Source of the DNA: Rhizobium sp. Root483D2
Lineage (GTDB): Bacteria > Pseudomonadota > Alphaproteobacteria > Rhizobiales > Rhizobiaceae
DNA: 64,000 nucleotides
NCBI RefSeq assembly: GCF_001426685.1
Contig: NZ_LMFB01000015.1
Coordinates: 62,001-126,000 of the forward strand
Direction of reading: 5' to 3'
Below the pieces are notes generated by a model. That model saw nothing but the letters and a program-made list of their open reading frames with translations, had not been told where the DNA came from and searched no databases. Position 1 is the first letter of the stretch, and each line of letters opens with the position of its first letter. Shown here one piece after another: positions 1-64,000 of this stretch. The translations under genes were made by a program, and so were the position numbers.

Positions 1-1
1 T

Positions 2-310
2 CAGGACCAGCTCCCCATCACCTTCCACCGCCGCGAACTCGATATGATCCTCAGGGTCTACGGCCGCATGGTGGGCGAAGGCGAATGGCGCGATTATGCC
101 ATGGACCATCTGCGCGACAAGGCCGTGTTCTCGGTTTTCAAGCGGTCGGGGGAAATGCCGCTGTTCAGGATTGAGAAGAACCCGAAACTGTCAGCCAAAC
201 AGGGCGCCTTCAGCGTCGTCAACACGCATGGCATGATTCTGAAACGCGGCCATGACCTGCAGCAGGTTCTCAAAGTCTTCGACAAGATGCTCAAGGTCAT
301 CAAGAGCTGA
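2..310 (+). CDS. DUF2794 family protein (5' partial)
   Basis: The reading frame is open from base 2, so the start lies left of the window; the internal ATG at 44 is not the likely start. The visible 102 residues contain a conserved FHRRELDMIL-type opening, a GEWRDYAMDHL stretch and the RIEKNPKLS and ILKRGHDL blocks that I recognise from the small DUF2794 family of Rhizobiales. There is no signal peptide or membrane segment. The family has no assigned function. It ends directly before the convergent acetyltransferase gene with no spacer. I am fairly sure of the family and can say nothing about its role. Confidence 0.8.
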   Translation, partial: QDQLPITFHRRELDMILRVYGRMVGEGEWRDYAMDHLRDKAVFSVFKRSGEMPLFRIEKNPKLSAKQGAFSVVNTHGMILKRGHDLQQVLKVFDKMLKVIKS

Positions 311-874
311 TCAGCTGCGATAGAGCGTATCGGGATAAAGGCCGGGCTCCGGATCGCTCTTCAGGCCTTCGCCGAGCGGCAATTGCATGATGATCGTATC
401 AAGCCAGCGGCCATGCTTGAAGCCCGTGCCCCTCATCAGCCCGCCATGCTCGAATCCCGCAGCACGGTGAACCGCGACGGAGGCCGGATGCGCTGCGCCG
501 ATAACGGCGACCATCTGGCGGAAACCGAGTTGCGTGCAGCGCTGGATGAGTTCTGCAAGCAGCGCCTTGCCCACACCCTGCCCGCGCGCCTCCGGCGCCA
601 GATAGATCGAATCCTCGACCAGGAAACGGTAGGCGGTGCGGGTGCGGAATGCCGAAGCATAGGCATAGCCCAGCAGCAGACCACCCGCATCGACAGCAGC
701 GATATAAGGATAGCCATTGCCGGTGATGAGAGAAAAGCGCGCGGCCATTTCGGCTTCGTCCGGCGGCGTCATTTCGTAGGATGCCACCCCGTTCAGCACC
801 GATTCGCGGTAGATTGCAGTTATGGCCGGGATGTCGGATGCGGTCGCGTCGCGCAGGGTGAAGGACATGGGCAA
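311..874 (-). CDS. GNAT N-acetyltransferase, phosphinothricin-acetyltransferase-like
   Basis: A 187-residue protein of the GNAT fold that should move an acetyl group from acetyl-CoA to an amine. The acetyl-CoA pyrophosphate loop R97-G-Q-G-V-G-K103 is clear. The preceding strand VEDSIYL (residues 86-92) places an acidic residue where the catalytic base sits in the Pat/Bar subgroup. The opening (LRDATASDIPAITAIYRESV) and the NG.ASYE motif near residue 30 are typical of the Pat/Bar/YncA branch. These enzymes acetylate phosphinothricin or related amino-acid analogues such as methionine sulfoximine. The true substrate cannot be read from sequence. It stands alone, convergent with the DUF2794 gene. 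Confidence 0.85.
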   Translation of the reverse strand: MPMSFTLRDATASDIPAITAIYRESVLNGVASYEMTPPDEAEMAARFSLITGNGYPYIAAVDAGGLLLGYAYASAFRTRTAYRFLVEDSIYLAPEARGQGVGKALLAELIQRCTQLGFRQMVAVIGAAHPASVAVHRAAGFEHGGLMRGTGFKHGRWLDTIIMQLPLGEGLKSDPEPGLYPDTLYRS

Positions 875-952
875 ACCTGTCTGGAAGAATAATCCCGTTT
901 GCCATATCGCATTCAGGCATTCAAGTGTGCAGCTTGCAGAAACTGGGCAACA

Positions 953-978
953 AAAAAGGCGGCCGAGGCCGCCTTTTC
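953..978 (-). terminator. Rho-independent terminator of the BI-1 family gene
   Basis: A GGCGGC/GCCGCC stem (958-963 with 968-973, loop CGAG) is flanked by an A-run on the plus strand, which reads as a U-run on the minus strand. It lies 21-46 bases beyond the stop codon of the minus-strand gene ending at 999. Confidence 0.85.
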
Positions 979-998
979 AGATCTATGTCCGTTCCGGA

Positions 999-1742
999 CT
1001 ATTCTTTGTTTCCGAGGAAACGCAGCATGAACAGGAACAGGTTGATGAAGTCGAGATAGAGGGTCAGCGCGCCCATGATAGCCTTGCGGCCAGTGGCTTC
1101 GGCGCCGTCTTCTTCAAAATACATTTCCTTGATCTTCTGGGTATCGTAGGCGGTGAGGCCTGCGAAGATCAGAACACCGATGGCCGAGATCGCAAAATCA
1201 AGCGCCGAGGAGGCGAGGAAGATGTTGACGATCGAGGCGATGATCAGGCCGAACAGGCCCATCATCAGGAACGAGCCCATGCCCGACAGGCTACGCTTGG
1301 TGGTGTAGCCGTACAGCGACAGGGCGCCGAACGAAGCGGCCGTGACGAAGAACGTCTGGGTGATGCTCTGGCCGGTGTAGATCAGGAAGATCGACGACAG
1401 CGAGAGACCCATCAGACCGGCATAGACCCAGAAGGTCGTCTGCGCGGCGGATACGCTCATCGAGTTGATGCGGAAGCTCATGTAGAACACCAGAGCCAGC
1501 GGCGCGAGCATGATAACCCACTTCAGCGGGCTCACATAGATCGCCTGACCGAAAGCTGTCAGCTGTCCGTCTGCAAAAGCGAACTGGAACGCAGCGAAGG
1601 CCGCGATACCGGTGATCGCCAGACCGAGGGCCATCAGGTTGTACACCTTGAGCATATAGGTGCGCAGACCTTCGTCGATTACGGCCCCCGCCTGTGCGCC
1701 GGCAGGCGACATTCGGGTTTGGTAGTTTCTAAGATCAGCCAT
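999..1742 (-). CDS. Bax inhibitor-1 / YbhL-YccA family inner-membrane protein
   Basis: A 247-residue protein with seven predicted hydrophobic segments and the family's C-terminal block (LYLDFINLFLFMLRFLG followed by a polar tail). A soluble N-terminus of about 30 residues precedes the first helix. Bacterial members (YbhL, YccA, YetJ) are inner-membrane proteins; YetJ is a pH-gated calcium leak channel and YccA modulates FtsH, but this protein's role is not known from sequence. The ATG at 1742 has an AAAGAGGAAACA ribosome-binding region. It is monocistronic, with a terminator downstream and a hairpin leader upstream that fits the ybhL RNA motif described in this gene's context in Rhizobiales. 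Confidence 0.92.
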   Translation of the reverse strand: MADLRNYQTRMSPAGAQAGAVIDEGLRTYMLKVYNLMALGLAITGIAAFAAFQFAFADGQLTAFGQAIYVSPLKWVIMLAPLALVFYMSFRINSMSVSAAQTTFWVYAGLMGLSLSSIFLIYTGQSITQTFFVTAASFGALSLYGYTTKRSLSGMGSFLMMGLFGLIIASIVNIFLASSALDFAISAIGVLIFAGLTAYDTQKIKEMYFEEDGAEATGRKAIMGALTLYLDFINLFLFMLRFLGNKE

Positions 1743-1850
1743 TGTTTCCTCTTTAAAAGCCCCGGTTAAGTTTACGGTGTCGGGCGGTAAGGGCGCATCC
1801 CTTTTTTAAAGGTGCCAGCCACTTGACCCAGGCGCCGCTGCGGGGCTCCA
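1743..1850 (-). ncRNA. Candidate ybhL leader RNA
   Basis: On the minus strand the 5' leader of the YbhL-family gene contains GGCACCTTT, a short A-run, then AAGGGATGCGCCC (about 1787-1816), which folds into a G/C-closed hairpin with an A-rich loop. A structured element named ybhL has been described upstream of exactly this gene family in alphaproteobacteria. The call rests on gene context plus the visible hairpin. I could not align it to the covariance model, and the boundaries are approximate. Confidence 0.55.
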
Positions 1851-1901
1851 GCATGCCTAAAGGGAATATGATGTCGAAATACGACTTGCACAAGACCGGC
1901 A

Positions 1902-1937
1902 GCCCGCAGAATCCGCCAAAATGCGGATTCTGCGGGC
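1902..1937. terminator. Perfect 15-bp inverted repeat downstream of the ABC permease gene
   Basis: Arms 1902-1916 and 1923-1937 are perfectly complementary, with a six-base CAAAAT loop. It sits 34 bases past the stop of the minus-strand permease gene (1971). The T-tract (TTTCG) follows the plus-strand side rather than the minus-strand side, so its polarity is opposite to what a terminator for that gene needs. It may act as an mRNA 3'-end stabiliser or transcription barrier. Confidence 0.55.
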
Positions 1938-1970
1938 TTTCGAGGGGTAGCGTTAACGGTTAACTGCCCT

Positions 1971-4523
1971 TCACAGCTCGCGCAGGACGGGTGCAGCCTT
2001 CTGCCCAAGCACCCGCCAGGTGCCGGCCAGACCGAAACCGACCGTGACGATCAGCGCGACGGCCATGGTGACAAGCGCCACATCGGGCAGGAAGGAGGAC
2101 GGAAGCTTCATGATGTTACTGACCACGAACCAGGCCGCGACCCCGCCGGCAAACAGCGCGAAAATCGCCGTCGACAGTCCAAGCATGGCGTATTCGTAGC
2201 AGAAGGCGCGGATCAGCGTCGAGCGTGTAGCGCCCAGCGTCTTCAAGACCACGGCATCATGGGTACGGGCCCGGTTGCCCGCCGCAAGCGCTCCGGCCAG
2301 CACCAGGATGGAGGCAACCAGCGCCACGGCGGCAGCGGCACGGATGGCTGTCGCCAGCTGGCCGACCAGCACATTGATGATATCGAGCGCATCCTTGACC
2401 CGGACACTGGTGATGGTCGGATAGGTATTGGTGACGGCCTTCAGCGTCGCCGCCTCCTCTGCAGCCGTCGCACCCGGATCGATCACCGTGGCAAGCCAGG
2501 CATGCGGCGCGCCGGCAAAGGTATTGGGCGAGAACACCATGACGAAATTGATCGACAGGGATTCCCACTCGACCTTGCGGAAATTGGCGATCTTCGCTGT
2601 CAGGCTGCGGCCGAGCACGCTGACGGTCACGGTATCGCCGATCTTCAGGCCAAGTTCGCCAGCCTCTTCGGACGAAAACGACACCAGCGGTTCGCCGGTA
2701 TAATCCGGTGCCCACCAGTCGCCTTCGGTCAAAGTCGAATTTTCCGGCCGGTTCTTGGCATAGGTGATGCCGCGGTCGCCGCGCAGCACCCATTGACCGG
2801 CAGGCGGCACATTCATCTTGGTGGCGTCCTCACCGTTAAAGGCGAGGATACGGCCGCGCAGCATCGGCACTTCGATGACCTTGCCCTCCGGCAGGCTTGT
2901 CTGCAGAAGATTACGGAACCCCTCGACCTCGGCGCCCTGGATATCGACGAAGAAGAAATTCGGCGCCCGTTCCGGCAGGTTGCCGGTCAGCTCGCGGCGC
3001 AGGTTGCCGTCGATCAGCGCCAAGGTGACCAGAAGCGCCAGGCCAAGGCCGAGCGACAGGACGACCGAGGGGGTGAGCGCGCCGGGCCGATGGATATTGC
3101 CGATGGCTAGCCGAAGCGCCGGCGAATTGACGCGCGGCGCGCGGCGAGCAAGCGCCGCCACCAGAATGGCGACACCGCGCAATACGACGAAGGAAAAGGC
3201 GATGGCGCCAAGGAAGATCAGCGAAATCGTCCGGTCATAGGCGGTGAAGATCGCAAGACCGGCAAGAGCGCCAAGGCAGATCGCCGCCGCCACGAGATAG
3301 GGCCAGGACGGCAGCCGGGCCCGCTCGAACCCCTGCTCGCGAAACAGCGCGGTTGCCGGCACTTCGCGGGCATGGCCGAGCGGCAGGATGGCGAAGGCAA
3401 GCGACGTCAACAGGCCGAACACCGCAGCAAGGCCAAGCGCACCCGGATAGAGCTGGAACGCCGTCGAAACCGGCAGGACGCCTGCCAGAAATTGTGCCGC
3501 GATGAACGGAATGAGCGCGCCGAGCACAAGGCCGATGCCGATGCCGATGAAGGCGATCAACAGGATCTGGATGAGATAGATCGTGGTGACCATCGAGGCA
3601 GGTGCGCCGACGCACTTGAAGGTGGCAATGACGCCGCGCTTGGAATCGAGATAGGCGCGCACCGCATTGGCGACGCCCACACCGCCGACGATCAGCGCCG
3701 TCAGGCCGACCAGTGTGAGGAACTGCGAAAAGCGGGTGATGTTGGCCGTCAGCGCCGGAGCGGCATTCTGGCTGGTGCGAATGGACCATCCGGCCTGCGG
3801 AAACTTTTCCTCCGCCTGCCTGCGCAAGGCGGGCACGCTGGTGCTATCTGCGACCTTGACCTTGTAGGTATGCTCCACCAGGCTTCCCGTCTGCACCAGT
3901 CCCGACGCGTCGAGCGCCTGCTTCGAGATCATCAGGCGCGGCGCAAAACCAAAGCCGTCGGACAGCGCATCGGGCTCGCGCACGATCGTGCCGGCAACGC
4001 GAATGCGGGCGGTTCCGAGCAGAATTTCATCGCCGGCCTTAAGCCCAAGCCGCTCCAGCAAAAGCGGCGCGGCCAGCGCGTCGTAGACACCATTGTTTTC
4101 AGCGAGCGCCTGGGCCAGCGGCACCGCCGGTTCGCTTTCCAAGGATCCATAAAGCGGATAGGCAGCATCGACCGCTTTCAGCTCCACTAAAGCCTGGTTG
4201 GAGCCATCCGGCAGCCGGGCCATCGAGCGTAGGCCGGATGAGACGGCGACCGTACCGAGGCTGTCGATAAACGTTTTTTCCTCGTCGGTGGCGACACGGT
4301 TGTTGAGCTCGAAGCGGATATCGCCGGCCAGAAGCTCGCGGCCCTGGCTGGCGATCGAACCGGTGATCGACTGCGAGAGGGAATTGACCCCGGCAATGGC
4401 GGCCGTTCCCAGCGCCACGCAAGCGAGGAAAATGTAAAAACCCCGAAGGCCGCCGCGCATTTCGCGCAGCGCCAGACGGAGGGCCAGACCAAGACGGAAA
4501 CGGCCGGATATAGCGGCCCTCAT
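1971..4523 (-). CDS. ABC transporter permease, FtsX/YbbP-type
   Basis: An 850-residue membrane protein with the YbbP layout: a first membrane helix after a basic N-terminus (about 24-45), a large periplasmic MacB-like domain, a bundle of helices in the middle (about 260-460), a second periplasmic domain, and a final FtsX bundle near 715-835. The helices contain FtsX-type motifs such as ALIVGGVGVANAVRAYLDSKRGVIATFKCVGA. Such permeases pair with a LolD-like ATPase and act mechanically on envelope substrates or lipids rather than importing solutes. The ATG (4523) overlaps the ATPase stop by four bases (ATGA), so the two are translationally coupled. The same trio with a divergent tesA occurs in E. 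coli (ybbA-ybbP/tesA). Confidence 0.9.
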   Translation of the reverse strand: MRAAISGRFRLGLALRLALREMRGGLRGFYIFLACVALGTAAIAGVNSLSQSITGSIASQGRELLAGDIRFELNNRVATDEEKTFIDSLGTVAVSSGLRSMARLPDGSNQALVELKAVDAAYPLYGSLESEPAVPLAQALAENNGVYDALAAPLLLERLGLKAGDEILLGTARIRVAGTIVREPDALSDGFGFAPRLMISKQALDASGLVQTGSLVEHTYKVKVADSTSVPALRRQAEEKFPQAGWSIRTSQNAAPALTANITRFSQFLTLVGLTALIVGGVGVANAVRAYLDSKRGVIATFKCVGAPASMVTTIYLIQILLIAFIGIGIGLVLGALIPFIAAQFLAGVLPVSTAFQLYPGALGLAAVFGLLTSLAFAILPLGHAREVPATALFREQGFERARLPSWPYLVAAAICLGALAGLAIFTAYDRTISLIFLGAIAFSFVVLRGVAILVAALARRAPRVNSPALRLAIGNIHRPGALTPSVVLSLGLGLALLVTLALIDGNLRRELTGNLPERAPNFFFVDIQGAEVEGFRNLLQTSLPEGKVIEVPMLRGRILAFNGEDATKMNVPPAGQWVLRGDRGITYAKNRPENSTLTEGDWWAPDYTGEPLVSFSSEEAGELGLKIGDTVTVSVLGRSLTAKIANFRKVEWESLSINFVMVFSPNTFAGAPHAWLATVIDPGATAAEEAATLKAVTNTYPTITSVRVKDALDIINVLVGQLATAIRAAAAVALVASILVLAGALAAGNRARTHDAVVLKTLGATRSTLIRAFCYEYAMLGLSTAIFALFAGGVAAWFVVSNIMKLPSSFLPDVALVTMAVALIVTVGFGLAGTWRVLGQKAAPVLREL

Positions 4524-5233
4524 GCGGACACGGCCTTGGACAGCGGCGTGGCAGCGGGCTGTTCATGCCCTGACCCGGAGACGATCTCGCCGGAGCGGAC
4601 GCGCACCTGGCGCGAGCAGCGGGCGGCGAGCGACGCGTCATGGGTCACCAGAACCAATGTCATGTCGCGCTCGACTTGCTTGGAAAAGATCAGGTCGGCA
4701 ACCTGCTTGCCGGTTTCGCCATCGAGATTGCCGGTCGGTTCGTCGGCGATCAGAAGCTTGGGCGACGGCGCCAGTGCCCGGGCGATGGCAACGCGCTGCT
4801 GCTCGCCGCCCGACAGCTGGCCGGGATAATGCGACAGCCGCTCGCCAAGACCGACGGAGATCAACTCCTGCCGCGCGATCTCGAAAGCATCGCGGACATT
4901 GGCGAGTTCGAGCGGCACGGCGACATTTTCCAGCGCCGTCATGTTGGGGATCAGATGGAAGGACTGGAAGACGATGCCGATATTGCGGCCGCGAAATTCC
5001 GCCACCCGGTCTTCGCTCAAATTATGCAGCGGCGTGCCGTCAATGATGATCTCACCGCTATCCAGGCGCTCCAGCCCTGCCAGAACCATCAGCAGCGTCG
5101 ATTTGCCCGATCCGGACGGACCGACGATCCCGACGGATTCGCCGGCATCGATCGTAAGCTGCATTCCCTTGAGCACATGAACGGACGCAGCGGCCTGGCC
5201 GAGGGTCAGATCCGCATTTTTCAGGTCGATCAT
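4520..5233 (-). CDS. ABC transporter ATP-binding protein, YbbA/LolD-like
   Basis: The frame is open up to 5443, but the family start is the ATG at 5233, giving 237 residues beginning MIDLKNADLTLG; upstream codons lie inside the divergent esterase gene. Walker A GPSGSGKST is at 38-46, the Q-loop at Q90, the signature LSGGEQQR at 140-147 and Walker B LLIADEP at 160-166. This is the FtsE/LolD/MacB subgroup that energises FtsX-type permeases. The gene is the first of a two-gene operon with the permease. Confidence 0.92.
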   Translation of the reverse strand: MIDLKNADLTLGQAAASVHVLKGMQLTIDAGESVGIVGPSGSGKSTLLMVLAGLERLDSGEIIIDGTPLHNLSEDRVAEFRGRNIGIVFQSFHLIPNMTALENVAVPLELANVRDAFEIARQELISVGLGERLSHYPGQLSGGEQQRVAIARALAPSPKLLIADEPTGNLDGETGKQVADLIFSKQVERDMTLVLVTHDASLAARCSRQVRVRSGEIVSGSGHEQPAATPLSKAVSA

Positions 5234-5317
5234 GGTTTTTGCCAAGGGAAACTGTCCTATATGTACATTATGAAGGTTGCCGGAACGGCTGACTTTTACC
5301 GATTTAAGGGCGCGTTC

Positions 5318-5959
5318 ATGCGAATAAAAGGTTTCTGTACATTTTTGTTGGCGATCACGGCGATTGTGATGATGCCCGTGATCAGCCGTGCCGAGCCGCT
5401 CAGCCTCGTCGGTTTCGGCGATAGCCTGATGGCCGGCTACCAATTACCATCGGCAGACGCCTTCCCCGCCCGGCTGGAAAAAGCCCTGCGCGAGAAGGGT
5501 CACGACGTGACGATCGCCAATGCCGGCGTCTCCGGCGACACCACATCGGGGGGTCTCGCGCGGATCGACTGGTCGGTTCCGGACGGTACCAAGGGCGTCA
5601 TTCTCGAACTCGGCGCCAATGATGCCCTGCGCGGTATCGCGCCCGAGGAAAGCCGCAAAAACCTTATCGCCATGATCGAGAAACTGAAATCGCGCGGCAT
5701 CGCCGTGCTTCTGGTCGGCATGATGGCGCCACCGAACATGGGCGCAGACTATGCAGCCCGGTTCAATCCGGTCTATCCGGAGCTTGCCAAGACTTACGGT
5801 CTCGAACTCTATCCGTTCTTCCTCGATGGTGTGGTCGAGGATGCCAAGCTGAAGATCGAGGACGGCATGCACCCGAATGGCGATGGCGTCGGCGTCATGG
5901 TCGAACGCTTCCTTCCTTCGGCCGAACGGTTCCTTCAGTCACTCGCGACCGGAGGCTAG
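5318..5959 (+). CDS. tesA: Arylesterase / acyl-CoA thioesterase I-like SGNH hydrolase, exported
   Basis: A 213-residue SGNH-fold lipase. Its Sec signal peptide (MRIKGFCTFLLAITAIVMM..., predicted cut after SRA near residue 25) fixes the start at 5318 over the upstream in-frame codons. Block I is G34-D-S-L with nucleophile S36, the block III Asn is N101 in LGANDALRG, and the catalytic pair is D182-x-x-H185 (DGMH). These match TesA of E. coli, a periplasmic esterase with thioesterase and lysophospholipase activity. It is divergent from the ybbAP-like ABC genes, an arrangement also seen in enterobacteria, which suggests a shared envelope-lipid theme. Confidence 0.9.
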   Translation: MRIKGFCTFLLAITAIVMMPVISRAEPLSLVGFGDSLMAGYQLPSADAFPARLEKALREKGHDVTIANAGVSGDTTSGGLARIDWSVPDGTKGVILELGANDALRGIAPEESRKNLIAMIEKLKSRGIAVLLVGMMAPPNMGADYAARFNPVYPELAKTYGLELYPFFLDGVVEDAKLKIEDGMHPNGDGVGVMVERFLPSAERFLQSLATGG

Positions 5960-6092
5960 GCGGGAAGAAATATACCGCTGTTCAGCGCCTGTTAATCGCG
6001 TTGGATAAATATTGCAGGTGCGAAATTGTATTTGCTTCTCGCAGGCAAGCATGATTCGCTGGGTTATCTTCAAGAGATTCGGGGAGCTCGTC

Positions 6093-6680
6093 ATGCCGAG
6101 ACTTTTCACCGCCCTCGAGATACCACGGAATGCCGCAATGAGCCTTTCATTGTTGCGTGGTGGTCTTCCCGGTGCCCGTTGGATCGATGTGGAGAATTAC
6201 CACATCACTCTTCGCTTCATCGGGGACGTCGACAACCGCACCGCCGACGAGATCGTTGACCGGCTGGATCGGATCGAGCGCCCGGAATTCCAGCTGCAAC
6301 TGACGGGAACCGGCGCCTTCGGATCGAAGAAGCCGCATTCCGTTTGGGCGGGCGTCAGCAACCCGCCGGAACTCTATGCGCTTCAGGCGGAAATCGAACG
6401 CATCTGCCAGAGGCTCGGCCTGCCCGCCGATCCCCGCAAATTCACCCCGCATGTGACGCTTGGCCGGCTGCGGTCGTCGCGGGTGGAGGATGTGGTCAAC
6501 TATCTCTCCGGACGAGGCGGCTTCTACACCAATCCGTTCACCGTCTCTCGCTTCGTGCTGTTGTCATCACGCGATTCAGTCGGCGGCGGCCCCTATGTCA
6601 CCGAGGAAGTCTTTCCGCTCTACGAGCGCTCCCTGAGCGTGCCGGCCAGCGAGCTGCACCCCTCAAAGAGCATGCTGTAG
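6093..6680 (+). CDS. thpR: RNA 2',3'-cyclic phosphodiesterase (2H phosphoesterase)
   Basis: A 195-residue protein starting at the ATG at 6093 (MPRLFTALEIP), which has a GGGGAG ribosome-binding site six bases upstream; the longer open frame from 6012 has only weak starts. The two H-x-T-L motifs that define the 2H superfamily are at 37-40 (HITL) and 120-123 (HVTL). ThpR/LigT hydrolyses 2',3'-cyclic phosphates at RNA ends and can ligate tRNA halves in vitro. Its last 61 bases overlap the convergent phosphatase gene on the other strand. Confidence 0.93.
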   Translation: MPRLFTALEIPRNAAMSLSLLRGGLPGARWIDVENYHITLRFIGDVDNRTADEIVDRLDRIERPEFQLQLTGTGAFGSKKPHSVWAGVSNPPELYALQAEIERICQRLGLPADPRKFTPHVTLGRLRSSRVEDVVNYLSGRGGFYTNPFTVSRFVLLSSRDSVGGGPYVTEEVFPLYERSLSVPASELHPSKSML

Positions 6681-7081
6681 ACGGTCTCGAACCCTTCCGG
6701 CCCCTCATAATAGGGGTCGGGCACATCGGTTGCGGTCCCCTTCGTATAGGCGAGAAACAGGTGCAGCTTGTGGCCCGCCGACAGTGGAGCCATCGCGCGC
6801 AGATCGGCAAGATTGCTGCGGTCCATCGCAAAGATCAGATCGAAGGCGTCGAAATCGCCCGGATGAACTTTGCGGCACCGCTCTGACGCGATATCGATCC
6901 CATGCTTCAGCGCGACGGCGATCGAGCGGCGATCCGGCGGATTGCCGATATGCCACCCGCCCGTCCCGGCCGAATCGACATCCACCGGAATATCCCCTGC
7001 CACATGCCTAAGAATACCCTCAGCAAGGGGTGAGCGGCAGATATTGCCGAGACAGACGAAGAGAATTCTGACAGTCTTCAT
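6620..7081 (-). CDS. Low-molecular-weight protein-tyrosine phosphatase
   Basis: A 153-residue cytoplasmic phosphatase. The P-loop C10-L-G-N-I-C-R16-S is the C-X5-R active site beginning at residue 10, as expected, and the general-acid loop D122-P-Y-Y is present near the C-terminus. Known members dephosphorylate tyrosine kinases of exopolysaccharide synthesis or act on small phospho-compounds. No kinase gene is adjacent, so the partner is unknown. The 3' end overlaps thpR tail to tail by 61 bases. Confidence 0.93.
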   Translation of the reverse strand: MKTVRILFVCLGNICRSPLAEGILRHVAGDIPVDVDSAGTGGWHIGNPPDRRSIAVALKHGIDIASERCRKVHPGDFDAFDLIFAMDRSNLADLRAMAPLSAGHKLHLFLAYTKGTATDVPDPYYEGPEGFETVYSMLFEGCSSLAGTLRERS

Positions 7082-7198
7082 GACTATCCAGCGGCTCTGG
7101 CCAAGCGGCTCTGGAAAAGGTTGAACCTATCTGCGGCCGCTGCGTTGTGAAACTGGAACCGGTTACCGCCATCAAAAAAATCTGGAAGGGGAAGCCCC

Positions 7199-7516
7199 AT
7201 GAAACAGGAAAAGCTCACCAAGGAGGCCGTTGCCGAAAACCTGTCTTCCATGGACGGCTGGGTGCTGGCCGAGGACGGCGCGTCGATCTGGAAAGCCTTC
7301 CGTTTCAAGAGTTTCATTGAAGCGTTCGGTTTCATGACCGAAAGTGCGATCAATGCGGAAAAACTCAACCATCACCCGGAATGGTTCAATGTCTACAACA
7401 AAGTCGATGTGACGCTCACCACCCATGATTCAAAAGGGCTGACCGATTTGGACTTCAAGCTTGCCGCGAAGATGGACAAGGCGGCGGCGGGCCGCATGCC
7501 CGAGCATATGAAATAG
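7199..7516 (+). CDS. phhB: 4a-hydroxytetrahydrobiopterin dehydratase (PCD/DCoH)
   Basis: A 105-residue protein with the pterin-4a-carbinolamine dehydratase signature E54-K-L-N-H-H-P-E-W62 ... Y66 ... H76; the paired histidines and the later His are the catalytic ones. It dehydrates 4a-hydroxy-tetrahydropterin, recycling the cofactor of aromatic amino-acid hydroxylases. No phenylalanine hydroxylase gene is nearby, which is common in proteobacteria, where the enzyme may serve other pterin chemistry. A GGAAGGGGAAG ribosome-binding site precedes the ATG. Confidence 0.93.
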
Positions 7517-7585
7517 GGCATCTGAAATAGCGGATGTGACATCACACCATTTGAAATCGCGGGCCTGCTCACCATATGATTTTCC

Positions 7586-7984
7586 ATGACGGATGGGACA
7601 AGCAAGATGGATGACATCAAGATCGGCGAGATTTTGCTGCCTGGCGAGGAAAGTGAGCAGGAAGCGAAAGCCCGCAAGGTGAAGCGGCGTTTCTGGCCGA
7701 CCCTGAAACGGGCAATGCGGCAGATCCCGTTCAGCCGCGATGTGGTTGCCGCCTACTATTGCGCAATGGATCCGGCGACGCCGCTGCGCACACGCGGCAT
7801 CCTGTTGGGCGCCCTGGCCTATTTCGTTATGCCGTTCGATTTCATTCCCGACGTCCTGGCCGTTGTCGGCTTTTCCGACGATATCGCCGTTTTGACGGCG
7901 GCCTTTGCCGCGATCAGCGGCCAGATCAAGAAAAAGCACTATATCGAGGCCGACGAGACGCTGAAGGAAAAGCTTCCGGGCTGA
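7586..7984 (+). CDS. YkvA family (DUF1232) protein
   Basis: A 132-residue protein with a charged N-terminal half and a DUF1232 core at about residues 62-108, recognisable from LRTRGILLGALAYFVMP followed by FDFIPD and the GFSDD turn. The core contains one or two short hydrophobic helices, so the protein may be membrane-associated. Family function is unknown. It is tail to tail with the sigma-factor gene, nine bases apart. Confidence 0.88.
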   Translation: MTDGTSKMDDIKIGEILLPGEESEQEAKARKVKRRFWPTLKRAMRQIPFSRDVVAAYYCAMDPATPLRTRGILLGALAYFVMPFDFIPDVLAVVGFSDDIAVLTAAFAAISGQIKKKHYIEADETLKEKLPG

Positions 7985-7993
7985 CCACCGAGT

Positions 7994-8566
7994 TCAATAG
8001 GCGCTATCGACCCCGCCCTCTTCGAGCATGGCCCGCAACTTGCCGAACGCAAGGCGGATGCGTGACTTGACGGTTCCCAGCGGCAGGCCGGTGGCTGCCG
8101 AGATCTCCGAATGCGACTGGCCAAAGAAAAACGCCATCCTGATCAGGGTCACCTGCTCGACGGGCAGCTTGGCCAGCGCCGTGCGGACGATCTGTTCGCG
8201 ATCTTCGCTTTCGATCAGCTGATCCGGCGCGGGCGGTGCGGTGGGCAGGAGCAGCGGTTCGTGCGCATCCAGCGCGCCGTTACGCTGGCGGCGGGCAACG
8301 TCAATGCGCCGGTTGCGGGCGATGCGGAACAGCCAGGTCGAAAGCGAGGACTTTTCCGGATCGTAGAGATGCGCCTTTTGCCACAGGATAACCATCACTT
8401 CCTGCACAACCTCTTCCGCTTCCGTGACGCCGGCATTCTGCCGCATCAGGAAGGATTTCAGCCGTGGCGCGAAAAAGTCGAAGAGCTCCGAAAAGGCGGT
8501 CTGATCACGATCGCGTGCGACGGCCACGGCAAGGGCGGTAAAATGCTGTCTCACTTCAACATTCAT
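7994..8566 (-). CDS. ECF-type RNA polymerase sigma factor
   Basis: The family start is the ATG at 8566, giving 190 residues; the longer frame to 8713 is non-conserved-looking sequence. Region sigma-2 spans about 25-92 (FFAPRLKSFL ... WQKAHLYDP ... STWLFRIARNRRIDVARR) and sigma-4 about 124-178 (LAKLPVEQVTLIRMAFFFGQSHSEISAATGLPLGTVKSRIRLA, shown here only as landmarks in parts of the helix-turn-helix). The pattern resembles the RpoE/ChrR-type group responding to singlet oxygen in other alphaproteobacteria. No anti-sigma gene with a zinc-binding ChrR-like domain is adjacent: the 3' neighbour is the convergent YkvA gene. Confidence 0.92.
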   Translation of the reverse strand: MNVEVRQHFTALAVAVARDRDQTAFSELFDFFAPRLKSFLMRQNAGVTEAEEVVQEVMVILWQKAHLYDPEKSSLSTWLFRIARNRRIDVARRQRNGALDAHEPLLLPTAPPAPDQLIESEDREQIVRTALAKLPVEQVTLIRMAFFFGQSHSEISAATGLPLGTVKSRIRLAFGKLRAMLEEGGVDSAY

Positions 8567-9010
8567 TCCGCTTTTGATGGCCTCCCGCCCTGTTTTTTGC
8601 AGTATTGCACCAGAGGTACAGCGCTTTTGCCAAAGGTCAAACTCTTGCCTGATTCTTTGTGACATAAAACGAACGCCGGGCACGCGTCGGCTGATCGGGC
8701 AGCTGCCCGGCAAGCGAAACGTGCTTGGCGGACGGAATTCGGGAATTTTTCCGAAGCACCCGTTCTCTGGGGTTTTCGTACACCGTGGATCAAGGCAGGC
8801 TCGCAGAGTTCAGGCGCTTTATCGAAGCCCTGAAACCGGAGCAGGGTTTGCGCCGTACTTTGTTCCATATTAAAGCGGATAGCGCAGTAAGTTCAGGGAA
8901 TGTTGACGGTTTAGTAACCTGAATTAAGTCAAAATAAATCAAATCGTGACCAAGCGTTGCCCGGCTGATGCTGATCGGGCTTTGGGCGCTCAAGAAACCG
9001 GCAGGACAAG
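8567..9010. other. Intergenic region between the sigma-factor gene and the IalB-like gene
   Basis: A 444-base divergent spacer. It holds a GC-rich inverted repeat (8685-8692 with 8705-8712, containing the perfect palindrome CGGGCAGCTGCCCG at 8696-8709) and an AT-rich stretch at about 8915-8945 that is a plausible promoter area for the plus-strand gene. Short open frames here have no recognisable features. No RNA gene was recognised. Confidence 0.5.
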
Positions 9011-9514
9011 ATGTTTGTAAGAAAGCTCAACCTCGCACTCGCACTCGTGCTGGCATTTGCCGGCGTTGCTTCGGCCCAGTCGCCGACCCGCATTCAGCAG
9101 TTCAATGCCTGGGGCGCCTATTCCTATCAGGCCGGCGCCGGCAAGGTCTGCTATGTGCTGTCGGTTCCGAAGGAAAAGAGCCCGGCCAATGTCGATCACG
9201 GCGATATCTTCTTCCTGGTGTCGCAGCGTCCCGGCCAGAACATTTCCTACGAACCGCAGGCGATGATGGGCTATCCGCTCCAGGAAAATTCGAAGGTTAC
9301 CGTCACCATCGACGCGAAGAACTTCACGATGTTTACCAAGGGCAACTCCGCTTGGGTGGAGAACGCTGCGGAAGAACCGGCTTTGGTTGCCGCCATGAAG
9401 ACCGGCAAGGCGATGTCGATTGCCGCAAAGTCCCGCAAGGGCACGCCGACGGCCTATTCCTATTCGCTTTCGGGCATTTCGGCTGCGCTGAAGCAGATCG
9501 AAAACTGCAAGTAA
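9011..9514 (+). CDS. Invasion-associated locus B (IalB) family exported protein
   Basis: A 167-residue protein with a Sec signal peptide (basic MFVRKLNL, hydrophobic core, cut after ASA near residue 22). The mature part starts SPTRIQQFNAWGAYSYQAG and contains KVCYVLSVPKEKSPANV and a C-terminal ENCK; the two cysteines could form a disulfide. This pattern fits the IalB family (PF06776), named from Bartonella but widespread in free-living Rhizobiales, where the function is unknown. It is a single-gene unit with its own terminator. Confidence 0.87.
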   Translation: MFVRKLNLALALVLAFAGVASAQSPTRIQQFNAWGAYSYQAGAGKVCYVLSVPKEKSPANVDHGDIFFLVSQRPGQNISYEPQAMMGYPLQENSKVTVTIDAKNFTMFTKGNSAWVENAAEEPALVAAMKTGKAMSIAAKSRKGTPTAYSYSLSGISAALKQIENCK

Positions 9515-9540
9515 GCGCAGCCGGACATCATCATTATCGC

Positions 9541-9565
9541 AAAAGGCCGGTTCATCCGGCCTTTT
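9541..9565 (+). terminator. Rho-independent terminator after the IalB-like gene
   Basis: A perfect 10-bp stem AAAAGGCCGG / CCGGCCTTTT with loop TTCAT, 26 bases past the stop codon. Confidence 0.9.
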
Positions 9566-9801
9566 GGCGTTAACGCCGTCGTCTTTTTGCAGATCTGCCC
9601 TGAGGCGCCGGAGGGTGACGCCGGGCGAAAACCGTGCTAAAGGCCCGCTTGACGATAGCTGCGTGGATCGTTGACGACCCAGGGATCGCTGGCGATCCCG
9701 ATGCGCGGCAAACGAATTCTGATCTCAGCATTGACGCAACCGGCTACAGGCAAAAGCGCTTGAACGGGCCTTGCGTATCGCAAACATGGGAAATGGCGAG
9801 A

Positions 9802-11034
9802 ATGGCCGCGACTGAAGCACTCGATCTGGACCGTCCCGTCAAGGCAGCTGTCCGCACGGCAATCGCAGCCGAAAAGCCGACGCTGATCGGTCTTTCGCGC
9901 GAAGACATGGGCAAGGCGCTCGCCGATGTCGGCGTTCCCGCAAAGCAGGTCAAGATGCGCTCCAGCCAGCTCTGGAACTGGCTCTATGTGCGCGGCGTTT
10001 CCGATTTCGACCACATGACCAATGTGTCGAAGGACATGCGCGAGCTTCTGAAGAAGCATTTCACCATCGCCCGGCCTGAAATCGTCGAAGAGCAGATCTC
10101 CACCGACGGCACCCGCAAATGGCTCCTACGCTTTCCGCCGCGCGGTGCCGGCCGTCCTGTCGAGATTGAAACGGTCTATATCCCCGAGGAAGGCCGCGGC
10201 ACGCTGTGCGTTTCCAGCCAGGTCGGTTGCACGCTGACCTGTTCCTTCTGTCATACCGGCACCCAGAAGCTGGTGCGCAATCTGACGGCCGAGGAAATCC
10301 TTTCGCAGCTGCTGCTTGCCCGCGACCGGCTCGGCGATTTCCCGGACCGCGACACGCCGGTCGGCACCGTTGTCCCCAATGAGGGCCGCAAGGTCACCAA
10401 TATGGTGATGATGGGCATGGGCGAGCCGCTTTACAATTTCGAAAACGTCAAGACCGCACTGCTGATCGCGACCGATGGCGACGGCCTGTCGCTGTCGAAG
10501 CGCCGCGTCACGCTGTCGACCTCTGGCATCGTTCCGGAAATCTTTCGCACCGGCGAGGAAATCGGCGTCATGCTGGCGATCTCGCTGCATGCGGTGAAGG
10601 ACGACCTGCGCGATATGCTGGTGCCGATCAACAAGAAGTACCCGCTGAAGGACCTGCTCGACGCCTGCCGGAAATATCCGGGCCTGTCGAATGCCCGCCG
10701 CATCACGTTCGAATATGTCATGCTTGAAGGCGTCAATGACACGCTGGAAGATGCCAAAGAACTGGTGCGCATGTTGAAGGGCATTCCGGCCAAGATCAAC
10801 CTGATCCCGTTCAATCCCTGGCCGGGCACGAACTACCAGTGTTCGAAATGGGAGCAGATCGAGAAATTTGCCGATTTCATCAATGCGGCCGGCTATGCAT
10901 CGCCGATCCGCACACCGCGCGGCCGCGACATTCTCGCCGCCTGCGGCCAGCTGAAATCCGATTCCGAGCGCATGCGCAAGGTCGATCGCATGGCGTTCGA
11001 GGCGATGATGATTGCCAATCACGGTGAGGATTGA
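9802..11034 (+). CDS. rlmN: Dual-specificity 23S rRNA/tRNA adenine C2-methyltransferase
   Basis: A radical-SAM enzyme that methylates C2 of A2503 in 23S rRNA and A37 in some tRNAs. From the ATG at 9802 the protein is 410 residues, a usual length for alphaproteobacteria; ATG 9793 is an alternative and the open frame extends to 9634 without conserved residues. The cluster motif is C143-xxx-C147-xx-C150 (CTLTCSFC). The substrate-crosslinking cysteine pair corresponds to C136, seven residues before the cluster, and C381 in LAACGQL. The GMGEPLYNF motif that contacts SAM is also present. Confidence 0.97.
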
Positions 11035-11093
11035 TCAGCAAATTTGATGGATGCTGGTCCGCAATTCGATTGATTTAAACCTCGAGCCTTCCT

Positions 11094-11116
11094 AAGACTG
11101 CCTAAAAATCAGTCTT
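11094..11116 (+). promoter_or_regulatory. Hairpin abutting the ribosome-binding site of the TrpX-like gene
   Basis: AAGACTG (11094-11100) and CAGTCTT (11110-11116) form a 7-bp stem with a nine-base A-rich loop. GGAGG (11117-11121) follows immediately, seven bases before the ATG at 11128. The stem could stabilise the mRNA 5' end or tune ribosome access. Confidence 0.45.
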
Positions 11117-11127
11117 GGAGGACACCC

Positions 11128-12081
11128 ATGCGTTCGCTTCTCATCGCCCTGGCGGCTACTGCCGCCCTCACCCTGCCCGCCCGTGCGGAAGATGTCACGG
11201 TTGCGGTCACCGCGATCGTCGAACATCCGGCGCTCGATGCCGTGCGTGACGGCGTCAAGGAAACCCTCGCCGCTGCCGGCTACAAGGAAGGCGAGAACCT
11301 CAAGTTCCTCTACGAATCCGCGCAGGGCAACCCGGCAACCGCAGCCCAGATCGCCCGCCAGTTTGCCGGGGAGGCACCGAATGTGATCGTTCCGATCTCG
11401 ACCCCGTCGGCGCAGGCCGTCGTTTCCTCGACGCGCGATATCCCGGTCGTCTTTACCGCCGTCTCCGACCCGCTCGGCGCCCAGCTGATCAAGGACATGG
11501 ACAAGCCCGGCGGCAACGTCACCGGCCTGTCCGATCTGTCGCCGGTTGCCGAACATGTGGCGCTGATCAAGGAAATCCTGCCGAACGTGAAGTCGATCGG
11601 CTATCTCTACAATTCCGGCGAGGCAAACTCCGTATCGCTGCTCGCCGTTTTGAAGACCGAAGCCGAAAAGGCCGGCCTGACGGTGGTTGAATCGGCTGCG
11701 ACCAAGTCGGCTGAAGTCCAGGGTGCTGCCCGCGCACTGGTCGGCCGTGCCGACGTCATTTACATCCCCACCGACAATACGATCATTTCGGCGCTCGAAG
11801 GTGCTGTGGCCGTGGCTGTCGAAGCCAAGCTGCCGCTGTTTACCGCCGATACCGATTCCGTATCGCGCGGGGCCGTGGCCGCCCTCGGCTTCAACTATCA
11901 CGATGTCGGCAAGCAGACCGGCGATATCGTCGTTCGCATCCTGAAGGGTGAAAACCCCGGCGATATCGCCGTCAAGGTTGCCGCCGGCACCGACCTGGTC
12001 ATCAACAAGGGTTCGGCCGCCAAGATGGGCGTGACCTTCCCGCAAAGCGTTCTTGACCGCGCCACCCGCGTTGTCGAATAA
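11128..12081 (+). CDS. ABC transporter substrate-binding protein (PF04392, TrpX-like)
   Basis: A 317-residue periplasmic binding protein with a Sec signal peptide (cut after ARA near residue 20). The body reads AVTAIVEHPALDAVRDGVKETL, then ARQFAGEAPNVIVPISTPSAQAV and VFTAVSDPLGAQL, the hallmark pattern of the ABC_sub_bind family related to TrpX. Streptococcal TrpXYZ is linked to tryptophan uptake. Ligands of the rhizobial versions are not established. It is followed by a permease and an ATPase that complete the importer; a 164-base spacer with a hairpin separates it from the permease, which may favour excess binding protein. Confidence 0.9.
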   Translation: MRSLLIALAATAALTLPARAEDVTVAVTAIVEHPALDAVRDGVKETLAAAGYKEGENLKFLYESAQGNPATAAQIARQFAGEAPNVIVPISTPSAQAVVSSTRDIPVVFTAVSDPLGAQLIKDMDKPGGNVTGLSDLSPVAEHVALIKEILPNVKSIGYLYNSGEANSVSLLAVLKTEAEKAGLTVVESAATKSAEVQGAARALVGRADVIYIPTDNTIISALEGAVAVAVEAKLPLFTADTDSVSRGAVAALGFNYHDVGKQTGDIVVRILKGENPGDIAVKVAAGTDLVINKGSAAKMGVTFPQSVLDRATRVVE

Positions 12082-12120
12082 CGCCAAACCACCCGAAATT
12101 TGCACAATCCGATTGATTTT

Positions 12121-12151
12121 GAGCCGCCCTCCTTCCATACGGGGGCGGTTC
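12121..12151 (+). terminator. Intercistronic hairpin between binding-protein and permease genes
   Basis: GAGCCGCCC (12121-12129) pairs with GGGCGGTTC (12143-12151), with one G-U pair. No clear U-run follows, so a partial terminator or 3' stabiliser of the upstream message is more likely than a full stop. Confidence 0.5.
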
Positions 12152-12245
12152 ATTTGTAAAAAAGACCTGGGTTAGGCGGCGCACCTTGCAAAGCCCTGAG
12201 TGCCGCAGCGGGTTTGAAGACGTAAAAAGAAGAGGACCGACAGCG

Positions 12246-13124
12246 GTGAGCCAAATTGCCTTCTGGGGAGCAGTCGAGCTTGGGCTCGTCTATGCCTTCG
12301 TCGCCATCGGTGTATTCCTTGCCTTCCGCGTGCTCGATTTTCCCGATCTGACCGTGGACGGCTCCTTTCCGCTCGGCGCCGCCGTTGCAGCCGTCCTGAT
12401 CATCGCCGGCGTCAATCCCTGGCTCGCCTCGGGCGTTGCCATGATCGCTGGCGCGGCTGCAGGCATCGTCACCGCCATCCTCAACGTCCGCTTCCGCATT
12501 CTCAATCTGCTCGCATCGATCCTGACGATGATCGCGCTGTTCTCCGTCAATCTACGGGTCATGGGCAAGCCGAATGTCGCGCTGATCAATGCCGACACGA
12601 TGCTGTCGCCGTTTTTCGGCCTCGGCCTGCGGGACTTCTACGTGCGGCCTCTGTTCATTGGCCTTCTCGTCATCGTCGCCGTCATTGCCGTCTGGCGCTT
12701 CCTTGAAAGCGATGCCGGTCTTGCCATGCGGGCAACCGGCGCCAATGCGCGCATGGCGCGGGCGCAAGGGGTCGATACCAGCCGCCAGATCTATCTCGGC
12801 ATGGCGCTCTCCAACGCGCTGGTTGCGCTTGGCGGCGCGCTGTTTGCCCAGACCAACGGCTTTGCCGATGTCACCTCGGGTGTCGGCACCATCGTCGTCG
12901 GCCTTGCGGCCGTCATCATCGGCGAAACGCTGCTCGGAGCGCGCGGCATCCTGATCGCGCTGATCGGCTGTGTGCTCGGCTCGATCCTCTATCGCATCGC
13001 CATCCAGCTGGCGCTCTCCACCGATATCCTGGGCCTGCAGGCCTCCGACCTCAATCTGGTCACCGCAGCGCTCGTCACGGTCGCCCTCGTCCTTCCCCGC
13101 CTGCGCCGCGGAGGTGCCGCATGA
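12246..13124 (+). CDS. ABC transporter permease (TrpY-like)
   Basis: The start is the GTG at 12246 (AGAGGA nine bases upstream), giving 292 residues; the open frame back to 12186 is not conserved-looking. The protein has eight or nine hydrophobic segments. The motifs DFPDLTVDGSFPLGAA near the N-terminus and GLAAVIIGETLLGARG near residue 225 are typical of the branched-chain-permease-like fold (PF02653) used with PF04392 binding proteins. It overlaps the ATPase gene by four bases (ATGA). Confidence 0.9.
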   Translation: MSQIAFWGAVELGLVYAFVAIGVFLAFRVLDFPDLTVDGSFPLGAAVAAVLIIAGVNPWLASGVAMIAGAAAGIVTAILNVRFRILNLLASILTMIALFSVNLRVMGKPNVALINADTMLSPFFGLGLRDFYVRPLFIGLLVIVAVIAVWRFLESDAGLAMRATGANARMARAQGVDTSRQIYLGMALSNALVALGGALFAQTNGFADVTSGVGTIVVGLAAVIIGETLLGARGILIALIGCVLGSILYRIAIQLALSTDILGLQASDLNLVTAALVTVALVLPRLRRGGAA

Positions 13125-13915
13125 TCAAGCTCGACAATATCCAGGTGATCTTCGGCAAGGGAACGCCGCTGCAGAAGCAGGCGCTGAACGGCGTCAGCCT
13201 GACCATCGAGGAAGGCACATTCGTGACCGTCATCGGCTCCAATGGTGCGGGCAAATCCACCGTGCTCGGGGTTCTCGCCGGCGACGTTATCCCCGCGGCG
13301 GGACAGGTGACCATTGGCAATACAGACGTGACCCGCAAGGGCACGGCCGCCCGCGCCGGGCTCGTTGCCCGTGTCTTTCAGGATCCGCTGGCGGGAAGCT
13401 GCGGCGCCCTGTCGATCGAGGAAAACCTGGCGCTGGCCGCACGGCGCGGCGAAAGCCGGGGGCTGACACCGGCCCTTGGCCCCAAGCGCCGCGAACATTT
13501 CCGCGACCGCATCGCCGAGCTCAACCTTGGCCTTGAAAACCGCATGCGCGACCGGATGGACCTGCTCTCCGGCGGCCAGCGGCAGGCGGTTTCGCTGGTC
13601 ATGGCGACCCTTGCCGGTTCCGAAGTCCTGCTGCTCGACGAACATACCGCAGCGCTCGATCCCGGCATGGCCGAGTTCATCATGAACCTCACCCAGAAGA
13701 TCGTCTCCGAGCGCAAGCTGACGGCGCTGATGGTGACCCACTCGATGCGCCAGGCGCTCGATTTCGGTCACCGCACCATCATGCTGCATGCGGGCGAAGT
13801 GGTGCTCGACGTCTCCGGCGACAGCCGCAAGACGCTGCAGGTCGAAGACCTCATCGCCATGTTCCGCAAGATTCGCGGCCAGACGCTGGATGACGATGCG
13901 CTTCTGATCGGCTGA
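13121..13915 (+). CDS. ABC transporter ATP-binding protein (TrpZ-like)
   Basis: 264 residues. Walker A GSNGAGKST is at 39-47, the Q-loop in RVFQDPL near 88, the signature LSGGQRQ at 149-155 and Walker B VLLLDEH at 169-175. The residue after the catalytic Glu is His rather than the usual Pro. Coupled to the permease by an ATGA overlap. It ends six bases before the convergent LysE-family gene, with no obvious terminator between them. Confidence 0.92.
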   Translation: MIKLDNIQVIFGKGTPLQKQALNGVSLTIEEGTFVTVIGSNGAGKSTVLGVLAGDVIPAAGQVTIGNTDVTRKGTAARAGLVARVFQDPLAGSCGALSIEENLALAARRGESRGLTPALGPKRREHFRDRIAELNLGLENRMRDRMDLLSGGQRQAVSLVMATLAGSEVLLLDEHTAALDPGMAEFIMNLTQKIVSERKLTALMVTHSMRQALDFGHRTIMLHAGEVVLDVSGDSRKTLQVEDLIAMFRKIRGQTLDDDALLIG

Positions 13916-13921
13916 CCCTGT

Positions 13922-14563
13922 TCAGCGCGTCTGCGTGAACAGGATTTTTACCGCAAAGATCGAGAACACACCGGCAAACGTATAGTCGATGCCGCGCATG
14001 ACGCTTTTGCGGCGCTGCAGCCAGCCGGACAGGCCATCGGCCGTCAGGATGACCAGCACATTGACCGGCATCGCCGCGACGATGAAGAAGAAGCCGAGGA
14101 ACAGCAGCTTCTGCGTTACGGCCGGATCATGGGCGGTGACGAACTGCGGCAGGAAGGTCATGAAAAAGATGATGACTTTCGGGTTGAGCAGGTTGACCCA
14201 GAGCCCGGTGGATATATTGGCCAGCGCCGAGGCACCGGTGTCATCCACCTTCTTGACCGTTAGCGTCGATCCATAGCGGATCGCCTGCACCGCCAGCCAG
14301 AACAGATAGGCGGCACCGCCTGTCTTCAGGATCATGAAGGCTGTCGGCGAAGCCGTGATCAGCGCCGAGATCCCGAAGGCGACCAGGAGCGTGTGTACGA
14401 CGCAGCCAAGGCTGGTTCCGACGACAACGAAAAAGGCGGCGGCCTTGCCCTGGCTCAGCGCCCGGCTGATCGACAGCGTCATATCCGGACCCGGCGTCGC
14501 CGCGAGCAGCAGCGTCGCTGCGGTGAAAGCCAGAAGTGTCGGCAGGCTCGGCAGGAAATCCAT
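13922..14563 (-). CDS. LysE family amino-acid exporter
   Basis: A 213-residue inner-membrane protein with about six hydrophobic segments. The N-terminal LLAATPGPDMTLSISRALSQGKAAAF segment holds the LysE/RhtB P-G-P motif, and the ISTGLWVNLLNPKVIIFFMTFLPQF block is typical of RhtB-type homoserine/threonine exporters. Substrate unknown. It is the first of three LysE paralogues in this window; all lie in different contexts and none has an adjacent LysG-type regulator. Confidence 0.9.
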   Translation of the reverse strand: MDFLPSLPTLLAFTAATLLLAATPGPDMTLSISRALSQGKAAAFFVVVGTSLGCVVHTLLVAFGISALITASPTAFMILKTGGAAYLFWLAVQAIRYGSTLTVKKVDDTGASALANISTGLWVNLLNPKVIIFFMTFLPQFVTAHDPAVTQKLLFLGFFFIVAAMPVNVLVILTADGLSGWLQRRKSVMRGIDYTFAGVFSIFAVKILFTQTR

Positions 14564-14707
14564 CTTTCAATCCTATGGAAGGTTCACGCATTCGGTGGAT
14601 CAGCAAACATTGAATGACTGAAATGATACCTGAAAGCAATTCTGCTTTTCCGCGCCCATAACGCTGTCAGACAACCAATCCGATCACCAAATGGTGAAGA
14701 CGGCGGC

Positions 14708-14732
14708 GGAACGAAATTTCGGCCTATCCGTT
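14708..14732 (+). promoter_or_regulatory. Candidate general-stress (EcfG/RpoE2-type) promoter of the BA14K gene
   Basis: GGAAC at 14708-14712 and CGTT at 14729-14732 are separated by exactly 16 bases, matching the GGAAC-N16/17-CGTT consensus of alphaproteobacterial EcfG-type sigma factors. The start codon follows 25 bases after the -10 element, with AACGAGGAAAC as ribosome-binding region. I looked through the other intergenic spacers by eye and found no second full match. Confidence 0.65.
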
Positions 14733-14757
14733 CATGTGGTGAAACGAGGAAACATTC

Positions 14758-15207
14758 ATGAGAAAACTTGCAGTACTCTTCATCTCCGCCGTCACAGCTT
14801 TGACCAGCTTTGCGCCTGCACAGGCATTTCCGTCTGCGCCGGTAAAGGCCGCGACGGCTCAGACAGATATCGTGCAGGTGCGCGATCATCGTGAGCGCCG
14901 GATCATCCGCAACAATCACCGCCGCCACGGCTGGGACCGTAACCGTCATAGCAACCGCTGGGACCGCCGCCACAACAATCGTCACGGCTATTACCGCAAC
15001 GATTATCGCCGCCACCGGAATAACAATGCCGGTGCGATCATCGGTGGCCTTGCCGCTGGTGCCATCATCGGCGGTGCCATCGCATCGCAGCCGCGCTATT
15101 CGAATGGCAATTCGCACACCCAGTCCTGCTACGCGCGCTACCGATCGTACCGCGCTTACGACAATACCTACCAGCCGAATTACGGCCCGCGCCGTCAGTG
15201 CAGGTAA
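14758..15207 (+). CDS. BA14K family lectin-like exported protein
   Basis: 149 residues. A Sec signal peptide (cut after AQA near residue 22) is followed by a His/Arg/Asn-rich low-complexity stretch (about 43-88), a glycine-zipper hydrophobic segment ([20 protein letters not shown], about 91-110), and the C-terminal BA14K motif with [15 protein letters not shown] and PRRQC. The family is named from a Brucella immunoreactive protein with lectin-like properties. It is probably anchored in the envelope by the zipper segment. A stress-type promoter upstream suggests induction in stationary phase or stress. Confidence 0.9.
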
Positions 15208-15258
15208 CAGTTTGCGAGGAGCGGCGATAGCCACACTGCGGACAATAATTGTTCGATC

Positions 15259-15289
15259 AAGCCCGCTGCCCCTCAGGGACGGCGGGCTT
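15259..15289 (+). terminator. Terminator after the BA14K gene
   Basis: AAGCCCGC (15259-15266) pairs with GCGGGCTT (15282-15289), with a further CCCT/AGGG pairing inside the loop and a following T-rich stretch. Confidence 0.8.
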
Positions 15290-15465
15290 TCCGTTTTTCA
15301 AATCCTTGGTAGATGCAGAATGCCGAGGCGCGAGCCCTCATCGAGGTGCCGCCCGCGCAATTCTGGCCGCGAAAGGCTTGCACGCACCGGCAATCTCGCT
15401 AAAAGTGCAGCAGAATTTTCTTGGGCGCGATCCCGCGTCTTTTCGGACAAGACGGACAGACAAAC

Positions 15466-16683
15466 ATGGCAAAGCAAGTGAAAAAGGTCGTTCTCGCCTA
15501 TTCCGGCGGTCTCGACACCTCGATCATCCTGAAATGGCTGCAGACCGAACTCGGCGCTGAAGTCGTCACCTTCACCGCCGACCTTGGCCAGGGCGAAGAG
15601 CTGGAGCCGGCCCGCAAGAAGGCTGAGATGATGGGCATCAAGGATATCTACATCCGCGATGTGCGCGAGGAATTCGTCAAGGATTTCGTCTTCCCGATGT
15701 TCCGCGCCAATGCCGTCTATGAAGGCGTCTATCTGCTCGGCACTTCGATCGCCCGTCCGCTGATTTCCAAGCACCTGATCGACATCGCCCGGGAAACCGG
15801 CGCCGATGCGATTGCGCATGGTGCGACCGGCAAGGGCAATGACCAGGTCCGTTTCGAGCTTTCGGCCTATGCGCTGAACCCCGACATCAAGATCATCGCC
15901 CCTTGGCGCGACTGGTCGTTCAAGAGCCGCACCGACCTGCTCGCTTTTGCCGAACAGCACCAGATCCCGGTTGCCAAGGACAAGATGGGTGAGGCGCCGT
16001 TCTCTGTCGATGCCAACCTGTTGCACTCCTCCTCCGAAGGCAAGGTTCTCGAGGACCCGGCCGTCGAAGCGCCGAACTACGTCTACATGCGCACGATTTC
16101 GCCGGAAGAAGCGCCGGATGTGGCGACAACCGTGAAGATCGGCTTCCGCAAGGGTGATGCCGTTTCGATCGATGGCAAGGAGATGAGCCCGGCCTCGATC
16201 CTGACCGCGCTCAACGCGCTCGGCCGCGACAACGGCATCGGCCGCCTCGATCTCGTCGAAAACCGCTTCGTCGGCATGAAGTCGCGCGGCGTCTACGAGA
16301 CCCCCGGCGGCACGATCCTGCTCACGGCCCACCGCGCCATCGAATCGATCACGCTCGACCGGGGTGCAGCCCACCTCAAGGACGACATCATGCCGCGTTA
16401 TGCCGAGCTGATCTATTACGGCTTCTGGTTCTCGCCGGAACGCGAAATGCTGCAGGCACTGATCGACAAGAGCCAGGATCATGTCGAGGGCGAAGTGACG
16501 CTGAAGCTCTACAAGGGCAATGTCATGGTCACCGGCCGCGAAAGCAACAAGTCGCTCTATTCCGACAAGCTGGTCACCTTCGAGGACGACCAAGGCGCCT
16601 ACGACCAGAAGGACGCCGCCGGCTTCATCAAGCTCAACGCACTGCGCCTGCGCACACTGGCCGCCCGCAACCGCGACAAGTAA
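15466..16683 (+). CDS. argG: Argininosuccinate synthase
   Basis: A 405-residue cytoplasmic enzyme joining citrulline and aspartate with ATP to argininosuccinate, the penultimate step of arginine synthesis. The ATP-pyrophosphatase P-loop S13-G-G-L-D-T-S19 is near the N-terminus, followed by the TADLGQGEE block and the [12 protein letters not shown] motif. ATG 15466 is the family start; an in-frame TTG farther up (15421) is unlikely. Monocistronic, with its own terminator. Confidence 0.98.
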
Positions 16684-16706
16684 CAGCCGGGCTAATCCGT
16701 GTTTCG

Positions 16707-16739
16707 AAAGCCCGCCTCCGCAAGAAGGCGGGCTTTTTC
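16707..16739 (+). terminator. argG terminator
   Basis: An 11-bp stem AAAGCCCGCCT / AGGCGGGCTTT (16707-16717 with 16726-16736) is followed by further Ts, 24 bases after the stop. Confidence 0.9.
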
Positions 16740-16756
16740 GTTGGTACCCACACTCC

Positions 16757-16841
16757 GTCATGCTTGGGCCTGACCCGAGCATCCAGCCGCCATGCCCGAC
16801 GCCGGAGCGTGGATCCTCGGGTCAAGCCCGAGGATGACCCG
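16757..16841. repeat. REP-like palindromic intergenic element
   Basis: Two hairpins occur in tandem: TGCTTGGG/CCCGAGCA near 16760-16782 and a perfect ATCCTCGGG (16813-16821) / CCCGAGGAT (16827-16835). The CTCGGGTCAAGCCCGAGG core is a repetitive palindrome that I recognise as widespread between genes of Rhizobiales and other alphaproteobacteria. It lies between the argG terminator and the end of the MFS gene. Confidence 0.7.
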
Positions 16842-16873
16842 AGAGGGGCATCCTTTAGAAAACGCCGGCTTCC

Positions 16874-18091
16874 TTACTTGTCCTGCGTTCTGTCCGCATC
16901 CAGAACCTGCCGCCGCGTCGCATGTTGAAACCAGGCATAGCTGGCAATCGACGTGAACAGCATCACCGGGATGATCACGCCGAAGGCTGTGAAGGGGGTG
17001 CCGAGGAGGGCGGCCGCGAGGCCGCCGAGAAAGCCGCCGGCCATCTGGATGAACCCCATCATCGCCGATGCGGAACCGGCAATATGCGGGAAGGAATGCA
17101 GAGCCGCCGTGGTCATATGCGGTGTCAAAAAAGCGATGCCGAAGCTGGAAAACGCAACCGGCAGCATGACCGACAGATAGCTCGGCGCGACGAAAAGCAC
17201 GGACAATATGATCAGCAGTCCGCCGGTGGCACACAGGGCCAGACCTGCGCGAACCGATCCTTCGCCGCCAAGTTTTGCGGCCGTCAGCCTCAGACAGACC
17301 GAGCCTGAAAAATAGCAGCCGCTCTGCATCAGCATGCCTATCCCGAAAGCCGTTGGCGTCATGCCGACTTTGTCGATCAGGATGAAGGACAGCATCGTTG
17401 ACTGCGCATAGAGCGCGCCGACCGAACCGCCGAGCACGATGGCAGCGGCGACGAAGCGGGAATCGCGGATGAGGTCGCCATAGGCCGACAGAAGCGGCCA
17501 TGGCCGCGCGCGGCGCGGATCCGGCGTGGTGGTCTCGCGCATGAAGACGAGGACGGCGGCGATGGCGATCAGACCGAAACCAACCAGCAGGAAGAAAATA
17601 GCCTGCCAGCCGAAGGCCGCCAGTGCCAACCCGCCGATGGTCGGCGCCATGGCCGGGCCGATGGCCAGCATGATGCCGATCAGGTTCATGATCCGCGACG
17701 CCTCGGCACCGGTAAATTGATCGCGCACGATGGCGCGTGCAACGGTGATCCCCACGGACGCGCCAATCCCCTGGATCAGCCGCCCGGCCAGCAGCCAATC
17801 GACGGTGGGCGCAAACGCGCAGATGAGGCTGCCCATAAGATTGATGCCGACGAACGCGACCGTCGCCCGCTTGCGGCCAAACGCATCCGACATCGGTCCG
17901 GCAATCAGTTGCGCCACCGAGAAGCCACCGAAATAGACCGATAGCGTCAGCTTGATCATCGATTCGGTGGTGGCGAAGGCCTTTACCAGTTCGGGCATGG
18001 CCGGTGTGTAGATCGACATCGAGATCGGCCCAAGGGTCGCCAGCAAGGCACCGAGAATGCTGGTACGCCGTTCGCTCATCCGCAGGTTCAT
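16874..18091 (-). CDS. MFS multidrug exporter, Bcr/CflA family
   Basis: A 405-residue, 12-helix transporter. MSIYTPAMPELV in helix 1, GPMSDAFGRKR between helices 2 and 3, and RLIQGIGASVGITVARAIVRD in helix 4 are the Bcr/CflA (DHA1) signature. Members export bicyclomycin, chloramphenicol and other drugs by proton antiport. The ATG overlaps the stop of the upstream marR-like gene by four bases (ATGA), so the exporter is co-expressed with its probable repressor. A longer open frame in another phase (16758-18194) is a shadow. Confidence 0.93.
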   Translation of the reverse strand: MNLRMSERRTSILGALLATLGPISMSIYTPAMPELVKAFATTESMIKLTLSVYFGGFSVAQLIAGPMSDAFGRKRATVAFVGINLMGSLICAFAPTVDWLLAGRLIQGIGASVGITVARAIVRDQFTGAEASRIMNLIGIMLAIGPAMAPTIGGLALAAFGWQAIFFLLVGFGLIAIAAVLVFMRETTTPDPRRARPWPLLSAYGDLIRDSRFVAAAIVLGGSVGALYAQSTMLSFILIDKVGMTPTAFGIGMLMQSGCYFSGSVCLRLTAAKLGGEGSVRAGLALCATGGLLIILSVLFVAPSYLSVMLPVAFSSFGIAFLTPHMTTAALHSFPHIAGSASAMMGFIQMAGGFLGGLAAALLGTPFTAFGVIIPVMLFTSIASYAWFQHATRRQVLDADRTQDK

Positions 18092-18567
18092 TCGCCGATA
18101 CTTTTCTTGTCGGAGGAGACGCAGCGGTCGAGCTGGTGCAGATTTTCGCGCAGGCCCTTGAGGCTCGCGCGCAGCGCTTCGCGGCCCTGCGCATCGAGCC
18201 CCGACGTGACCTGGTCCATCAGGGTGCGGACCTCGCTGCGAAGAGCGAGAAGCAAGGGATCCGCCGCATCGGTGACGACGACATTCTTTGCCCGGCGATC
18301 ACCGGGATCCGGCACCCGCTCCACCAGCCCGAGCGCTTCCAGACGATCGAGATAGGTGGAGAGCGTCATCGGTTCGATGCCCATCCGCACCGCAATGTCG
18401 GCCTGCTTGATGCCTTCGGTCGCCGCCACCTGGATCAGCGCCCTGGCCTCGCCCGGCGTCACGCCCAGGGCCGATGCCGTGATGCAGCGATCGAAAGCAC
18501 CACGCAAAAGCCGGGACACATCGGTGAGCAACATGCCGATCGTATCGGTTTCCAATCTGACCGGCAT
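18088..18567 (-). CDS. MarR family transcriptional regulator
   Basis: A 159-residue winged-helix protein. The DNA-binding domain includes GEARALIQVAATEGIKQADIAVRMG followed by the recognition helix and the wing, with the family motif LERVPDPGDRRAKNVV at about 88-103. MarR repressors are usually released by small phenolic or drug-like ligands and control the adjacent efflux gene, here the coupled Bcr/CflA exporter. Autoregulation is likely; a short inverted repeat lies 24 bases upstream of the start. Confidence 0.93.
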   Translation of the reverse strand: MPVRLETDTIGMLLTDVSRLLRGAFDRCITASALGVTPGEARALIQVAATEGIKQADIAVRMGIEPMTLSTYLDRLEALGLVERVPDPGDRRAKNVVVTDAADPLLLALRSEVRTLMDQVTSGLDAQGREALRASLKGLRENLHQLDRCVSSDKKSIGE

Positions 18568-18590
18568 GGGAACTCGCCTTTTAGGATATC

Positions 18591-18666
18591 GTAAGCATTA
18601 CTTATCAAGCGCGAGATAGTCCGGCAAGGCCCGGAAAACACCGCTTAAATATGCAAATTACGTAAT
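18591..18666. promoter_or_regulatory. Candidate MarR operator sites
   Basis: Two short palindromes with GTAA/TTAC half-sites lie upstream of the marR-like gene: GTAAGCATTAC (18591-18601) and the perfect ATTACGTAAT (18657-18666). MarR operators are typically AT-rich short inverted repeats in this position. The assignment is inference. Confidence 0.35.
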
Positions 18667-18745
18667 AAATCGATCACGAAAATATCAACTAAAAGCACGG
18701 GTTATGACAACCGCGTGCATCGCGCATGCGTGAATTGAACGTGTT

Positions 18746-18806
18746 CGCAGCGCAGGCGCAGAGTTCGCTGCGGGAGCAATGATGCTCCCCGCATTCACTG
18801 GGAGAG
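18746..18806 (+). promoter_or_regulatory. Structured 5' leader with mutually exclusive pairings before the Met-rich gene
   Basis: CGCAGCG/CGCTGCG (18746-18752, 18766-18772) is followed by GGGAGCA (18772-18778) pairing with TGCTCCC (18783-18789). The same CTCCC can alternatively pair with the GGGAG ribosome-binding site at 18800-18804, six to ten bases before the ATG at 18812. This is a three-segment arrangement compatible with translational control. Confidence 0.4.
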
Positions 18807-18811
18807 AGACT

Positions 18812-19075
18812 ATGTTCAAGATGATTTTTGCAGCCGCCGCGCTGGTTGCCAGCCTGTCGGCCCCGGCCTTTGCCGCCGGCATGATGGCCTGCGACGACGC
18901 CTCGATCATGAAGACAGAGGAAATGGCCAAGGGCATGACCGATCCGATGAAGAAGGATCAGATGATGATGGCCATGAAGGAAGTCGACAGCGCCAAGATG
19001 GCGATGAAGGATGGCAAGACGAGCGACTGCTCCATGCATCTCGACAATGCCATGAAGGCAACCGAAGCCAAGTAG
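18812..19075 (+). CDS. Small methionine-rich exported protein, function unknown
   Basis: The start at 18812 (MFKMIFAAAALV) has a GGGAGAG ribosome-binding site and yields an 87-residue product with a clear Sec signal peptide (cut after AFA near residue 21). The mature part of about 66 residues is highly charged and carries about 14 methionines, including an MMM run and MxxM spacings, plus two cysteines (ACDD and DCSMH). No domain is recognised. Methionine-rich periplasmic segments in other proteins bind Cu(I) or Ag(I) or serve as oxidant sinks; that is only an analogy here. It is divergent from the marR-MFS operon. Confidence 0.7.
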   Translation: MFKMIFAAAALVASLSAPAFAAGMMACDDASIMKTEEMAKGMTDPMKKDQMMMAMKEVDSAKMAMKDGKTSDCSMHLDNAMKATEAK

Positions 19076-19193
19076 ATCGCCGCTTTTCGCGCGGGGCAGA
19101 GCCTTGCCTGGCCCTGCCCCGCACCTTTCCCCGGGCATCTTGACGGAATCATCTGCGCAGGGTCGAATGTGCTTTCACGCGCGAGGAGATTCC

Positions 19194-19835
19194 ATGACGC
19201 AGACCCTGCTTTTCGGCGCCTTCCTGGCCGCCCTCCTTTATGTCCTCATTCCCGGTCCGGCCTTTCTCGCGCTGCTTGGCATCGGTGCCGGACAGGGCCG
19301 CAAGGCGGGTGCGATGTTCATGGGCGGACATCTGGCCGGTGACCTGCTCTGGTCGGCCCTGGCGCTCGTCGCGATTGTCGGCGCCAAGACGATCGGCAGC
19401 ACGGTGTTCGACATTCTCGGCCTTTTCTGCGGCTTCTATCTCGCCTGGATCGGCTGGAACGCGCTGCGGGCCAAACCGCGCGGCGAAAACCAGCCGCTGA
19501 TCAGCGTCGAGCGGCCCTACCGGCGCGGCCTGATTTTCGGCCTGACGAACCCGAAGGGCTATCCGGTGGCGCTGGCGACCTTTACGGCGCTGCTTGCCGG
19601 TTCTTCCAATGCGCTGGATTTTCATGCGCTGCCGGCGCTGCTAGCCGTTTCCTTCCTTGGGTTTCTGGTTGCCGATATCATTCTGATCGGCATCATCGGC
19701 GCATCGGTGGTGCGGCGTTTCTACCGCCGCCATGAACTGGCAATCGTGCGGCTCTCCGGTGTCCTGTTCATGGGCTTTGCCGTGCAGGCCATCTGGCATG
19801 CAGCACCCGGACTTTTAGGCCTGCGCAAGCCTTGA
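19194..19835 (+). CDS. LysE family exporter (second copy)
   Basis: 213 residues from ATG 19194, which has a GAGGAGAT ribosome-binding site; earlier in-frame codons are not part of the family. The N-terminal LIPGPAFLALLGIGAGQGRKAG carries the P-G-P motif and GLIFGLTNPKGYPVALATF the N-P-K motif. About six membrane helices. Only distantly similar to the copies at 13922 and 40760. Substrate unknown, presumably an amino acid or a derivative. Confidence 0.88.
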   Translation: MTQTLLFGAFLAALLYVLIPGPAFLALLGIGAGQGRKAGAMFMGGHLAGDLLWSALALVAIVGAKTIGSTVFDILGLFCGFYLAWIGWNALRAKPRGENQPLISVERPYRRGLIFGLTNPKGYPVALATFTALLAGSSNALDFHALPALLAVSFLGFLVADIILIGIIGASVVRRFYRRHELAIVRLSGVLFMGFAVQAIWHAAPGLLGLRKP

Positions 19836-19949
19836 CCGGCGGCTCGCAAACGCCCACCTGACACTCTGAATATTTCCAAAATCGCTGCCAGCAAATGTGG
19901 GCGGCACCCGCCACCTGCGGGATAGACCGGACTGCGAAAGGACTGCCTT

Positions 19950-22010
19950 ATGACGTCGAGCCCCGCGCTGAACCCCGCCATCACCGACTGGAACGGCCCG
20001 GATGGGCTGCCGCGCTTCGAGGCGGTCGGCGACAGCGATTTTGCAGCGTCCTTCGAGGCGGCCCTTTCCGGCCACGAAACCGAAATCGATACCATCGCCA
20101 ACAATCCGCAGCCTGCCACGTTTGAAAACACCATCGTCGCCCTTGAGACCGCAGGCGAAGCGCTGTCGCGGGTTTCCTCGCTATTCTGGAACCGCGCCGG
20201 CGCCCATACCAACGATACGATCCAGGCGCTGGAACGGGATATTTCGCCGAAGATGTCGCGGCATTATTCCAAGATCGGCATGAATGCCGCGCTGTTTCAG
20301 CGCATCGACACGCTCTGGGAGATGCGCGAAACGCTTGGGCTTGATCTTGAGCAGACACGGGTGCTGGAGCGCCACTGGAAGGGTTTTGTCAAATCCGGCG
20401 CCAAGCTGCCGAAGCCGGAACAGGAACAACTGGCGGGGATCAACGAAAAGCTCGCAGGCCTCAGCACCCGGTTCGGACAGAACGTTCTGGCCGACGAGAA
20501 GCGGTGGTCGCTTATTCTGTCCGACGGTCCGGAACTTGACGGCCTTCCGGATTTCCTCAAGGACGCCATGGCTTCGGCGGCCCGCGAACGCGGCGAGGAC
20601 GGCAAATATGCCGTGACCCTGTCGCGCTCGATCATCGAGCCCTTCCTGACTTTCTCTGAACGCCGTGATCTCCGCGAACAGGCCTTCAAGGCATGGGTTG
20701 CGCGCGGCGAAAATCCCGGCGAGACCGACAATCGCGGTGTCATCCGGGAAACGCTGGCACTGCGCAGCGACGTCGCCAAACTGCTGGGCTATGGTAATTT
20801 CGCCGAAATGAAGCTCGACAACACCATGGCCAAGACCCCGGCCGCAGTAAACGGTCTCCTGCGCGCGGTCTGGGCAAAGGCCGTAACGCGGGCCCGTGAG
20901 GAAGAGGCCGATATTGCCGGCCTGATCGCAGAAGACGGCAAGAACCACGACGTCATGCCCTGGGACTGGCGCTTTTATTCAGAACGCATCCGCGCGCAAA
21001 AATTCAACTTTTCTGAAGCAGAGCTGAAGCCCTATCTGCAGCTCGAAAAGATCATCGAGGCCTGCTTTGATGTGGCCAGCCGGCTGTTCGGCATCCGCGC
21101 GATCGAAAAGAAGGGCATCCCCGCCTATCACCCGGATGTGCGCGTCTTTGAAATCCGCGACGCTCAGGACAAGCTTGTCGCTCTCTTCCTCGGTGATTAT
21201 TTTGCCCGTTCCTCGAAGCGCTCCGGCGCCTGGATGAGCGCGTTCCAGTCGCAGCACAAGCTGCCGCTGAAAAACGGGAAGACCGGCGAACTGCCGATCA
21301 TCTACAATGTCTGCAACTTTGCCAAACCGGCGGAGGGAAAGCCGGCGCTGCTGTCGCTCGACGATGCCCGCACGCTCTTTCACGAGTTCGGCCATGCCCT
21401 GCATGGCATGCTCTCGGACGTGACCTACCCATCCGTCTCCGGCACCTCGGTGTCGCGCGATTTCGTCGAGTTGCCCTCGCAGCTCTACGAACACTGGCTG
21501 ACGGTACCGGCGATCCTCAGGCAATATGCCGTGCATGTCGAGACCGGCGAACCTATGCCGCAGGCGCTGCTCGACAAGGTTCTGGCCGCCCGAACCTTCA
21601 ATGCCGGGTTCAACACGGTGGAATTCACCTCGTCGGCGATCGTCGATATGGAATTCCACACCCGGGGTCCGGTCGACGACCCGATGGCGGTTCAAGCGGA
21701 GATCCTCAGCGAACTCGGCATCCCGAAATCACTGGTCATGCGCCACGCCGCGCCACACTTCCAGCACATCTTCGCCGGCGGCTATTCGGCCGGCTATTAT
21801 TCCTACATGTGGTCGGAAGTGCTCGATGCCGACGCCTTTGCCGCCTTCGAGGAAACCGGCGATGCCTTTGACACGGCCATGGCCAAAAAGCTGAAGGACC
21901 ACATCTATTCCGTCGGCGGCTCGATCGACCCGGAAGATGCCTACAAGGCCTTTCGTGGCAAACTGCCGAGCCCGGATGCGATGCTGGCGAAGAAGGGGCT
22001 GGCGGCGTGA
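19950..22010 (+). CDS. M3 family oligopeptidase (Dcp/PrlC-like zinc metallopeptidase)
   Basis: A 686-residue cytoplasmic peptidase. The zinc site HEFGHALHGM (HExxH at about residue 480), with the third ligand Glu in SRDFVELPSQLYEHW, is the M3 signature; helical sequence before it forms the cap of the thimet-oligopeptidase fold. There is no signal peptide. Dcp/OpdA-type enzymes degrade short peptides left by proteases, including cleaved signal peptides. The length fits the family. Monocistronic between the LysE copy and the Fic module. Confidence 0.95.
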   Translation: MTSSPALNPAITDWNGPDGLPRFEAVGDSDFAASFEAALSGHETEIDTIANNPQPATFENTIVALETAGEALSRVSSLFWNRAGAHTNDTIQALERDISPKMSRHYSKIGMNAALFQRIDTLWEMRETLGLDLEQTRVLERHWKGFVKSGAKLPKPEQEQLAGINEKLAGLSTRFGQNVLADEKRWSLILSDGPELDGLPDFLKDAMASAARERGEDGKYAVTLSRSIIEPFLTFSERRDLREQAFKAWVARGENPGETDNRGVIRETLALRSDVAKLLGYGNFAEMKLDNTMAKTPAAVNGLLRAVWAKAVTRAREEEADIAGLIAEDGKNHDVMPWDWRFYSERIRAQKFNFSEAELKPYLQLEKIIEACFDVASRLFGIRAIEKKGIPAYHPDVRVFEIRDAQDKLVALFLGDYFARSSKRSGAWMSAFQSQHKLPLKNGKTGELPIIYNVCNFAKPAEGKPALLSLDDARTLFHEFGHALHGMLSDVTYPSVSGTSVSRDFVELPSQLYEHWLTVPAILRQYAVHVETGEPMPQALLDKVLAARTFNAGFNTVEFTSSAIVDMEFHTRGPVDDPMAVQAEILSELGIPKSLVMRHAAPHFQHIFAGGYSAGYYSYMWSEVLDADAFAAFEETGDAFDTAMAKKLKDHIYSVGGSIDPEDAYKAFRGKLPSPDAMLAKKGLAA

Positions 22011-22046
22011 GTGGCCACAAGACTTGCGCAATTCCATGTTATTATG

Positions 22047-22091
22047 TTCAGGATGAGTTTCGACTTGAGAAACTGATAAAAGCTTCCTGAA
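22047..22091. promoter_or_regulatory. Nested inverted repeat upstream of the Fic module
   Basis: An outer pair TTCAGGA (22047-22053) / TCCTGAA (22085-22091) and an inner pair AGTTTC (22056-22061) / GAAACT (22069-22074) lie 22-66 bases before the first start codon. This is a plausible operator for autoregulation or an mRNA hairpin. Confidence 0.4.
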
Positions 22092-22112
22092 CGCTTGAAA
22101 GGATTTTTCGTT

Positions 22113-22292
22113 ATGAACGAACCGCTTAAAAATCTTCTGGAAGCCGCTAGAAAGATCCCTCAGACGGAAAGGGATTTGGAGTTGCAAAGGCGTAGCTTCG
22201 CCTATGGAAATACACATTTCGAAAACGAACTTATTACGCGCGAAATGGTGGATAAAATCGCGGAGCAGATGGCAGCAAAGAAGCAGAAATGA
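22113..22292 (+). CDS. Small putative Fic antitoxin
   Basis: 59 residues from ATG 22113 (GAAAGGATTTTTC upstream). It is predicted all-helical and highly charged. The segment N33-T-H-F-E37-N38, followed by ELITREMV, lines up with the inhibitory-helix pattern of Fic proteins, (S/T)-x-x-x-E-(G/N) followed by a hydrophobic-Thr-x-Glu stretch; the first position is Asn instead of Ser/Thr. In Fic/antitoxin pairs the Glu blocks productive ATP binding in the Fic active site. The stop overlaps the Fic start (ATGA), as in toxin-antitoxin operons. The alignment is by eye. Low-GC codon use compared with the flanks. Confidence 0.65.
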   Translation: MNEPLKNLLEAARKIPQTERDLELQRRSFAYGNTHFENELITREMVDKIAEQMAAKKQK

Positions 22293-22954
22293 CGGACACG
22301 ATCCGGCGGCATAGTATTGCAACAGAAGCGTACATCATCACTGACGCACAAGAGCGCGCTGAAGCTGAAGCACGCAACGGACTGTTGCAATATGACACCG
22401 CCTGCAAGATCATTTTTGATGCCATTGAAAAAGGCGCGCAGTGGAAGCTTCGCCCTTCAGCTCTGTTGAGCCTCCACAGGGAAGCCCTGCAGGGGATTAG
22501 CCATCACGCTGGAAATTACCGTCCTGCATCCGTAGAAATACAGGGAAGCAAGCACAAGCCGGTCGAAGCCCATCTCGTTCCTGAGTTGATCGAAGAGCTT
22601 TGCGACTACATCAATGCGCATTGGAATGAAAAGACGGCAATACATCTGGCGTCTTACGCGATGTGGCGCCTCAATTGGATACATCCGTTCAGCGATGGCA
22701 ATGGACGAACGTCCCGGATGATTTCGTATGTCGTCTTATGCGTGAAGCTGGGCCTTATGTTGCCAGGCAGAAATACAATACCGGATCAAATAGTCGATAA
22801 CAGACGTCCTTATTTTGAAGCTCTGGAACAGGCTGATCAAGACTCCAACTCGGACGTGTACGACCTTTCTAAAATGGAAGCGTTGATGGAAACGATGCTC
22901 GCAGTGCAGCTTGCGAGTGTCATGGAATCCGCAACAGGTAAGCCATATCTGTAA
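22289..22954 (+). CDS. Fic/DOC family AMP-transferase (probable toxin)
   Basis: A 221-residue protein with a perfect active-site motif H132-P-F-S-D-G-N-G-R140 and the upstream flap region GNYRPASVEIQGSKHKPVEAHLVPELIEEL. Fic enzymes usually transfer AMP from ATP to a hydroxyl of a target protein using the motif His as base; bacterial toxins of this kind modify gyrase or topoisomerase IV. Residues 17-22 (TDAQER) have Thr and Glu at the spacing of an inhibitory motif but lack the Gly/Asn, so intramolecular inhibition looks absent and the small upstream protein probably does that job. Its base composition is lower in GC than its neighbours, suggesting transfer. Confidence 0.92.
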   Translation: MTDTIRRHSIATEAYIITDAQERAEAEARNGLLQYDTACKIIFDAIEKGAQWKLRPSALLSLHREALQGISHHAGNYRPASVEIQGSKHKPVEAHLVPELIEELCDYINAHWNEKTAIHLASYAMWRLNWIHPFSDGNGRTSRMISYVVLCVKLGLMLPGRNTIPDQIVDNRRPYFEALEQADQDSNSDVYDLSKMEALMETMLAVQLASVMESATGKPYL

Positions 22955-23060
22955 AACAGCTACCTCGCGTCACGGAACTGTCGCCAAACCGTTGGAATAG
23001 ATTCATCCAACTGTAAACGAACTGACATCGCTTTCGCCAAAGGTCCGCCTCGGGTTTCGC

Positions 23061-24653
23061 GTGATTCCCGTGACGGTACCAGAGGCCGATTTGGTCGATA
23101 TTCAGGATACGCTGACCCGCCGCTCCTTCCTTGTGTCTGCCGGGGCTGCCGGGTTTGCCGCCACATCGGTTCTTGCAACGCCATTTTATTCACGAGGTTA
23201 CGGTAGGCCGTCCTTCACGCATGGTGTCCAGTCCGGCGATGTCGATACGAAATCCGGGATGATCTGGACACGGGCCGACCGGCCCTCGCGCATAGCGGTC
23301 GAATATTCGACCACCGAGAGTTTCTCTTCCCCCGTCCGCCTTCCCTCGATCGATGCGCTGCCCAAAAGTGACTACACGGTGAAATGCGCGCTTGATCATC
23401 TCTTGCCCGATCAGGACATCTTTTACCGCTTCACCGCGACGGATCTCTATGACAGCAACAGCGTTTCCGAACCGGTTATCGGCCGGTTCCGCACCGCACC
23501 GCTGCGCCGCCGCTCGGTGCGTTTCGTCTGGTCGGGCGATACAGCAGGCCAGGGCTGGGGCATCGACGACATAGGCATGAAGACCTATTCGACCATGCAG
23601 CTGCACGAGCCGGATTTCTTCATCCATTCCGGCGATACGATCTATGCCGACAACCCGATCCCCGATGAAATTCCGCTCCGCGACGGCACCATCTGGAAAA
23701 ACCGGATCGTCACCCCGGAAAAGCGCGAGGTGGCCCGCACGCTTGAGGAATATCGTGGCCAGTGGAAATACAATCTTCTCGACGATCACGTCCGCGCACT
23801 GAACGCCACATGCCCGACTTTTTACCAATGGGACGATCATGAGGTCTTGAACAACTGGTCGCCGTCGACCCATCTGCGCGACGATCCCCGCTATCCGGAC
23901 AAGGACGTCTCCGTCTATGCGGCCCGCGCAATGCAGGCTTTCCAGGAGATGACGCCGATCCGCGCCTTTCCGGCCCAGCCCGGCCGCATCTTCCGCAAGA
24001 TCCCCTATGGCCGGCTGCTCGATGTCTTCTTCGTTGATCTGCGCTCCTATCGCGAAGCCAATCAGGGCGGCGGCGATGAATTGTTCGGCTGGCAGCAGGC
24101 GGATTGGCTGAAGCGGGAGCTGGCAGCCTCGAAAGCCACCTGGAAGGTGATCGCCTGCGATATGCCGATCGGCCTCGTCGTCTGGGACGATTTTGCCAAC
24201 AGGCAGGGCTCCGATGCGATCGCCAATGGCGACAACGGTCTGCCAACAGGCCGCGAAAAGGAATTTGCCGATATTCTCACCTTCATCCGTGACAATGCCA
24301 TCCAGAATACCGTCTGGCTGACGGCGGATGTGCATTATACCGCCGCCCATCACTACGACCCCTCCCGTGCCGCCTTCAAGGACTTCCTGCCATTCTGGGA
24401 ATTCGTCTCCGGTCCACTGCACTCGGGCACCTATGGGCCCAAGGAACTGGACATGACCTTTGGTCCGCAGGTGCGCTTCATAAAGGCCGCCGGCAGCGGC
24501 ATCGACCAGAATCTGCCGCCGTCTGCCGGCCTGCAATTCTTCGGCCTTGTCGATATTAACGGCCAGACGGAACAGATGACGGTCCGGCTGATGGATCGGG
24601 ACGATCACGAGTTGTGGCAGATCACCCTCGATCCTGCCGGGAATTCCGTATGA
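23061..24653 (+). CDS. PhoD-type alkaline phosphatase, Tat-exported
   Basis: About 530 residues. The N-terminus has a twin-arginine signal (T-R-R-S-F-L-V-S near 19-26 and an Ala-rich core). The body has the N-terminal PhoD domain (SFTHGVQSGDV, then MIWTRAD) and the metallophosphatase core with HSGDTIYADNP, YQWDDHEVLNNW, FFVDLRSYRE and WLTADVHYTAAHHYDP, whose Asp/His/Asn residues hold the Ca/Fe centre. It releases phosphate from phosphodi- and monoesters in the periplasm. The start is uncertain: GTG at 23061 is listed, GTG 23070 and TTG 23091 (AGAGG six bases upstream) are alternatives. Confidence 0.9.
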   Translation: MIPVTVPEADLVDIQDTLTRRSFLVSAGAAGFAATSVLATPFYSRGYGRPSFTHGVQSGDVDTKSGMIWTRADRPSRIAVEYSTTESFSSPVRLPSIDALPKSDYTVKCALDHLLPDQDIFYRFTATDLYDSNSVSEPVIGRFRTAPLRRRSVRFVWSGDTAGQGWGIDDIGMKTYSTMQLHEPDFFIHSGDTIYADNPIPDEIPLRDGTIWKNRIVTPEKREVARTLEEYRGQWKYNLLDDHVRALNATCPTFYQWDDHEVLNNWSPSTHLRDDPRYPDKDVSVYAARAMQAFQEMTPIRAFPAQPGRIFRKIPYGRLLDVFFVDLRSYREANQGGGDELFGWQQADWLKRELAASKATWKVIACDMPIGLVVWDDFANRQGSDAIANGDNGLPTGREKEFADILTFIRDNAIQNTVWLTADVHYTAAHHYDPSRAAFKDFLPFWEFVSGPLHSGTYGPKELDMTFGPQVRFIKAAGSGIDQNLPPSAGLQFFGLVDINGQTEQMTVRLMDRDDHELWQITLDPAGNSV

Positions 24654-24790
24654 AACATCGGCCGGATTCACTCTCTCTCAAGACTTTGCCGCCTTCCCCC
24701 CTTTCGCAAATGCAAAAAAACCTGTATGAGCCGCGCAATTGAAGATGCGGCGTTCATCACATACGCCCCGAAACCTCCGAGTATTCACAC

Positions 24791-26620
24791 ATGAAAATGC
24801 GCAACATCGCGATCATCGCACACGTTGACCATGGGAAAACCACGCTCGTCGACGAACTTTTGAAGCAGTCGGGTTCGTTCCGCGACAACCAGCGCACGAC
24901 CGAGCGCATGATGGATTCGAACGACCTCGAAAAAGAGCGCGGAATCACCATTCTGGCCAAGGCCACCTCGATCGAGTGGAAGGGCGTGCGCATCAACATC
25001 GTCGACACCCCCGGCCACGCCGACTTCGGTGGTGAAGTCGAGCGTATCCTGTCGATGGTCGATGGCGCGATCGTTCTGGTCGATAGCTCGGAAGGCCCGA
25101 TGCCGCAGACCAAGTTCGTGGTCTCCAAGGCCCTGAAGGTCGGCCTTCGCCCGATCGTCGCGATCAACAAGATCGACCGTCCGGACGGCCGCCATGAAGA
25201 AGTCATCAACGAGGTCTTCGACCTCTTTGCAAACCTGGATGCGACCGACGAACAGCTCGACTTCCCGATCCTCTACGGTTCGGGCCGTAACGGCTGGATG
25301 AACGTCAATCCGGAAGGTCCGAAGGAAGAGGGCCTCGCCCCGCTTCTCGACCTCGTTCTCAAGCACGTTCCCGAGCCGAGCGTCGGCGAGGAAGACGGCG
25401 CGTTCCGCATGATCGGCACGATCCTGGAAGCCAACCCCTTCCTCGGCCGCATCATCACCGGCCGTATCCATTCCGGCTCGATCAAGCCGAACCAGGCCGT
25501 CAAGGTTCTCGGCCAGGACGGCAAGCTGATTGAAAACGGCCGTATCTCCAAGATCCTCGCGTTCCGCGGCATCGAGCGTACGCCGATCGACGAAGCGCAT
25601 GCGGGCGACATCGTCGCCATCGCTGGCCTGTCCAAAGGCACGGTCGCCGACACGTTCTGCGACCCCTCGGTCACGGAAGCGCTGCATGCCCAGCCGATCG
25701 ACCCGCCGACCGTCACCATGTCCTTCATCGTCAATGACAGCCCGCTTGCCGGCACCGAAGGCGACAAGGTAACAAGCCGCGTCATCCGTGACCGCCTGTT
25801 CAAGGAAGCCGAAGGCAACGTCGCGCTGAAGATCGAAGAAGCCGAAGGCAAGGATTCGTTCTACGTGTCCGGCCGTGGCGAATTGCAACTGGCCGTTCTC
25901 ATCGAGACCATGCGCCGCGAAGGTTTCGAGCTTGCCGTATCGCGTCCGCGCGTCGTCATGCACAAGGACGAAGCCACTGGCCAGATGCTGGAGCCGGTCG
26001 AAGAAGTCGTCATCGACGTCGATGAGGAATATTCCGGCGTCGTCGTCCAGAAGATGTCCGAGCGCAAGGCTGAAATGGCCGAGCTTCGTCCGTCCGGTGG
26101 CAACCGCGTTCGCCTGAAGTTCTTTGCTCCGACCCGTGGCCTGATCGGCTACCAGTCGGAACTGATGACCGACACGCGCGGCACGGCGATCATGAACCGT
26201 CTGTTCCACGAATATCAGCCTTACAAGGGCGATATCGGCGGCCGCGTTCAGGGCGTTCTGCTCTCCAACGACGCTGGCGAATCCGTTGCCTACGCCATGT
26301 TCAACCTGGAAGACCGCGGCCCGATGATCATCGATGTCGGCGAGAAGGTCTATGCCGGCATGATCATCGGCATCCACACGCGTGACAACGATCTGGAAGT
26401 CAACGTGCTGAAGGGCAAGAAGCTCACCAACATGCGCGCCTCTGGCAAGGACGAAGCCGTCAAGCTGACCCCGCCGATCCGCATGACGCTCGACCGTGCA
26501 CTCTCCTGGATCCAGGACGACGAATTGGTCGAAGTGACGCCGAAGAACATCCGCCTGCGCAAGATGTACCTCGACAGTAACGACCGCAAGCGTTTCGAAA
26601 AGTCGCGCGGCGCTGCATAA
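24791..26620 (+). CDS. typA: Ribosome-associated GTPase TypA/BipA
   Basis: A 609-residue translational GTPase. G1 is H11-V-D-H-G-K-T17, switch [15 protein letters not shown], and NKID in the G4 loop, followed by EF-G-like domains II, III and V and the BipA-specific C-terminal domain ending SRGAA. BipA assists 50S subunit assembly and growth at low temperature or under stress. The length matches the family. A strong terminator follows and the gene is alone. Confidence 0.97.
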
Positions 26621-26640
26621 GCAGACCGTTTAAAACAATG

Positions 26641-26678
26641 AAAAAGGGCGCAGCGATATCGATCGCTGCGCCCTTTTT
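26641..26678 (+). terminator. typA terminator
   Basis: A perfect 17-bp stem (26641-26657 with 26662-26678) is capped by a four-base loop, with A5 at the 5' and T5 at the 3' side. It starts 21 bases after the stop. Its symmetry means it can also serve the convergent gfa gene. Confidence 0.95.
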
Positions 26679-26706
26679 CGTTCGAGCCACATTGTCTATG
26701 GGTAGA

Positions 26707-27282
26707 TCAGGATTTCAACACACCGCTCTTCTTCGCGGTCCAGGTGGCGATATAGTCCATCAGCGCATTGTTCAGGCAATCGGATGGCGTCAGGCCGAGT
26801 TCGCTCAAGCGGGCCCGGATGGCGGGCATATCATCGGGATCGGTACCGGCTTCGATGATGGACGAGACGAAAGCGGCAAAGCCGGGCGGCGACCAGCCGT
26901 CGGTATCGAAACGTTCCGGGTGAATGAAGTCCAGCCCCTGGAAAGGATGCTCGCGCTCCACCGGACCATACATGTGCACGCCGCAGCCCCTGCAGGCATG
27001 CCGCTGGATCAGTGCCGACGTATCGACGACTTCAAGCTTGTCGCCGTTTTCAAGCACCGTGATCTTGTCATGCGGAACGACTGCAACAACCGAAAATGTT
27101 GCCCCGGCCGGCTTCCAGCATTTGGTGCAGCCGCAGGCATGGTTATGGGCGACGTCCCCTTCGATTTTAACGCGTACAGGCTTGTCAGCGCAGGCGCAGA
27201 CCAGAACGCCGCCGGAGAAGCCGGTTGCGGCCCTGGGCACGCCTTGGTCGAGCAGGGGATGCAGAGAAACGGTAGCAGGCAT
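26707..27282 (-). CDS. gfa: S-(hydroxymethyl)glutathione synthase (glutathione-dependent formaldehyde-activating enzyme)
   Basis: 191 residues from the ATG at 27282, which has a GGGAGGAAGAC ribosome-binding region; the frame extends upstream without family sequence. The zinc-binding cysteines C29-x-C31, C50-G-C52-x-x-C55 and C97-x-x-C100 match the Paracoccus Gfa pattern, and the length matches too. Gfa speeds the addition of formaldehyde to glutathione, the first step of glutathione-dependent formaldehyde oxidation. No adhC/frmA dehydrogenase or esterase gene is adjacent. Confidence 0.92.
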
Positions 27283-27428
27283 GTCTTCCTCCCATGCCGG
27301 TTTAAACAATCCCGCCTCCCGTGCCGGCAGATCGCGGCAAGGCGTTTCCATCAGCATATCACGATGTTAAAAAGAGTCTCCTGGCACGCCCTGCCGGGAA
27401 CGATGACAGACCCTGCCGCAAGATACAA

Positions 27429-27458
27429 AAAAGCCCCGTCATTGCTGACAGGGCTTTT
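27429..27458 (-). terminator. carD terminator
   Basis: AAAAGCCC/GGGCTTTT with inner GTCA/TGAC and a TTGC loop (27429-27458). The A-run at 27427-27432 reads as U6 on the minus strand, 29 bases past the carD stop. Confidence 0.9.
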
Positions 27459-27486
27459 GAGATGAAAGTAGTGCTTGACGAAAGGC

Positions 27487-28056
27487 TTACGCAGCTTCTT
27501 CCTGCGCTTCGTCTTCTTCGATGGCCTTGCCGCGCTTCGGACCCTTGTTCAGGTTCGTTTCAACGAGACGGACAGCTTCGGTTTCCGACATCTTGTTTAC
27601 GGCTGCGATTTCGCGCGCCATGCGGTCAAGCGCAGCTTCATAGAGCTGACGTTCGGAATAGGACTGCTCCGGCTGGTTTTCAGCACGATAGAGGTCGCGA
27701 ACGACTTCGGCGATCGAGATCAGGTCACCGGAATTGATCTTGGCATCATATTCCTGCGCGCGGCGCGACCACATGGTCCGCTTGACGCGTGCCCTGCCCT
27801 GGACGACCTTCAATGCACGTTCGACGAAATCGGTCTCGGAGAGCTTGCGCATGCCAATGGAAACGGCTTTTGCGACCGGTACCTTGAGACGCATCTTGTC
27901 CTTTTCGAAATCGATCACAAACAGTTCGAGCGACATGCCCGCAACCACCTGGTCTTCGATAGCAACGATTTGTCCAACGCCATGAGCCGGGTAAACGATC
28001 GATTCACCGGTCTTGAATCCATGGCGTGTTGAAGATTTTTTCTGCTGGGTCGTCAT
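27487..28056 (-). CDS. carD: CarD family RNA-polymerase-binding transcriptional regulator
   Basis: 189 residues from the ATG at 28056. The N-terminal CarD/TRCF RNA-polymerase-interaction domain (GESIVYPAHGVGQIVAIED ... LFVIDFEKDKMRLKVP) spans about 15-75, followed by a helical DNA-contacting domain and an acidic C-terminal tail (EEDEAQEEAA). CarD stabilises the open promoter complex and has broad effects on rRNA and housekeeping transcription. The open frame runs 76 codons upstream of the start, but that sequence is a GC-rich leader with hairpins rather than conserved protein. Confidence 0.95.
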   Translation of the reverse strand: MTTQQKKSSTRHGFKTGESIVYPAHGVGQIVAIEDQVVAGMSLELFVIDFEKDKMRLKVPVAKAVSIGMRKLSETDFVERALKVVQGRARVKRTMWSRRAQEYDAKINSGDLISIAEVVRDLYRAENQPEQSYSERQLYEAALDRMAREIAAVNKMSETEAVRLVETNLNKGPKRGKAIEEDEAQEEAA

Positions 28057-28463
28057 TCGTTTCAAAAACTCCCTGTTACGCTCCCGGCTGCGAGCCGGGG
28101 CCGGGTCAGTCAGGCCCGGGATGGACGGGGGCACCGTCGGGTGACTCCATGCTGATCCGTTCCAACGGTCATCAAATCGATCTTCTGCGGAGCGATCACA
28201 CACAAGCAACTGCCGTTGCGTATTTGGGGTCAGCCGCGCAGTGGGATTGTTTTGCTTTCGTGATGGTTTTTCGGGCACACGCAAGTGCCACGATGTGGAT
28301 CAGTTTTTAGACCCTATCATAAAAAACTGCGGAAATCAATAATTTGCTTTACAACGGCCATCAAGGCCAACCAGCCCTGCACGGACATGGTTAAGCCATG
28401 ATTCCCCAAATTTCGCCATCTTTTACAGCCGGGAATCGACCGGCTGGCAGACACTCGCGCGCG
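28057..28463. other. Long structured leader/spacer upstream of carD
   Basis: About 400 bases without a supported gene between fdxA and carD. Just upstream of carD are two adjacent hairpins (28083-28089 with 28093-28099; 28101-28105 with 28115-28119). An AT-rich stretch at about 28310-28350 could hold the carD promoter. A weak AGCCGG/CCGGCT hairpin (28427-28445) lies behind the fdxA stop. Confidence 0.5.
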
Positions 28464-28802
28464 TCAGTCGCCCGTGCCGGGCTTCGGCGAAAAGTATTTC
28501 TCGTACTTGCCTTCTTCGCCGTCCATTTCCTTGGCTTCCGGCATCTCATCACGCTTGACGGTGATATTCGGCCATTGTGTGGCGAAGTCGGCATTGACCT
28601 TCAGCCACATGTCGAGGCCCGGTTCGGTATCTGGCTTGATGGCGCCTGCCGGACATTCTGGCTCGCAGACACCACAGTCGATGCACTCGTCGGGATGAAT
28701 GACCAGAAAATTTTCGCCCTCGTAGAAGCAGTCCACCGGGCACACTTCAACGCAATCGGTATATTTGCAGCGTATGCAATTGTCGGTCACGACATACGTC
28801 AT
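28464..28802 (-). CDS. fdxA: Seven-iron ferredoxin FdxA
   Basis: 112 residues from ATG 28802. The cysteine pattern C9, C12, C17, C21-P, C25, C40-x-x-C43-x-x-C46-x-x-x-C50-P matches Azotobacter FdI-type 7Fe ferredoxins: one 3Fe-4S cluster (C9, C17, C50) and one 4Fe-4S cluster (C21, C40, C43, C46). A C-terminal extension of about 55 residues is usual for the type. It carries low-potential electrons; the redox partner is unknown. Same strand as the S4/helicase genes and carD, but the spacers (203 and 407 bases) suggest separate promoters. Confidence 0.95.
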
Positions 28803-29005
28803 GAGGTACTCCAGCGATTTCTCACGTTGACGGCAGACAGGAACCTGAGAAGAGGCCCGCTTGTCCGCATCGGTTCGGGGATACCAGCCCGCCAACGCCT
28901 CTCGCGGCGCAACATGGCTGCTCATTTACCCCGTGAGGTAAAGGCTTTGCGGGGGCTTTGCAAGAATAATCCATGCGCCAAACGGCCCCCTGGCGGGACA
29001 GTTTT

Positions 29006-29419
29006 CTATTCCTCGTCCCAACCCTGCTTGAGCCTATCGACGTCGCGGCGTTCCTTCTTGGTCGGCCGGCCGCTGCCACGCTCGCGGGTTGCCTGCTCAA
29101 AGGCGTTCGGCTTTTCGCCGGGAACGGCTGCGGGCGTCAGATCCTCGTAGAGCAGGCGGGCTTCTTCATAGGGGCCGCGCCGCACACCGGGGAGGAGAAC
29201 GCGCACGATCGTGTCGCGCCGGTCCAGCGAAACGGCGACGATATCACCAGCTTTCAAAGCATGGGAAGGCTGGGTGATCCTGGCATCATTGACCCGGATA
29301 TCACCGGACTCGATCGCCTTCTGGGCGATCGAGCGGGATTTTTGCAGGCGCGTGAAGAACAGCCATTTGTCGAGACGCTGGCGCAGAACCGGCAGGGACT
29401 GAGGCTGCTTTTCACCCAT
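29006..29419 (-). CDS. S4-domain RNA-binding protein, Hsp15-like
   Basis: 137 residues. The S4 fold spans residues 13-60 (LRQRLDKWLFFTRLQKSRS, then AQKAIESGDIRVN), followed by a GDIVAVSLDRRDTIVRVL strand and a basic tail. E. coli Hsp15 binds 50S subunits carrying a stalled peptidyl-tRNA. The start lies 17 bases after the helicase stop, so the two are one transcription unit, linking two RNA-handling proteins. Confidence 0.9.
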   Translation of the reverse strand: MGEKQPQSLPVLRQRLDKWLFFTRLQKSRSIAQKAIESGDIRVNDARITQPSHALKAGDIVAVSLDRRDTIVRVLLPGVRRGPYEEARLLYEDLTPAAVPGEKPNAFEQATRERGSGRPTKKERRDVDRLKQGWDEE

Positions 29420-29435
29420 ACGCTGACCTTCAGCC

Positions 29436-32400
29436 TTATTTCTTCATCTGCTCCTTGAGAGCAGCGAGCTTGGCAAAAGGCGAATCCGGATCCATCGGCT
29501 TTTCCTTGCGCGGCGGACGGGCCTCGAACTTGGCGGCCTGCGGCTTTCCGCCGCGGTCGTTGCGATCGGGACGATCCTGACGGTCGCCCTTTTCATGCCG
29601 CTGGCCACCCTGGGGCTTGCCACCGTCACGGCCACGGTTGCGATCCGGCTTGCCGCCACCACCCGGTTTGCGATTGTCGTCGCGGCCTTCGCGGCGGCCT
29701 TCGCCCTCACGGCGCGGCTCGCCACCCTCGCGGCGGGCTTCACCCTGCGGTGCACGGTTGCCCGCGCCACGGCGATCGCCCTGCGGGCGTCCACCGGAAC
29801 GCTGGTTGTCATTGCGGCTGCCCGGGCGCCACAGAAGAACCGGCTTGGCCTCAACCGGCTCAGCCAGTTCGCCTGCCTGCTCTGCAATAACGGCCTGATC
29901 GGACGCTTTGGCTTCAGCGGCGGCCGGAACAGTCTCTACAGCCTGTTCGGCAGTTGCCGGTTCGGAAGCTGCCGGTTCGGAAGCCTGCACCTCTTCCCCT
30001 GCAGGATCAGCGTCGGCGTCGTCATGATCGGCGGTTTCAGCCGGCGCATCGGACGCTGTAGCATCCGTTGCCGGTGCGGCCGATCCGGACTGGGCGGCCA
30101 GGAACGCAGCGGCGTCCTCGACCTTGACGGAATCTGCCCGGTAGCCGAGACCCTTGAGGATCTCTTCCATATCGTCAGGCGTCGCCCCCAGAATGGACAG
30201 CATTGCCGTCGTTGCGGTGAAGCGGCGGCCATCATAGGCGCCGTCCGGACGCGGCGTCGTGCCCGGCTTCCACTGCAACAGCGGACGGATGAGGTCAGCC
30301 AGGCGCTCAAGGATGTCGATGCGGACGGCACGTTTTCCGAGGAAGCGGAAGCCGGCCAGCTTGTAGAACGTGCGCTCGAACGACGGATCGGTGACCACCG
30401 ACGTGCGGCCAGCGGCCAGAACCGGGATCAGATCACCATAGCCCGGCTTGTCGAGACCGTCATTCTTCAACGCCCAGAGCAGCGTGATGAGTTCGGCCGG
30501 AGCAGGCTTCAACAGCGCCGGCATGAAAATGTGATAGGCGCCGAAACGGATGCCATGGCGGCGGATGGAAGCGCGCGCCTCCTGATCCAGCGACTTGACG
30601 TCATCGGCGACATCGCGGCGGAACATGACGCCGAGATTTTCGACCAGCTGGAAAGCCAGGCCCTTGGCAAGACCTTCGAGATCCTCGGCGCGCGAGAGAT
30701 CGTCAAGCGGCTTTAGAACCGTCGAGATGTGATGATTGACGAAGCGTTCGATGCGGGCCAGCACATGCTCGCGGGCATTGCCCTGCAGCTGCTCGTCGGC
30801 AAGCAAGAGCACGCGCGGACGCATGACATGGTCGCTGGCCGTCAGCCGCGCCACGGGATCGCCGAGCCAGCGCACGAGACCATCCGACGACAGCGCCAGA
30901 TCGGCATTGCCGGCCGCATGCAACCGTGCCGCACGCGCTTCGAACTCGAGAGCCAGCGCCTTTTGCGCAGCTCCTTGCGCTGCACGCGCGTCGAGACCAT
31001 CGCTCACTGTCGCCAGCGTGAAACGGAACCCGGCCAATTGTCCCACATGATGACCTTCAACGAAGACATCGCCATTTACACTGATTTCAGCTTCCAACAT
31101 CGCATTCTCTCTCAGGCGCTTCATGAGCACAGATGTCCTGCGATCAACAAAGCGTTTCGTCAACCTTTCATGTAACGCGTCAGACAATCGATCCTCGATT
31201 TCCCGCGTCTTTTCTTGCCAGTGTGTCGGATCGGCAAGCCATCCCGGACGGTTGGACACATAGGTCCATGTCCTGATTTGTGCAATTCTCGCGGACAATG
31301 TGTCGATTTCACCATCCGTATGGTCCGCGCGGCGGACCTGTTCGGCCATGAAATCTTCATTCACTGTGCCACGCCGGACGAGATCGGCATAGATCGTCGA
31401 AATCAGATCCGCATGCTGCGCCGGCGTTATCCGCCGGTAGTCGGGAAGCGCACAGGCTTCCCACAGTTTCTCTACACGCTCCGGTGTCGTCGCGACACTG
31501 GTAACCTCCGGATAGCGCGAAAGATAGTCCAAAGCCTGCTGATCGACCGCCGGCAGGGCCCTGGTGAGGCCATGGACGGCAGGCGCGGCATCCAAACTCT
31601 TCTTCAGAGCCGCGATCGAGGCATAATTCATCGATTTGGAGCGCCATTGGAGAACGCGGACGGGATCGAACTGATGTGATTCGATCCGGTGCACCAGCTC
31701 GTTGTCGAACGGCTCGACCCGCGAGGTGACCCCGAATGTCCCGTCACGCAGGTGACGCCCGGCGCGTCCGGCGATCTGCGCCAGCTCGCCGGGATTGAGA
31801 TCGCGGAACTGGTAGCCGTCATATTTGCGGCCCTGGGCGAAGGCGACATGATCGACATCGAGATTGAGCCCCATGCCGATGGCATCCGTCGCCACCAGAT
31901 ATTCGACATCGCCGGCCTGATAGAGCGCCACCTGCGCATTGCGCGTGCGCGGCGACAGAGCGCCCAGCACGACGGCGGCACCGCCGCGCTGGCGGCGGAT
32001 CAGCTCGGCGATCGCATAGACCTCCTCGGCGGAGAAGGCGACGATGGCGGTGCGCTGCGGCAGGCGCGTGATTTTCTTGGAACCCGCATAGAGAAGCTGG
32101 GACAGGCGCGGGCGCTCGACGACGGTGATCCCCGGCAGCAGATGTTCCAGGATCGGCCGCATGGTGGAGGCACCGAGGAGCAGTGTCTCCACCCGGCCGC
32201 GCAGATGCATCAGCCGGTCGGTGAAGATATGACCGCGCTCCAGGTCGCCGGCAAGCTGCACCTCGTCGATGGCAACGAAGGCAGCCTTGGTCTCGCGCGG
32301 CATGGCCTCGACCGTGCAGACGGAAAAGCGCGCCATATGCGGCGTGATCTTTTCCTCGCCGGTGATCAGCGCGACATTGTGGGCACCCACCTTTTCGACG

Positions 32401-32606
32401 ACACGCGTATAGACCTCGCGCGCCAGCAGGCGCAGCGGCAGGCCGATGACGCCGCTCTCATGCGCAACCATGCGCTCGATCGCGTAATGCGTCTTGCCGG
32501 TATTGGTGGGGCCGAGCACCGCGATCACGCCGCGGCCACTCAAGATCATCGGTTGGTCAGGCACTATATCGATCCTGCGCACTTTCAATCTGCGAAGGCC
32601 ATTCAC
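29436..32606 (-). CDS. SUV3-like ATP-dependent RNA helicase with Arg/Gly-rich tail
   Basis: A very large superfamily 2 helicase, 1056 residues from GTG 32606 or 1037 from ATG 32549; neither has a good ribosome-binding site. Walker A is GPTNTGKT (from G32), motif II D114-E-V-Q117, motif VI QIAGRAGRH at 277-285. The DEVQ box and layout match mitochondrial SUV3, which unwinds RNA for the degradosome. The helicase core is followed by a long alpha-helical region, then from about residue 850 an Ala/Glu-rich and finally Arg/Gly/Asp-rich low-complexity tail that looks disordered and suited to RNA or protein contact. In an operon with the S4 protein. Confidence 0.9.
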   Translation of the reverse strand: MNGLRRLKVRRIDIVPDQPMILSGRGVIAVLGPTNTGKTHYAIERMVAHESGVIGLPLRLLAREVYTRVVEKVGAHNVALITGEEKITPHMARFSVCTVEAMPRETKAAFVAIDEVQLAGDLERGHIFTDRLMHLRGRVETLLLGASTMRPILEHLLPGITVVERPRLSQLLYAGSKKITRLPQRTAIVAFSAEEVYAIAELIRRQRGGAAVVLGALSPRTRNAQVALYQAGDVEYLVATDAIGMGLNLDVDHVAFAQGRKYDGYQFRDLNPGELAQIAGRAGRHLRDGTFGVTSRVEPFDNELVHRIESHQFDPVRVLQWRSKSMNYASIAALKKSLDAAPAVHGLTRALPAVDQQALDYLSRYPEVTSVATTPERVEKLWEACALPDYRRITPAQHADLISTIYADLVRRGTVNEDFMAEQVRRADHTDGEIDTLSARIAQIRTWTYVSNRPGWLADPTHWQEKTREIEDRLSDALHERLTKRFVDRRTSVLMKRLRENAMLEAEISVNGDVFVEGHHVGQLAGFRFTLATVSDGLDARAAQGAAQKALALEFEARAARLHAAGNADLALSSDGLVRWLGDPVARLTASDHVMRPRVLLLADEQLQGNAREHVLARIERFVNHHISTVLKPLDDLSRAEDLEGLAKGLAFQLVENLGVMFRRDVADDVKSLDQEARASIRRHGIRFGAYHIFMPALLKPAPAELITLLWALKNDGLDKPGYGDLIPVLAAGRTSVVTDPSFERTFYKLAGFRFLGKRAVRIDILERLADLIRPLLQWKPGTTPRPDGAYDGRRFTATTAMLSILGATPDDMEEILKGLGYRADSVKVEDAAAFLAAQSGSAAPATDATASDAPAETADHDDADADPAGEEVQASEPAASEPATAEQAVETVPAAAEAKASDQAVIAEQAGELAEPVEAKPVLLWRPGSRNDNQRSGGRPQGDRRGAGNRAPQGEARREGGEPRREGEGRREGRDDNRKPGGGGKPDRNRGRDGGKPQGGQRHEKGDRQDRPDRNDRGGKPQAAKFEARPPRKEKPMDPDSPFAKLAALKEQMKK

Positions 32607-33217
32607 GGCGTTTCAAAGCCGTTTCAACCGGCGCAGAACACATGCCCACGCAAAAGCACAAACGCAAGGGGCATGGGATCATGAAACGTTCAAATGGGGC
32701 CTTTGGCTGTCATTTCCACCCCCTGCCTGCCGAATTCGGAACAGCGGTGGAACGAATCAGCGACGAAACGCAGACTCCAGCGGATTCAGGGTTTGTTCAC
32801 CGCTACATCTGGGCTTTCGAAGCCGGATTCGCACCAGATGCTGAATCGCTATTTTGAGCGTCCGTTTCACCGAAAAATGAAGATTGCACGGCGTGCGCAA
32901 TGAAGCACGAATCTGAGATTCAGAATCCAAATAGCTGAATTTCCCGGAAAATTTTCCCAGCCGGTCCGTTGGAGAAAATACCCTTAAATATTAGGGTATT
33001 TTAAAATAGCACCCAGAACAAAAAGCATACAAAGAGTGATCCAGGGGCTTTCACCCAGCCAGCACCCACACGATATGGTAGAACAAAGCGTGATGCTTCA
33101 AAGTTTTCTTCGCCGAATTCATATCCTCCCGAAATTGGGAGCGAATTGGGCATGAATCGAGCCAGCAATCCTTATGATCGAAAGAGACCGGCACATTCAT
33201 GTGTGTTGAAAACGCAA
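32607..33217. other. AT-rich intergenic region upstream of the helicase gene
   Basis: About 600 bases with no supported gene; the few short frames lack family features and good starts. It includes a 10-bp perfect hairpin AAAATACCCT/AGGGTATTTT (32975-32984 with 32993-33002), terminator-like in shape, and the palindrome GGAAAATTTTCC (32946-32957). It could hold a small RNA, but I recognise none. Confidence 0.45.
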
Positions 33218-33241
33218 GACGGCACCCGAAGGCGCCGTCAG
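33207..33241 (-). terminator. phbB terminator
   Basis: GACGGC (33218-33223) pairs with GCCGTC (33234-33239), extended by two inner C-G pairs and a four-base loop; the minus strand continues TTGCGTTTTC. It lies 22 bases past the phbB stop. Confidence 0.8.
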
Positions 33242-33260
33242 CAACCCAAGCAGGGCTCAA

Positions 33261-33986
33261 TCAGACGAAAAATTGACCGCCATTGGCCGAAATCGTCGAG
33301 CCGGTGATGAAACCGGCATCGTCGGAGGCCAGGAACACGACGATCCGGGCAATCTCGTCGGGCTCGCCCAGACGGCCGACGGGTATTTGCGGGATGATCC
33401 GTTCGTTCAGTACCTTTTCCGGGATGGCACGGACCATCTCGGTACCAATATAGCCGGGGCAGACGGCGTTGACGGTAATCCCCTTGGCGGCGCCTTCCTG
33501 GGCCAGCGCCTTGGTGAAGCCGAGATCGCCGGCCTTTGCGGCCGAATAGTTCGCCTGACCCATCTGGCCCTTCTGGCCGTTGATCGAGGATATGTTGATC
33601 ACCCGGCCGAAATTGCGGTCGCGCATCCCGGTCCAGACCGGATGCGTCATGTTGAAAAGGCCGGTGAGGTTGGTACCGACCACGTCACCCCATTGCTCCG
33701 GCGTCATCTTGTGAAACATTGCGTCGCGGGTGATGCCGGCATTGTTGACGAGGATTTCGATTGGGCCGAGATCATCGACCACATGCGCGATTCCTTTGGT
33801 GCATTCCTTATAGTCGGAGACGTCCCATTTATACGTCGGAATGCCGGTGACATCGCTGAAGGCCTTCGCCTTTTCGTCATTGCCGGCATAGGTCGCGGCC
33901 ACCTTGTATCCGGCCCCCTTCAACGCGATGGATATGGCCGCGCCGATGCCGCGCGATCCGCCTGTGACCAATGCTACCCTGCTCAT
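33261..33986 (-). CDS. phbB: NADPH-dependent acetoacetyl-CoA reductase
   Basis: 241 residues from ATG 33986. A short-chain dehydrogenase with the TGGSRGIG cofactor loop at 8-15, NNAG at 81-84 and the catalytic set S134, Y147, K151. The overall sequence is typical PhaB/PhbB, ending with the FITGSTISANGGQFFV tail. It reduces acetoacetyl-CoA to (R)-3-hydroxybutyryl-CoA, the second step of polyhydroxybutyrate synthesis. It is downstream of phbA with a 128-base spacer that contains a 9-bp GC-rich hairpin (34072-34095). Confidence 0.97.
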   Translation of the reverse strand: MSRVALVTGGSRGIGAAISIALKGAGYKVAATYAGNDEKAKAFSDVTGIPTYKWDVSDYKECTKGIAHVVDDLGPIEILVNNAGITRDAMFHKMTPEQWGDVVGTNLTGLFNMTHPVWTGMRDRNFGRVINISSINGQKGQMGQANYSAAKAGDLGFTKALAQEGAAKGITVNAVCPGYIGTEMVRAIPEKVLNERIIPQIPVGRLGEPDEIARIVVFLASDDAGFITGSTISANGGQFFV

Positions 33987-34114
33987 CCGACTTCTCCCCT
34001 GTTGAATCTTTTTGTTTTGACGCTGGCGCTGAAGGGCGCCGGACAGCTCTTCCGGCTTTTGCCGTGAAGTTCGCCCCGGCCTTGGCGCCGGGGCGATCAA
34101 CGACAGTCAGAGTG

Positions 34115-35296
34115 TCACAGCCGCTCGACGCACATGGCAACACCCATGCCGCCGCCGATGCAAAGCGTGGCGAGACCCTTGGAAACGCCACGGCGCTTCA
34201 TTTCAAACAGAAGCGTGTTCAGAACGCGTGCGCCGGATGCGCCGATCGGATGTCCGATGGCGATGGCACCGCCATTGACGTTGACGATGGAGGTATCCCA
34301 GCCGAGATCCTTGTTGACGGCGCAGGCCTGCGCGGCAAACGCCTCGTTGGCTTCGACAAGTTCCACATCGGCGACAGACCAGCCGGCCTTTTCGAGGGCC
34401 TTGCGCGAAGCCGGGATCGGCCCTGTGCCCATGATCTGCGGATCGACGCCGGCCGTGGCCCAGGAAACGATACGGGCGAGCGGCTGGATGCCGCGGCGGC
34501 CGGCTTCCGCCTCGCTCATCAGCAGCGTGGCAGCCGCCCCGTCGTTCAGGCCCGAAGCGTTGGCAGCAGTGACCGTGCCTTCCTTGTCAAAGGCCGGGCG
34601 CAGTTTCGCCATCGATTCCAGCGTTGCGCCGTGGCGGATATATTCGTCCTGATCGACGGTCACGTCGCCTTTGCGGCCCTTGACGATGAAGGGAATGATC
34701 TCATCGGCAAAACGCCCCGCCTTTTGCGCGGCTTCGGCCTTGTTCTGCGATCCCAGCGCAAACACGTCCTGGTCTTCACGCGACAGCTGCCACTTCTTGG
34801 CAACGTTTTCCGCTGTCGTGCCCATGTGATAGCCGTAGAAGGCGTCGGTCAGGCCATCCTTGATCATGGTGTCGATCATCTTGAAATCGCCCATCTTGAC
34901 GCCGCCGCGCAAATGCGCGCAATGCGGCGCCATCGACATGGATTCCATGCCGCCGGCCACGATGATCTTGGCATCGCCGGTGGCGATCTGCTGCATGCCG
35001 AGCGCCACGGCGCGCAGTCCCGAGCCACAGAGCTGGTTCATGCCCCAGGCCGTCGCTTCCTGCGGAATACCGGCTTTCATTGCCGCTTGGCGCGCCGGGT
35101 TCTGGCCTTCGCCGGCCGACAGAACCTGACCGAGAATGACTTCATCAACTTCGGCGGCCTCGACACCGGCGCGCTCCAGCACACCCTTGATGACAGCGGC
35201 GCCCAGCTCATGGGCAGGCGTATTGGCAAAGGCGCCGTTGAACGAGCCAACTGCGGTCCGGCCGGCGCTGGCAATGACAATGGAGGGCGTGCTCAT
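34115..35296 (-). CDS. phbA: Acetyl-CoA acetyltransferase (beta-ketothiolase)
   Basis: 393 residues from ATG 35296. Biosynthetic thiolase with the acyl-binding cysteine C90 in MNQLCGSG and the C-terminal catalytic motifs GHPIGASG and CIGGGMGVA (His and second Cys). It condenses two acetyl-CoA to acetoacetyl-CoA, the entry step of polyhydroxybutyrate formation. Length and sequence match the Zoogloea/Sinorhizobium PhbA group. First gene of phbAB, divergent from the phaR regulator. Confidence 0.97.
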   Translation of the reverse strand: MSTPSIVIASAGRTAVGSFNGAFANTPAHELGAAVIKGVLERAGVEAAEVDEVILGQVLSAGEGQNPARQAAMKAGIPQEATAWGMNQLCGSGLRAVALGMQQIATGDAKIIVAGGMESMSMAPHCAHLRGGVKMGDFKMIDTMIKDGLTDAFYGYHMGTTAENVAKKWQLSREDQDVFALGSQNKAEAAQKAGRFADEIIPFIVKGRKGDVTVDQDEYIRHGATLESMAKLRPAFDKEGTVTAANASGLNDGAAATLLMSEAEAGRRGIQPLARIVSWATAGVDPQIMGTGPIPASRKALEKAGWSVADVELVEANEAFAAQACAVNKDLGWDTSIVNVNGGAIAIGHPIGASGARVLNTLLFEMKRRGVSKGLATLCIGGGMGVAMCVERL

Positions 35297-35324
35297 GAGA
35301 TATTTCCTCGTTCTTTTCTCGCGA

Positions 35325-35431
35325 TTGCCAAAGACTGGCAAAGGACGTGGCGCAAGTCAAACGCCTTGATGCAGTGCGGCGCGTTTCGCTCCACAATCCG
35401 ATCACAAGCTCGTCAGGAGGCAAAATTTTGC
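35325..35431. promoter_or_regulatory. Candidate PhaR-type operators between phbA and phaR
   Basis: TTGCCA (35325-35330) / TGGCAA (35336-35341) and the perfect 12-base palindrome GCAAAATTTTGC (35420-35431) lie in the divergent spacer. PhaR regulators of other alphaproteobacteria bind TGC/GCA-type inverted repeats, so both are candidates for control of phbAB and of phaR itself. Confidence 0.45.
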
Positions 35432-35529
35432 ACCTGCGTCCACGCAACGCACAAAGAGATTGTCAGAACCGGTTTTTTGCGGGTACTCTGAAAAACATAA
35501 TAAAGACGGGAGCATGGGAGGAGACCCAG

Positions 35530-36111
35530 ATGGCCAAACACGACGGTCAGATTGTCATTAAAAAATATGCCAACCGGAGGCTCTACAATACCGGGACGAG
35601 CACCTATGTGACGCTCGACGATCTCGCTGTGATGGTGAAAAAGGGAGAGGAATTCACCGTTCAGGACGCGAAATCAGGCGACGACATCACCCATTCGGTG
35701 CTGACACAGATCATTTTCGAGCAGGAATCCAAGACCGGCAACACGCTTCTGCCGATTTCCTTCCTGCGTCAGCTGATCTCCTTTTACGGCGACCAGATGC
35801 AGATGGTGGTGCCGAGCTATCTCGAACATTCGATGCAGGCGTTCACCGACCAGCAGGTGACGATGCGCGAACAGATCAACAAGGCCTTCGGCGATACGCC
35901 GCTTGGCAAGAACCTGACTGTTCCACTGCAATTGGTAGAAGAACAGGTCAAGCGCAACACCGATCTCTTCCATCAGGCCATGCAGATGTTCTCGCCCTTC
36001 ATGGCGGCAACACCGGCCACCAAGGAGCCGCGCAAGGCCGAGGCCAAGGATATCGATGAGCTGAAGGAGCAGCTGCGCGCCCTGCAAACGAAGCTGGAAA
36101 ATCTCGGCTGA
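35530..36111 (+). CDS. phaR: Polyhydroxyalkanoate synthesis repressor PhaR
   Basis: 193 residues from ATG 35530, which has a GGGAGGAGACC ribosome-binding site. The N-terminal PHB/PHA accumulation DNA-binding domain (IVIKKYANRRLYNTGTSTYVTLDDL) covers about 8-65, followed by the PHB-accumulation regulatory domain and a C-terminal coiled-coil. PhaR binds both DNA and polymer granules and represses phasin and granule-related genes until polymer appears. In Sinorhizobium the same gene is known as aniA. Divergent from phbAB. Confidence 0.96.
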   Translation: MAKHDGQIVIKKYANRRLYNTGTSTYVTLDDLAVMVKKGEEFTVQDAKSGDDITHSVLTQIIFEQESKTGNTLLPISFLRQLISFYGDQMQMVVPSYLEHSMQAFTDQQVTMREQINKAFGDTPLGKNLTVPLQLVEEQVKRNTDLFHQAMQMFSPFMAATPATKEPRKAEAKDIDELKEQLRALQTKLENLG

Positions 36112-36120
36112 CACGCTTTC

Positions 36121-36158
36121 GTGCCGCGCTGCCGTCCAAAACGGCGCGCGGCACCTTT
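36121..36158 (+). terminator. phaR terminator
   Basis: A bulged GC-rich stem: GTGCCGCGC (36121-36129) with GCGCGGCAC (36146-36154), and inner GCCGT/ACGGC (36131-36135, 36141-36145) around loop CCAAA, followed by CTTTC. Confidence 0.8.
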
Positions 36159-36168
36159 CAGGGCGCAG

Positions 36169-36582
36169 TTACAGCCCGATGGACACATCCCGCCCGGCCG
36201 TGCGCATCGACACGGAAAAACCGGCGATGACGTCGATGAAGCAGATCGTCATCAGGATGAAGAAGACATGGGTCGCGGCATTGGCGACCAAAAGGAATTC
36301 CACCAGGAAGACGATGAACAGAACCATCGAGAGCAAATGATCCATCAGCGCCTTGGAGCTGATGCGGGTTGCCTTGAGGATTTCGACGAAAAGCAGCACC
36401 AGCGCAATCACGATCGTCAGATCGCCCATGCTCATCGTCCAGATCGCGCCCGACAACATCGTCATCGAGAACACCGTGTCTTCAAAGACCGCGACACCGC
36501 CGCTTCCCAGGATGCCCATCATTCCAAGATTGTAGAGAATGAACGGCACGATCAGCAACGGAATGGCGGCAATCATCAGCAA
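36169..36582 (-). CDS. Uncharacterised four-helix inner-membrane protein
   Basis: 137 residues with four hydrophobic segments (about 1-22, 36-52, 54-70 and 84-120) and a short basic C-terminus (SMRTAGRDVSIGL). The middle carries LLFVEILKATRISSKALMDHLLSMVLF. I recognise it as a conserved hypothetical type of Rhizobiales but know no function. The start is an in-frame ATG at 36582 or 36576. It stands alone, convergent with phaR. Confidence 0.75.
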   Translation of the reverse strand: MLMIAAIPLLIVPFILYNLGMMGILGSGGVAVFEDTVFSMTMLSGAIWTMSMGDLTIVIALVLLFVEILKATRISSKALMDHLLSMVLFIVFLVEFLLVANAATHVFFILMTICFIDVIAGFSVSMRTAGRDVSIGL

Positions 36583-36756
36583 CGGCTCCCAATTTCTCGC
36601 CCCGCCTCTCCGGGCCGGACGTTTGTCGATATGTGCATCACAGCGCGGCAGGCGTCAAGAAAACGGCTGCGGCTGGCAGATAGGGCAGAGATTTGGGAAA
36701 ACTAAGGCGGCGCGGCATAGCCGGCATGCACGTAAGCATCCCGGCGAACAACGCAA

Positions 36757-36782
36757 AAAGGGCCGGCAAAAGCCAGCCCTTT
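36757..36782 (-). terminator. rpmF terminator
   Basis: AAAGGGCCGGC (36757-36767) pairs with GCCAGCCCTTT (36772-36782) with one mismatch; the A-run at 36755-36759 reads as U on the minus strand, 26 bases beyond the rpmF stop. Confidence 0.85.
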
Positions 36783-36807
36783 CAATGACAGCCTGACGGC
36801 CCGCTGA

Positions 36808-36993
36808 TTAAGCGGAAGCCTTCGGGGTCAGAACCTGACGGCCGCGATACATGCCTGTCTTCAGGTCGATGTGGTGCGGGCGGCGCAGTTCGCCGGAGTT
36901 CTTGTCTTCGATATAGGTCGGTGTCTTCAGCGCATCGGCGGAGCGGCGCATGCCACGCTTGGACGGGCTTGTTTTTCTTTTAGGTACAGCCAT
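36808..36993 (-). CDS. rpmF: 50S ribosomal protein L32
   Basis: 61 residues from ATG 36993 ([22 protein letters not shown]). This is the alphaproteobacterial L32 form with [16 protein letters not shown] near the C-terminus and no zinc-binding cysteines. It is a structural component of the large subunit. Monocistronic with its own terminator. Confidence 0.97.
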
Positions 36994-37152
36994 TTCATAC
37001 TCCACTTATCGGGCAAAACTCTGTTTCGCAGCCAGTCTGTTGGCCTGGAAAAACAGATGTCAATCTCGGAATTTGCCGGGCTTATACATGCCCCACAGGC
37101 ATTTGACCAGTCCCTGCAGGCATTTTTTCGCGATGCCCGCCGAGGAAAATCC

Positions 37153-37800
37153 TCAGGCCTCGTCCTCCGGCACGATCCAGGTTTCCTGCAGGGCCGCCTC
37201 CTGCCACTTGCGGAAGGCCGGATGCGTCTTGACCGCATCCATATATGCCAGAGAGCCGGGATTGCGGGTAAGGTCGTAGATCTCGAAACGATTGACCACC
37301 GGCGCAAACATTGCATCGGCCGCCGTAAAGCTGCCGAACAGGAACGGACCGCCGGAGCGCGCCACCGCCTCGCGCCAGATCGTCTCGATCCGCTCGACAT
37401 CCTCCGTGACACCGTCGGGCAGCGCGATCGCCCGCTTCTCGCGGCGGATGTTCATCGGGCAGGCACCGCGCAATGCCCGGAAACCGGAGAGCATCTCCAT
37501 CGAATAGGCCCGCGCCACCGCCCGCTCAGCCGGATCCTTCGGCCAAAGCCCGGCATCGGGGAAAAGTTCGGCGGCATATTCGATGATCGCCAGCGATTGC
37601 CAGACCCGCACATCGCCATGATGCAGAACCGGAACCTGTCCTGTCGGCGAAATATCCTTGAACTTCGGGTTCCCCGCCGGAAAATCGAAGGGGATGACCA
37701 CATCCTGAAACGGAATGCCGCAGGCCTCCAGCGCAAGCCAGGGCCGCAACGACCAGGAGGAATAGTTTTTATTCCCGACATAGAGTGTCAGTTGGGTCAT
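37153..37800 (-). CDS. Glutathione S-transferase family protein
   Basis: 215 residues. The N-terminal thioredoxin-like domain begins LTLYVGNKNYSSWSLRPWLAL, with a Ser at the catalytic position, and contains the glutathione-binding SPTGQVPVLHHGD loop with cis-Pro near residue 56. The C-terminal helical domain contains FGSFTAADAMFAPVVNRF, the usual N-capping motif. This subgroup is common in proteobacteria and its substrates are unknown. Single gene. Confidence 0.92.
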   Translation of the reverse strand: MTQLTLYVGNKNYSSWSLRPWLALEACGIPFQDVVIPFDFPAGNPKFKDISPTGQVPVLHHGDVRVWQSLAIIEYAAELFPDAGLWPKDPAERAVARAYSMEMLSGFRALRGACPMNIRREKRAIALPDGVTEDVERIETIWREAVARSGGPFLFGSFTAADAMFAPVVNRFEIYDLTRNPGSLAYMDAVKTHPAFRKWQEAALQETWIVPEDEA

Positions 37801-37879
37801 CGATCTTCTCCGGTCCGTGCCAAACGAGATCCTGCTATAGAGGACACATGAGCATCACAGCCAATCAAAAGACCTGATC

Positions 37880-38653
37880 TCACCCATAAAGGCATTTGAT
37901 ATAGTCACCCGAACGGCTGGCGCGGCGCTCGATCATTGCGGCGAGGCTGCGCAGGCCACGGCCGGGCTTGCCGGCATTGCGTTCGATCGGATTGGGCAGG
38001 GACACGGCAAGAAGTGCCGCCTGCCGCCGTGTCAGCTTTGCGGCGGGAACGCCGAAATGGTGTTGTGCCGCCGCCTCGGCGCCATAGATGCCGGGACCCC
38101 ATTCGGCGACATTGAGATAGAGTTCCATCATCCGCTGCTTGCTCCAAACGAAATCGGATGCCAGCGCCAAAGGCAGCTCCATTCCCTTGCGAATGAAGGA
38201 GCGGCCGTTCCAGAGAAAAAGGTTCTTGGCTGTCTGCATCGGGATCGTCGAGGCGCCCCGGGTGGATTCGCCTTCCAGCGCATCGTTGACGACGCCGCGC
38301 ATCTGCACCCAATCGACACCGTCGTGGATGCAGAACTGCCCATCCTCCGACATCATCACCGAGCGCACCAGATTGGGCGAGATGTCTTCGAAAGCGACCC
38401 ATTGGCGGTCATAGCCGCGCAACAGAACGAGATCGCGCAGCATCAGCGTCGAAATCGGATGGATGAAGCCCGGTGCATAAATGACGATCAACAGATAGGG
38501 CAGGATGGCGATCGCGACCGCGATCAGAAGAATCTGGCGCCAGCGCCGGCGCAAGGCCTCGCCCCATCCCCGCGCACGGCTCGTCGGCACGTCCTTTTCC
38601 TCCCGAGATTCCGGTACAATGTCCACCCCTGAAACGCCCGCCTGATGATCCAT
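37880..38653 (-). CDS. mtgA: Monofunctional biosynthetic peptidoglycan transglycosylase
   Basis: 257 residues from ATG 38653. The short cytoplasmic basic N-terminus is followed by one membrane helix ([20 protein letters not shown], about 41-60) and a periplasmic GT51 domain with [14 protein letters not shown] (catalytic Glu), [16 protein letters not shown] and [15 protein letters not shown]. It polymerises lipid II into glycan strands and has no transpeptidase domain. The longer frame upstream overlaps the divergent synthase gene and is not family sequence. Confidence 0.95.
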
Positions 38654-38797
38654 CCAATTTTCATAGAACAAGCGCGGATAAAATTGAACGGTTTTCTCGG
38701 TAACGCACAGCAAGACACGCCCGCGAGCGCCGATGGGAGCGCCGATATGGTAAAATCCCGTTGCCAGCGGGCGCGCAGTCATGCCAAACAGCGCCGC

Positions 38798-39706
38798 ATG
38801 AGCGAGACATCCTTCGAAATCCGCCTGAAGTCCTGCGCCGCAGAGGTCGAGGCGTGCCTGACCGGCATTCTCAGTGAAGAGCCGCAGCCGGACGAAATCG
38901 CCAGGCCCGCACCGCTCCTTGCCGCCATGCGCCACGGTGTGCTGAATGGCGGCAAGCGGCTGCGGCCCTTTCTGGTGATGGAAAGCACCGCCTTTCTCGG
39001 CGGCGACAGGCAAGCGGCCTTACGCATCGGCGCAGCGCTCGAATGCGTTCACAGCTATTCGCTGGTTCACGACGACCTGCCGGCCATGGATGACGACGAT
39101 CTTCGCCGCGGCCAACCGACGGTGCATATCGCCTATGGCGAGGCCAATGCGATCCTTGCCGGCGACAGTCTGCTGACCCTTGCCTTCGATATCATTGCAG
39201 CCCCGCAAACAAACTTGTCCGACCGGCAGAAGACCGAACTGGTGCTGGCCTTGGCGCGTGCCTCCGGCATTGGCGGCATGGCAGGCGGGCAGGCGCTGGA
39301 TCTGGCTGCCGAGACATCGGCCCCGGACGAAGCCGCGATTGTGACGCTGCAGGCGATGAAGACCGGCGCGCTGATCCGCTTTGCTTGCGAAGCCGGCGCC
39401 ATCATCGCCGGGGGCAGCGCCGGCGACCGCCGGCTGATGCGCAGCTACGGCGAGACGATCGGCCTTGCCTTCCAGCTGGCCGACGACCTGCTCGACCTCA
39501 CGGCGGACGCAAAGACGATGGGCAAGGCGACTGGCAAGGACGCCGCCCGTAGCAAGGGCACGCTGGTCTCGCTGCATGGCCAGGCCTGGGCGGAAACCCG
39601 GCTGGCAGCCCTCGTGGCTGAGGCGGCCACCCTGCTTCAGCCATTCGGCAACCGTGCCGATATTCTGAACCAGACCGCGCGTTTTATCGCTAATCGCAGC
39701 CACTGA
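38798..39706 (+). CDS. ispA: Polyprenyl (farnesyl-type) diphosphate synthase
   Basis: 302 residues from ATG 38798; an in-frame ATG at 38747 is an alternative. The first aspartate-rich motif is D92-D-L-P-A-M-D98 and the second DDLLD near 229-233, both binding Mg-diphosphate. The long first motif and the NGGKRLRP start block fit the short-chain bacterial FPP/GGPP synthases. It condenses IPP with allylic diphosphates; ispG of the same pathway is at 41400. Chain length cannot be settled from motifs alone. Confidence 0.92.
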
Positions 39707-39920
39707 TATCGGCGGACGGCGCCCGGTTTTTCACGGCATTTTCGTCTCACTCTCAACGCAAGAACGCACTGCAACGGCTTGTCCGCTAAGGGGGATAGTT
39801 GTATCTGATTTTGCCTGCACAGTCTTGGATTTATGCATGGATGCATATTTCAAGCGCCTGTAATAAAAGGCATTTTAACTTTGCCTTATTGACACGTCTG
39901 TGTGTTTGAAATATCTCCAA
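39707..39920. other. Spacer with the presumed mntP promoter
   Basis: About 210 bases between the polyprenyl synthase stop and the riboswitch. AT-rich around 39840-39895, where the promoter for the riboswitch transcript should lie. No open frame or terminator was recognised. Confidence 0.5.
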
Positions 39921-40038
39921 CGGCATCGGGGAGTAGCCACTGCATATCCCTGCAGGATCGTATCAACATGCTTGCGCCCATGCGCATGGTGCGATCGGCC
40001 GAGACGCTCGGCCCGGCAAGACCGTGGCGACGATGCCC
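39921..40038 (+). ncRNA. yybP-ykoY manganese riboswitch upstream of mntP
   Basis: The spacer before mntP carries the conserved elements of this riboswitch in order: P1 5' strand GGCATC (39922-39927), GGGGAGTAGCC (39928-39938), TCAACATGCT (39963-39972), GGCCGAGA near 39997-40004, GGCAAGACCG (40015-40024), and P1 3' strand GATGCC (40032-40037). P1 closes exactly. Members of the class bind Mn2+ and switch on Mn exporters such as MntP, the gene 56 bases downstream. A weak 5-bp CGGAC/GTCCG stem followed by T5 (40042-40081) may be the expression platform. It was identified by eye, not with a covariance model. Confidence 0.88.
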
Positions 40039-40093
40039 TGCCGGACAGGCAATCAACGCCCGGGTTCCCACGTCCGTTTTTGAAGGCTCATCC

Positions 40094-40651
40094 ATGTCAC
40101 CGTTTACCATTGCCATGCTGGCAATCAGCATGTCCGTCGATGCTTTTGCTGTTGCCGTCGGCCGGGGTGCTGCCATCGGCCGGCCAAAATTTCGCGAAAC
40201 CATGCGCACCGGTCTCGTCTTCGGCATCATCGAAGCCATCACCCCGATCATCGGCTGGGCCGCAGGCGTTGCCGCCAGCCAGTTCGTCCAGGCGGTCGAT
40301 CACTGGATCGCGTTCGCGCTGCTGGGAACCGTCGGCATCCACATGCTCTACGCATCGACACAGAAGAGCGAAGCGGCACCATCCGCGCAATTGTCTCTTC
40401 CGCTGTTGATGGCGACGGCGATCGGCACCAGCCTCGACGCGATGGCTGTCGGCGTTTCGCTGGCCTTTCTCGACGTCAACATTTTCGTCATTGCAGCCGC
40501 CATCGGCGTTGCGACCTTCCTGATGTCCTCGGGCGGCATGCTGGTCGGGCGCCTGATCGGCGAGCGTTTTGGCCGGATCGCCGAGGCGCTGGCGGGCGTG
40601 GTTCTGGTGGGCCTGGGGATCTCCATCCTGATCGAACATCTGTCGGCTTGA
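40094..40651 (+). CDS. mntP: Manganese efflux pump MntP
   Basis: 185 residues from ATG 40094, six predicted membrane helices. The two internally repeated motifs [14 protein letters not shown] (helix 1) and [15 protein letters not shown] (helix 4) carry the Asp residues typical of MntP (DUF204). It exports Mn2+ to prevent intoxication. The in-frame extension back to 39902 runs through the riboswitch and is not coding. Regulation by the upstream Mn riboswitch is expected. Confidence 0.95.
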
Positions 40652-40759
40652 GCAAGCCGGCAAAATTGTCACCGCAACAAGAATGCGCGTTTTCTTTATT
40701 GGCGCGGTCTGCATGATGGCGCCCTGCCGCGCTTGAAAGCGCTGCCCGGAGATTGCTGC

Positions 40760-41398
40760 ATGTCCACCATTTTGCCCTACCTGCCGCAACTGATGGTCGC
40801 CTGGGGCGCCTATGTCATCGCCACCGCATCGCCGGGCCCGGCCGTCGTCGCCATCATCTCGACGGCCATCAGCCGGGGCCGCAATGCCGGACTGGCGCTG
40901 GCCTTTGGTGTTCTGACAGGGTCCTATACCTGGGCGATGCTGGCAGCCGCTGGGCTTTCGGCGCTGATCAGCACCTATGGCAACGCCTTGTTCATCCTCA
41001 AGATTGCCGGCGGTCTCTATCTGCTCTGGCTGGCGTTCAAGGCACTGAAATCGGCGATGCGGAAGGAGACAGAGGCCACTCTGCCGCTCGAGAAACAGCC
41101 ACCCTCGTTGCGCCGTCTCTACTTCAAGGGGCTCGGCATCCACCTGACCAATCCGAAGGCAATCTTTTCCTGGCTGACGCTGGTATCGCTCGGCACGCCG
41201 CAGGATGCGCCGCAAGTCATGCCCGTCCTGATCGGCGGCTGCATGGTGCTCGGCATCATCATCTTCATGGGCTTTGCGCTGCTGTTTTCGATCGAGCCGG
41301 TACACCGCGGCTACAAAAAGTCCCGCCGCTGGATCGAAGGCGCCATGGCTGGGTTTTTCGCCTTTGCCGGCCTCAAGCTGTTGACCGTGAAACTATAG
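40760..41398 (+). CDS. LysE family exporter (third copy)
   Basis: 212 residues from ATG 40760. WGAYVIATASPGPAVVAIISTAISRGRNAGLAL holds the P-G-P motif of helix 1-2 (shown as a landmark), and HLTNPKAIFSWLTLVSLG the N-P-K block. About six membrane helices. RhtB/LysE proteins export amino acids. Its stop is one base from the stop of the convergent ispG gene, with no terminator visible between. Confidence 0.9.
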   Translation: MSTILPYLPQLMVAWGAYVIATASPGPAVVAIISTAISRGRNAGLALAFGVLTGSYTWAMLAAAGLSALISTYGNALFILKIAGGLYLLWLAFKALKSAMRKETEATLPLEKQPPSLRRLYFKGLGIHLTNPKAIFSWLTLVSLGTPQDAPQVMPVLIGGCMVLGIIIFMGFALLFSIEPVHRGYKKSRRWIEGAMAGFFAFAGLKLLTVKL

Positions 41399-41399
41399 C

Positions 41400-42653
41400 C
41401 TATTCGGCGGCCGCCTGGCCCTGGCCAAAGCGCCGTTCGATATATTCGCCGACAAGCGTCTCGAAATCGCCGGCAATATTGGTGCCGCGGATCGTCAGCG
41501 CCTTCTTGCCATCGATATAGACAGGGGCTGCCGGAAGCTCGCCCGTACCCGGCAGCGAAATGCCGATATCGGCATGCTTGCTTTCGCCGGGTCCGTTGAC
41601 GATGCAGCCCATGACCGCGACCTTCAGGCCCTCGACGCCCGGATATTTCTCGCGCCAGACCGGCATGTTGCGGCGGATATCGCCCTCGATTTTCTGGGCC
41701 AGCTCCTGGAACACCGTGGATGTGGTGCGCCCGCACCCAGGACAGGCGGCAACGACCGGGATAAATTGGCGAAAGCCCATGACCTGCAGAAGCTCCTGCG
41801 CCACCCGCACCTCGCGGGTGCGGTCGCCGCCGGGCTCCGGCGTCAATGAAATGCGAATGGTATCGCCGATACCCTGCTGCATCAGGATGCCGAGCGAGGC
41901 CGCCGAGGAAACGATGCCTTTCGAGCCCATGCCGGCTTCCGTCAGCCCCAGATGCAGCGCATGATTGGAGCGTGACGACAGCATCGCGTAGCAGGCGATC
42001 AGATCCTGGACGTTGGAGACCTTGGCCGACAGGATGATGCGGTTGCGGGCAAGGCCTGCCTCTTCGGCAAGCTCGGCCGAAATCAGCGCCGATTGCACGA
42101 TGGTTTCGCGCATCACCTGCTGCGCCGTCAGCGGAAAGCCTTTGGCCTGGTTGTCATCCATCAGGCGGGTCAGAAGCTCCTGGTCGAGCGAGCCCCAGTT
42201 GACGCCGATACGCACCGGCTTGTCGAACTGGATGGCGCGTTCGATGATTTCGACGAACTGCTTGTCCTTCTTCGCCTTGAAGCCGACATTGCCCGGATTG
42301 ATGCGATATTTCGCCAGCGCCTCGGCGCAGGCCGGATGATCGGCAAGAAGCTTGTGGCCGATATAATGAAAATCGCCGATCAGCGGCACATCGAGGCCAA
42401 GCCGTTCCAGACGCTCGCGTATCTTCGGCACCGCAGCCGCACTCTCGTCGCGGTCAACCGTGATGCGCACCAGCTCCGAGCCTGCCCGGTGCAGGGCAGC
42501 CACCTGGGCGACGGTCGCATCGACATCGGCCGTATCGGTATTGGTCATCGACTGGACGACCACGGGCGCCGATCCTCCGACGATCACCCCGCCAACATCG
42601 ACGGCAACGGAGGCCCTGCGGGGTTGCGGTTCGTAATCGAAGGCGGAAGACAT
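41400..42653 (-). CDS. ispG: 4-hydroxy-3-methylbut-2-en-1-yl diphosphate synthase (GcpE)
   Basis: 417 residues from ATG 42653. N-terminal TIM-barrel ([21 protein letters not shown]), C-terminal 4Fe-4S domain with ACPGCGRT and, farther on, [10 protein letters not shown], whose three cysteines hold the cluster. It reduces MEcPP to HMBPP in the non-mevalonate isoprenoid pathway, with electrons from a flavodoxin or ferredoxin. The length fits the alphaproteobacterial form. Monocistronic. Confidence 0.97.
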
Positions 42654-42811
42654 GAAAGCCCCTTGCACGTGCTGTTGCGGCGACTTTCCCTGAGGTGGAT
42701 GAGGAAAGCCGCCTTGTCAACGGCAACATTCATGGATTGACGGCGAATTGATGTCTGCCGCGCCAATCGGCTCATCCTGTCAGTGCTTTCTACCAAGGGC
42801 TTTCGGCGCAC

Positions 42812-42953
42812 TCCCTCTTCTCCCCGGCGGGGAGAAGGTGCCCGAAGGGCGGATGAGGGGGCCGAAGGCCACTTTATCTGGCTCCGGCTTCGCCGAAGCC
42901 CCCTCATCGCCTCGCATTCGCTCGGCACTTCTCCCCGCTGGGGAGAAGAGGGA
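42812..42953. repeat. RIME-type composite palindromic element (copy A)
   Basis: A 142-base element bounded by 14-base inverted repeats, TCCCTCTTCTCCCC (42812-42825) and GGGGAGAAGAGGGA (42940-42953). Inside are GGATGAGGGGG and its counterpart CCCCCTCATC. This is the sequence type of the Rhizobium-specific intergenic mosaic element. It fills most of the 335-base gap between ispG and the MFS gene. Confidence 0.85.
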
Positions 42954-42988
42954 GATCACGAGGGGCCGTTGCAAAAGTCAATCATCAT

Positions 42989-44182
42989 TCACCCACGCTC
43001 CTTCGGATCGGCATGCACGGCGTGATGCGACAGCGCCAGAACGACGATGAACAGGATCGGCACGCAGGTAAAGATGATCGAGAAGCCGGTATGTTCCGCA
43101 ACGAAACCGATCAGCGACGGCGCAAACAGCATGCCGGAATAGCCCATGAACGTGGCGACCGACAGGCCGATACCCGGCGCCAGGCCCGGCATGTTGCCGG
43201 CGGCCGAAAAGGCGATGGGCACCATGTTGGAAATGCCGACACCGGCGAGCGCAAAGCCGAGGATGGCGAGCGGCGCATTGGGCGCCAAACCGGCCAGCAC
43301 GAGGCCAACCAGCGCCGTCAGCGTGCAGGCGCGCAGGGTTCTCACGCCCCCGAACCGGTCGCGGACATGGTCACCGGCAAAACGCATGATCGCCATCGTG
43401 GCCGAGAAGGCGGCAAAGCCGAAACCGGACATGGCAACGGAAGCGCCGAGTTCGTTGCGCAGGTAGAGCGCGCCCCAATCCAGCACCGTGCCTTCCGGCA
43501 CCATGGAGAACAAGGCGACCAGGCCGATCAGCCAGGGCAGCGGATTGGACGGCAGCCGCAATTTTTGCTTGGCCGTATCCGGATGCGGCTGGTCGGCAAG
43601 GATCATCGGCCAGGCAATCGTGAGCACCGAAAGGCAGACCAGCGTGACGAGGATGGCATGCGCATAGACGCCGAAATGCGCCATGATGAGGCCGCCGCTC
43701 GCAGCGCCGATCAGACCGCCAAGGCTCCAATAGGCATGGCAGGACGACATGATCGCCCGCCGCATCGATTTTTCGACCTCCACCGCGTTGGCATTCATCG
43801 CCACGTCCATCGCGCCGACGAAACCGCCAAGCAGGGTCATGCCGATCACCGCCGTCCAGACATTGGGAAGGAGCGTGAGCAATAGCAGCATCGGCGACAG
43901 CAGGATCGCCGTTACCTTCACCACCTTTTGCGACCCGAGCCTTGCGATAAACCCGCCAGCAATCGGCATCAGCACCAGCGACCCCAGACCGAAAGCAAGG
44001 ATCAGCAAGCCGAGCACGCTTTCGCTAATGCCGAGCCTGTCCTTGAATTCCGGGATTTTGGGCGCCCAGCTCCCGGTAACGAAGCCGTTCATCAGGAACA
44101 GCAGCGAAACGGCAAGCCGCGTTTTTGGCATATAGGGTTGCCGGACGGCGGCTTGCGGCGGGTTGATACGATGCTGGTCCAT
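42989..44182 (-). CDS. MFS transporter, YbjJ-like
   Basis: 397 residues with 12 hydrophobic segments. FVTGSWAPKIPEFKDRLGISESVLGLLIL near the N-terminus and AMDVAMNANAVEVEKSMRRAIMSSCHAYWSLGG in the helix 4-5 area (quoted as landmarks) are typical of the YbjJ subgroup of MFS carriers, whose substrates are unknown; some relatives handle sugars or fucose. It is third in an apparent operon after a DeoR-type regulator and a VOC-family protein, with a 30-base spacer, suggesting uptake or export of a small sugar-like compound. Confidence 0.9.
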   Translation of the reverse strand: MDQHRINPPQAAVRQPYMPKTRLAVSLLFLMNGFVTGSWAPKIPEFKDRLGISESVLGLLILAFGLGSLVLMPIAGGFIARLGSQKVVKVTAILLSPMLLLLTLLPNVWTAVIGMTLLGGFVGAMDVAMNANAVEVEKSMRRAIMSSCHAYWSLGGLIGAASGGLIMAHFGVYAHAILVTLVCLSVLTIAWPMILADQPHPDTAKQKLRLPSNPLPWLIGLVALFSMVPEGTVLDWGALYLRNELGASVAMSGFGFAAFSATMAIMRFAGDHVRDRFGGVRTLRACTLTALVGLVLAGLAPNAPLAILGFALAGVGISNMVPIAFSAAGNMPGLAPGIGLSVATFMGYSGMLFAPSLIGFVAEHTGFSIIFTCVPILFIVVLALSHHAVHADPKERG

Positions 44183-44212
44183 GGTCTTTTCCTGTAGAAC
44201 GTGGTGACGGCG

Positions 44213-44596
44213 TCAGGCCGTGATTTCGATGGGGTTGCCGTCGGGATCGCTCAGCACAGCCTCGTAGAAGCCGTCGCCGGTCATGCGCGCCGGCGATAAC
44301 AGGATGCCCGATGCCGCAGCCTTCGCCGCCAGTTCGTCGACGGCCTCGCGGCTGCCGAGAGACAGCGCCAAATGCGCATAGCCCTGGCGCTCGGCCTGCG
44401 CATTCTCTGCGCTGATCCAGGGGCCTTGCATGACCTCGACCGAGGGACCGTCCTTCAGATATAGAAACCGCGAGGAAAAGCCGGGACGCCGCGCGCTTTC
44501 GTATAGATCACCCACGGTGGCGCCAAAGATATCGGCCCAGAAACGGCAGAGACGATCGAGGTCTGTGGTCCAGAGTGCGACATGGGCAATCCTCAT
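44213..44596 (-). CDS. VOC superfamily (glyoxalase/dioxygenase-fold) protein
   Basis: 127 residues made of two beta-alpha-beta-beta-beta units. IAHVALWTTDLDRLCRFWADIFGA opens it (His near residue 4 a potential metal ligand), AHLALSLGSREAVDEL starts the second unit (His near residue 75) and the end reads FYEAVLSDPDGNPIEIT with the terminal Glu ligand. The three metal-ligand positions are intact, so it may be a lyase, isomerase or glyoxalase. The ATG overlaps the deoR-like stop by four bases (ATGA). Confidence 0.88.
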   Translation of the reverse strand: MRIAHVALWTTDLDRLCRFWADIFGATVGDLYESARRPGFSSRFLYLKDGPSVEVMQGPWISAENAQAERQGYAHLALSLGSREAVDELAAKAAASGILLSPARMTGDGFYEAVLSDPDGNPIEITA

Positions 44597-45375
44597 GATC
44601 TTGCTTCTCCTGCATAAACAACTGTAATGCCTTGGGTTTCGTAGAGTTCGGCTTTGTCTTTGGCGGCGTCATGCTCGACGATCAGCGTCTGGCATTCCTG
44701 CGCCGCAATGACCGAATGCGGCGCCGATGTGCTGAGCTTGTCATTGGTGACGGCCGCGATCACGGCAGCGCTGTTGCGGGCCACGAGCCGCTTGAATTCC
44801 GCATCCTCATATTCGAAAGCCGTCAATCCGGCCGCAAGATCAACGCCACAAACCCCAAGGATGCACAGATCCGGCCGCAGCACGGACACGTCGCGCTGCG
44901 CCTTGGCACCGACTGCGGCCCCAACCTGCCGGACGATCTTGCCGCCGATAAGAATGATATCGGCAGCGGGATTTTTCATCAGTTCGGCTGCAATCAGCGG
45001 CGTATTGGTCACCGCCGTCAGCTCCAGCCCGTTTGGAAGCGCCTGGGCGATCGCAAGATTGGTCGAGCTCGCATCGAAAAACACAGTCATGCCTGATGTG
45101 AGGAAGGGCACGGCGGCTGAAGCAAGCGCTGCTTTGCGCCCCAAAGCCTCGCCAACGCGCTGGACCAGCGTCGTGCCGCCCGGCGCGACCGGCAGCGCAC
45201 CGCCATAGACCCGCTCGCAAAGCCCGGCTGCCGCCAGTTCGCGCAGGTCCCTGCGGATCGTATCCTCAGAAACGTTGAACTCCTGCGCCAGATCAACCGC
45301 CAGCACGCGGCCGGACAACCGCAACCGGTCCTGAATGAGGCTCTGTCTCTGTCGCAAAAGCAGCTCTGTCTGCAT
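44593..45375 (-). CDS. DeoR/GlpR family transcriptional regulator
   Basis: 260 residues. The N-terminal helix-turn-helix (VLAVDLAQEFNVSEDTIRRDL then RELAAAGLCERVYGGA, about 24-60) is the DeoR signature, followed by a sugar-phosphate-binding DeoRC domain with FFDASSTNLAIAQALP and GGKIVRQVGAAVG. DeoR regulators usually repress sugar catabolism operons and sense a phosphorylated sugar. First gene of deoR-VOC-MFS. A block of tandem 10-base repeats lies directly upstream. Confidence 0.94.
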   Translation of the reverse strand: MQTELLLRQRQSLIQDRLRLSGRVLAVDLAQEFNVSEDTIRRDLRELAAAGLCERVYGGALPVAPGGTTLVQRVGEALGRKAALASAAVPFLTSGMTVFFDASSTNLAIAQALPNGLELTAVTNTPLIAAELMKNPAADIILIGGKIVRQVGAAVGAKAQRDVSVLRPDLCILGVCGVDLAAGLTAFEYEDAEFKRLVARNSAAVIAAVTNDKLSTSAPHSVIAAQECQTLIVEHDAAKDKAELYETQGITVVYAGEARS

Positions 45376-45390
45376 GAAAACTCAAACCAC

Positions 45391-45430
45391 GGATAAACGA
45401 GTGTAAATCGGCATAAACGTGCATAAACGT
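45391..45430. repeat. Four tandem 10-bp repeats upstream of the deoR-type gene (candidate operator)
   Basis: Consecutive decamers GGATAAACGA, GTGTAAATCG, GCATAAACGT and GCATAAACGT fill 45391-45430; the last two are identical and all keep a TAAA-CG-like core. A 10-base period places every copy on the same face of the helix. Position 16-55 bases upstream of the regulator start suggests autoregulation. DeoR-type proteins often bind repeated short half-sites. Confidence 0.6.
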
Positions 45431-45680
45431 AGAGTGCCGGAATTTCAATCGATTTATTGAGGTTTTTAGATGAGCCTCTGAAAGCCCTGCCGCAAAAATC
45501 AGCTCCCAGCCTTGATTTTAAGCGCACGGCGCCAATTTTGCGTGGAAACCTTGTGAATATGAGAAAAACCTTTCGCTCCTGCAGGGAACAATGAAGTTTT
45601 GTGCGCTGTCATGGATCAAGCGGCATGCGATTGTCCCCCCACACCGGCAGACGAGCCGGACCAAAAGATGGAAAAATAAA
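45431..45680. other. Divergent spacer between deoR-type and amino-acid binding-protein genes
   Basis: Apart from the tandem repeats, this 250-base stretch is AT-rich and holds the presumed promoter of the ABC operon. No open frame with family features, no hairpin of note. Confidence 0.45.
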
Positions 45681-46454
45681 ATGAAATGGGTTCCCACACT
45701 TCTCGCCGCTGCCGCCTTTGCCCAGCTGGCTTCCGGCTCTGCTTTTGCCGGTGAAAACCTGGAAGCCGTCAAATCGGCCGGCGCGCTGAAGATCGGCACG
45801 GAAGGCACCTATGCCCCGTTCACCTATCACGACGAAAGCGGCAAGCTCGTCGGCTTTGACGTCGAAATCGGCGAGGCCGTTGCTCAGAAGCTTGGCGTGA
45901 AGGCCGAGTTCCTCGAAGGCAAATGGGATGGCCTGATCGCCGGTCTCGATGCCAACCGCTACGACGCCGTCATCAACCAGGTCGGCATTACAGAAGAGCG
46001 CAAGAAGAAGTATGACTTCTCCGAGCCCTACATCGCTTCGAAGGCCGTTTTGATCGTCAAGTCCGACAATGCCGAGATCAAGGATTTCCCGGATCTGAAG
46101 GGCAAGAATTCCGCCCAGTCGCTCACCAGCAATTTCGGCAAGCTGGCGCAGGCGTCCGGCGCTGAACTGATCGGCACCGACGGCTTCGACCAGTCGATCC
46201 AGCTGGTCCTGACCGGCCGCGCCGATGCCACCATCAATGACAGCCTGTCCTTCCTCGACTTCAAAAAGAAGAAGCCGGACGCACCGGTCAAGATCGCCGC
46301 CGAACAGGCCAATGCCGACTATTCCGGCATCATCGTGCGCAAGGGCGAGCCGGAACTTCTCGACGCCATCAACAAGGCGCTGACCGAGATCAAGGCCGAC
46401 GGCACCTATGAGACCATCTCGCAGAAATATTTCGGCGCCGACGTTTCGAAGTAA
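45681..46454 (+). CDS. Polar amino-acid (possibly cystine) ABC transporter substrate-binding protein
   Basis: 257 residues from ATG 45681 with a Sec signal peptide (cut after AFA near residue 23). Family 3 solute-binding domain: LKIGTEGTYAPFTYHDESGKLVGFDVEIG, GKWDGLIAGLDANRYDAVINQVGIT and the C-terminal LTEIKADGTYETISQKYFG (landmarks). The FxxGKWDGLIAGLDANRYD pattern resembles FliY/TcyJ cystine-binding proteins. Upstream in-frame codons to 45591 are non-family. Followed after a RIME-bearing spacer by the permease and ATPase genes. Confidence 0.9.
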   Translation: MKWVPTLLAAAAFAQLASGSAFAGENLEAVKSAGALKIGTEGTYAPFTYHDESGKLVGFDVEIGEAVAQKLGVKAEFLEGKWDGLIAGLDANRYDAVINQVGITEERKKKYDFSEPYIASKAVLIVKSDNAEIKDFPDLKGKNSAQSLTSNFGKLAQASGAELIGTDGFDQSIQLVLTGRADATINDSLSFLDFKKKKPDAPVKIAAEQANADYSGIIVRKGEPELLDAINKALTEIKADGTYETISQKYFGADVSK

Positions 46455-46773
46455 TTACAGGTAACAGGCAAAGTCCCCTCCCCGAAAAAGAGGGGACACG
46501 CACAGGACCAACCGCGTCCTCCCTCTTCTCCCCAGCGGGGAGAAGGTGGCGCACCGCGCCGGATGAGGGGGCCACACGCCCCATATGTCCGGCCCCAGCT
46601 TGACCAAAGCCCCCTCGAAGCCGCCCGGCACATCTCTTGAGGCGGGCAAAACGCGGACATCATTCCCATCCTCCCACAGGTCATAGACGACGGCCCTGCC
46701 CTTATGCGAGGGGTATCTCTGTCTGAAAGGACGTGTATTCTGCTCACGTCATAAAGCCCACGAAAGAATAGCC
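46455..46773. other. Spacer between binding-protein and permease genes
   Basis: A 319-base gap inside the ABC gene set, largely filled by a RIME-type element (46520-46622). The rest, 46623-46773, shows no gene. The insertion probably lowers read-through to the membrane components. Confidence 0.5.
46520..46622. repeat. RIME-type palindromic element (copy B, degenerate right side)
   Basis: It starts with the same 14 bases as copy A (TCCCTCTTCTCCCC, 46520-46533), continues through GGGGAGAAGGTGGC and GGATGAGGGGGCC, and ends in a degenerate AAAGCCCCCTC block. The right terminal inverted repeat seen in copy A is not intact. Confidence 0.8.
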
Positions 46774-47454
46774 GTGCCCCCTTGGCTTCAACTCATGCTC
46801 GATTCGCTCTGGCCGCTCATCCGCGCCGGGCTGATCTTCACAATCCCGCTGACGCTGCTTTCTTTCACGCTCGGCCTGGCGCTGGGGCTTTTGACCGCCG
46901 TCACACGGCTGTTCGCACCAAAGCCGCTGGTCGCCATCGCGCGGTTCTACGTCTGGGTGATTCGCGGCACGCCCTTGCTGGTCCAGCTTTTCGTCATCTT
47001 CTACGGCCTGCCGAGCCTCGGTATCCTGCTCGACGCCTTCCCGGCCGCCCTCATCGGCTTCACGCTCAATATCGGCGCCTATACTTCCGAGATCATCCGG
47101 GCCGTCATCTCCTCGGTGCCGCGCGGCCAGTGGGAGGCCGCCTATTCGATCGGCATGAGCTGGAGCCAGGCCATGCGCCGCACCATCCTGCCGCAGGCAG
47201 CACGTGTCGCCGTACCGCCCTTGTCGAACACGTTCATCTCGCTGGTGAAAGACACGTCGCTTGCCGCCGCCATCACCGTGCCGGAGCTTTTTCAGACGGC
47301 ACAACGCATCGTCGCCACCACCTATGAGCCGCTGATCCTCTATATCGAGGCGGCATTGCTCTACCTTGCGCTGAGCTCTGTTCTCTCCTCGCTACAGGTG
47401 CGGCTGGAAAAACGCTTCGCCCGCTATGGCGGCTTCCTGGAGGCGCGCACATGA
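46774..47454 (+). CDS. Amino-acid ABC transporter permease (HisMQ type)
   Basis: 226 residues from GTG 46774. Five hydrophobic segments; RGTPLLVQLFVIFYGLP near 64-80 and the EAA loop EAAYSIGMSWSQAMRRTILPQAARVAVPPLSNTFI (landmark, about 125-160) are the HEQRo permease signature. LVKDTSLAAAITVPELF follows. It overlaps the ATPase gene by four bases (ATGA). Confidence 0.92.
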   Translation: MPPWLQLMLDSLWPLIRAGLIFTIPLTLLSFTLGLALGLLTAVTRLFAPKPLVAIARFYVWVIRGTPLLVQLFVIFYGLPSLGILLDAFPAALIGFTLNIGAYTSEIIRAVISSVPRGQWEAAYSIGMSWSQAMRRTILPQAARVAVPPLSNTFISLVKDTSLAAAITVPELFQTAQRIVATTYEPLILYIEAALLYLALSSVLSSLQVRLEKRFARYGGFLEART

Positions 47455-48212
47455 TCGAGCTTACCCATATCGAAAAACGTTTCGGCGACAATGTCGTCCT
47501 GAAGGATATCAGCGTGCGGATCGCCGAAGGCACGGTGACGGCGCTCGTCGGTCCATCCGGCGGCGGCAAGAGCACGCTTTTGCGCTGCGTCAACCTGCTG
47601 GAGATTCCGACATCGGGCACGATCAAGCTCGGCGAAGAACAGATCACGTTTGAGCCCGGCAGGAAGACCGGCTGGGACGCCATCCAGCGCCTGCGCCGCC
47701 AGACCGGCATGGTCTTCCAGAATTTCCAGCTCTTCCCGCACCAGACAGCCATCGAAAACGTCATGGAGGGGCTGGTCACGGTCCTGAAATGGCCAAAGGA
47801 AAAGGCAAAAGCGCGGGCTCAGGAACTGCTCGAAAAGGTCGGCATGTCACACAAGGCCGACGCCTGGCCGGCAACCCTGTCCGGCGGCCAGCAGCAACGC
47901 GTGGCGATTGCCCGTGCCCTTGCCCCGTCGCCCCGCGTCCTGCTCTGCGACGAACCGACCTCGGCGCTCGATCCCGAACTTGCCGAAGAAGTCGTCGAGG
48001 TCCTCAACCGTCTTGCCGCCGAAGGCACGACCATGATCATGGCCACCCACGACCTGCGCCTCGCCTCCAAAGTCGCCGACCAGGTCCTCTTCCTCGACGG
48101 CGGCCTGATCGTCGAAAGCGGCGCGCCCAGGAATATTTTCCAAACCCCGGAACGCGAGCGCACGAAAAAGTTCATCTCCTCGCTGAGCGCGAGCCATAGC
48201 TACGATATCTAG
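47451..48212 (+). CDS. Amino-acid ABC transporter ATP-binding protein
   Basis: 253 residues. Walker A GPSGGGKST near 33-41, the Q-loop in MVFQNFQLFPH, the signature LSGGQQQR near 144 and Walker B VLLCDEPTSALDP. The GlnQ/HisP type, with an extra loop (PGRKTGWDAIQRLRRQ) before the Q-loop that is seen in YecC/TcyN-like cystine ATPases. Third gene of the importer. A bidirectional terminator separates it from pyc. Confidence 0.93.
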   Translation: MIELTHIEKRFGDNVVLKDISVRIAEGTVTALVGPSGGGKSTLLRCVNLLEIPTSGTIKLGEEQITFEPGRKTGWDAIQRLRRQTGMVFQNFQLFPHQTAIENVMEGLVTVLKWPKEKAKARAQELLEKVGMSHKADAWPATLSGGQQQRVAIARALAPSPRVLLCDEPTSALDPELAEEVVEVLNRLAAEGTTMIMATHDLRLASKVADQVLFLDGGLIVESGAPRNIFQTPERERTKKFISSLSASHSYDI

Positions 48213-48215
48213 GAA

Positions 48216-48252
48216 AATGAAAATGGCCGGGTTTTGCCCGGCCATTTTCATT
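48216..48252. terminator. Bidirectional terminator between the ABC operon and pyc
   Basis: A perfect 16-bp stem (48216-48231 with 48237-48252) with loop TTTTG. A-rich on the left and T-rich on the right, so it can terminate both the plus-strand ABC operon and the minus-strand pyc gene. Confidence 0.93.
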
Positions 48253-48266
48253 CAAAGAACAGGCCC

Positions 48267-51200
48267 TCAAACCCCATAAACGATCAGCAGGTCCTTGGTG
48301 TCGATCTGGTCGCCGGTCTTGACCAGGACTTCGGCGATGGTGCCGTCTTTTTCCGCGTGCAGGGCCGTTTCCATCTTCATCGCTTCGATGGAGAGCAGCA
48401 CGTCACCGGATTTGACCGTCTGGCCGGCGGATACCGAGACTGTCGAGATGACGCCGGGCATCGGGGCGCCGAGATGGGCTGCGTTGCCGAGATCCGCTTT
48501 GCGGCGGGCGGTGCTGGAGGCTGCGCGGTTGCGGTCGGGAACCTTGATCAGGCGCGGCTGGCCGTTGATCTCGAAGAACACTTTGACCATCGCCTGCTCG
48601 TCGGGCTCGCTCATCGCCTGATGCTGGACAACCAGCGAGACGCCTTTTTCAAGCTCCGGCAGCAGTTCTTCGCCGGCGGTCAGGCCGTAGAAATAGGCTG
48701 GTGTCGGCAACACGCTGACCGGGCCGTAGGTGTCGGCGGCCAGTGCATAGTCGGTGAAGACTTTCGGGTACATCAGGTAGGAGGCAAACTCGTAATCGCT
48801 GACCGCACGCTCCAGCTTTTCCTCGATCACCTTGCGCTCGGCATCAAGATCGGCATCGGCAAGCAGCGAGCCTGGACGTTCCGTATAGGCTTTCTCACCC
48901 TTCAGCGCCTTGTCCTGAATGTCCTTCGGCCATCCGCCCGGAGGCTGGCCGAGATCGCCCTTCAGCATGGAGATGACCGAGTCCGGGAAGGACACATCCT
49001 TGGCCGGGTTTTTCACGTCGGTCACCGTCAGGTCCTGGCTGACCATCATCAGCGCCATGTCGCCGACCACCTTGGAGGATGGCGTCACCTTGACGATATC
49101 GCCAAACATCTGGTTGGCATCGGCATAGGCCTGCGCCACCTGGTGCCAGCGGGTTTCAAGACCGAGTGAACGGGCCTGTTCCTTAAGGTTGGTGAACTGG
49201 CCGCCCGGCATTTCATGCAGGTAGACTTCCGACGCCGGACCCTTGAGGTCGCTCTCGAAGGCGGCATACTGATTGCGCACGGCCTCCCAATAGAACGAGA
49301 TGCGGCGGATCCATTCGGGATCGAGGCCGGGATCGCGCTCTGAGCCGCGCAAGGCCTCGACGATCGAACCGAGGCACGGCTGCGACGTATTGCCGGAAAA
49401 GGCATCCATGGCCGCATCGACCACATCGACACCGGCATCCACCGCCGCCAGAACGGTCGCAGCCGAGATGCCCGACGTATCATGCGTGTGGAAATGGATC
49501 GGCAGATCAGTTGCTTCGCGCAGCGCCTTGAACAGCACCGTGGCTGCGGCCGGCTTCAACAGACCTGCCATGTCCTTCAGCGCGATCATATGCGCGCCGG
49601 CCCGCTCGAGTTCGGCGGCAAGCGCCGTGTAATATTTCAGATCGTATTTCGGCCGGGCGGAATTGAGGATGTCGCCGGTATAGCAGATTGCCGCCTCGCA
49701 GATCTTGTTCTCTTCGGCCACCGCGTCCATCGAGACGCGCATGTTGTCGACCCAGTTCAGGCAGTCGAACACGCGGAAAACGTCGATGCCGCCCTTGGCC
49801 GCCTGGCGGACGAAATATTTGACGACATTGTCGGGATAGTTCTTGTAGCCGACGCCATTGGCGCCGCGCAGCAACATCTGCAGAAGCAGGTTCGGCGCGT
49901 CTTCCCGTACCTTGGCGAGACGCTCCCAAGGGTCTTCCGTCAGGAAGCGCATGGACACGTCGAATGTCGCGCCGCCCCAGCATTCCAGCGAAAACAGGTT
50001 TGGCAGGGCGCGGGCATAGGTGCCGGCGATGCGGGCGATATCGTAGGTGCGCACGCGGGTGGCAAGCAGCGACTGGTGGCCGTCGCGCATGGTCGTGTCG
50101 GTCAAAAGCACGCGCTTTTCATTGCGCACCCATTCGGCGAATTTCTTCGGTCCAAGCGCATCGAGCTTCTGCTTGGTGCCATCAGCAATCTCGCCCTGGA
50201 GCCGCGGAATGACCGGCTTTGCAGCATCGGCGCTCGGCTTCGGCCGGCCCTTGGCTTCCGGATGTCCGTTGACGGTGACGTCGGCGAGATAGGTGAGCAG
50301 CTTGGTGGCGCGGTCCTGGCGCTTGACCTGCTGGAACAGTTCCGGTGTCGTGTCGATGAACCGGGTCGTATAGGTATTATCCTTGAACTTCGGATGCGTG
50401 ATGATCGCTTCGAGGAAGGTCAGGTTGGTGGCGACGCCGCGGATACGGAATTCGCGCAGCGCGCGGTCCATGCGGGCGATCGTTTCCTGCGGGCTTGGCG
50501 ACCAGGCCGTGACCTTCACCAGCAGCGGATCGTAATAGCGGGTGATGACGGCGCCCGGATAGGCCGTGCCGCCATCGAGGCGGATGCCGAAACCCGAGGC
50601 CGAACGGTAGCCGGTGATGCGGCCATAGTCGGGGATGAAGTTCTGTTCCGGATCTTCCGTGGTGATGCGGCACTGCAGCGCGTGGCCGTTGAGGCGGATA
50701 TCCTCTTGCTTCGGAACGCCAGATTCCGGCGTGCCGATGGCAAAGCCCTCAAGGATATGGATCTGCGCCTTGACGATATCGATGCCGGTGACGACCTCGG
50801 TGACGGTGTGCTCGACCTGGATGCGCGGATTGACTTCGATGAAGTAGAATTTGCCCGTATCCATATCCATCAGATATTCGACGGTGCCGGCGCCGACATA
50901 GTTGGTCGCCTTGGCGATGCTGGTCGAATAGCTGGCAAGCTCCTGGCGTTGCTCTTCGGTAAGGTACGGTGCCGGCGCGCGCTCGACGACCTTCTGGTTG
51001 CGGCGCTGGACTGAACAGTCGCGCTCGAACAGGTGTACGACATTGCCATGGGTATCGCCGAGAACCTGGCTTTCGACGTGGCGGGCACGCTCGACCAGTT
51101 TTTCGAGGTAAACCTCGTCCTTGCCGAAGGCGGCCATCGCCTCGCGCTTGGCTTCCGTCACCTCGCGCGCCAGATCCTTCGGATCGCGGATCGCCCGCAT

Positions 51201-51725
51201 GCCGCGGCCGCCGCCGCCCCATGAGGCTTTGAGCATGACGGGATAGCCGATCTCCTCGGCCATCTTGGCGACTTCGGCCGCATCATCCGGCAAGGGCTCC
51301 GTTGCCGGAACGACCGGTACGCCGATTTCGATGGCGAGATTGCGGGCGGCCACCTTATTGCCGAGACGGCGCATCGTGTCGCCGGTCGGGCCGATGAAGA
51401 TGATGCCGGCCGCCTTGCAGGCATCGACGAATTCCGGGCTTTCGGACAAAAGCCCGTAACCCGGATGAATGGCGTCGGCGCCTGACAATTTGGCGACCCG
51501 GATGATTTCCTCGATCGACAGGTAGCTTTCGATCGGCCCGAGATCGCGGGCCAGATGCGGCCCGCGTCCAACCTGATAGCTCTCGTCCGCCTTGAACCGA
51601 TGGAGCGCCAGCTTGTCCTCCTCCGCCCATATCGCAACCGTTTTTATTCCCAGTTCGTTTGCAGCGCGAAAGACGCGAATGGCAATTTCAGAACGGTTGG
51701 CGACAAGGATTTTCGAGATGGGCAA
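48267..51725 (-). CDS. pyc: Pyruvate carboxylase
   Basis: 1152 residues. The family start (PISKILVANRSEIAIR) corresponds to a TTG at 51725 with GAGGAG six bases upstream; the open frame to 51764 is not conserved. Domains: biotin carboxylase with ATP-grasp (about 1-460, GGGGRGMRA loop near 170), carboxyltransferase (about 530-830; DTTMRDGHQSLLATR start, metal-binding HTHDT), allosteric/tetramerisation linker, and C-terminal biotin carrier with AMKM, biotinyl lysine K1117. It carboxylates pyruvate to oxaloacetate for anaplerosis and is activated by acetyl-CoA in R. etli. Closely resembles the characterised R. etli enzyme. Confidence 0.97.
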   Translation of the reverse strand: MPISKILVANRSEIAIRVFRAANELGIKTVAIWAEEDKLALHRFKADESYQVGRGPHLARDLGPIESYLSIEEIIRVAKLSGADAIHPGYGLLSESPEFVDACKAAGIIFIGPTGDTMRRLGNKVAARNLAIEIGVPVVPATEPLPDDAAEVAKMAEEIGYPVMLKASWGGGGRGMRAIRDPKDLAREVTEAKREAMAAFGKDEVYLEKLVERARHVESQVLGDTHGNVVHLFERDCSVQRRNQKVVERAPAPYLTEEQRQELASYSTSIAKATNYVGAGTVEYLMDMDTGKFYFIEVNPRIQVEHTVTEVVTGIDIVKAQIHILEGFAIGTPESGVPKQEDIRLNGHALQCRITTEDPEQNFIPDYGRITGYRSASGFGIRLDGGTAYPGAVITRYYDPLLVKVTAWSPSPQETIARMDRALREFRIRGVATNLTFLEAIITHPKFKDNTYTTRFIDTTPELFQQVKRQDRATKLLTYLADVTVNGHPEAKGRPKPSADAAKPVIPRLQGEIADGTKQKLDALGPKKFAEWVRNEKRVLLTDTTMRDGHQSLLATRVRTYDIARIAGTYARALPNLFSLECWGGATFDVSMRFLTEDPWERLAKVREDAPNLLLQMLLRGANGVGYKNYPDNVVKYFVRQAAKGGIDVFRVFDCLNWVDNMRVSMDAVAEENKICEAAICYTGDILNSARPKYDLKYYTALAAELERAGAHMIALKDMAGLLKPAAATVLFKALREATDLPIHFHTHDTSGISAATVLAAVDAGVDVVDAAMDAFSGNTSQPCLGSIVEALRGSERDPGLDPEWIRRISFYWEAVRNQYAAFESDLKGPASEVYLHEMPGGQFTNLKEQARSLGLETRWHQVAQAYADANQMFGDIVKVTPSSKVVGDMALMMVSQDLTVTDVKNPAKDVSFPDSVISMLKGDLGQPPGGWPKDIQDKALKGEKAYTERPGSLLADADLDAERKVIEEKLERAVSDYEFASYLMYPKVFTDYALAADTYGPVSVLPTPAYFYGLTAGEELLPELEKGVSLVVQHQAMSEPDEQAMVKVFFEINGQPRLIKVPDRNRAASSTARRKADLGNAAHLGAPMPGVISTVSVSAGQTVKSGDVLLSIEAMKMETALHAEKDGTIAEVLVKTGDQIDTKDLLIVYGV

Positions 51726-51839
51726 GTCGGACTCCTCAAGACTTGAAACACGGTAATGCTGCACCGCGAAAAGAATTATTAGCGTTTCGTGAGGTGAAGT
51801 TCAATTTCAGATTGGCGGTGCAGACCGATTCATTTTCGG

Positions 51840-52580
51840 TCAGGAAATCAACCCCAGCCGGAACGAAAGGGCCACGGCGTGATGGCGGTTTTTCGCCTTC
51901 AGCTTGTCCTGGATACCGTTCATGTACCAATCGACCGTGTGGGTGGAAATGTCGAGGATCTTGCTGATCTCGTTGGAGGTCATGCCATCGGCCAGATAGT
52001 GCAGCGCTTCCATCTCGCGGCGGGTCATCTGCACATCGACATTGGAGACCATGGCGGCAAGGACCGAAGGGTCGGTAAGCTCCAGGAGGCGCCAGAATAT
52101 CTTCTTGGCGATGGCGTCGAACAGGCTCATTTCGACCGGGCTGAGATCGACCACCCGGCCACCCAATGTCATATTGCCGAGCAGGCCCCGGCGTCCGTGC
52201 ACCGGAAAGATATAGCCGTCATGAAGGCCATGGCCGCGCGCATCCACCATCATGCGCTCCATGCGCTTGCGGTGCGGATCGGAGCGAAAGGCCACCAGCG
52301 TATCGCGCCAGCGGAAGCCGCGCTGCGCGTGGCCGAGATAGCGGATGGTCGGATCGATGATGACGTATTTCTTCTTGATATAGATCTGCGGCCAGCCCTC
52401 CGGCCAGCGGCCGGCGAGCAGCAGGCTCAACGGATTTTCATCAGGCTTGGGCTGGCGGACAATGCCGTAGAAGTCAAAACCATAGTGATCCAGAAGCCGC
52501 TCGAACTCCTGAACAATTTCGTCCCTGCTTTTCATCTCGTCTATCAGTGCCAAAAATTGCACCAGCAAGGTGATATTCAT
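51840..52580 (-). CDS. LuxR family autoinducer-binding regulator without a luxI partner
   Basis: 246 residues. The N-terminal autoinducer-binding domain retains the residues that contact acyl-homoserine lactone in TraR at the right spacing: W63, Y67, D76, P77 and W91. The C-terminal GerE-type helix-turn-helix is at about 184-240 (TRREMEALHYLADGMTSNEIS, then HTVDWYMNGIQDKLKAKNR). No luxI-type synthase is present in the window, so it is a solo by local context; rhizobial ExpR is a known example of this kind. It lies between pyc and ndvA. Target genes unknown. Confidence 0.92.
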   Translation of the reverse strand: MNITLLVQFLALIDEMKSRDEIVQEFERLLDHYGFDFYGIVRQPKPDENPLSLLLAGRWPEGWPQIYIKKKYVIIDPTIRYLGHAQRGFRWRDTLVAFRSDPHRKRMERMMVDARGHGLHDGYIFPVHGRRGLLGNMTLGGRVVDLSPVEMSLFDAIAKKIFWRLLELTDPSVLAAMVSNVDVQMTRREMEALHYLADGMTSNEISKILDISTHTVDWYMNGIQDKLKAKNRHHAVALSFRLGLIS

Positions 52581-53038
52581 AAATGCCCTTCCAAAAGATT
52601 TTTCAATCTCCGACCGATCCGCTGCGCCGCAACATGAATATGCCGTTCAGCACCCATTCATGTTGCAAACGCGATAATCCCTGCATCAGTCAAGAGACCA
52701 CCTAACACTGCATCATCAACGAACTTCAAGGCGCAAAAAATAGCAAGCTATGAATGATCAACTCCATGTGTCTGTAATTTTCAGTTGCGGCACCGGTTTA
52801 TCATAATCAAGTTTGCGCGGCGAAGTGAAAAGATGATTTCCGGTACGGTTGGTTGAAGAGAATGACGACGGAAGGAAGACGGCGTTCAGTTTTGGAATTT
52901 TCGTTCCATCTGCCCAAGATGAGAGAATGAATACTTCCGAGAAACGGCCTTTTCTTCCCGGAAACTATTTCCCGCGATGCAATTGCTCAGTTGCTTTTTC
53001 ATTGCACCGCAAACCAACTGCCCAAGAGGGATAAGACA
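52581..53038. other. Divergent intergenic region between the LuxR solo and ndvA
   Basis: A 458-base, fairly AT-rich region that should contain both promoters. It holds a perfect 11-bp inverted repeat at 52629-52666 (listed separately). I see no supported gene and no recognised RNA. Confidence 0.5.
52629..52666. promoter_or_regulatory. Perfect 11-bp inverted repeat upstream of the luxR-type gene
   Basis: GCAACATGAAT (52629-52639) and ATTCATGTTGC (52656-52666) are separated by 16 bases and start 49 bases upstream of the regulator's ATG. No T-run follows on either strand, so a protein-binding site or 5'-leader hairpin is more likely than a terminator. It does not look like a classical lux box. 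Confidence 0.5.
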
Positions 53039-54796
53039 GTGTCATTGTTCCAGGTCTATGCAAGAGCGCTTCAGTATCTTGCCGTCCACAAACTCCGTGT
53101 ATCGGCCATCGTTGTCGCCAATATCGTTCTGGCGGTCATCACGATTGCCGAGCCCATTCTATTCGGCCGCATCATCGACGCGATCACCTCCAAACAGACG
53201 GTCACGCCCATGCTGTTGATGTGGGCAGCGCTTGGCGTTTTCAACACGATCGCCTTCGTCCTGGTCGCCCGTGAGGCAGACCGGCTGGCGCATACCCGCC
53301 GCTCGACGCTGATCACCGAGGCTTTCGGCCGCATCATCTCGATGCCCCTCTCCTGGCACACCCAGCGCGGCACATCCAATGCGCTGCATACCCTGCTGCG
53401 CGCCTGCGAAACGCTGTTTGGCCTCTGGCTCGAGTTCATGCGCCAGCATCTGGCGACTGCGGTTGCGCTGACGCTTCTGGTTCCCACGGCCTTTGCCATG
53501 GACGTTCGCCTGTCGCTCGTGCTCGTCGTCCTCGGCGTGCTCTATGTGGTCGTCGGCAAGTTCGTCATGACCCGCACCAAGGAAGGTCAGGCTTCGGTCG
53601 AGGACCATTATCACACGGTCTTCTCGCATGTCTCCGATTCGATCAGCAACGTATCGGTTGTCCATAGCTACAACCGGATCGAGGCTGAAACCCGCGAATT
53701 GAAGAATTTCACCCAGAAGCTGATCTCCGCCCAGTTGCCGGTCCTCGACTGGTGGGCGCTGGCCAGCGCGCTGAACCGCATGGCCTCGACCATTTCGATG
53801 ATGGCCATCCTCGTCATCGGCACCTTCCTGGTGCAGAAGGGTGAGCTCGGCATCGGTGACGTCATTGCCTTCATCGGCTTTGCCGGCCTGCTCATCGGCC
53901 GCCTCGACCAGATGAAAGCCTTCGTGACGCAGATTTTCGAAGCCCGTGCCAAGCTGGAAGACTTCTTCGTGCTGGAAGACTCGGTGCGTGAACGTGAAGA
54001 GCCTGCCGATGCCGGCGAGTTGAACAATGTCCGTGGCGAAGTCGAATTCCGCGACATTTCCTTCAACTTCGCCAATTCGACCGAAGGCATGCGCAATGTG
54101 TCGTTCACGGCAAAGGCCGGTCAGACGATCGCCATCGTCGGCCCGACCGGTGCCGGCAAGACGACGCTGGTCAATCTCCTGCAGCGTGTGCATGAGCCGG
54201 CCGGTGGCCAGATCCTTGTCGATGGCGTCGATATCTCGACGGTCACCCGCAAGTCGCTGCGCCGCTCGATCGCCACGGTGTTCCAGGATGCCGGCCTGCT
54301 CAACCGTTCGATCAGCGAAAACATTCGCCTCGGCCGGGAAGATGCCTCGCTGGACGACGTCATGGCCGCTGCGCAAGCTGCCGCCGCTGACGACTTCATC
54401 GAGGGCCGTCAGGATGGCTACGAAACCCGCGTCGGCGAACGTGGTAACCGGTTGTCCGGTGGCGAACGCCAGCGTATCGCCATTGCCCGGGCGATCCTGA
54501 AGAATGCACCGATCCTCGTGCTCGACGAAGCGACTAGTGCGCTTGACGTCGAAACCGAGAACCGGGTCAAGGCTGCGATCGACAACCTGCGCAAGGATCG
54601 CACCACCTTCATCATCGCCCATCGCCTGTCGACGGTGCGCGAAGCCGATCTGGTGATCTTCATGGATCACGGCCGGATCGTCGAGATGGGTGGCTTCCAC
54701 GAACTGAGCCAGAGCAATGGCCGGTTTGCATCCCTGCTGCGGGCAAGCGGCATCCTGACGGACGACGACGTCCGCAAGAGCCACGCCGCCGCCTGA
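53039..54796 (+). CDS. ndvA: Cyclic beta-1,2-glucan ABC exporter NdvA/ChvA
   Basis: 585 residues from GTG 53039, with AGAGGG eight bases upstream. Type I ABC exporter half-transporter: six membrane helices (about 1-310), Walker A GPTGAGKTT at 368-376, signature LSGGERQR at 472-479, Walker B ILVLDEATSAL near 494. The opening (SLFQVYARALQYLAVHKLR) and much of the sequence closely follow Agrobacterium ChvA / Sinorhizobium NdvA. It moves cyclic glucan to the periplasm; mutants in other species are hypo-osmotically sensitive and fail in attachment or nodule invasion. A terminator follows. Confidence 0.96.
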   Translation: MSLFQVYARALQYLAVHKLRVSAIVVANIVLAVITIAEPILFGRIIDAITSKQTVTPMLLMWAALGVFNTIAFVLVAREADRLAHTRRSTLITEAFGRIISMPLSWHTQRGTSNALHTLLRACETLFGLWLEFMRQHLATAVALTLLVPTAFAMDVRLSLVLVVLGVLYVVVGKFVMTRTKEGQASVEDHYHTVFSHVSDSISNVSVVHSYNRIEAETRELKNFTQKLISAQLPVLDWWALASALNRMASTISMMAILVIGTFLVQKGELGIGDVIAFIGFAGLLIGRLDQMKAFVTQIFEARAKLEDFFVLEDSVREREEPADAGELNNVRGEVEFRDISFNFANSTEGMRNVSFTAKAGQTIAIVGPTGAGKTTLVNLLQRVHEPAGGQILVDGVDISTVTRKSLRRSIATVFQDAGLLNRSISENIRLGREDASLDDVMAAAQAAAADDFIEGRQDGYETRVGERGNRLSGGERQRIAIARAILKNAPILVLDEATSALDVETENRVKAAIDNLRKDRTTFIIAHRLSTVREADLVIFMDHGRIVEMGGFHELSQSNGRFASLLRASGILTDDDVRKSHAAA

Positions 54797-54824
54797 TCAT
54801 CAGGTCAAGTATCCAAACAGTGAG

Positions 54825-54848
54825 AAGGCCCCGCACCGGGGCCTTTTT
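54825..54848 (+). terminator. ndvA terminator
   Basis: AAGGCCCC (54825-54832) pairs with GGGGCCTT (54838-54845), followed by a T-run. Its 3' end touches the stop of the convergent opgC-like gene. Confidence 0.92.
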
Positions 54849-56011
54849 CATGCCTTGGCCGCCGCAGGGCGCGACAGGCCACCGAGCCAGTCGAGATAGC
54901 GGGCATAGGCGAAGTGCAGCCCGATACCGGCCAGCACGAACAGCGAGCCCCAGAGCGGGTCACGTCCCGTCACAAACAGCAGTACCTGACCAACCATGGC
55001 AAGGATGGTCCCGAAGATGAAGACCGGTAGCGAATGCCGGCCGATCAGAACAAGCGGATGATCGATCCGCAGCCGCGTCATGCGGCTGAACACCGGAAAC
55101 ACTGCCACCAGATAGCCGAGCGCCAGAACATGCAATAGCCGCGTCAGCGACAGGAACGTCTTGTCGAACCCTGTCAGCACCGCCGGCAGGCCATAGGAAA
55201 AATCGATATTCCACCAGGACAGCAGCACCCAGAAGAAGGACAGCGTCACATAGCTGGCTGATATCGCCACCAGAACCGGATTGCGCACGATCGGCTTTCC
55301 GGCGCGCGCGCGCATCATGCAAATCATCCCGATGGTGAACAGGAACTGCCAGGACCAGGGATTGAGGAACCAGTAGCCTTCATCGAGAAAATTGATCGGC
55401 ACGATCGTGAAGATCCCAGCCGCAAGCCACAGGCCAGCCGATGCCATGAACAGCAGGAACGGACTGCGCCCATAGACCCACAGCATGCCCGGCAGAAGCA
55501 GGAAGACAACGGCATACATGGACAGGATATTGTTATAGCCGAGTTGATGCCCGAGCAGCACCATGGCGACAAAACCCTGCTCGGTGTGATCGACGAGCGG
55601 GCGAATATTGATCTCGCTGATCAGGTCCTGACGGCCGAAATAGAGCGCACCGCCGGCAAAGATCGCCAGCGTGATGATGCTGGTCATGATATGCGCGATA
55701 TAGAGCGTAAAGGCGCGCCGCCAAATTTTCAGGCTGAGCGCAAGCCGGTTGCCGATCGTGAATTTTCGCCCGTAGGCAAGCCCCGCCGAAAGGCCGGAGA
55801 TCAGCACGAAGGCCTCCGCCGAATCCGAGAAGCCGAAATTCTTGGTGGTCAGATATTCGAGATATTGCCCCGGCACATGATTGATAAAGATGGTCAGCAG
55901 GCAGAGCGCCCGGAAGACATCGAGGCGGGTATCGCGCTGTGCGGGTACGGTCTGGGTTTCGCCCACCTGGCCATGACCGGCAGGCGGCTCGAATTGCAGT
56001 TTTTGAAGCAT
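54848..56011 (-). CDS. opgC: OpgC-like membrane acyltransferase (glucan succinyl-modification)
   Basis: 387 residues with about ten membrane helices. It begins after a polar leader with RDTRLDVFRALCLLTIFINHVPG and the block FGFSDSAEAFVLISGLSAGLAYG, which are hallmarks of the OpgC family (PF10129) related to acyltransferase-3 proteins. OpgC of E. coli and Rhodobacter adds succinyl groups to osmoregulated periplasmic glucans. Placed between ndvA and ndvB, it most likely modifies cyclic beta-1,2-glucan. The gene name is by family; activity is inferred. Confidence 0.88.
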   Translation of the reverse strand: MLQKLQFEPPAGHGQVGETQTVPAQRDTRLDVFRALCLLTIFINHVPGQYLEYLTTKNFGFSDSAEAFVLISGLSAGLAYGRKFTIGNRLALSLKIWRRAFTLYIAHIMTSIITLAIFAGGALYFGRQDLISEINIRPLVDHTEQGFVAMVLLGHQLGYNNILSMYAVVFLLLPGMLWVYGRSPFLLFMASAGLWLAAGIFTIVPINFLDEGYWFLNPWSWQFLFTIGMICMMRARAGKPIVRNPVLVAISASYVTLSFFWVLLSWWNIDFSYGLPAVLTGFDKTFLSLTRLLHVLALGYLVAVFPVFSRMTRLRIDHPLVLIGRHSLPVFIFGTILAMVGQVLLFVTGRDPLWGSLFVLAGIGLHFAYARYLDWLGGLSRPAAAKA

Positions 56012-56077
56012 TCAGAATGGTCTCGTCCGAGTTCAGTGCCCCTGCCCCCATTGACGCAACTTTGATGCAGGTGATCA

Positions 56078-56118
56078 AAACAAAACCGGCTTTGCGCCGT
56101 CTGGAGCAAAGCCGGTTT
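56078..56118 (-). terminator. ndvB terminator
   Basis: A 13-bp stem (56083-56095 with 56106-56118) lies 24 bases beyond the ndvB stop. The minus strand continues TTTTGATC after the stem. Confidence 0.85.
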
Positions 56119-56141
56119 CAATTCTCATCTTCGACCGGCAG

Positions 56142-59100
56142 CTACAACAAAACGCCTTCATGCGCGTTTTTTGTGACAGTATTATTGACGCTGACGACTG
56201 GTTCACCGTTTTCCGCATTTTTCGTCACGGAAATCACATGCGGCTTGCCGTCGATGGTCAGGGTCGCGGTGAAACCATTCCAGTCGTTCGGCAGGACGGG
56301 CTGGACGATCAGCTTGTCTCCCTGACGGCGGATGCCGAGAATGCCTTCGACTGCGGCACGGTAGAGCCAGGCCGCCGACCCCGTATACCAGGTCCAGCCG
56401 CCACGCCCTGTCAGGGTGCCGTCGCCATAGATGTCGGCCGCAACCACATAGGGCTCGACCCTATAATGATCCGCACTGTCGCGATCCTTGGAATGATTGA
56501 CCGGATTGAGCATCTCGAAGGCACGCCAGGCGTCTTCGGTCCGGTTTTGTGCCGCCAGCGCCAGCACCACCCAGGTTGCGGCATGGGTATACTGGCCGCC
56601 GTTTTCGCGAACGCCGGGCGGATAGGCCTTGATATAGCCGGGGTCCTGCTCGGTTCCCGAGAGCGGCGGGGTGAACAGGCGGATGATCTGATGATCGCCG
56701 TCGGCCAGTTCCGCCAGCACGGCATCCATGGCCTGCGCCGAGCGGGCCGCATCCCCTTCGCCGGACAGCACGCTCCAGGACTGGGCGATGGAATCGATCC
56801 GGCACTCGCTGCTTTCGGCAGACCCAAGCGGCGTGCCGTCGTCATAGTAGCCGCGGCGATAGTGATTGCCGTCCCAGCCGGCCGTCTCCAGAGCCTTCTT
56901 GAGGCTTTCCAGATGTGCCTCCCAGGCGGAAACCCGCTTGGTATCGCCACGCTCGCGCGCGATGATCAGGAAGGAGCGCAGCGTGGAGGCGAGGAACCAG
57001 CCGAGCCAGACGCTGGTTCCGCGGCCTTCGATGCCGACACGGTTCATGCCGTCATTCCAGTCGCCGCCAAGGATCAGCGGCAGGCCGTTCTCGCCCTTGC
57101 GGGCAATGGCAAGGTCAAGCGCGATGGCGCAATGCTCGTAGAGGCTGGCACGCCGATCTGACACCACCGGCTGATAGAAGCTGTCGTGCTGGCCGGGTTC
57201 AAGAGCTGCCCCTTCGATGAAGGCAATCTGCTCGTCGAGAATGTCCTTGTTGCCGGTGACGGAGCAATAGTGCTGCACGGCATGGCCGAGCCAGACGACA
57301 TCGTCGGAGATCAGCGTGCGCACGCCGGCACCGGTATTCGGCAGCCACCAATGCAGCACGTCACCCTCGGCAAACTGCCGTGCAGCGGCGTTGAGGATCT
57401 GCGACCGGGCAAGCTCCGGACGGTGAACGATAAACGCGAGCGTATCCTGCAACTGATCACGGAAGCCGAAGGCGCCGCTGGCCTGATAGAACGCGGAGCG
57501 CGCAAGGATGCGGCATCCAAGGCTCTGATAGGGGAGCCAGGCATTGACCATGTTGTCGAACGCCTTGTCGGGCGTTTCGATCTGCAGCACGCTGGTAAAG
57601 TCCTGCCAGTAGCTGTTGGACGTTTCGAGAACCGCGTCGAACGTGCTCTTGCGCGCTTCGGCCAGATGCTCCAGTGCCTGCACGGCATTGCCGGAATCGC
57701 CGATATAGAAGGTCAATTCACGGGCAGCACCCACCTCCAGCGTCAGATCGACCGAGATCGCGGCACAGGGATCGCCATCGGCCTCGACCGCACCCGATAG
57801 GGCACCCCCATCGACCACAGCCTGCGGAGCATAGATGCTGCCCCCCTGACCGAGGAATTCGCGGCGGCTGGATGTGAACCCGGACGGCAATTCGCTGGCC
57901 GCGATGAAGGCGGTACGGCCGGAATAGTCGATGCTGTAAGGATTGGTTGCCAGAACGGCACCGCTTACTTCGTCCTGATGCGACAGGATGAAGGGCGCGG
58001 TCTTTGTCCGGTTGTTGCCGAGCACCCATTCCGCATAGCCATAGACCTTGAGGCGGCGTGCGCCACCCGTGGTATTGGTGACGCGCAGCCGCAGATACTT
58101 GACGGGCGCCGTGCGATGCACCGTCTGCCCGACCTCGATCTCCAACCCATCCTGTGTGCTCTGGAAAACCGAATAGCCAAGGCCATGCCGCGTTTCGAAC
58201 TGAACCGACTTGCGGCGCGACAGCGCAGCAAAAGGCGACAGGACGGCACCGCTCTCCATGTCGCGGATGAAGATCGCTTCGCCCGGACGGTTGATGACCG
58301 GATCGTTGGTCCAGGGCGTCAGCTGATAGTCGCGCGAATTGCGGCTCCAGGTGAACGCTGCGCCTTCGGCGGCAACGTGGAAACCGAACGATTCGTTGGA
58401 AATCACGTTGATCCATGGCTGCGGCGTCGCTTCGCCGCCACGCAGCCGCGTCACATATTCCCGGCCGTCGGCGGAGAAACCACCATAGCCGTTCCAGAAA
58501 TCCAGCCCATCGCCGTTGATCTCGACGGGTCCAGCGCCGCCACTCTCCGGAATAATGGCCAGCAGCGGTGCTGCGGGCACGTCTTCCTTGGGCAGAGGCT
58601 TGGCCAGCAGATTTTCGGCGCGCGAAATCTGGTCCGAGATCTTGCCGTTGCGGGCATGGAACACGGCACGCGAGGCAGAGAGCAGCGCCGACCAGGTCTG
58701 CGGCTCCATGATATCACGGCGAACCGCAAAGATATGCTGGCGCGGACCGTCGGACAGGCCGCGCAGGCGCAGGTTTTCAGCCATCGCATCGAGCGTGTGC
58801 TGCATGTCCTGTGCATAGGACGATGCACGCTCGTTGATGATCACCAGATCGGCGGTGACGCCGCGCGAGCGCAGATATTCCTGCGCCTTCAAGGCTTCGC
58901 GCGCGATCCCCAGATCAATATCGTCATTGATGCGGACGGCAAAGATCGGGAAATCGCCGGAGATCGACAGCGGCCAAAGTGCCGATTGCGGCGCGAGACC
59001 GGCCTGCACGGTGGCAGTATCCGCACGCAGCTGCAGGTCGGGATAGACCAGGTAGCGGCCAAGCATCTGGAAGCTTGCGGCTTCCTGAGAGGTGACGCCG

Positions 59101-62100
59101 ACATGACGCATCTGTACCTGCGAACGGGTCCAGGCGTGGATAAGCTCATGGTTAAAGCTGTCGGGGTGACGATAGCGATCGACCGCCTTGTCGATATCCT
59201 GGCGGTTAGGCGCAGCGATGGTCCAGAAGATCACGCTGACCTTTTTGCCTGCCGGCACGCGCACGACGCGGCGCAGCGAAACGATCGGATCGAGCGTATA
59301 GCCATCCGAGCCGGAAAGCTTGGCATCCGTGTCGAAAGCCTGCGCTTCGGCAAGCGTGCGTCCAGCACCGATGAAGCGGCGCCGGTCGGTTTCAGCCTCG
59401 GTGTGGCGGGTGCTGGCGGCATTGTCGACGATCAGATGCGCAACCTGCATATCCGGCTCGCTCGGGCTGCGCTTGTTGCGCGTGACGCGGATAACGTCAC
59501 CCTTCGGATCGACTTCCGTCTTCAGGAACATCTTGGCAAACAGAGGATGGGCGCTGTCGGTATCGTCCGTGGTCAGGACCGGCTCGGCATAGGACGTCAC
59601 CTCGATGAAGCGGTCCTCGGTACCGGTATTGAGCAGGATCACCCGGCGGCCTTCGGCATCGTGCTCGGTGGCAACAATACATTCGACTTCACTGGTGAGA
59701 TCGCCGACCGTCTTGATGAACTCGGCCTTGTCGTCGCCGAAGCGGGCAGTGGTCTTTTCACCTTCGGCGCGGCGCGGTTCCGCCGTTGCCGACCACCAGT
59801 CTCCGGTGGTCGTGTCGCGCAGGAAGATGAACGTGCCGGAACGGTCCTCGGTCGGATCGGCTTTCCAGCGGGCAACGGTCTGGCCGTTCCAGCGGGAATA
59901 GCCCGAACCGGTCGCCGTCAGCATCACGGCGTAATGACCGTTCGACAGGAACACCGTCTCGCGATCCTTGGCCAGTGGATTGGTGATGACGCGGACTTCG
60001 GGACGCAGCAGGTCTTCCTGCCCCTTGCCCAGCGATTCCGGTTCCTTCTTGGTGTTGATGATCGGAATATCGCGCGGCGCCTTTTCCTGCAAAAGCAGCT
60101 CGGCGGCTTCGATGACTGGATCGGCGTGGAACCACTCGCGCAGGCGGCCGTTGAAAACGACGTTGGCGACGGCTGCAATCGACATGCCGTGATGGTGGGC
60201 ATAGTAGTTGCGCACCACAGCACAGGTCTTGCCTTCCGGCACGCGGGTCGGCGTGAAATCAACCGCATCATGGAAGCCGTAGACGCCAAGCGCACCAAGA
60301 CCGCGCAGACGCTCCAGATTGGCAATAGCCGCCTTCGGATCGTACATGCTGGCAAGGATCGATGCGTAGGGAGCAATGACGGCATTCTGGCCAAGACCGC
60401 GCTTCAGGCCCAATGTCGGCACGCCGAAATTGGTATACTGATAGGTCAGTTCATGGTCGCGGGCATTGAAGGCCGCTTCCGAAATGCCCCATGGGGTGCC
60501 GAGACGGCGGCCATGGTTCATCTGTTCCTGAACGATCAGGTTGTTGGTCTGGTTGAGAATGCCGCCCTGGCGCTCCTGCATGACCAGCGGTGGCATCAGA
60601 TATTCGAACATCGAGCCAGACCAGGAGATCAGCGCGCCGCGCGCACCAATCGGCACGATCGGACGGCCGAGCTTGTACCAGTGTTCCGTCGGCAGATCGC
60701 CCTTGGCGATGGCAAACAGACTGGTGAGGCGGGCTTCGGACGCCAGAAGGTCGTAGCAGGCCTCGTCGAGTTCGTTGGAATTGACGCGGTAGCCGATCGA
60801 CAGCAGACGCCGCTCCGGACGGAACAGGAAGCTGAAATCCATCGTAAACGCGATATCGCGGGCCCGGTCGCGGATGACGATCAGGCGCTGACGCAGTGCC
60901 TCGATGGCGCCGAGATCAAACACGCCGTCGGCAATATGCGCTTCGCAGGTATTGACGAGCAGCGTTGCCCATTTCGTCACTTCGCCGCTCTGGGCGCTAC
61001 GGACTTCATGGTCGAGGTTGACCGTGAGCTTGTGGATATCGCGCGCCAGAACGGCCAGGTTGATCACCCGGATGGAGGCGAATTCACGCTCGCGCTTGAC
61101 GGCGGCCAGCGCGTTCTGAAAACCGGTAATCCGCTCTTCCATCAAACGGCGCAGCGGCCGGACGGTTTTGCGGTCGTCGGGCAGATCCCCCAGAACCTCC
61201 GACAGGATGGAGGCGACGTCGCCGATGCCGTCCAGATTGCCCTGAACATGCGCAGATGGCGCTTCGGCCCAGTCGCGGCACATGGACGAAACTGCGATCA
61301 GATGGCCGGCGAGATTGCCGCTATCGACGGCGGAGACATATTTCGGCTCCATCGTTTCCAGTGTGTCGGTCTTGTACCAGTTGAACAGATGTCCGCGGAA
61401 TTTCGGCATGCGATCGACAGTGGCGACCGTTTCCTCCAGCCGGCGGATGGTTTCCTCAAAGCCGATCCAGCCGAAATCACGGGCGGACATGACCGAGAGC
61501 AGATAGACGCCGATATTCGTCGGCGACGTGCGCTCGGCAAGGATCGGATGCGGGATTTCCTGAAAATTGTCCGGCGGCAGGAAATGCTGCTCGGCAGTGA
61601 CGAACTGCTCGAAATAGAGCCAGGTGCGGCGCGCGATCTTGCGCAGTTCCTCGACGACATCGTCCGGAACCACCAGCTGATCTTCGGTCTCAGCCGACTG
61701 GCTGACGAACCAGGCAATCGCCGGTGACAACGCCCAGAGCAACGCAAACGGGATGCCGATGAAGGGAAGGCCGGTATTGGAGATAGCAGCGAGCAGCAGC
61801 GAGATGACCGACAGGACGGGGGCGATCCACATCGAACGGTAATAATCGAGGATGGTGCCGCCCGACGCGCTTTGAACCTGCGCGGCCGTGCGCCATTCCA
61901 GCATCAGCTTGCCGCTGACGAAAGTCCGATAGAGCGACCGCACGATGGCATCCATCATCATCGCGGCCGAATGGGCGATGAAGACGATGCGCAATGCGAC
62001 CTGCGCATTGGCAGCCTGGATTTCTGAGAGAACGGCATGGAGATGCGCGCGGGCGACGATATCGTTGCGGCGCGGCATGATGCCGGAGATCAGCGAAAGC

Positions 62101-64000
62101 GTGGGCGCGACGAACAGGCTGAAGATCAGCACGAACTGCCAGACCAGGGCCTGCGTCGGCTCCATATAATACCAGCCCATGACCGAGGCGATCAGCCAGG
62201 CGCAAGGGATCAACGAACGGCGCAGGTTATCGTACATCTTCCAGCGGCCGAGCATGCTGACGCCGTTGGAGAGATTGAACATATAGGGCAGAAGCTGCCA
62301 GTCCCCGCGCGCCCAGCGATGCTGGCGCGACATCTCGACCTCGTAGCGGATCGGGAAATCCTCGACCAGCTCGACATCGCTGACCAGCGCGCAATGCGCC
62401 AGCGAGCCTTCGAGCAGATCGTGGCTGAGAACCGCGTTTTCCTCGATCTTGCCCTTCAGGGCAGCCTCGAAGGCATCGACGTGATAGAGACCCTTGCCGG
62501 TAAACGTGCCTTCGCCGGCAATGTCCTGATAAACGTCGGACACGGTGAAGACATAAGGGTCGATACCGCGGTTGATCGAGAAGATGCGCTGGAAGGCGGA
62601 GGCATCGCTGCCGGTGGTCAAAGACGGGGTGACGCGCGGCTGAAGGATGCCGTAACCGGCCGTGACCTTCTGCGTGACGGGATCGACAACCGGGCGGTTG
62701 ATGGGGTGATAGAGCTTGCCGACCAGCTTGGTCACCGCATCGCGCATCAGGCGCGTGTCGGAATCGAGCGTCATGACATATTGGACATTGTCCGGCACGG
62801 TATTGGCGCCGGCCAGGAAGCTGGTATCGCTGTCGCCGCGCAGGAGCAGGTTCAGCTCATGCAGCTTACCGCGCTTGCGCTCCCAGCCCATCCACGCACC
62901 TTCCGCTTCATTGTATAGGCGGCGGCGATGCAACAGGTAAAAGCGGGTGCGGCCATCATGGGCGTAGCGGGCGCTGAGCGTATCGATCTCGGTCTTGGCA
63001 TATTCCAGCACATCGAGATCGGTTGCGGTCTCCTCCTCCGCACTGTCGGCCCAGTCGCTGACCAGCGCGAAATAGATTTCGCCCTTCGGATTGGCGAGAT
63101 AATGGACTTCCAGATTGCGCACGAGTTCATCGACATGATCGCGCTTGGAGATCAGACAGGGGACGACGACGAGGGTTCGCGCGTCCTGCGGAATCCCCTC
63201 TAGAAACTCATATCCGACCAGCCGCGACGGCGTGACGAAGAGCGTCACCAGCGTGTTGAAGAGACCGGCCGCACCCTCCGACGCCGGAAGCGCGAACAGC
63301 AGGAGCATGATCAGCTTGGCACCTGTCGGAATTTCCATCGGGCTGACGAAAACGTAGACGGCGATCATCGCAAGGATGGTGAGAACGATATTCGGACCGG
63401 CGATGGCCAGCCAATCCAGCTTGCGGCCAAGCCGGATGATGCTCTGGAGAATGGACGGCCGGTAGCCGATCTTTTCCTCCAAAAGGCGGCGCTGCTTGCC
63501 GACGAGAAAACCGCCGACATTCGGCTCATGCGGCAGATCGAGATTGCTCGCATCGGCCTTGACCATATCGAGCGCGATATTGGTGACTTCAAGTTCGGAA
63601 CTGCCGGAGCGGCGGGCCAGCCGTTCGATCGTGTTGCGGTATTTGTTGCGCGAGCCGAAATCGAGAGCGGAGTAATCGGAACCTTCACGCAAGGCTTCGT
63701 CAAGCTTGCTGACGCTTTCGAACCAGACAGCCCAGTCATTGTCATCAATTTCGCGCAGGCTGCGGATGATGTTGCTCATTGTCGCATTGCCCGACGACAG
63801 CCGGTTCTGCTCGGCGACCAAAGCTTCCTCGACATCGCTGCCGCGTTTTTCGAGCTGTTCTTCCAGCCAGGTGATGACGAAGCCGGAGGTCTGCGAACCG
63901 TCGCGCAGGCGGTAAAGCAACTGGGCGACGAAGGTATTGTCAGCACAGAGCTGCTCGGCTTCCGCCAGCACCGGTTTGAACTTGTCGGGCGTGCCCAGAC
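56142..64000 (-). CDS. ndvB: Cyclic beta-1,2-glucan synthase NdvB/ChvB (5' partial)
   Basis: The frame is open to the right window edge; about 2619 residues are visible, against about 2830 in known NdvB/ChvB, so roughly 200 N-terminal residues are missing. N-terminal half: several membrane helices and a GT84 glycosyltransferase core with LDSDTRL (about 400 from the edge-proximal codon) and a RQHRW motif before ARGDWQLL (about 547). Then large glycan-binding domains and a C-terminal GH94 domain with the acid motif GGDWNDGMN (about 2304) that controls chain length by phosphorolysis. The enzyme starts on itself, elongates and cyclises glucan from UDP-glucose. Works with NdvA. Confidence 0.96.
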   Translation of the reverse strand, partial: LGTPDKFKPVLAEAEQLCADNTFVAQLLYRLRDGSQTSGFVITWLEEQLEKRGSDVEEALVAEQNRLSSGNATMSNIIRSLREIDDNDWAVWFESVSKLDEALREGSDYSALDFGSRNKYRNTIERLARRSGSSELEVTNIALDMVKADASNLDLPHEPNVGGFLVGKQRRLLEEKIGYRPSILQSIIRLGRKLDWLAIAGPNIVLTILAMIAVYVFVSPMEIPTGAKLIMLLLFALPASEGAAGLFNTLVTLFVTPSRLVGYEFLEGIPQDARTLVVVPCLISKRDHVDELVRNLEVHYLANPKGEIYFALVSDWADSAEEETATDLDVLEYAKTEIDTLSARYAHDGRTRFYLLHRRRLYNEAEGAWMGWERKRGKLHELNLLLRGDSDTSFLAGANTVPDNVQYVMTLDSDTRLMRDAVTKLVGKLYHPINRPVVDPVTQKVTAGYGILQPRVTPSLTTGSDASAFQRIFSINRGIDPYVFTVSDVYQDIAGEGTFTGKGLYHVDAFEAALKGKIEENAVLSHDLLEGSLAHCALVSDVELVEDFPIRYEVEMSRQHRWARGDWQLLPYMFNLSNGVSMLGRWKMYDNLRRSLIPCAWLIASVMGWYYMEPTQALVWQFVLIFSLFVAPTLSLISGIMPRRNDIVARAHLHAVLSEIQAANAQVALRIVFIAHSAAMMMDAIVRSLYRTFVSGKLMLEWRTAAQVQSASGGTILDYYRSMWIAPVLSVISLLLAAISNTGLPFIGIPFALLWALSPAIAWFVSQSAETEDQLVVPDDVVEELRKIARRTWLYFEQFVTAEQHFLPPDNFQEIPHPILAERTSPTNIGVYLLSVMSARDFGWIGFEETIRRLEETVATVDRMPKFRGHLFNWYKTDTLETMEPKYVSAVDSGNLAGHLIAVSSMCRDWAEAPSAHVQGNLDGIGDVASILSEVLGDLPDDRKTVRPLRRLMEERITGFQNALAAVKREREFASIRVINLAVLARDIHKLTVNLDHEVRSAQSGEVTKWATLLVNTCEAHIADGVFDLGAIEALRQRLIVIRDRARDIAFTMDFSFLFRPERRLLSIGYRVNSNELDEACYDLLASEARLTSLFAIAKGDLPTEHWYKLGRPIVPIGARGALISWSGSMFEYLMPPLVMQERQGGILNQTNNLIVQEQMNHGRRLGTPWGISEAAFNARDHELTYQYTNFGVPTLGLKRGLGQNAVIAPYASILASMYDPKAAIANLERLRGLGALGVYGFHDAVDFTPTRVPEGKTCAVVRNYYAHHHGMSIAAVANVVFNGRLREWFHADPVIEAAELLLQEKAPRDIPIINTKKEPESLGKGQEDLLRPEVRVITNPLAKDRETVFLSNGHYAVMLTATGSGYSRWNGQTVARWKADPTEDRSGTFIFLRDTTTGDWWSATAEPRRAEGEKTTARFGDDKAEFIKTVGDLTSEVECIVATEHDAEGRRVILLNTGTEDRFIEVTSYAEPVLTTDDTDSAHPLFAKMFLKTEVDPKGDVIRVTRNKRSPSEPDMQVAHLIVDNAASTRHTEAETDRRRFIGAGRTLAEAQAFDTDAKLSGSDGYTLDPIVSLRRVVRVPAGKKVSVIFWTIAAPNRQDIDKAVDRYRHPDSFNHELIHAWTRSQVQMRHVGVTSQEAASFQMLGRYLVYPDLQLRADTATVQAGLAPQSALWPLSISGDFPIFAVRINDDIDLGIAREALKAQEYLRSRGVTADLVIINERASSYAQDMQHTLDAMAENLRLRGLSDGPRQHIFAVRRDIMEPQTWSALLSASRAVFHARNGKISDQISRAENLLAKPLPKEDVPAAPLLAIIPESGGAGPVEINGDGLDFWNGYGGFSADGREYVTRLRGGEATPQPWINVISNESFGFHVAAEGAAFTWSRNSRDYQLTPWTNDPVINRPGEAIFIRDMESGAVLSPFAALSRRKSVQFETRHGLGYSVFQSTQDGLEIEVGQTVHRTAPVKYLRLRVTNTTGGARRLKVYGYAEWVLGNNRTKTAPFILSHQDEVSGAVLATNPYSIDYSGRTAFIAASELPSGFTSSRREFLGQGGSIYAPQAVVDGGALSGAVEADGDPCAAISVDLTLEVGAARELTFYIGDSGNAVQALEHLAEARKSTFDAVLETSNSYWQDFTSVLQIETPDKAFDNMVNAWLPYQSLGCRILARSAFYQASGAFGFRDQLQDTLAFIVHRPELARSQILNAAARQFAEGDVLHWWLPNTGAGVRTLISDDVVWLGHAVQHYCSVTGNKDILDEQIAFIEGAALEPGQHDSFYQPVVSDRRASLYEHCAIALDLAIARKGENGLPLILGGDWNDGMNRVGIEGRGTSVWLGWFLASTLRSFLIIARERGDTKRVSAWEAHLESLKKALETAGWDGNHYRRGYYDDGTPLGSAESSECRIDSIAQSWSVLSGEGDAARSAQAMDAVLAELADGDHQIIRLFTPPLSGTEQDPGYIKAYPPGVRENGGQYTHAATWVVLALAAQNRTEDAWRAFEMLNPVNHSKDRDSADHYRVEPYVVAADIYGDGTLTGRGGWTWYTGSAAWLYRAAVEGILGIRRQGDKLIVQPVLPNDWNGFTATLTIDGKPHVISVTKNAENGEPVVSVNNTVTKNAHEGVLL

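Follow-up and report, generated by a model that had tools for sequence, protein, structure and literature searches.

A predicted Mn2+ riboswitch precedes mntP

The leader of a manganese exporter gene in Rhizobium sp. Root483D2 raises the question of how an RNA that senses Mn2+ would pass its state on to the gene behind it. A preliminary description had placed a manganese riboswitch of the yybP-ykoY class upstream of mntP in a rhizobium-type genome, and had left the choice between termination and ribosome access open. We analyzed the window, a stretch of 64,000 nt (contig NZ_LMFB01000015.1, positions 62,001 to 126,000), within which coordinates are counted from the first letter; features lie on the forward strand (+) unless a minus sign is given. 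A covariance-model scan had been proposed in that description. Run over the whole window with cmscan and Rfam 15, it returned RF00080 (Manganese, yybP-ykoY) at 39916–40014 (+) with 65.3 bits (E 7.1e-15; gathering score, 45 bits), covering model positions 1–177, and this element is the single RF00080 match at E ≤ 0.001 in the 6.04-Mb genome. The match ends 79 nt 5′ of mntP (40094–40651), which encodes a manganese efflux pump of 185 aa. Its product, the exporter expected for this class, scores 164.8 bits against Pfam PF02659 and 182.5 bits against the NCBIfam MntP equivalog NF008546, below the cut-off of 214; the MntP of L040, the nearest relative in the named collection, is 98% identical.

For comparative analysis we aligned 36 rhizobial mntP leaders out of 54 candidates (alignment A1). 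Left out of A1 as more distant were L075, L076, L078, L080, L086, L094, L121, L122, L125–L127, L130, L131, L133, L136, L139, L142 and L145, together with the artefactual long second range of L044. Two conserved blocks of the window, L1 (GGGGAGUAG, 39928–39936) and L3 (UCAACAU, 39963–39969), aligned to RF00080 with high posterior and are largely invariant in A1. The L1 5′ block GGAGUAG (39930–39936) runs into the 5′ strand of P1.2 (GCC, 39936–39938), which pairs with 40015–40017; the P1.2 3′ strand GGC and the L1 3′ block (C)AAGA, together 40015–40021, are kept in A1. Between them, P2 (39940–44/39951–55), P3.1 (39956–62/39990–96), L3, P3.2 (39973–77/39982–86) and P4 (39997–40003/40007–13) were drawn from the sequence with the RF00080 alignment as guide, and the helix names over 39940–40013 were assigned in this analysis. 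Taken together with the metal-homeostasis gene downstream and the switch helix P1.1 adjoining L1, these features make the predicted Mn2+ riboswitch a plain member of RF00080. The aptamer core, block order, P2/P3/P4 layout and downstream exporter gene are common to both, and the aptamer of the window shows no difference. The difference lies beyond it: the Rfam consensus, in its printed alignment, stops at P4, shows no pairing of the P1.1 strands and lacks the platform helices S0, S1 and S2 described below, which the window element has. Position 40014 was rejected as the boundary of the functional element because L1, P1.1 and the platform extend to the start codon.

P1.1 is the conserved closing helix

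The preliminary description had held that helix P1 closes exactly. The complementarity behind that statement, GGCAUC (39922–39927) with GAUGCC (40032–40037), does exist in the window sequence. Across the 36 leaders of A1, its six pairs form in 36.4% of cells against a shuffled mean of 38.8%, and 470 of 500 shuffles do as well or better, so that it was rejected as P1. The conserved closing helix is instead P1.1, in which CGG (39927–29) and C39924 of the 5′ strand (39923–39929) pair with CCG (40022–24) and G40027, respectively. Its three inner pairs form in 36/36 relatives, one of them changing from GC to AU in 5, and the outer pair forms in 27/36. P1.2 (39936–38 with 40015–17) is likewise paired in 36/36, and two of its three pairs show double-sided changes. 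Combined, P1.1 and P1.2 are paired in 96.4% of cells (shuffled mean 91.0%; reached by 0/500 shuffles) and hold 19 double-change cells versus 4.9 after shuffling (0/500); the number of pairs with a double-sided change (3) does not exceed that in shuffles (268/500). The names P1.1 and P1.2 were transferred onto the window sequence in this analysis, and the published P1.1/L1/P1.2 layout agrees with the window helices, as far as the excerpts of PMC6754395 go.

These compensating changes, the above-threshold RF00080 score and the exporter downstream bear out the assignment of a manganese riboswitch to this locus. They also bear on whether the aptamer now recognizes a different divalent metal, or persists only as a relic. 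Variants of the yybP-ykoY motif with other ligands are suspected (PMC7266159, excerpts); here, the core blocks and the helices next to L1 are kept with compensating changes and the downstream gene belongs to the MntP family, and we regard retuning or decay as extremely improbable.

Two crossing helices lie between the aptamer and the start codon

From L1 to the start codon, the leader comprises a conserved stretch of ~70 nt. Within it, the segment ACCG.GGNG, which contains the 3′ strand of P1.1, is complementary to a downstream segment, CNCCCGGU; we call this pairing S0. In the window, the switch strand CCG(u)GGCG (40022–40029) can serve either as the P1.1 3′ strand or as the S0 5′ strand, the latter through pairing of 40022–24 and 40026–29 with CGCCCGG (40057–40063). 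Enclosed by S0 is the hairpin S1, formed by GAUGC(c)CU (40032–40039) and AGGC(a)AUC (40047–40054) with two bulges, whose loop contains CGGAC (40042–40046). This loop strand is complementary to GUCCG (40072–40076), a pairing that we call S2 and that covaries in relatives. S0 spans the 5′ but not the 3′ strand of S2, and the two helices therefore cross. A Shine-Dalgarno-like AAGG (40083–40086), read from the sequence, lies 6 nt 3′ of S2 and 7 nt 5′ of the start codon, and is left unpaired by S2.

Pair counts for S2 and for S0 with S2 were made on A1 and on a second alignment, A3, whose 32 rows (31 distinct) were hand-picked from the same 54 candidates after the sequences had been seen, to span divergence. 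A3 adds leaders more distant than those of A1 and omits L002, L003, L005, L007–L009, L041–L045, L047, L057, L060, L069, L074, L079, L081, L127, L131, L132 and L145. In A1, S0 and S2 together are paired in 89.5% of cells (shuffled mean 86.5; 0/500), slid registers reach at most 39.5%, and five of the eight S0 pairs show double-sided changes in some of the relatives; S2 is almost invariant there and A1 thus says little about it. In A3, where S0 joins columns 4–12 to 49–56 and S2 joins columns 28–32 to 64–68, S2 also occurs as CGGGC:GCCCG and CGAGC:GCUCG. S2 alone is paired in 96.1% of A3 cells, with 17 double-change cells versus 6.3 in shuffles (0/500), which come from few groups of related leaders and so represent few independent events; neither its pairs with double-sided change (2; 358/500 shuffles) nor its extra pair types (4; 486/500) exceed the shuffles. 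S0 and S2 together are paired in 95.8% of cells, with 37 double-change cells versus 12.9 (0/500; 31 distinct leaders). When partner strands were permuted among 18 representatives, complementarity to the leader's own partner stood out for both S1 (p = 0.0002) and S0 (p = 0.0002). The proposed pseudoknot platform thus consists of two crossing helices that both covary, the S2 changes being confined to few groups of relatives.

In the window itself, S2 has only 5 bp and S1 is bulged. Taken alone, the window gives p = 0.31 for S2 when the region from −32 to −10 is shuffled, and z = +0.17 (p = 0.59) in a joint test of S1 and S2; its case for S2 therefore rests on the relatives. Ligand-free, pseudoknot-free folding gives S0 a probability above 0.5 in 26/36 leaders (not above 0.5 in the remaining 10/36) and P1.1 one above 0.5 in 0/36. 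For the platform region of the window, the best five S0 pairs average 0.88, and S1 is predicted in a close register.

Six leaders belong to neither A1 nor A3 on account of a different platform. Five of these (L061, L063, L065, L066 and L070) are rhizobial leaders that keep the aptamer, lack an S0/S2 pair of the window type and are without CCCGG or GUCCG; in four (L063, L065, L066 and L070) a hairpin loop reads GGCCAA, with UUGGC close behind. The sixth, L068, keeps the aptamer and is missing the CGGAC loop. Neither alignment includes L010, L082, L083 or L128, further non-rhizobial leaders, or loci in which the regex gave no hit.

The T-run is not conserved and the platform adjoins the Shine-Dalgarno sequence

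A weak stem followed by T5 had been noted earlier as a possible transcriptional platform, and both are present: five Ts (40077–40081; alignment columns 214–218) follow GUCCG directly. Precedents for control of transcription exist in this class. The X. oryzae Mn riboswitch works by antitermination (PMC6754395, excerpts), another yybP member acts on transcription (PMC11087558, excerpts), and B. pertussis transcripts end within the riboswitch when Mn is absent (PMC8546581, excerpts). The corresponding reading here would be an intrinsic terminator made of a GUCCG-ending stem and T5, and opposed by P1.1 formation. The T-run dwindles from five in the window to four and three in its nearest relatives and 0–3 elsewhere: four Ts follow GUCCG in L012 of the same species, three in L002, L045, L047 and L049, and 0–2 in the other 30 of the 36 leaders, so that T5 is confined to the window. 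Columns 214–217, which hold the extra Ts, are gaps in 30/36, and some other bases occur at these columns in L004, L005 and L132.

Two stems are possible before T5. The local one, CGGGU:GUCCG (40061–40076), consists of 3 G-C and 2 G-U pairs and is the 1 site returned by a terminator scan, against 1.6 expected from shuffles. The other, between CGGAC (40042–46) and GUCCG (40072–76), has 5 bp, a 25-nt loop and a probability of 0.0 in pseudoknot-free folding of the window. An intrinsic-terminator platform consists of a stable GC stem and a conserved U-run; here the T-run is unconserved and the scan does not rise above shuffles. We rejected an intrinsic terminator as a conserved feature on these grounds, and consider intrinsic termination very unlikely as the output of this leader. 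The choice left open by the preliminary description now leans toward ribosome access, given the unconserved T-run and a covarying platform beside the Shine-Dalgarno sequence.

Termination could also depend on Rho, with the untranslated leader as its site of action, the platform governing exposure of a rut site, and termination as the main output. Rho does act on E. coli mntP alongside the riboswitch (PMC11647493, excerpts). The platform lies at a median of 13 nt before the start codon (test window −32 to −10), a position that points to ribosome access first, and we judge Rho-dependent termination an unlikely main output.

A pseudoknot beside the Shine-Dalgarno sequence would control translation

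P1.1 and S0 exclude each other because both need 40022–40024. The aptamer, P1.1 and P1.2, S0, S1 and S2, and this sharing of 40022–40024 by P1.1 and S0, are supported by the comparative sequence evidence. From them we propose that the Mn2+ riboswitch probably controls mntP translation through a pseudoknot beside the Shine-Dalgarno sequence, with Mn locking P1.1, dissolving S0 and switching mntP on. Without Mn2+, the P1.1 3′ strand (within 40022–40029) would pair with CGCCCGG (40057–40063) to form S0, which would close over the S1 hairpin (40032–40054), and the S1 loop strand CGGAC (40042–40046) would pair with GUCCG (40072–40076), just 5′ of the Shine-Dalgarno sequence. S0, S1 and S2, which we infer to coexist in one molecule, would then make up an H-type pseudoknot that excludes the 30S subunit. 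Mn2+ bound in the L1/L3 core would stabilize P1.1, which would regain the shared strand; S0 would dissolve, the pseudoknot would loosen, and mntP would be translated and export the excess Mn.

Most likely, the Mn-free state with S0, S1 and S2 is OFF and the Mn-bound state with P1.1 is ON, in line with the E. coli precedent. This assignment puts together the mutual exclusion of P1.1 and S0, the folding results and two reports: Mn stabilizes P1.1 against strand invasion (PMC6754395, excerpts), and the ribosome-binding site of E. coli mntP, inaccessible in Mn-free conditions, is freed in the presence of Mn (PMC11647493, excerpts). A review describes control of E. coli mntP at both levels, transcription included (PMC7838592, excerpts). 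The steps by which loss of S0 would loosen S2, and by which S2 would block the ribosome, are the ones we infer in this scheme.

Covariation pair counts look alike for a coexisting pseudoknot and for two alternating folds. S0/S1 and S2 might therefore alternate. In that case S2 would be an ordinary sequestering hairpin, lengthened where the upper S1 strand pairs with the Shine-Dalgarno sequence (S3), and S1 would be the anti-sequesterer. Pseudoknot-free folding does prefer S2 in 4/36 relatives (L004, L005, L073 and L079), and the 5′ arm of S1 can pair with Shine-Dalgarno letters in several leaders, for example CGUUC:GAACG in L062 and GACCG:CGGUC in L004. S3 looked convincing by eye; against permuted partners it was not significant in the 18 representatives (p = 0.078) and was dropped. 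Moreover, because S1 nests within S0 and both are features of the Mn-free state, alternation would leave the Shine-Dalgarno sequence free without Mn, the opposite of the E. coli report. An S2–S1 junction of 0–1 nt in 33 of 47 significant leaders (see below) suits stacked, coexisting helices, the contrast with shuffles being modest (60% vs 36%). On balance, alternation seems doubtful, if less so than termination of either kind, and we favor the coexisting pseudoknot.

S1 and S2 recur in other proteobacterial leaders

In 96 non-redundant downstream regions, a joint S1 + S2 score against dinucleotide shuffles gave 36 regions at p ≤ 0.01 and 50 at p ≤ 0.05. An initial greedy hairpin search settled on different hairpins in several leaders, that of the window among them; it was superseded by this joint test and by a narrower S2 test that confined shuffling to the 23 nt from −32 to −10 relative to the start codon. 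The settings of the S2 test were fixed after the first set had been seen and before fresh loci were looked at; its input of 184 leaders was reduced to 133 non-redundant ones, of which 122 were tested. Among the earlier leaders, 30/87 had p ≤ 0.05 and 16/87 had p ≤ 0.01. Sixty fresh loci were hand-chosen from unfetched matches of the class and phylum scans, mostly higher-scoring ones; start-codon, length or redundancy filters removed 25/60, and 35 were tested, including 3 without an S1 candidate that were scored p = 1. S2 reached p ≤ 0.05 in 17/35 of these fresh proteobacterial leaders and p ≤ 0.01 in 6/35, while 18/35 lay above p 0.05. The binomial tail for 17/35 is 1.5e-13, a value that ignores residual relatedness.

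The 47 significant leaders carry 46 different S2 strands, with a median S2 of 9 bp. The junction of 0–1 nt between S2 and S1 in 33/47 fits crossing helices that coexist in one molecule and is suggestive only: such a junction occurs in 60% of all 109 leaders with any S2 versus 36% in shuffles. Tentatively, and with somewhat less confidence than for the rhizobial leader, we suggest that the translational Mn2+ branch in Proteobacteria, E. coli mntP included, may share one unnoticed platform, a P1.1 swap combined with a pseudoknot beside the Shine-Dalgarno sequence.

Relation to known riboswitches

The E. coli mntP leader resembles that of the window in its gene and in a ribosome-binding site that is reportedly hidden without Mn (PMC11647493, excerpts). 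In the Nissle 1917 copy, the same order of S0, S1, S2 and Shine-Dalgarno sequence can be drawn by eye: CCAUA:UAUGG as S0, an S1 of 11 bp with one bulge, and GCUGGGG:CCCCGGU as S2 with a junction of 0, followed by AGGA. Folding gives the first six S1 pairs a probability of 1.0. The E. coli leader differs in an S1 loop that is 55 nt longer ahead of S2 and in an S0 of 5 bp.

If the model is right, Mn activates expression by undoing a pseudoknot, whereas in the usual case the ligand makes one. Both pseudoknot-free folding and the Rfam consensus miss the platform. The transcription-controlling yybP RNA of structural work is reportedly that of L. lactis. The structural work cited here concerns transcription-controlling members (PMC11087558 and PMC6754395, excerpts). 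The X. oryzae riboswitch (PMC6754395) and the yybP RNA (PMC11087558) likewise combine the P1.1 switch helix with a competing downstream strand; in the excerpts they are described with an intrinsic terminator, whereas the window leader lacks a conserved T-run. For translational members, the coupling of P1.1 to the ribosome is described just as release of the ribosome-binding site (PMC11647493, excerpts), and a covarying crossing platform beside the start codon offers a concrete, mutable structure for that step. Translational preQ1 riboswitches (PMC9495176, excerpts) also have a pseudoknot beside the ribosome-binding site as output. There the ligand makes the knot and the gene goes off, whereas here the ligand would undo a knot in the expression platform.

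One earlier report speculates that the part of the E. coli leader 3′ of the aptamer could fold back as a triple helix (PMC9603457). The word 'pseudoknot' does not occur in the text of PMC9603457 or PMC11647493, and excerpts of PMC11087558, PMC7838592, PMC9495176, PMC7266159, PMC2659441 and PMC5955585 mention none in the platform of this class; with the two founding 2015 papers outside this search, the novelty of the platform is provisional.

Riboswitch and exporter are patchily distributed

RF00080 matches at E ≤ 0.001 were found in 4/26 genomes of the genus, 11/199 drawn genomes of the family, 24/397 of the order, 57/385 of the class and 129/398 of the phylum; scans of more than 40 genomes used stricter filters, by which weak matches are lost. 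MntP is patchy as well: PF02659 occurs at E ≤ 0.001 in 24/199 family genomes, 21 of them over the cut-off, and of the 14 family genomes whose PF02659 match scores 144 bits or more along nearly the entire profile, 8 also have an RF00080 match. Among 21 genus loci with both ispA-like and lysE-like genes, mntP lies between the two in 3 (the window, the same species and L262). Given this patchy co-occurrence and the 3/21 loci, riboswitch and exporter seem to be acquired and lost jointly within the clade, as one small unit.

Strong mntP genes are also present in L014, L015, L016, L020, L021 and L023, whose genomes gave no RF00080 match in the family scan; L020 and L023 carry a TGCAAATGA box upstream, possibly a metal-regulator site. 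In L006 (1501–3031), an RF00080 match of 42.9 bits, below gathering, has the core blocks and precedes not mntP but a cation diffusion facilitator gene (PF01545, 172.7 bits).

Surroundings of the leader in the window

An FPP-synthase gene and a LysE-type gene flank the riboswitch and mntP (window 38645–41398). Promoter-like boxes, TTGACA (39889–39894) and TATCTC (39912–39917) with a 17-nt spacer, were read from the sequence (+) and would make transcription begin at the edge of P1.1; TTGACA is identical and TATC is kept in L012 and L002, and a generic consensus scan found no promoter. Upstream of them, an AT-rich stretch (39840–39885) containing GATGCATATTTCAAG and GCATTTTAAC is a possible operator; L012 and L002 share it with identical or nearly identical sequence.

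A GTG-initiated ORF (39902–40651, +) reads through the entire riboswitch in the mntP frame and on into the gene; it overlaps an antisense ORF of 121 aa (39886–40251, −); both are probably by-products of high GC. The GTG was rejected as an upstream mntP start, aligned homologs mostly having ATGTC at the position of 40094. Elsewhere in the window, Rfam places a ybhL leader (RF00520) at 1755–1859 (−), with 66 bits (gathering score, 50 bits).
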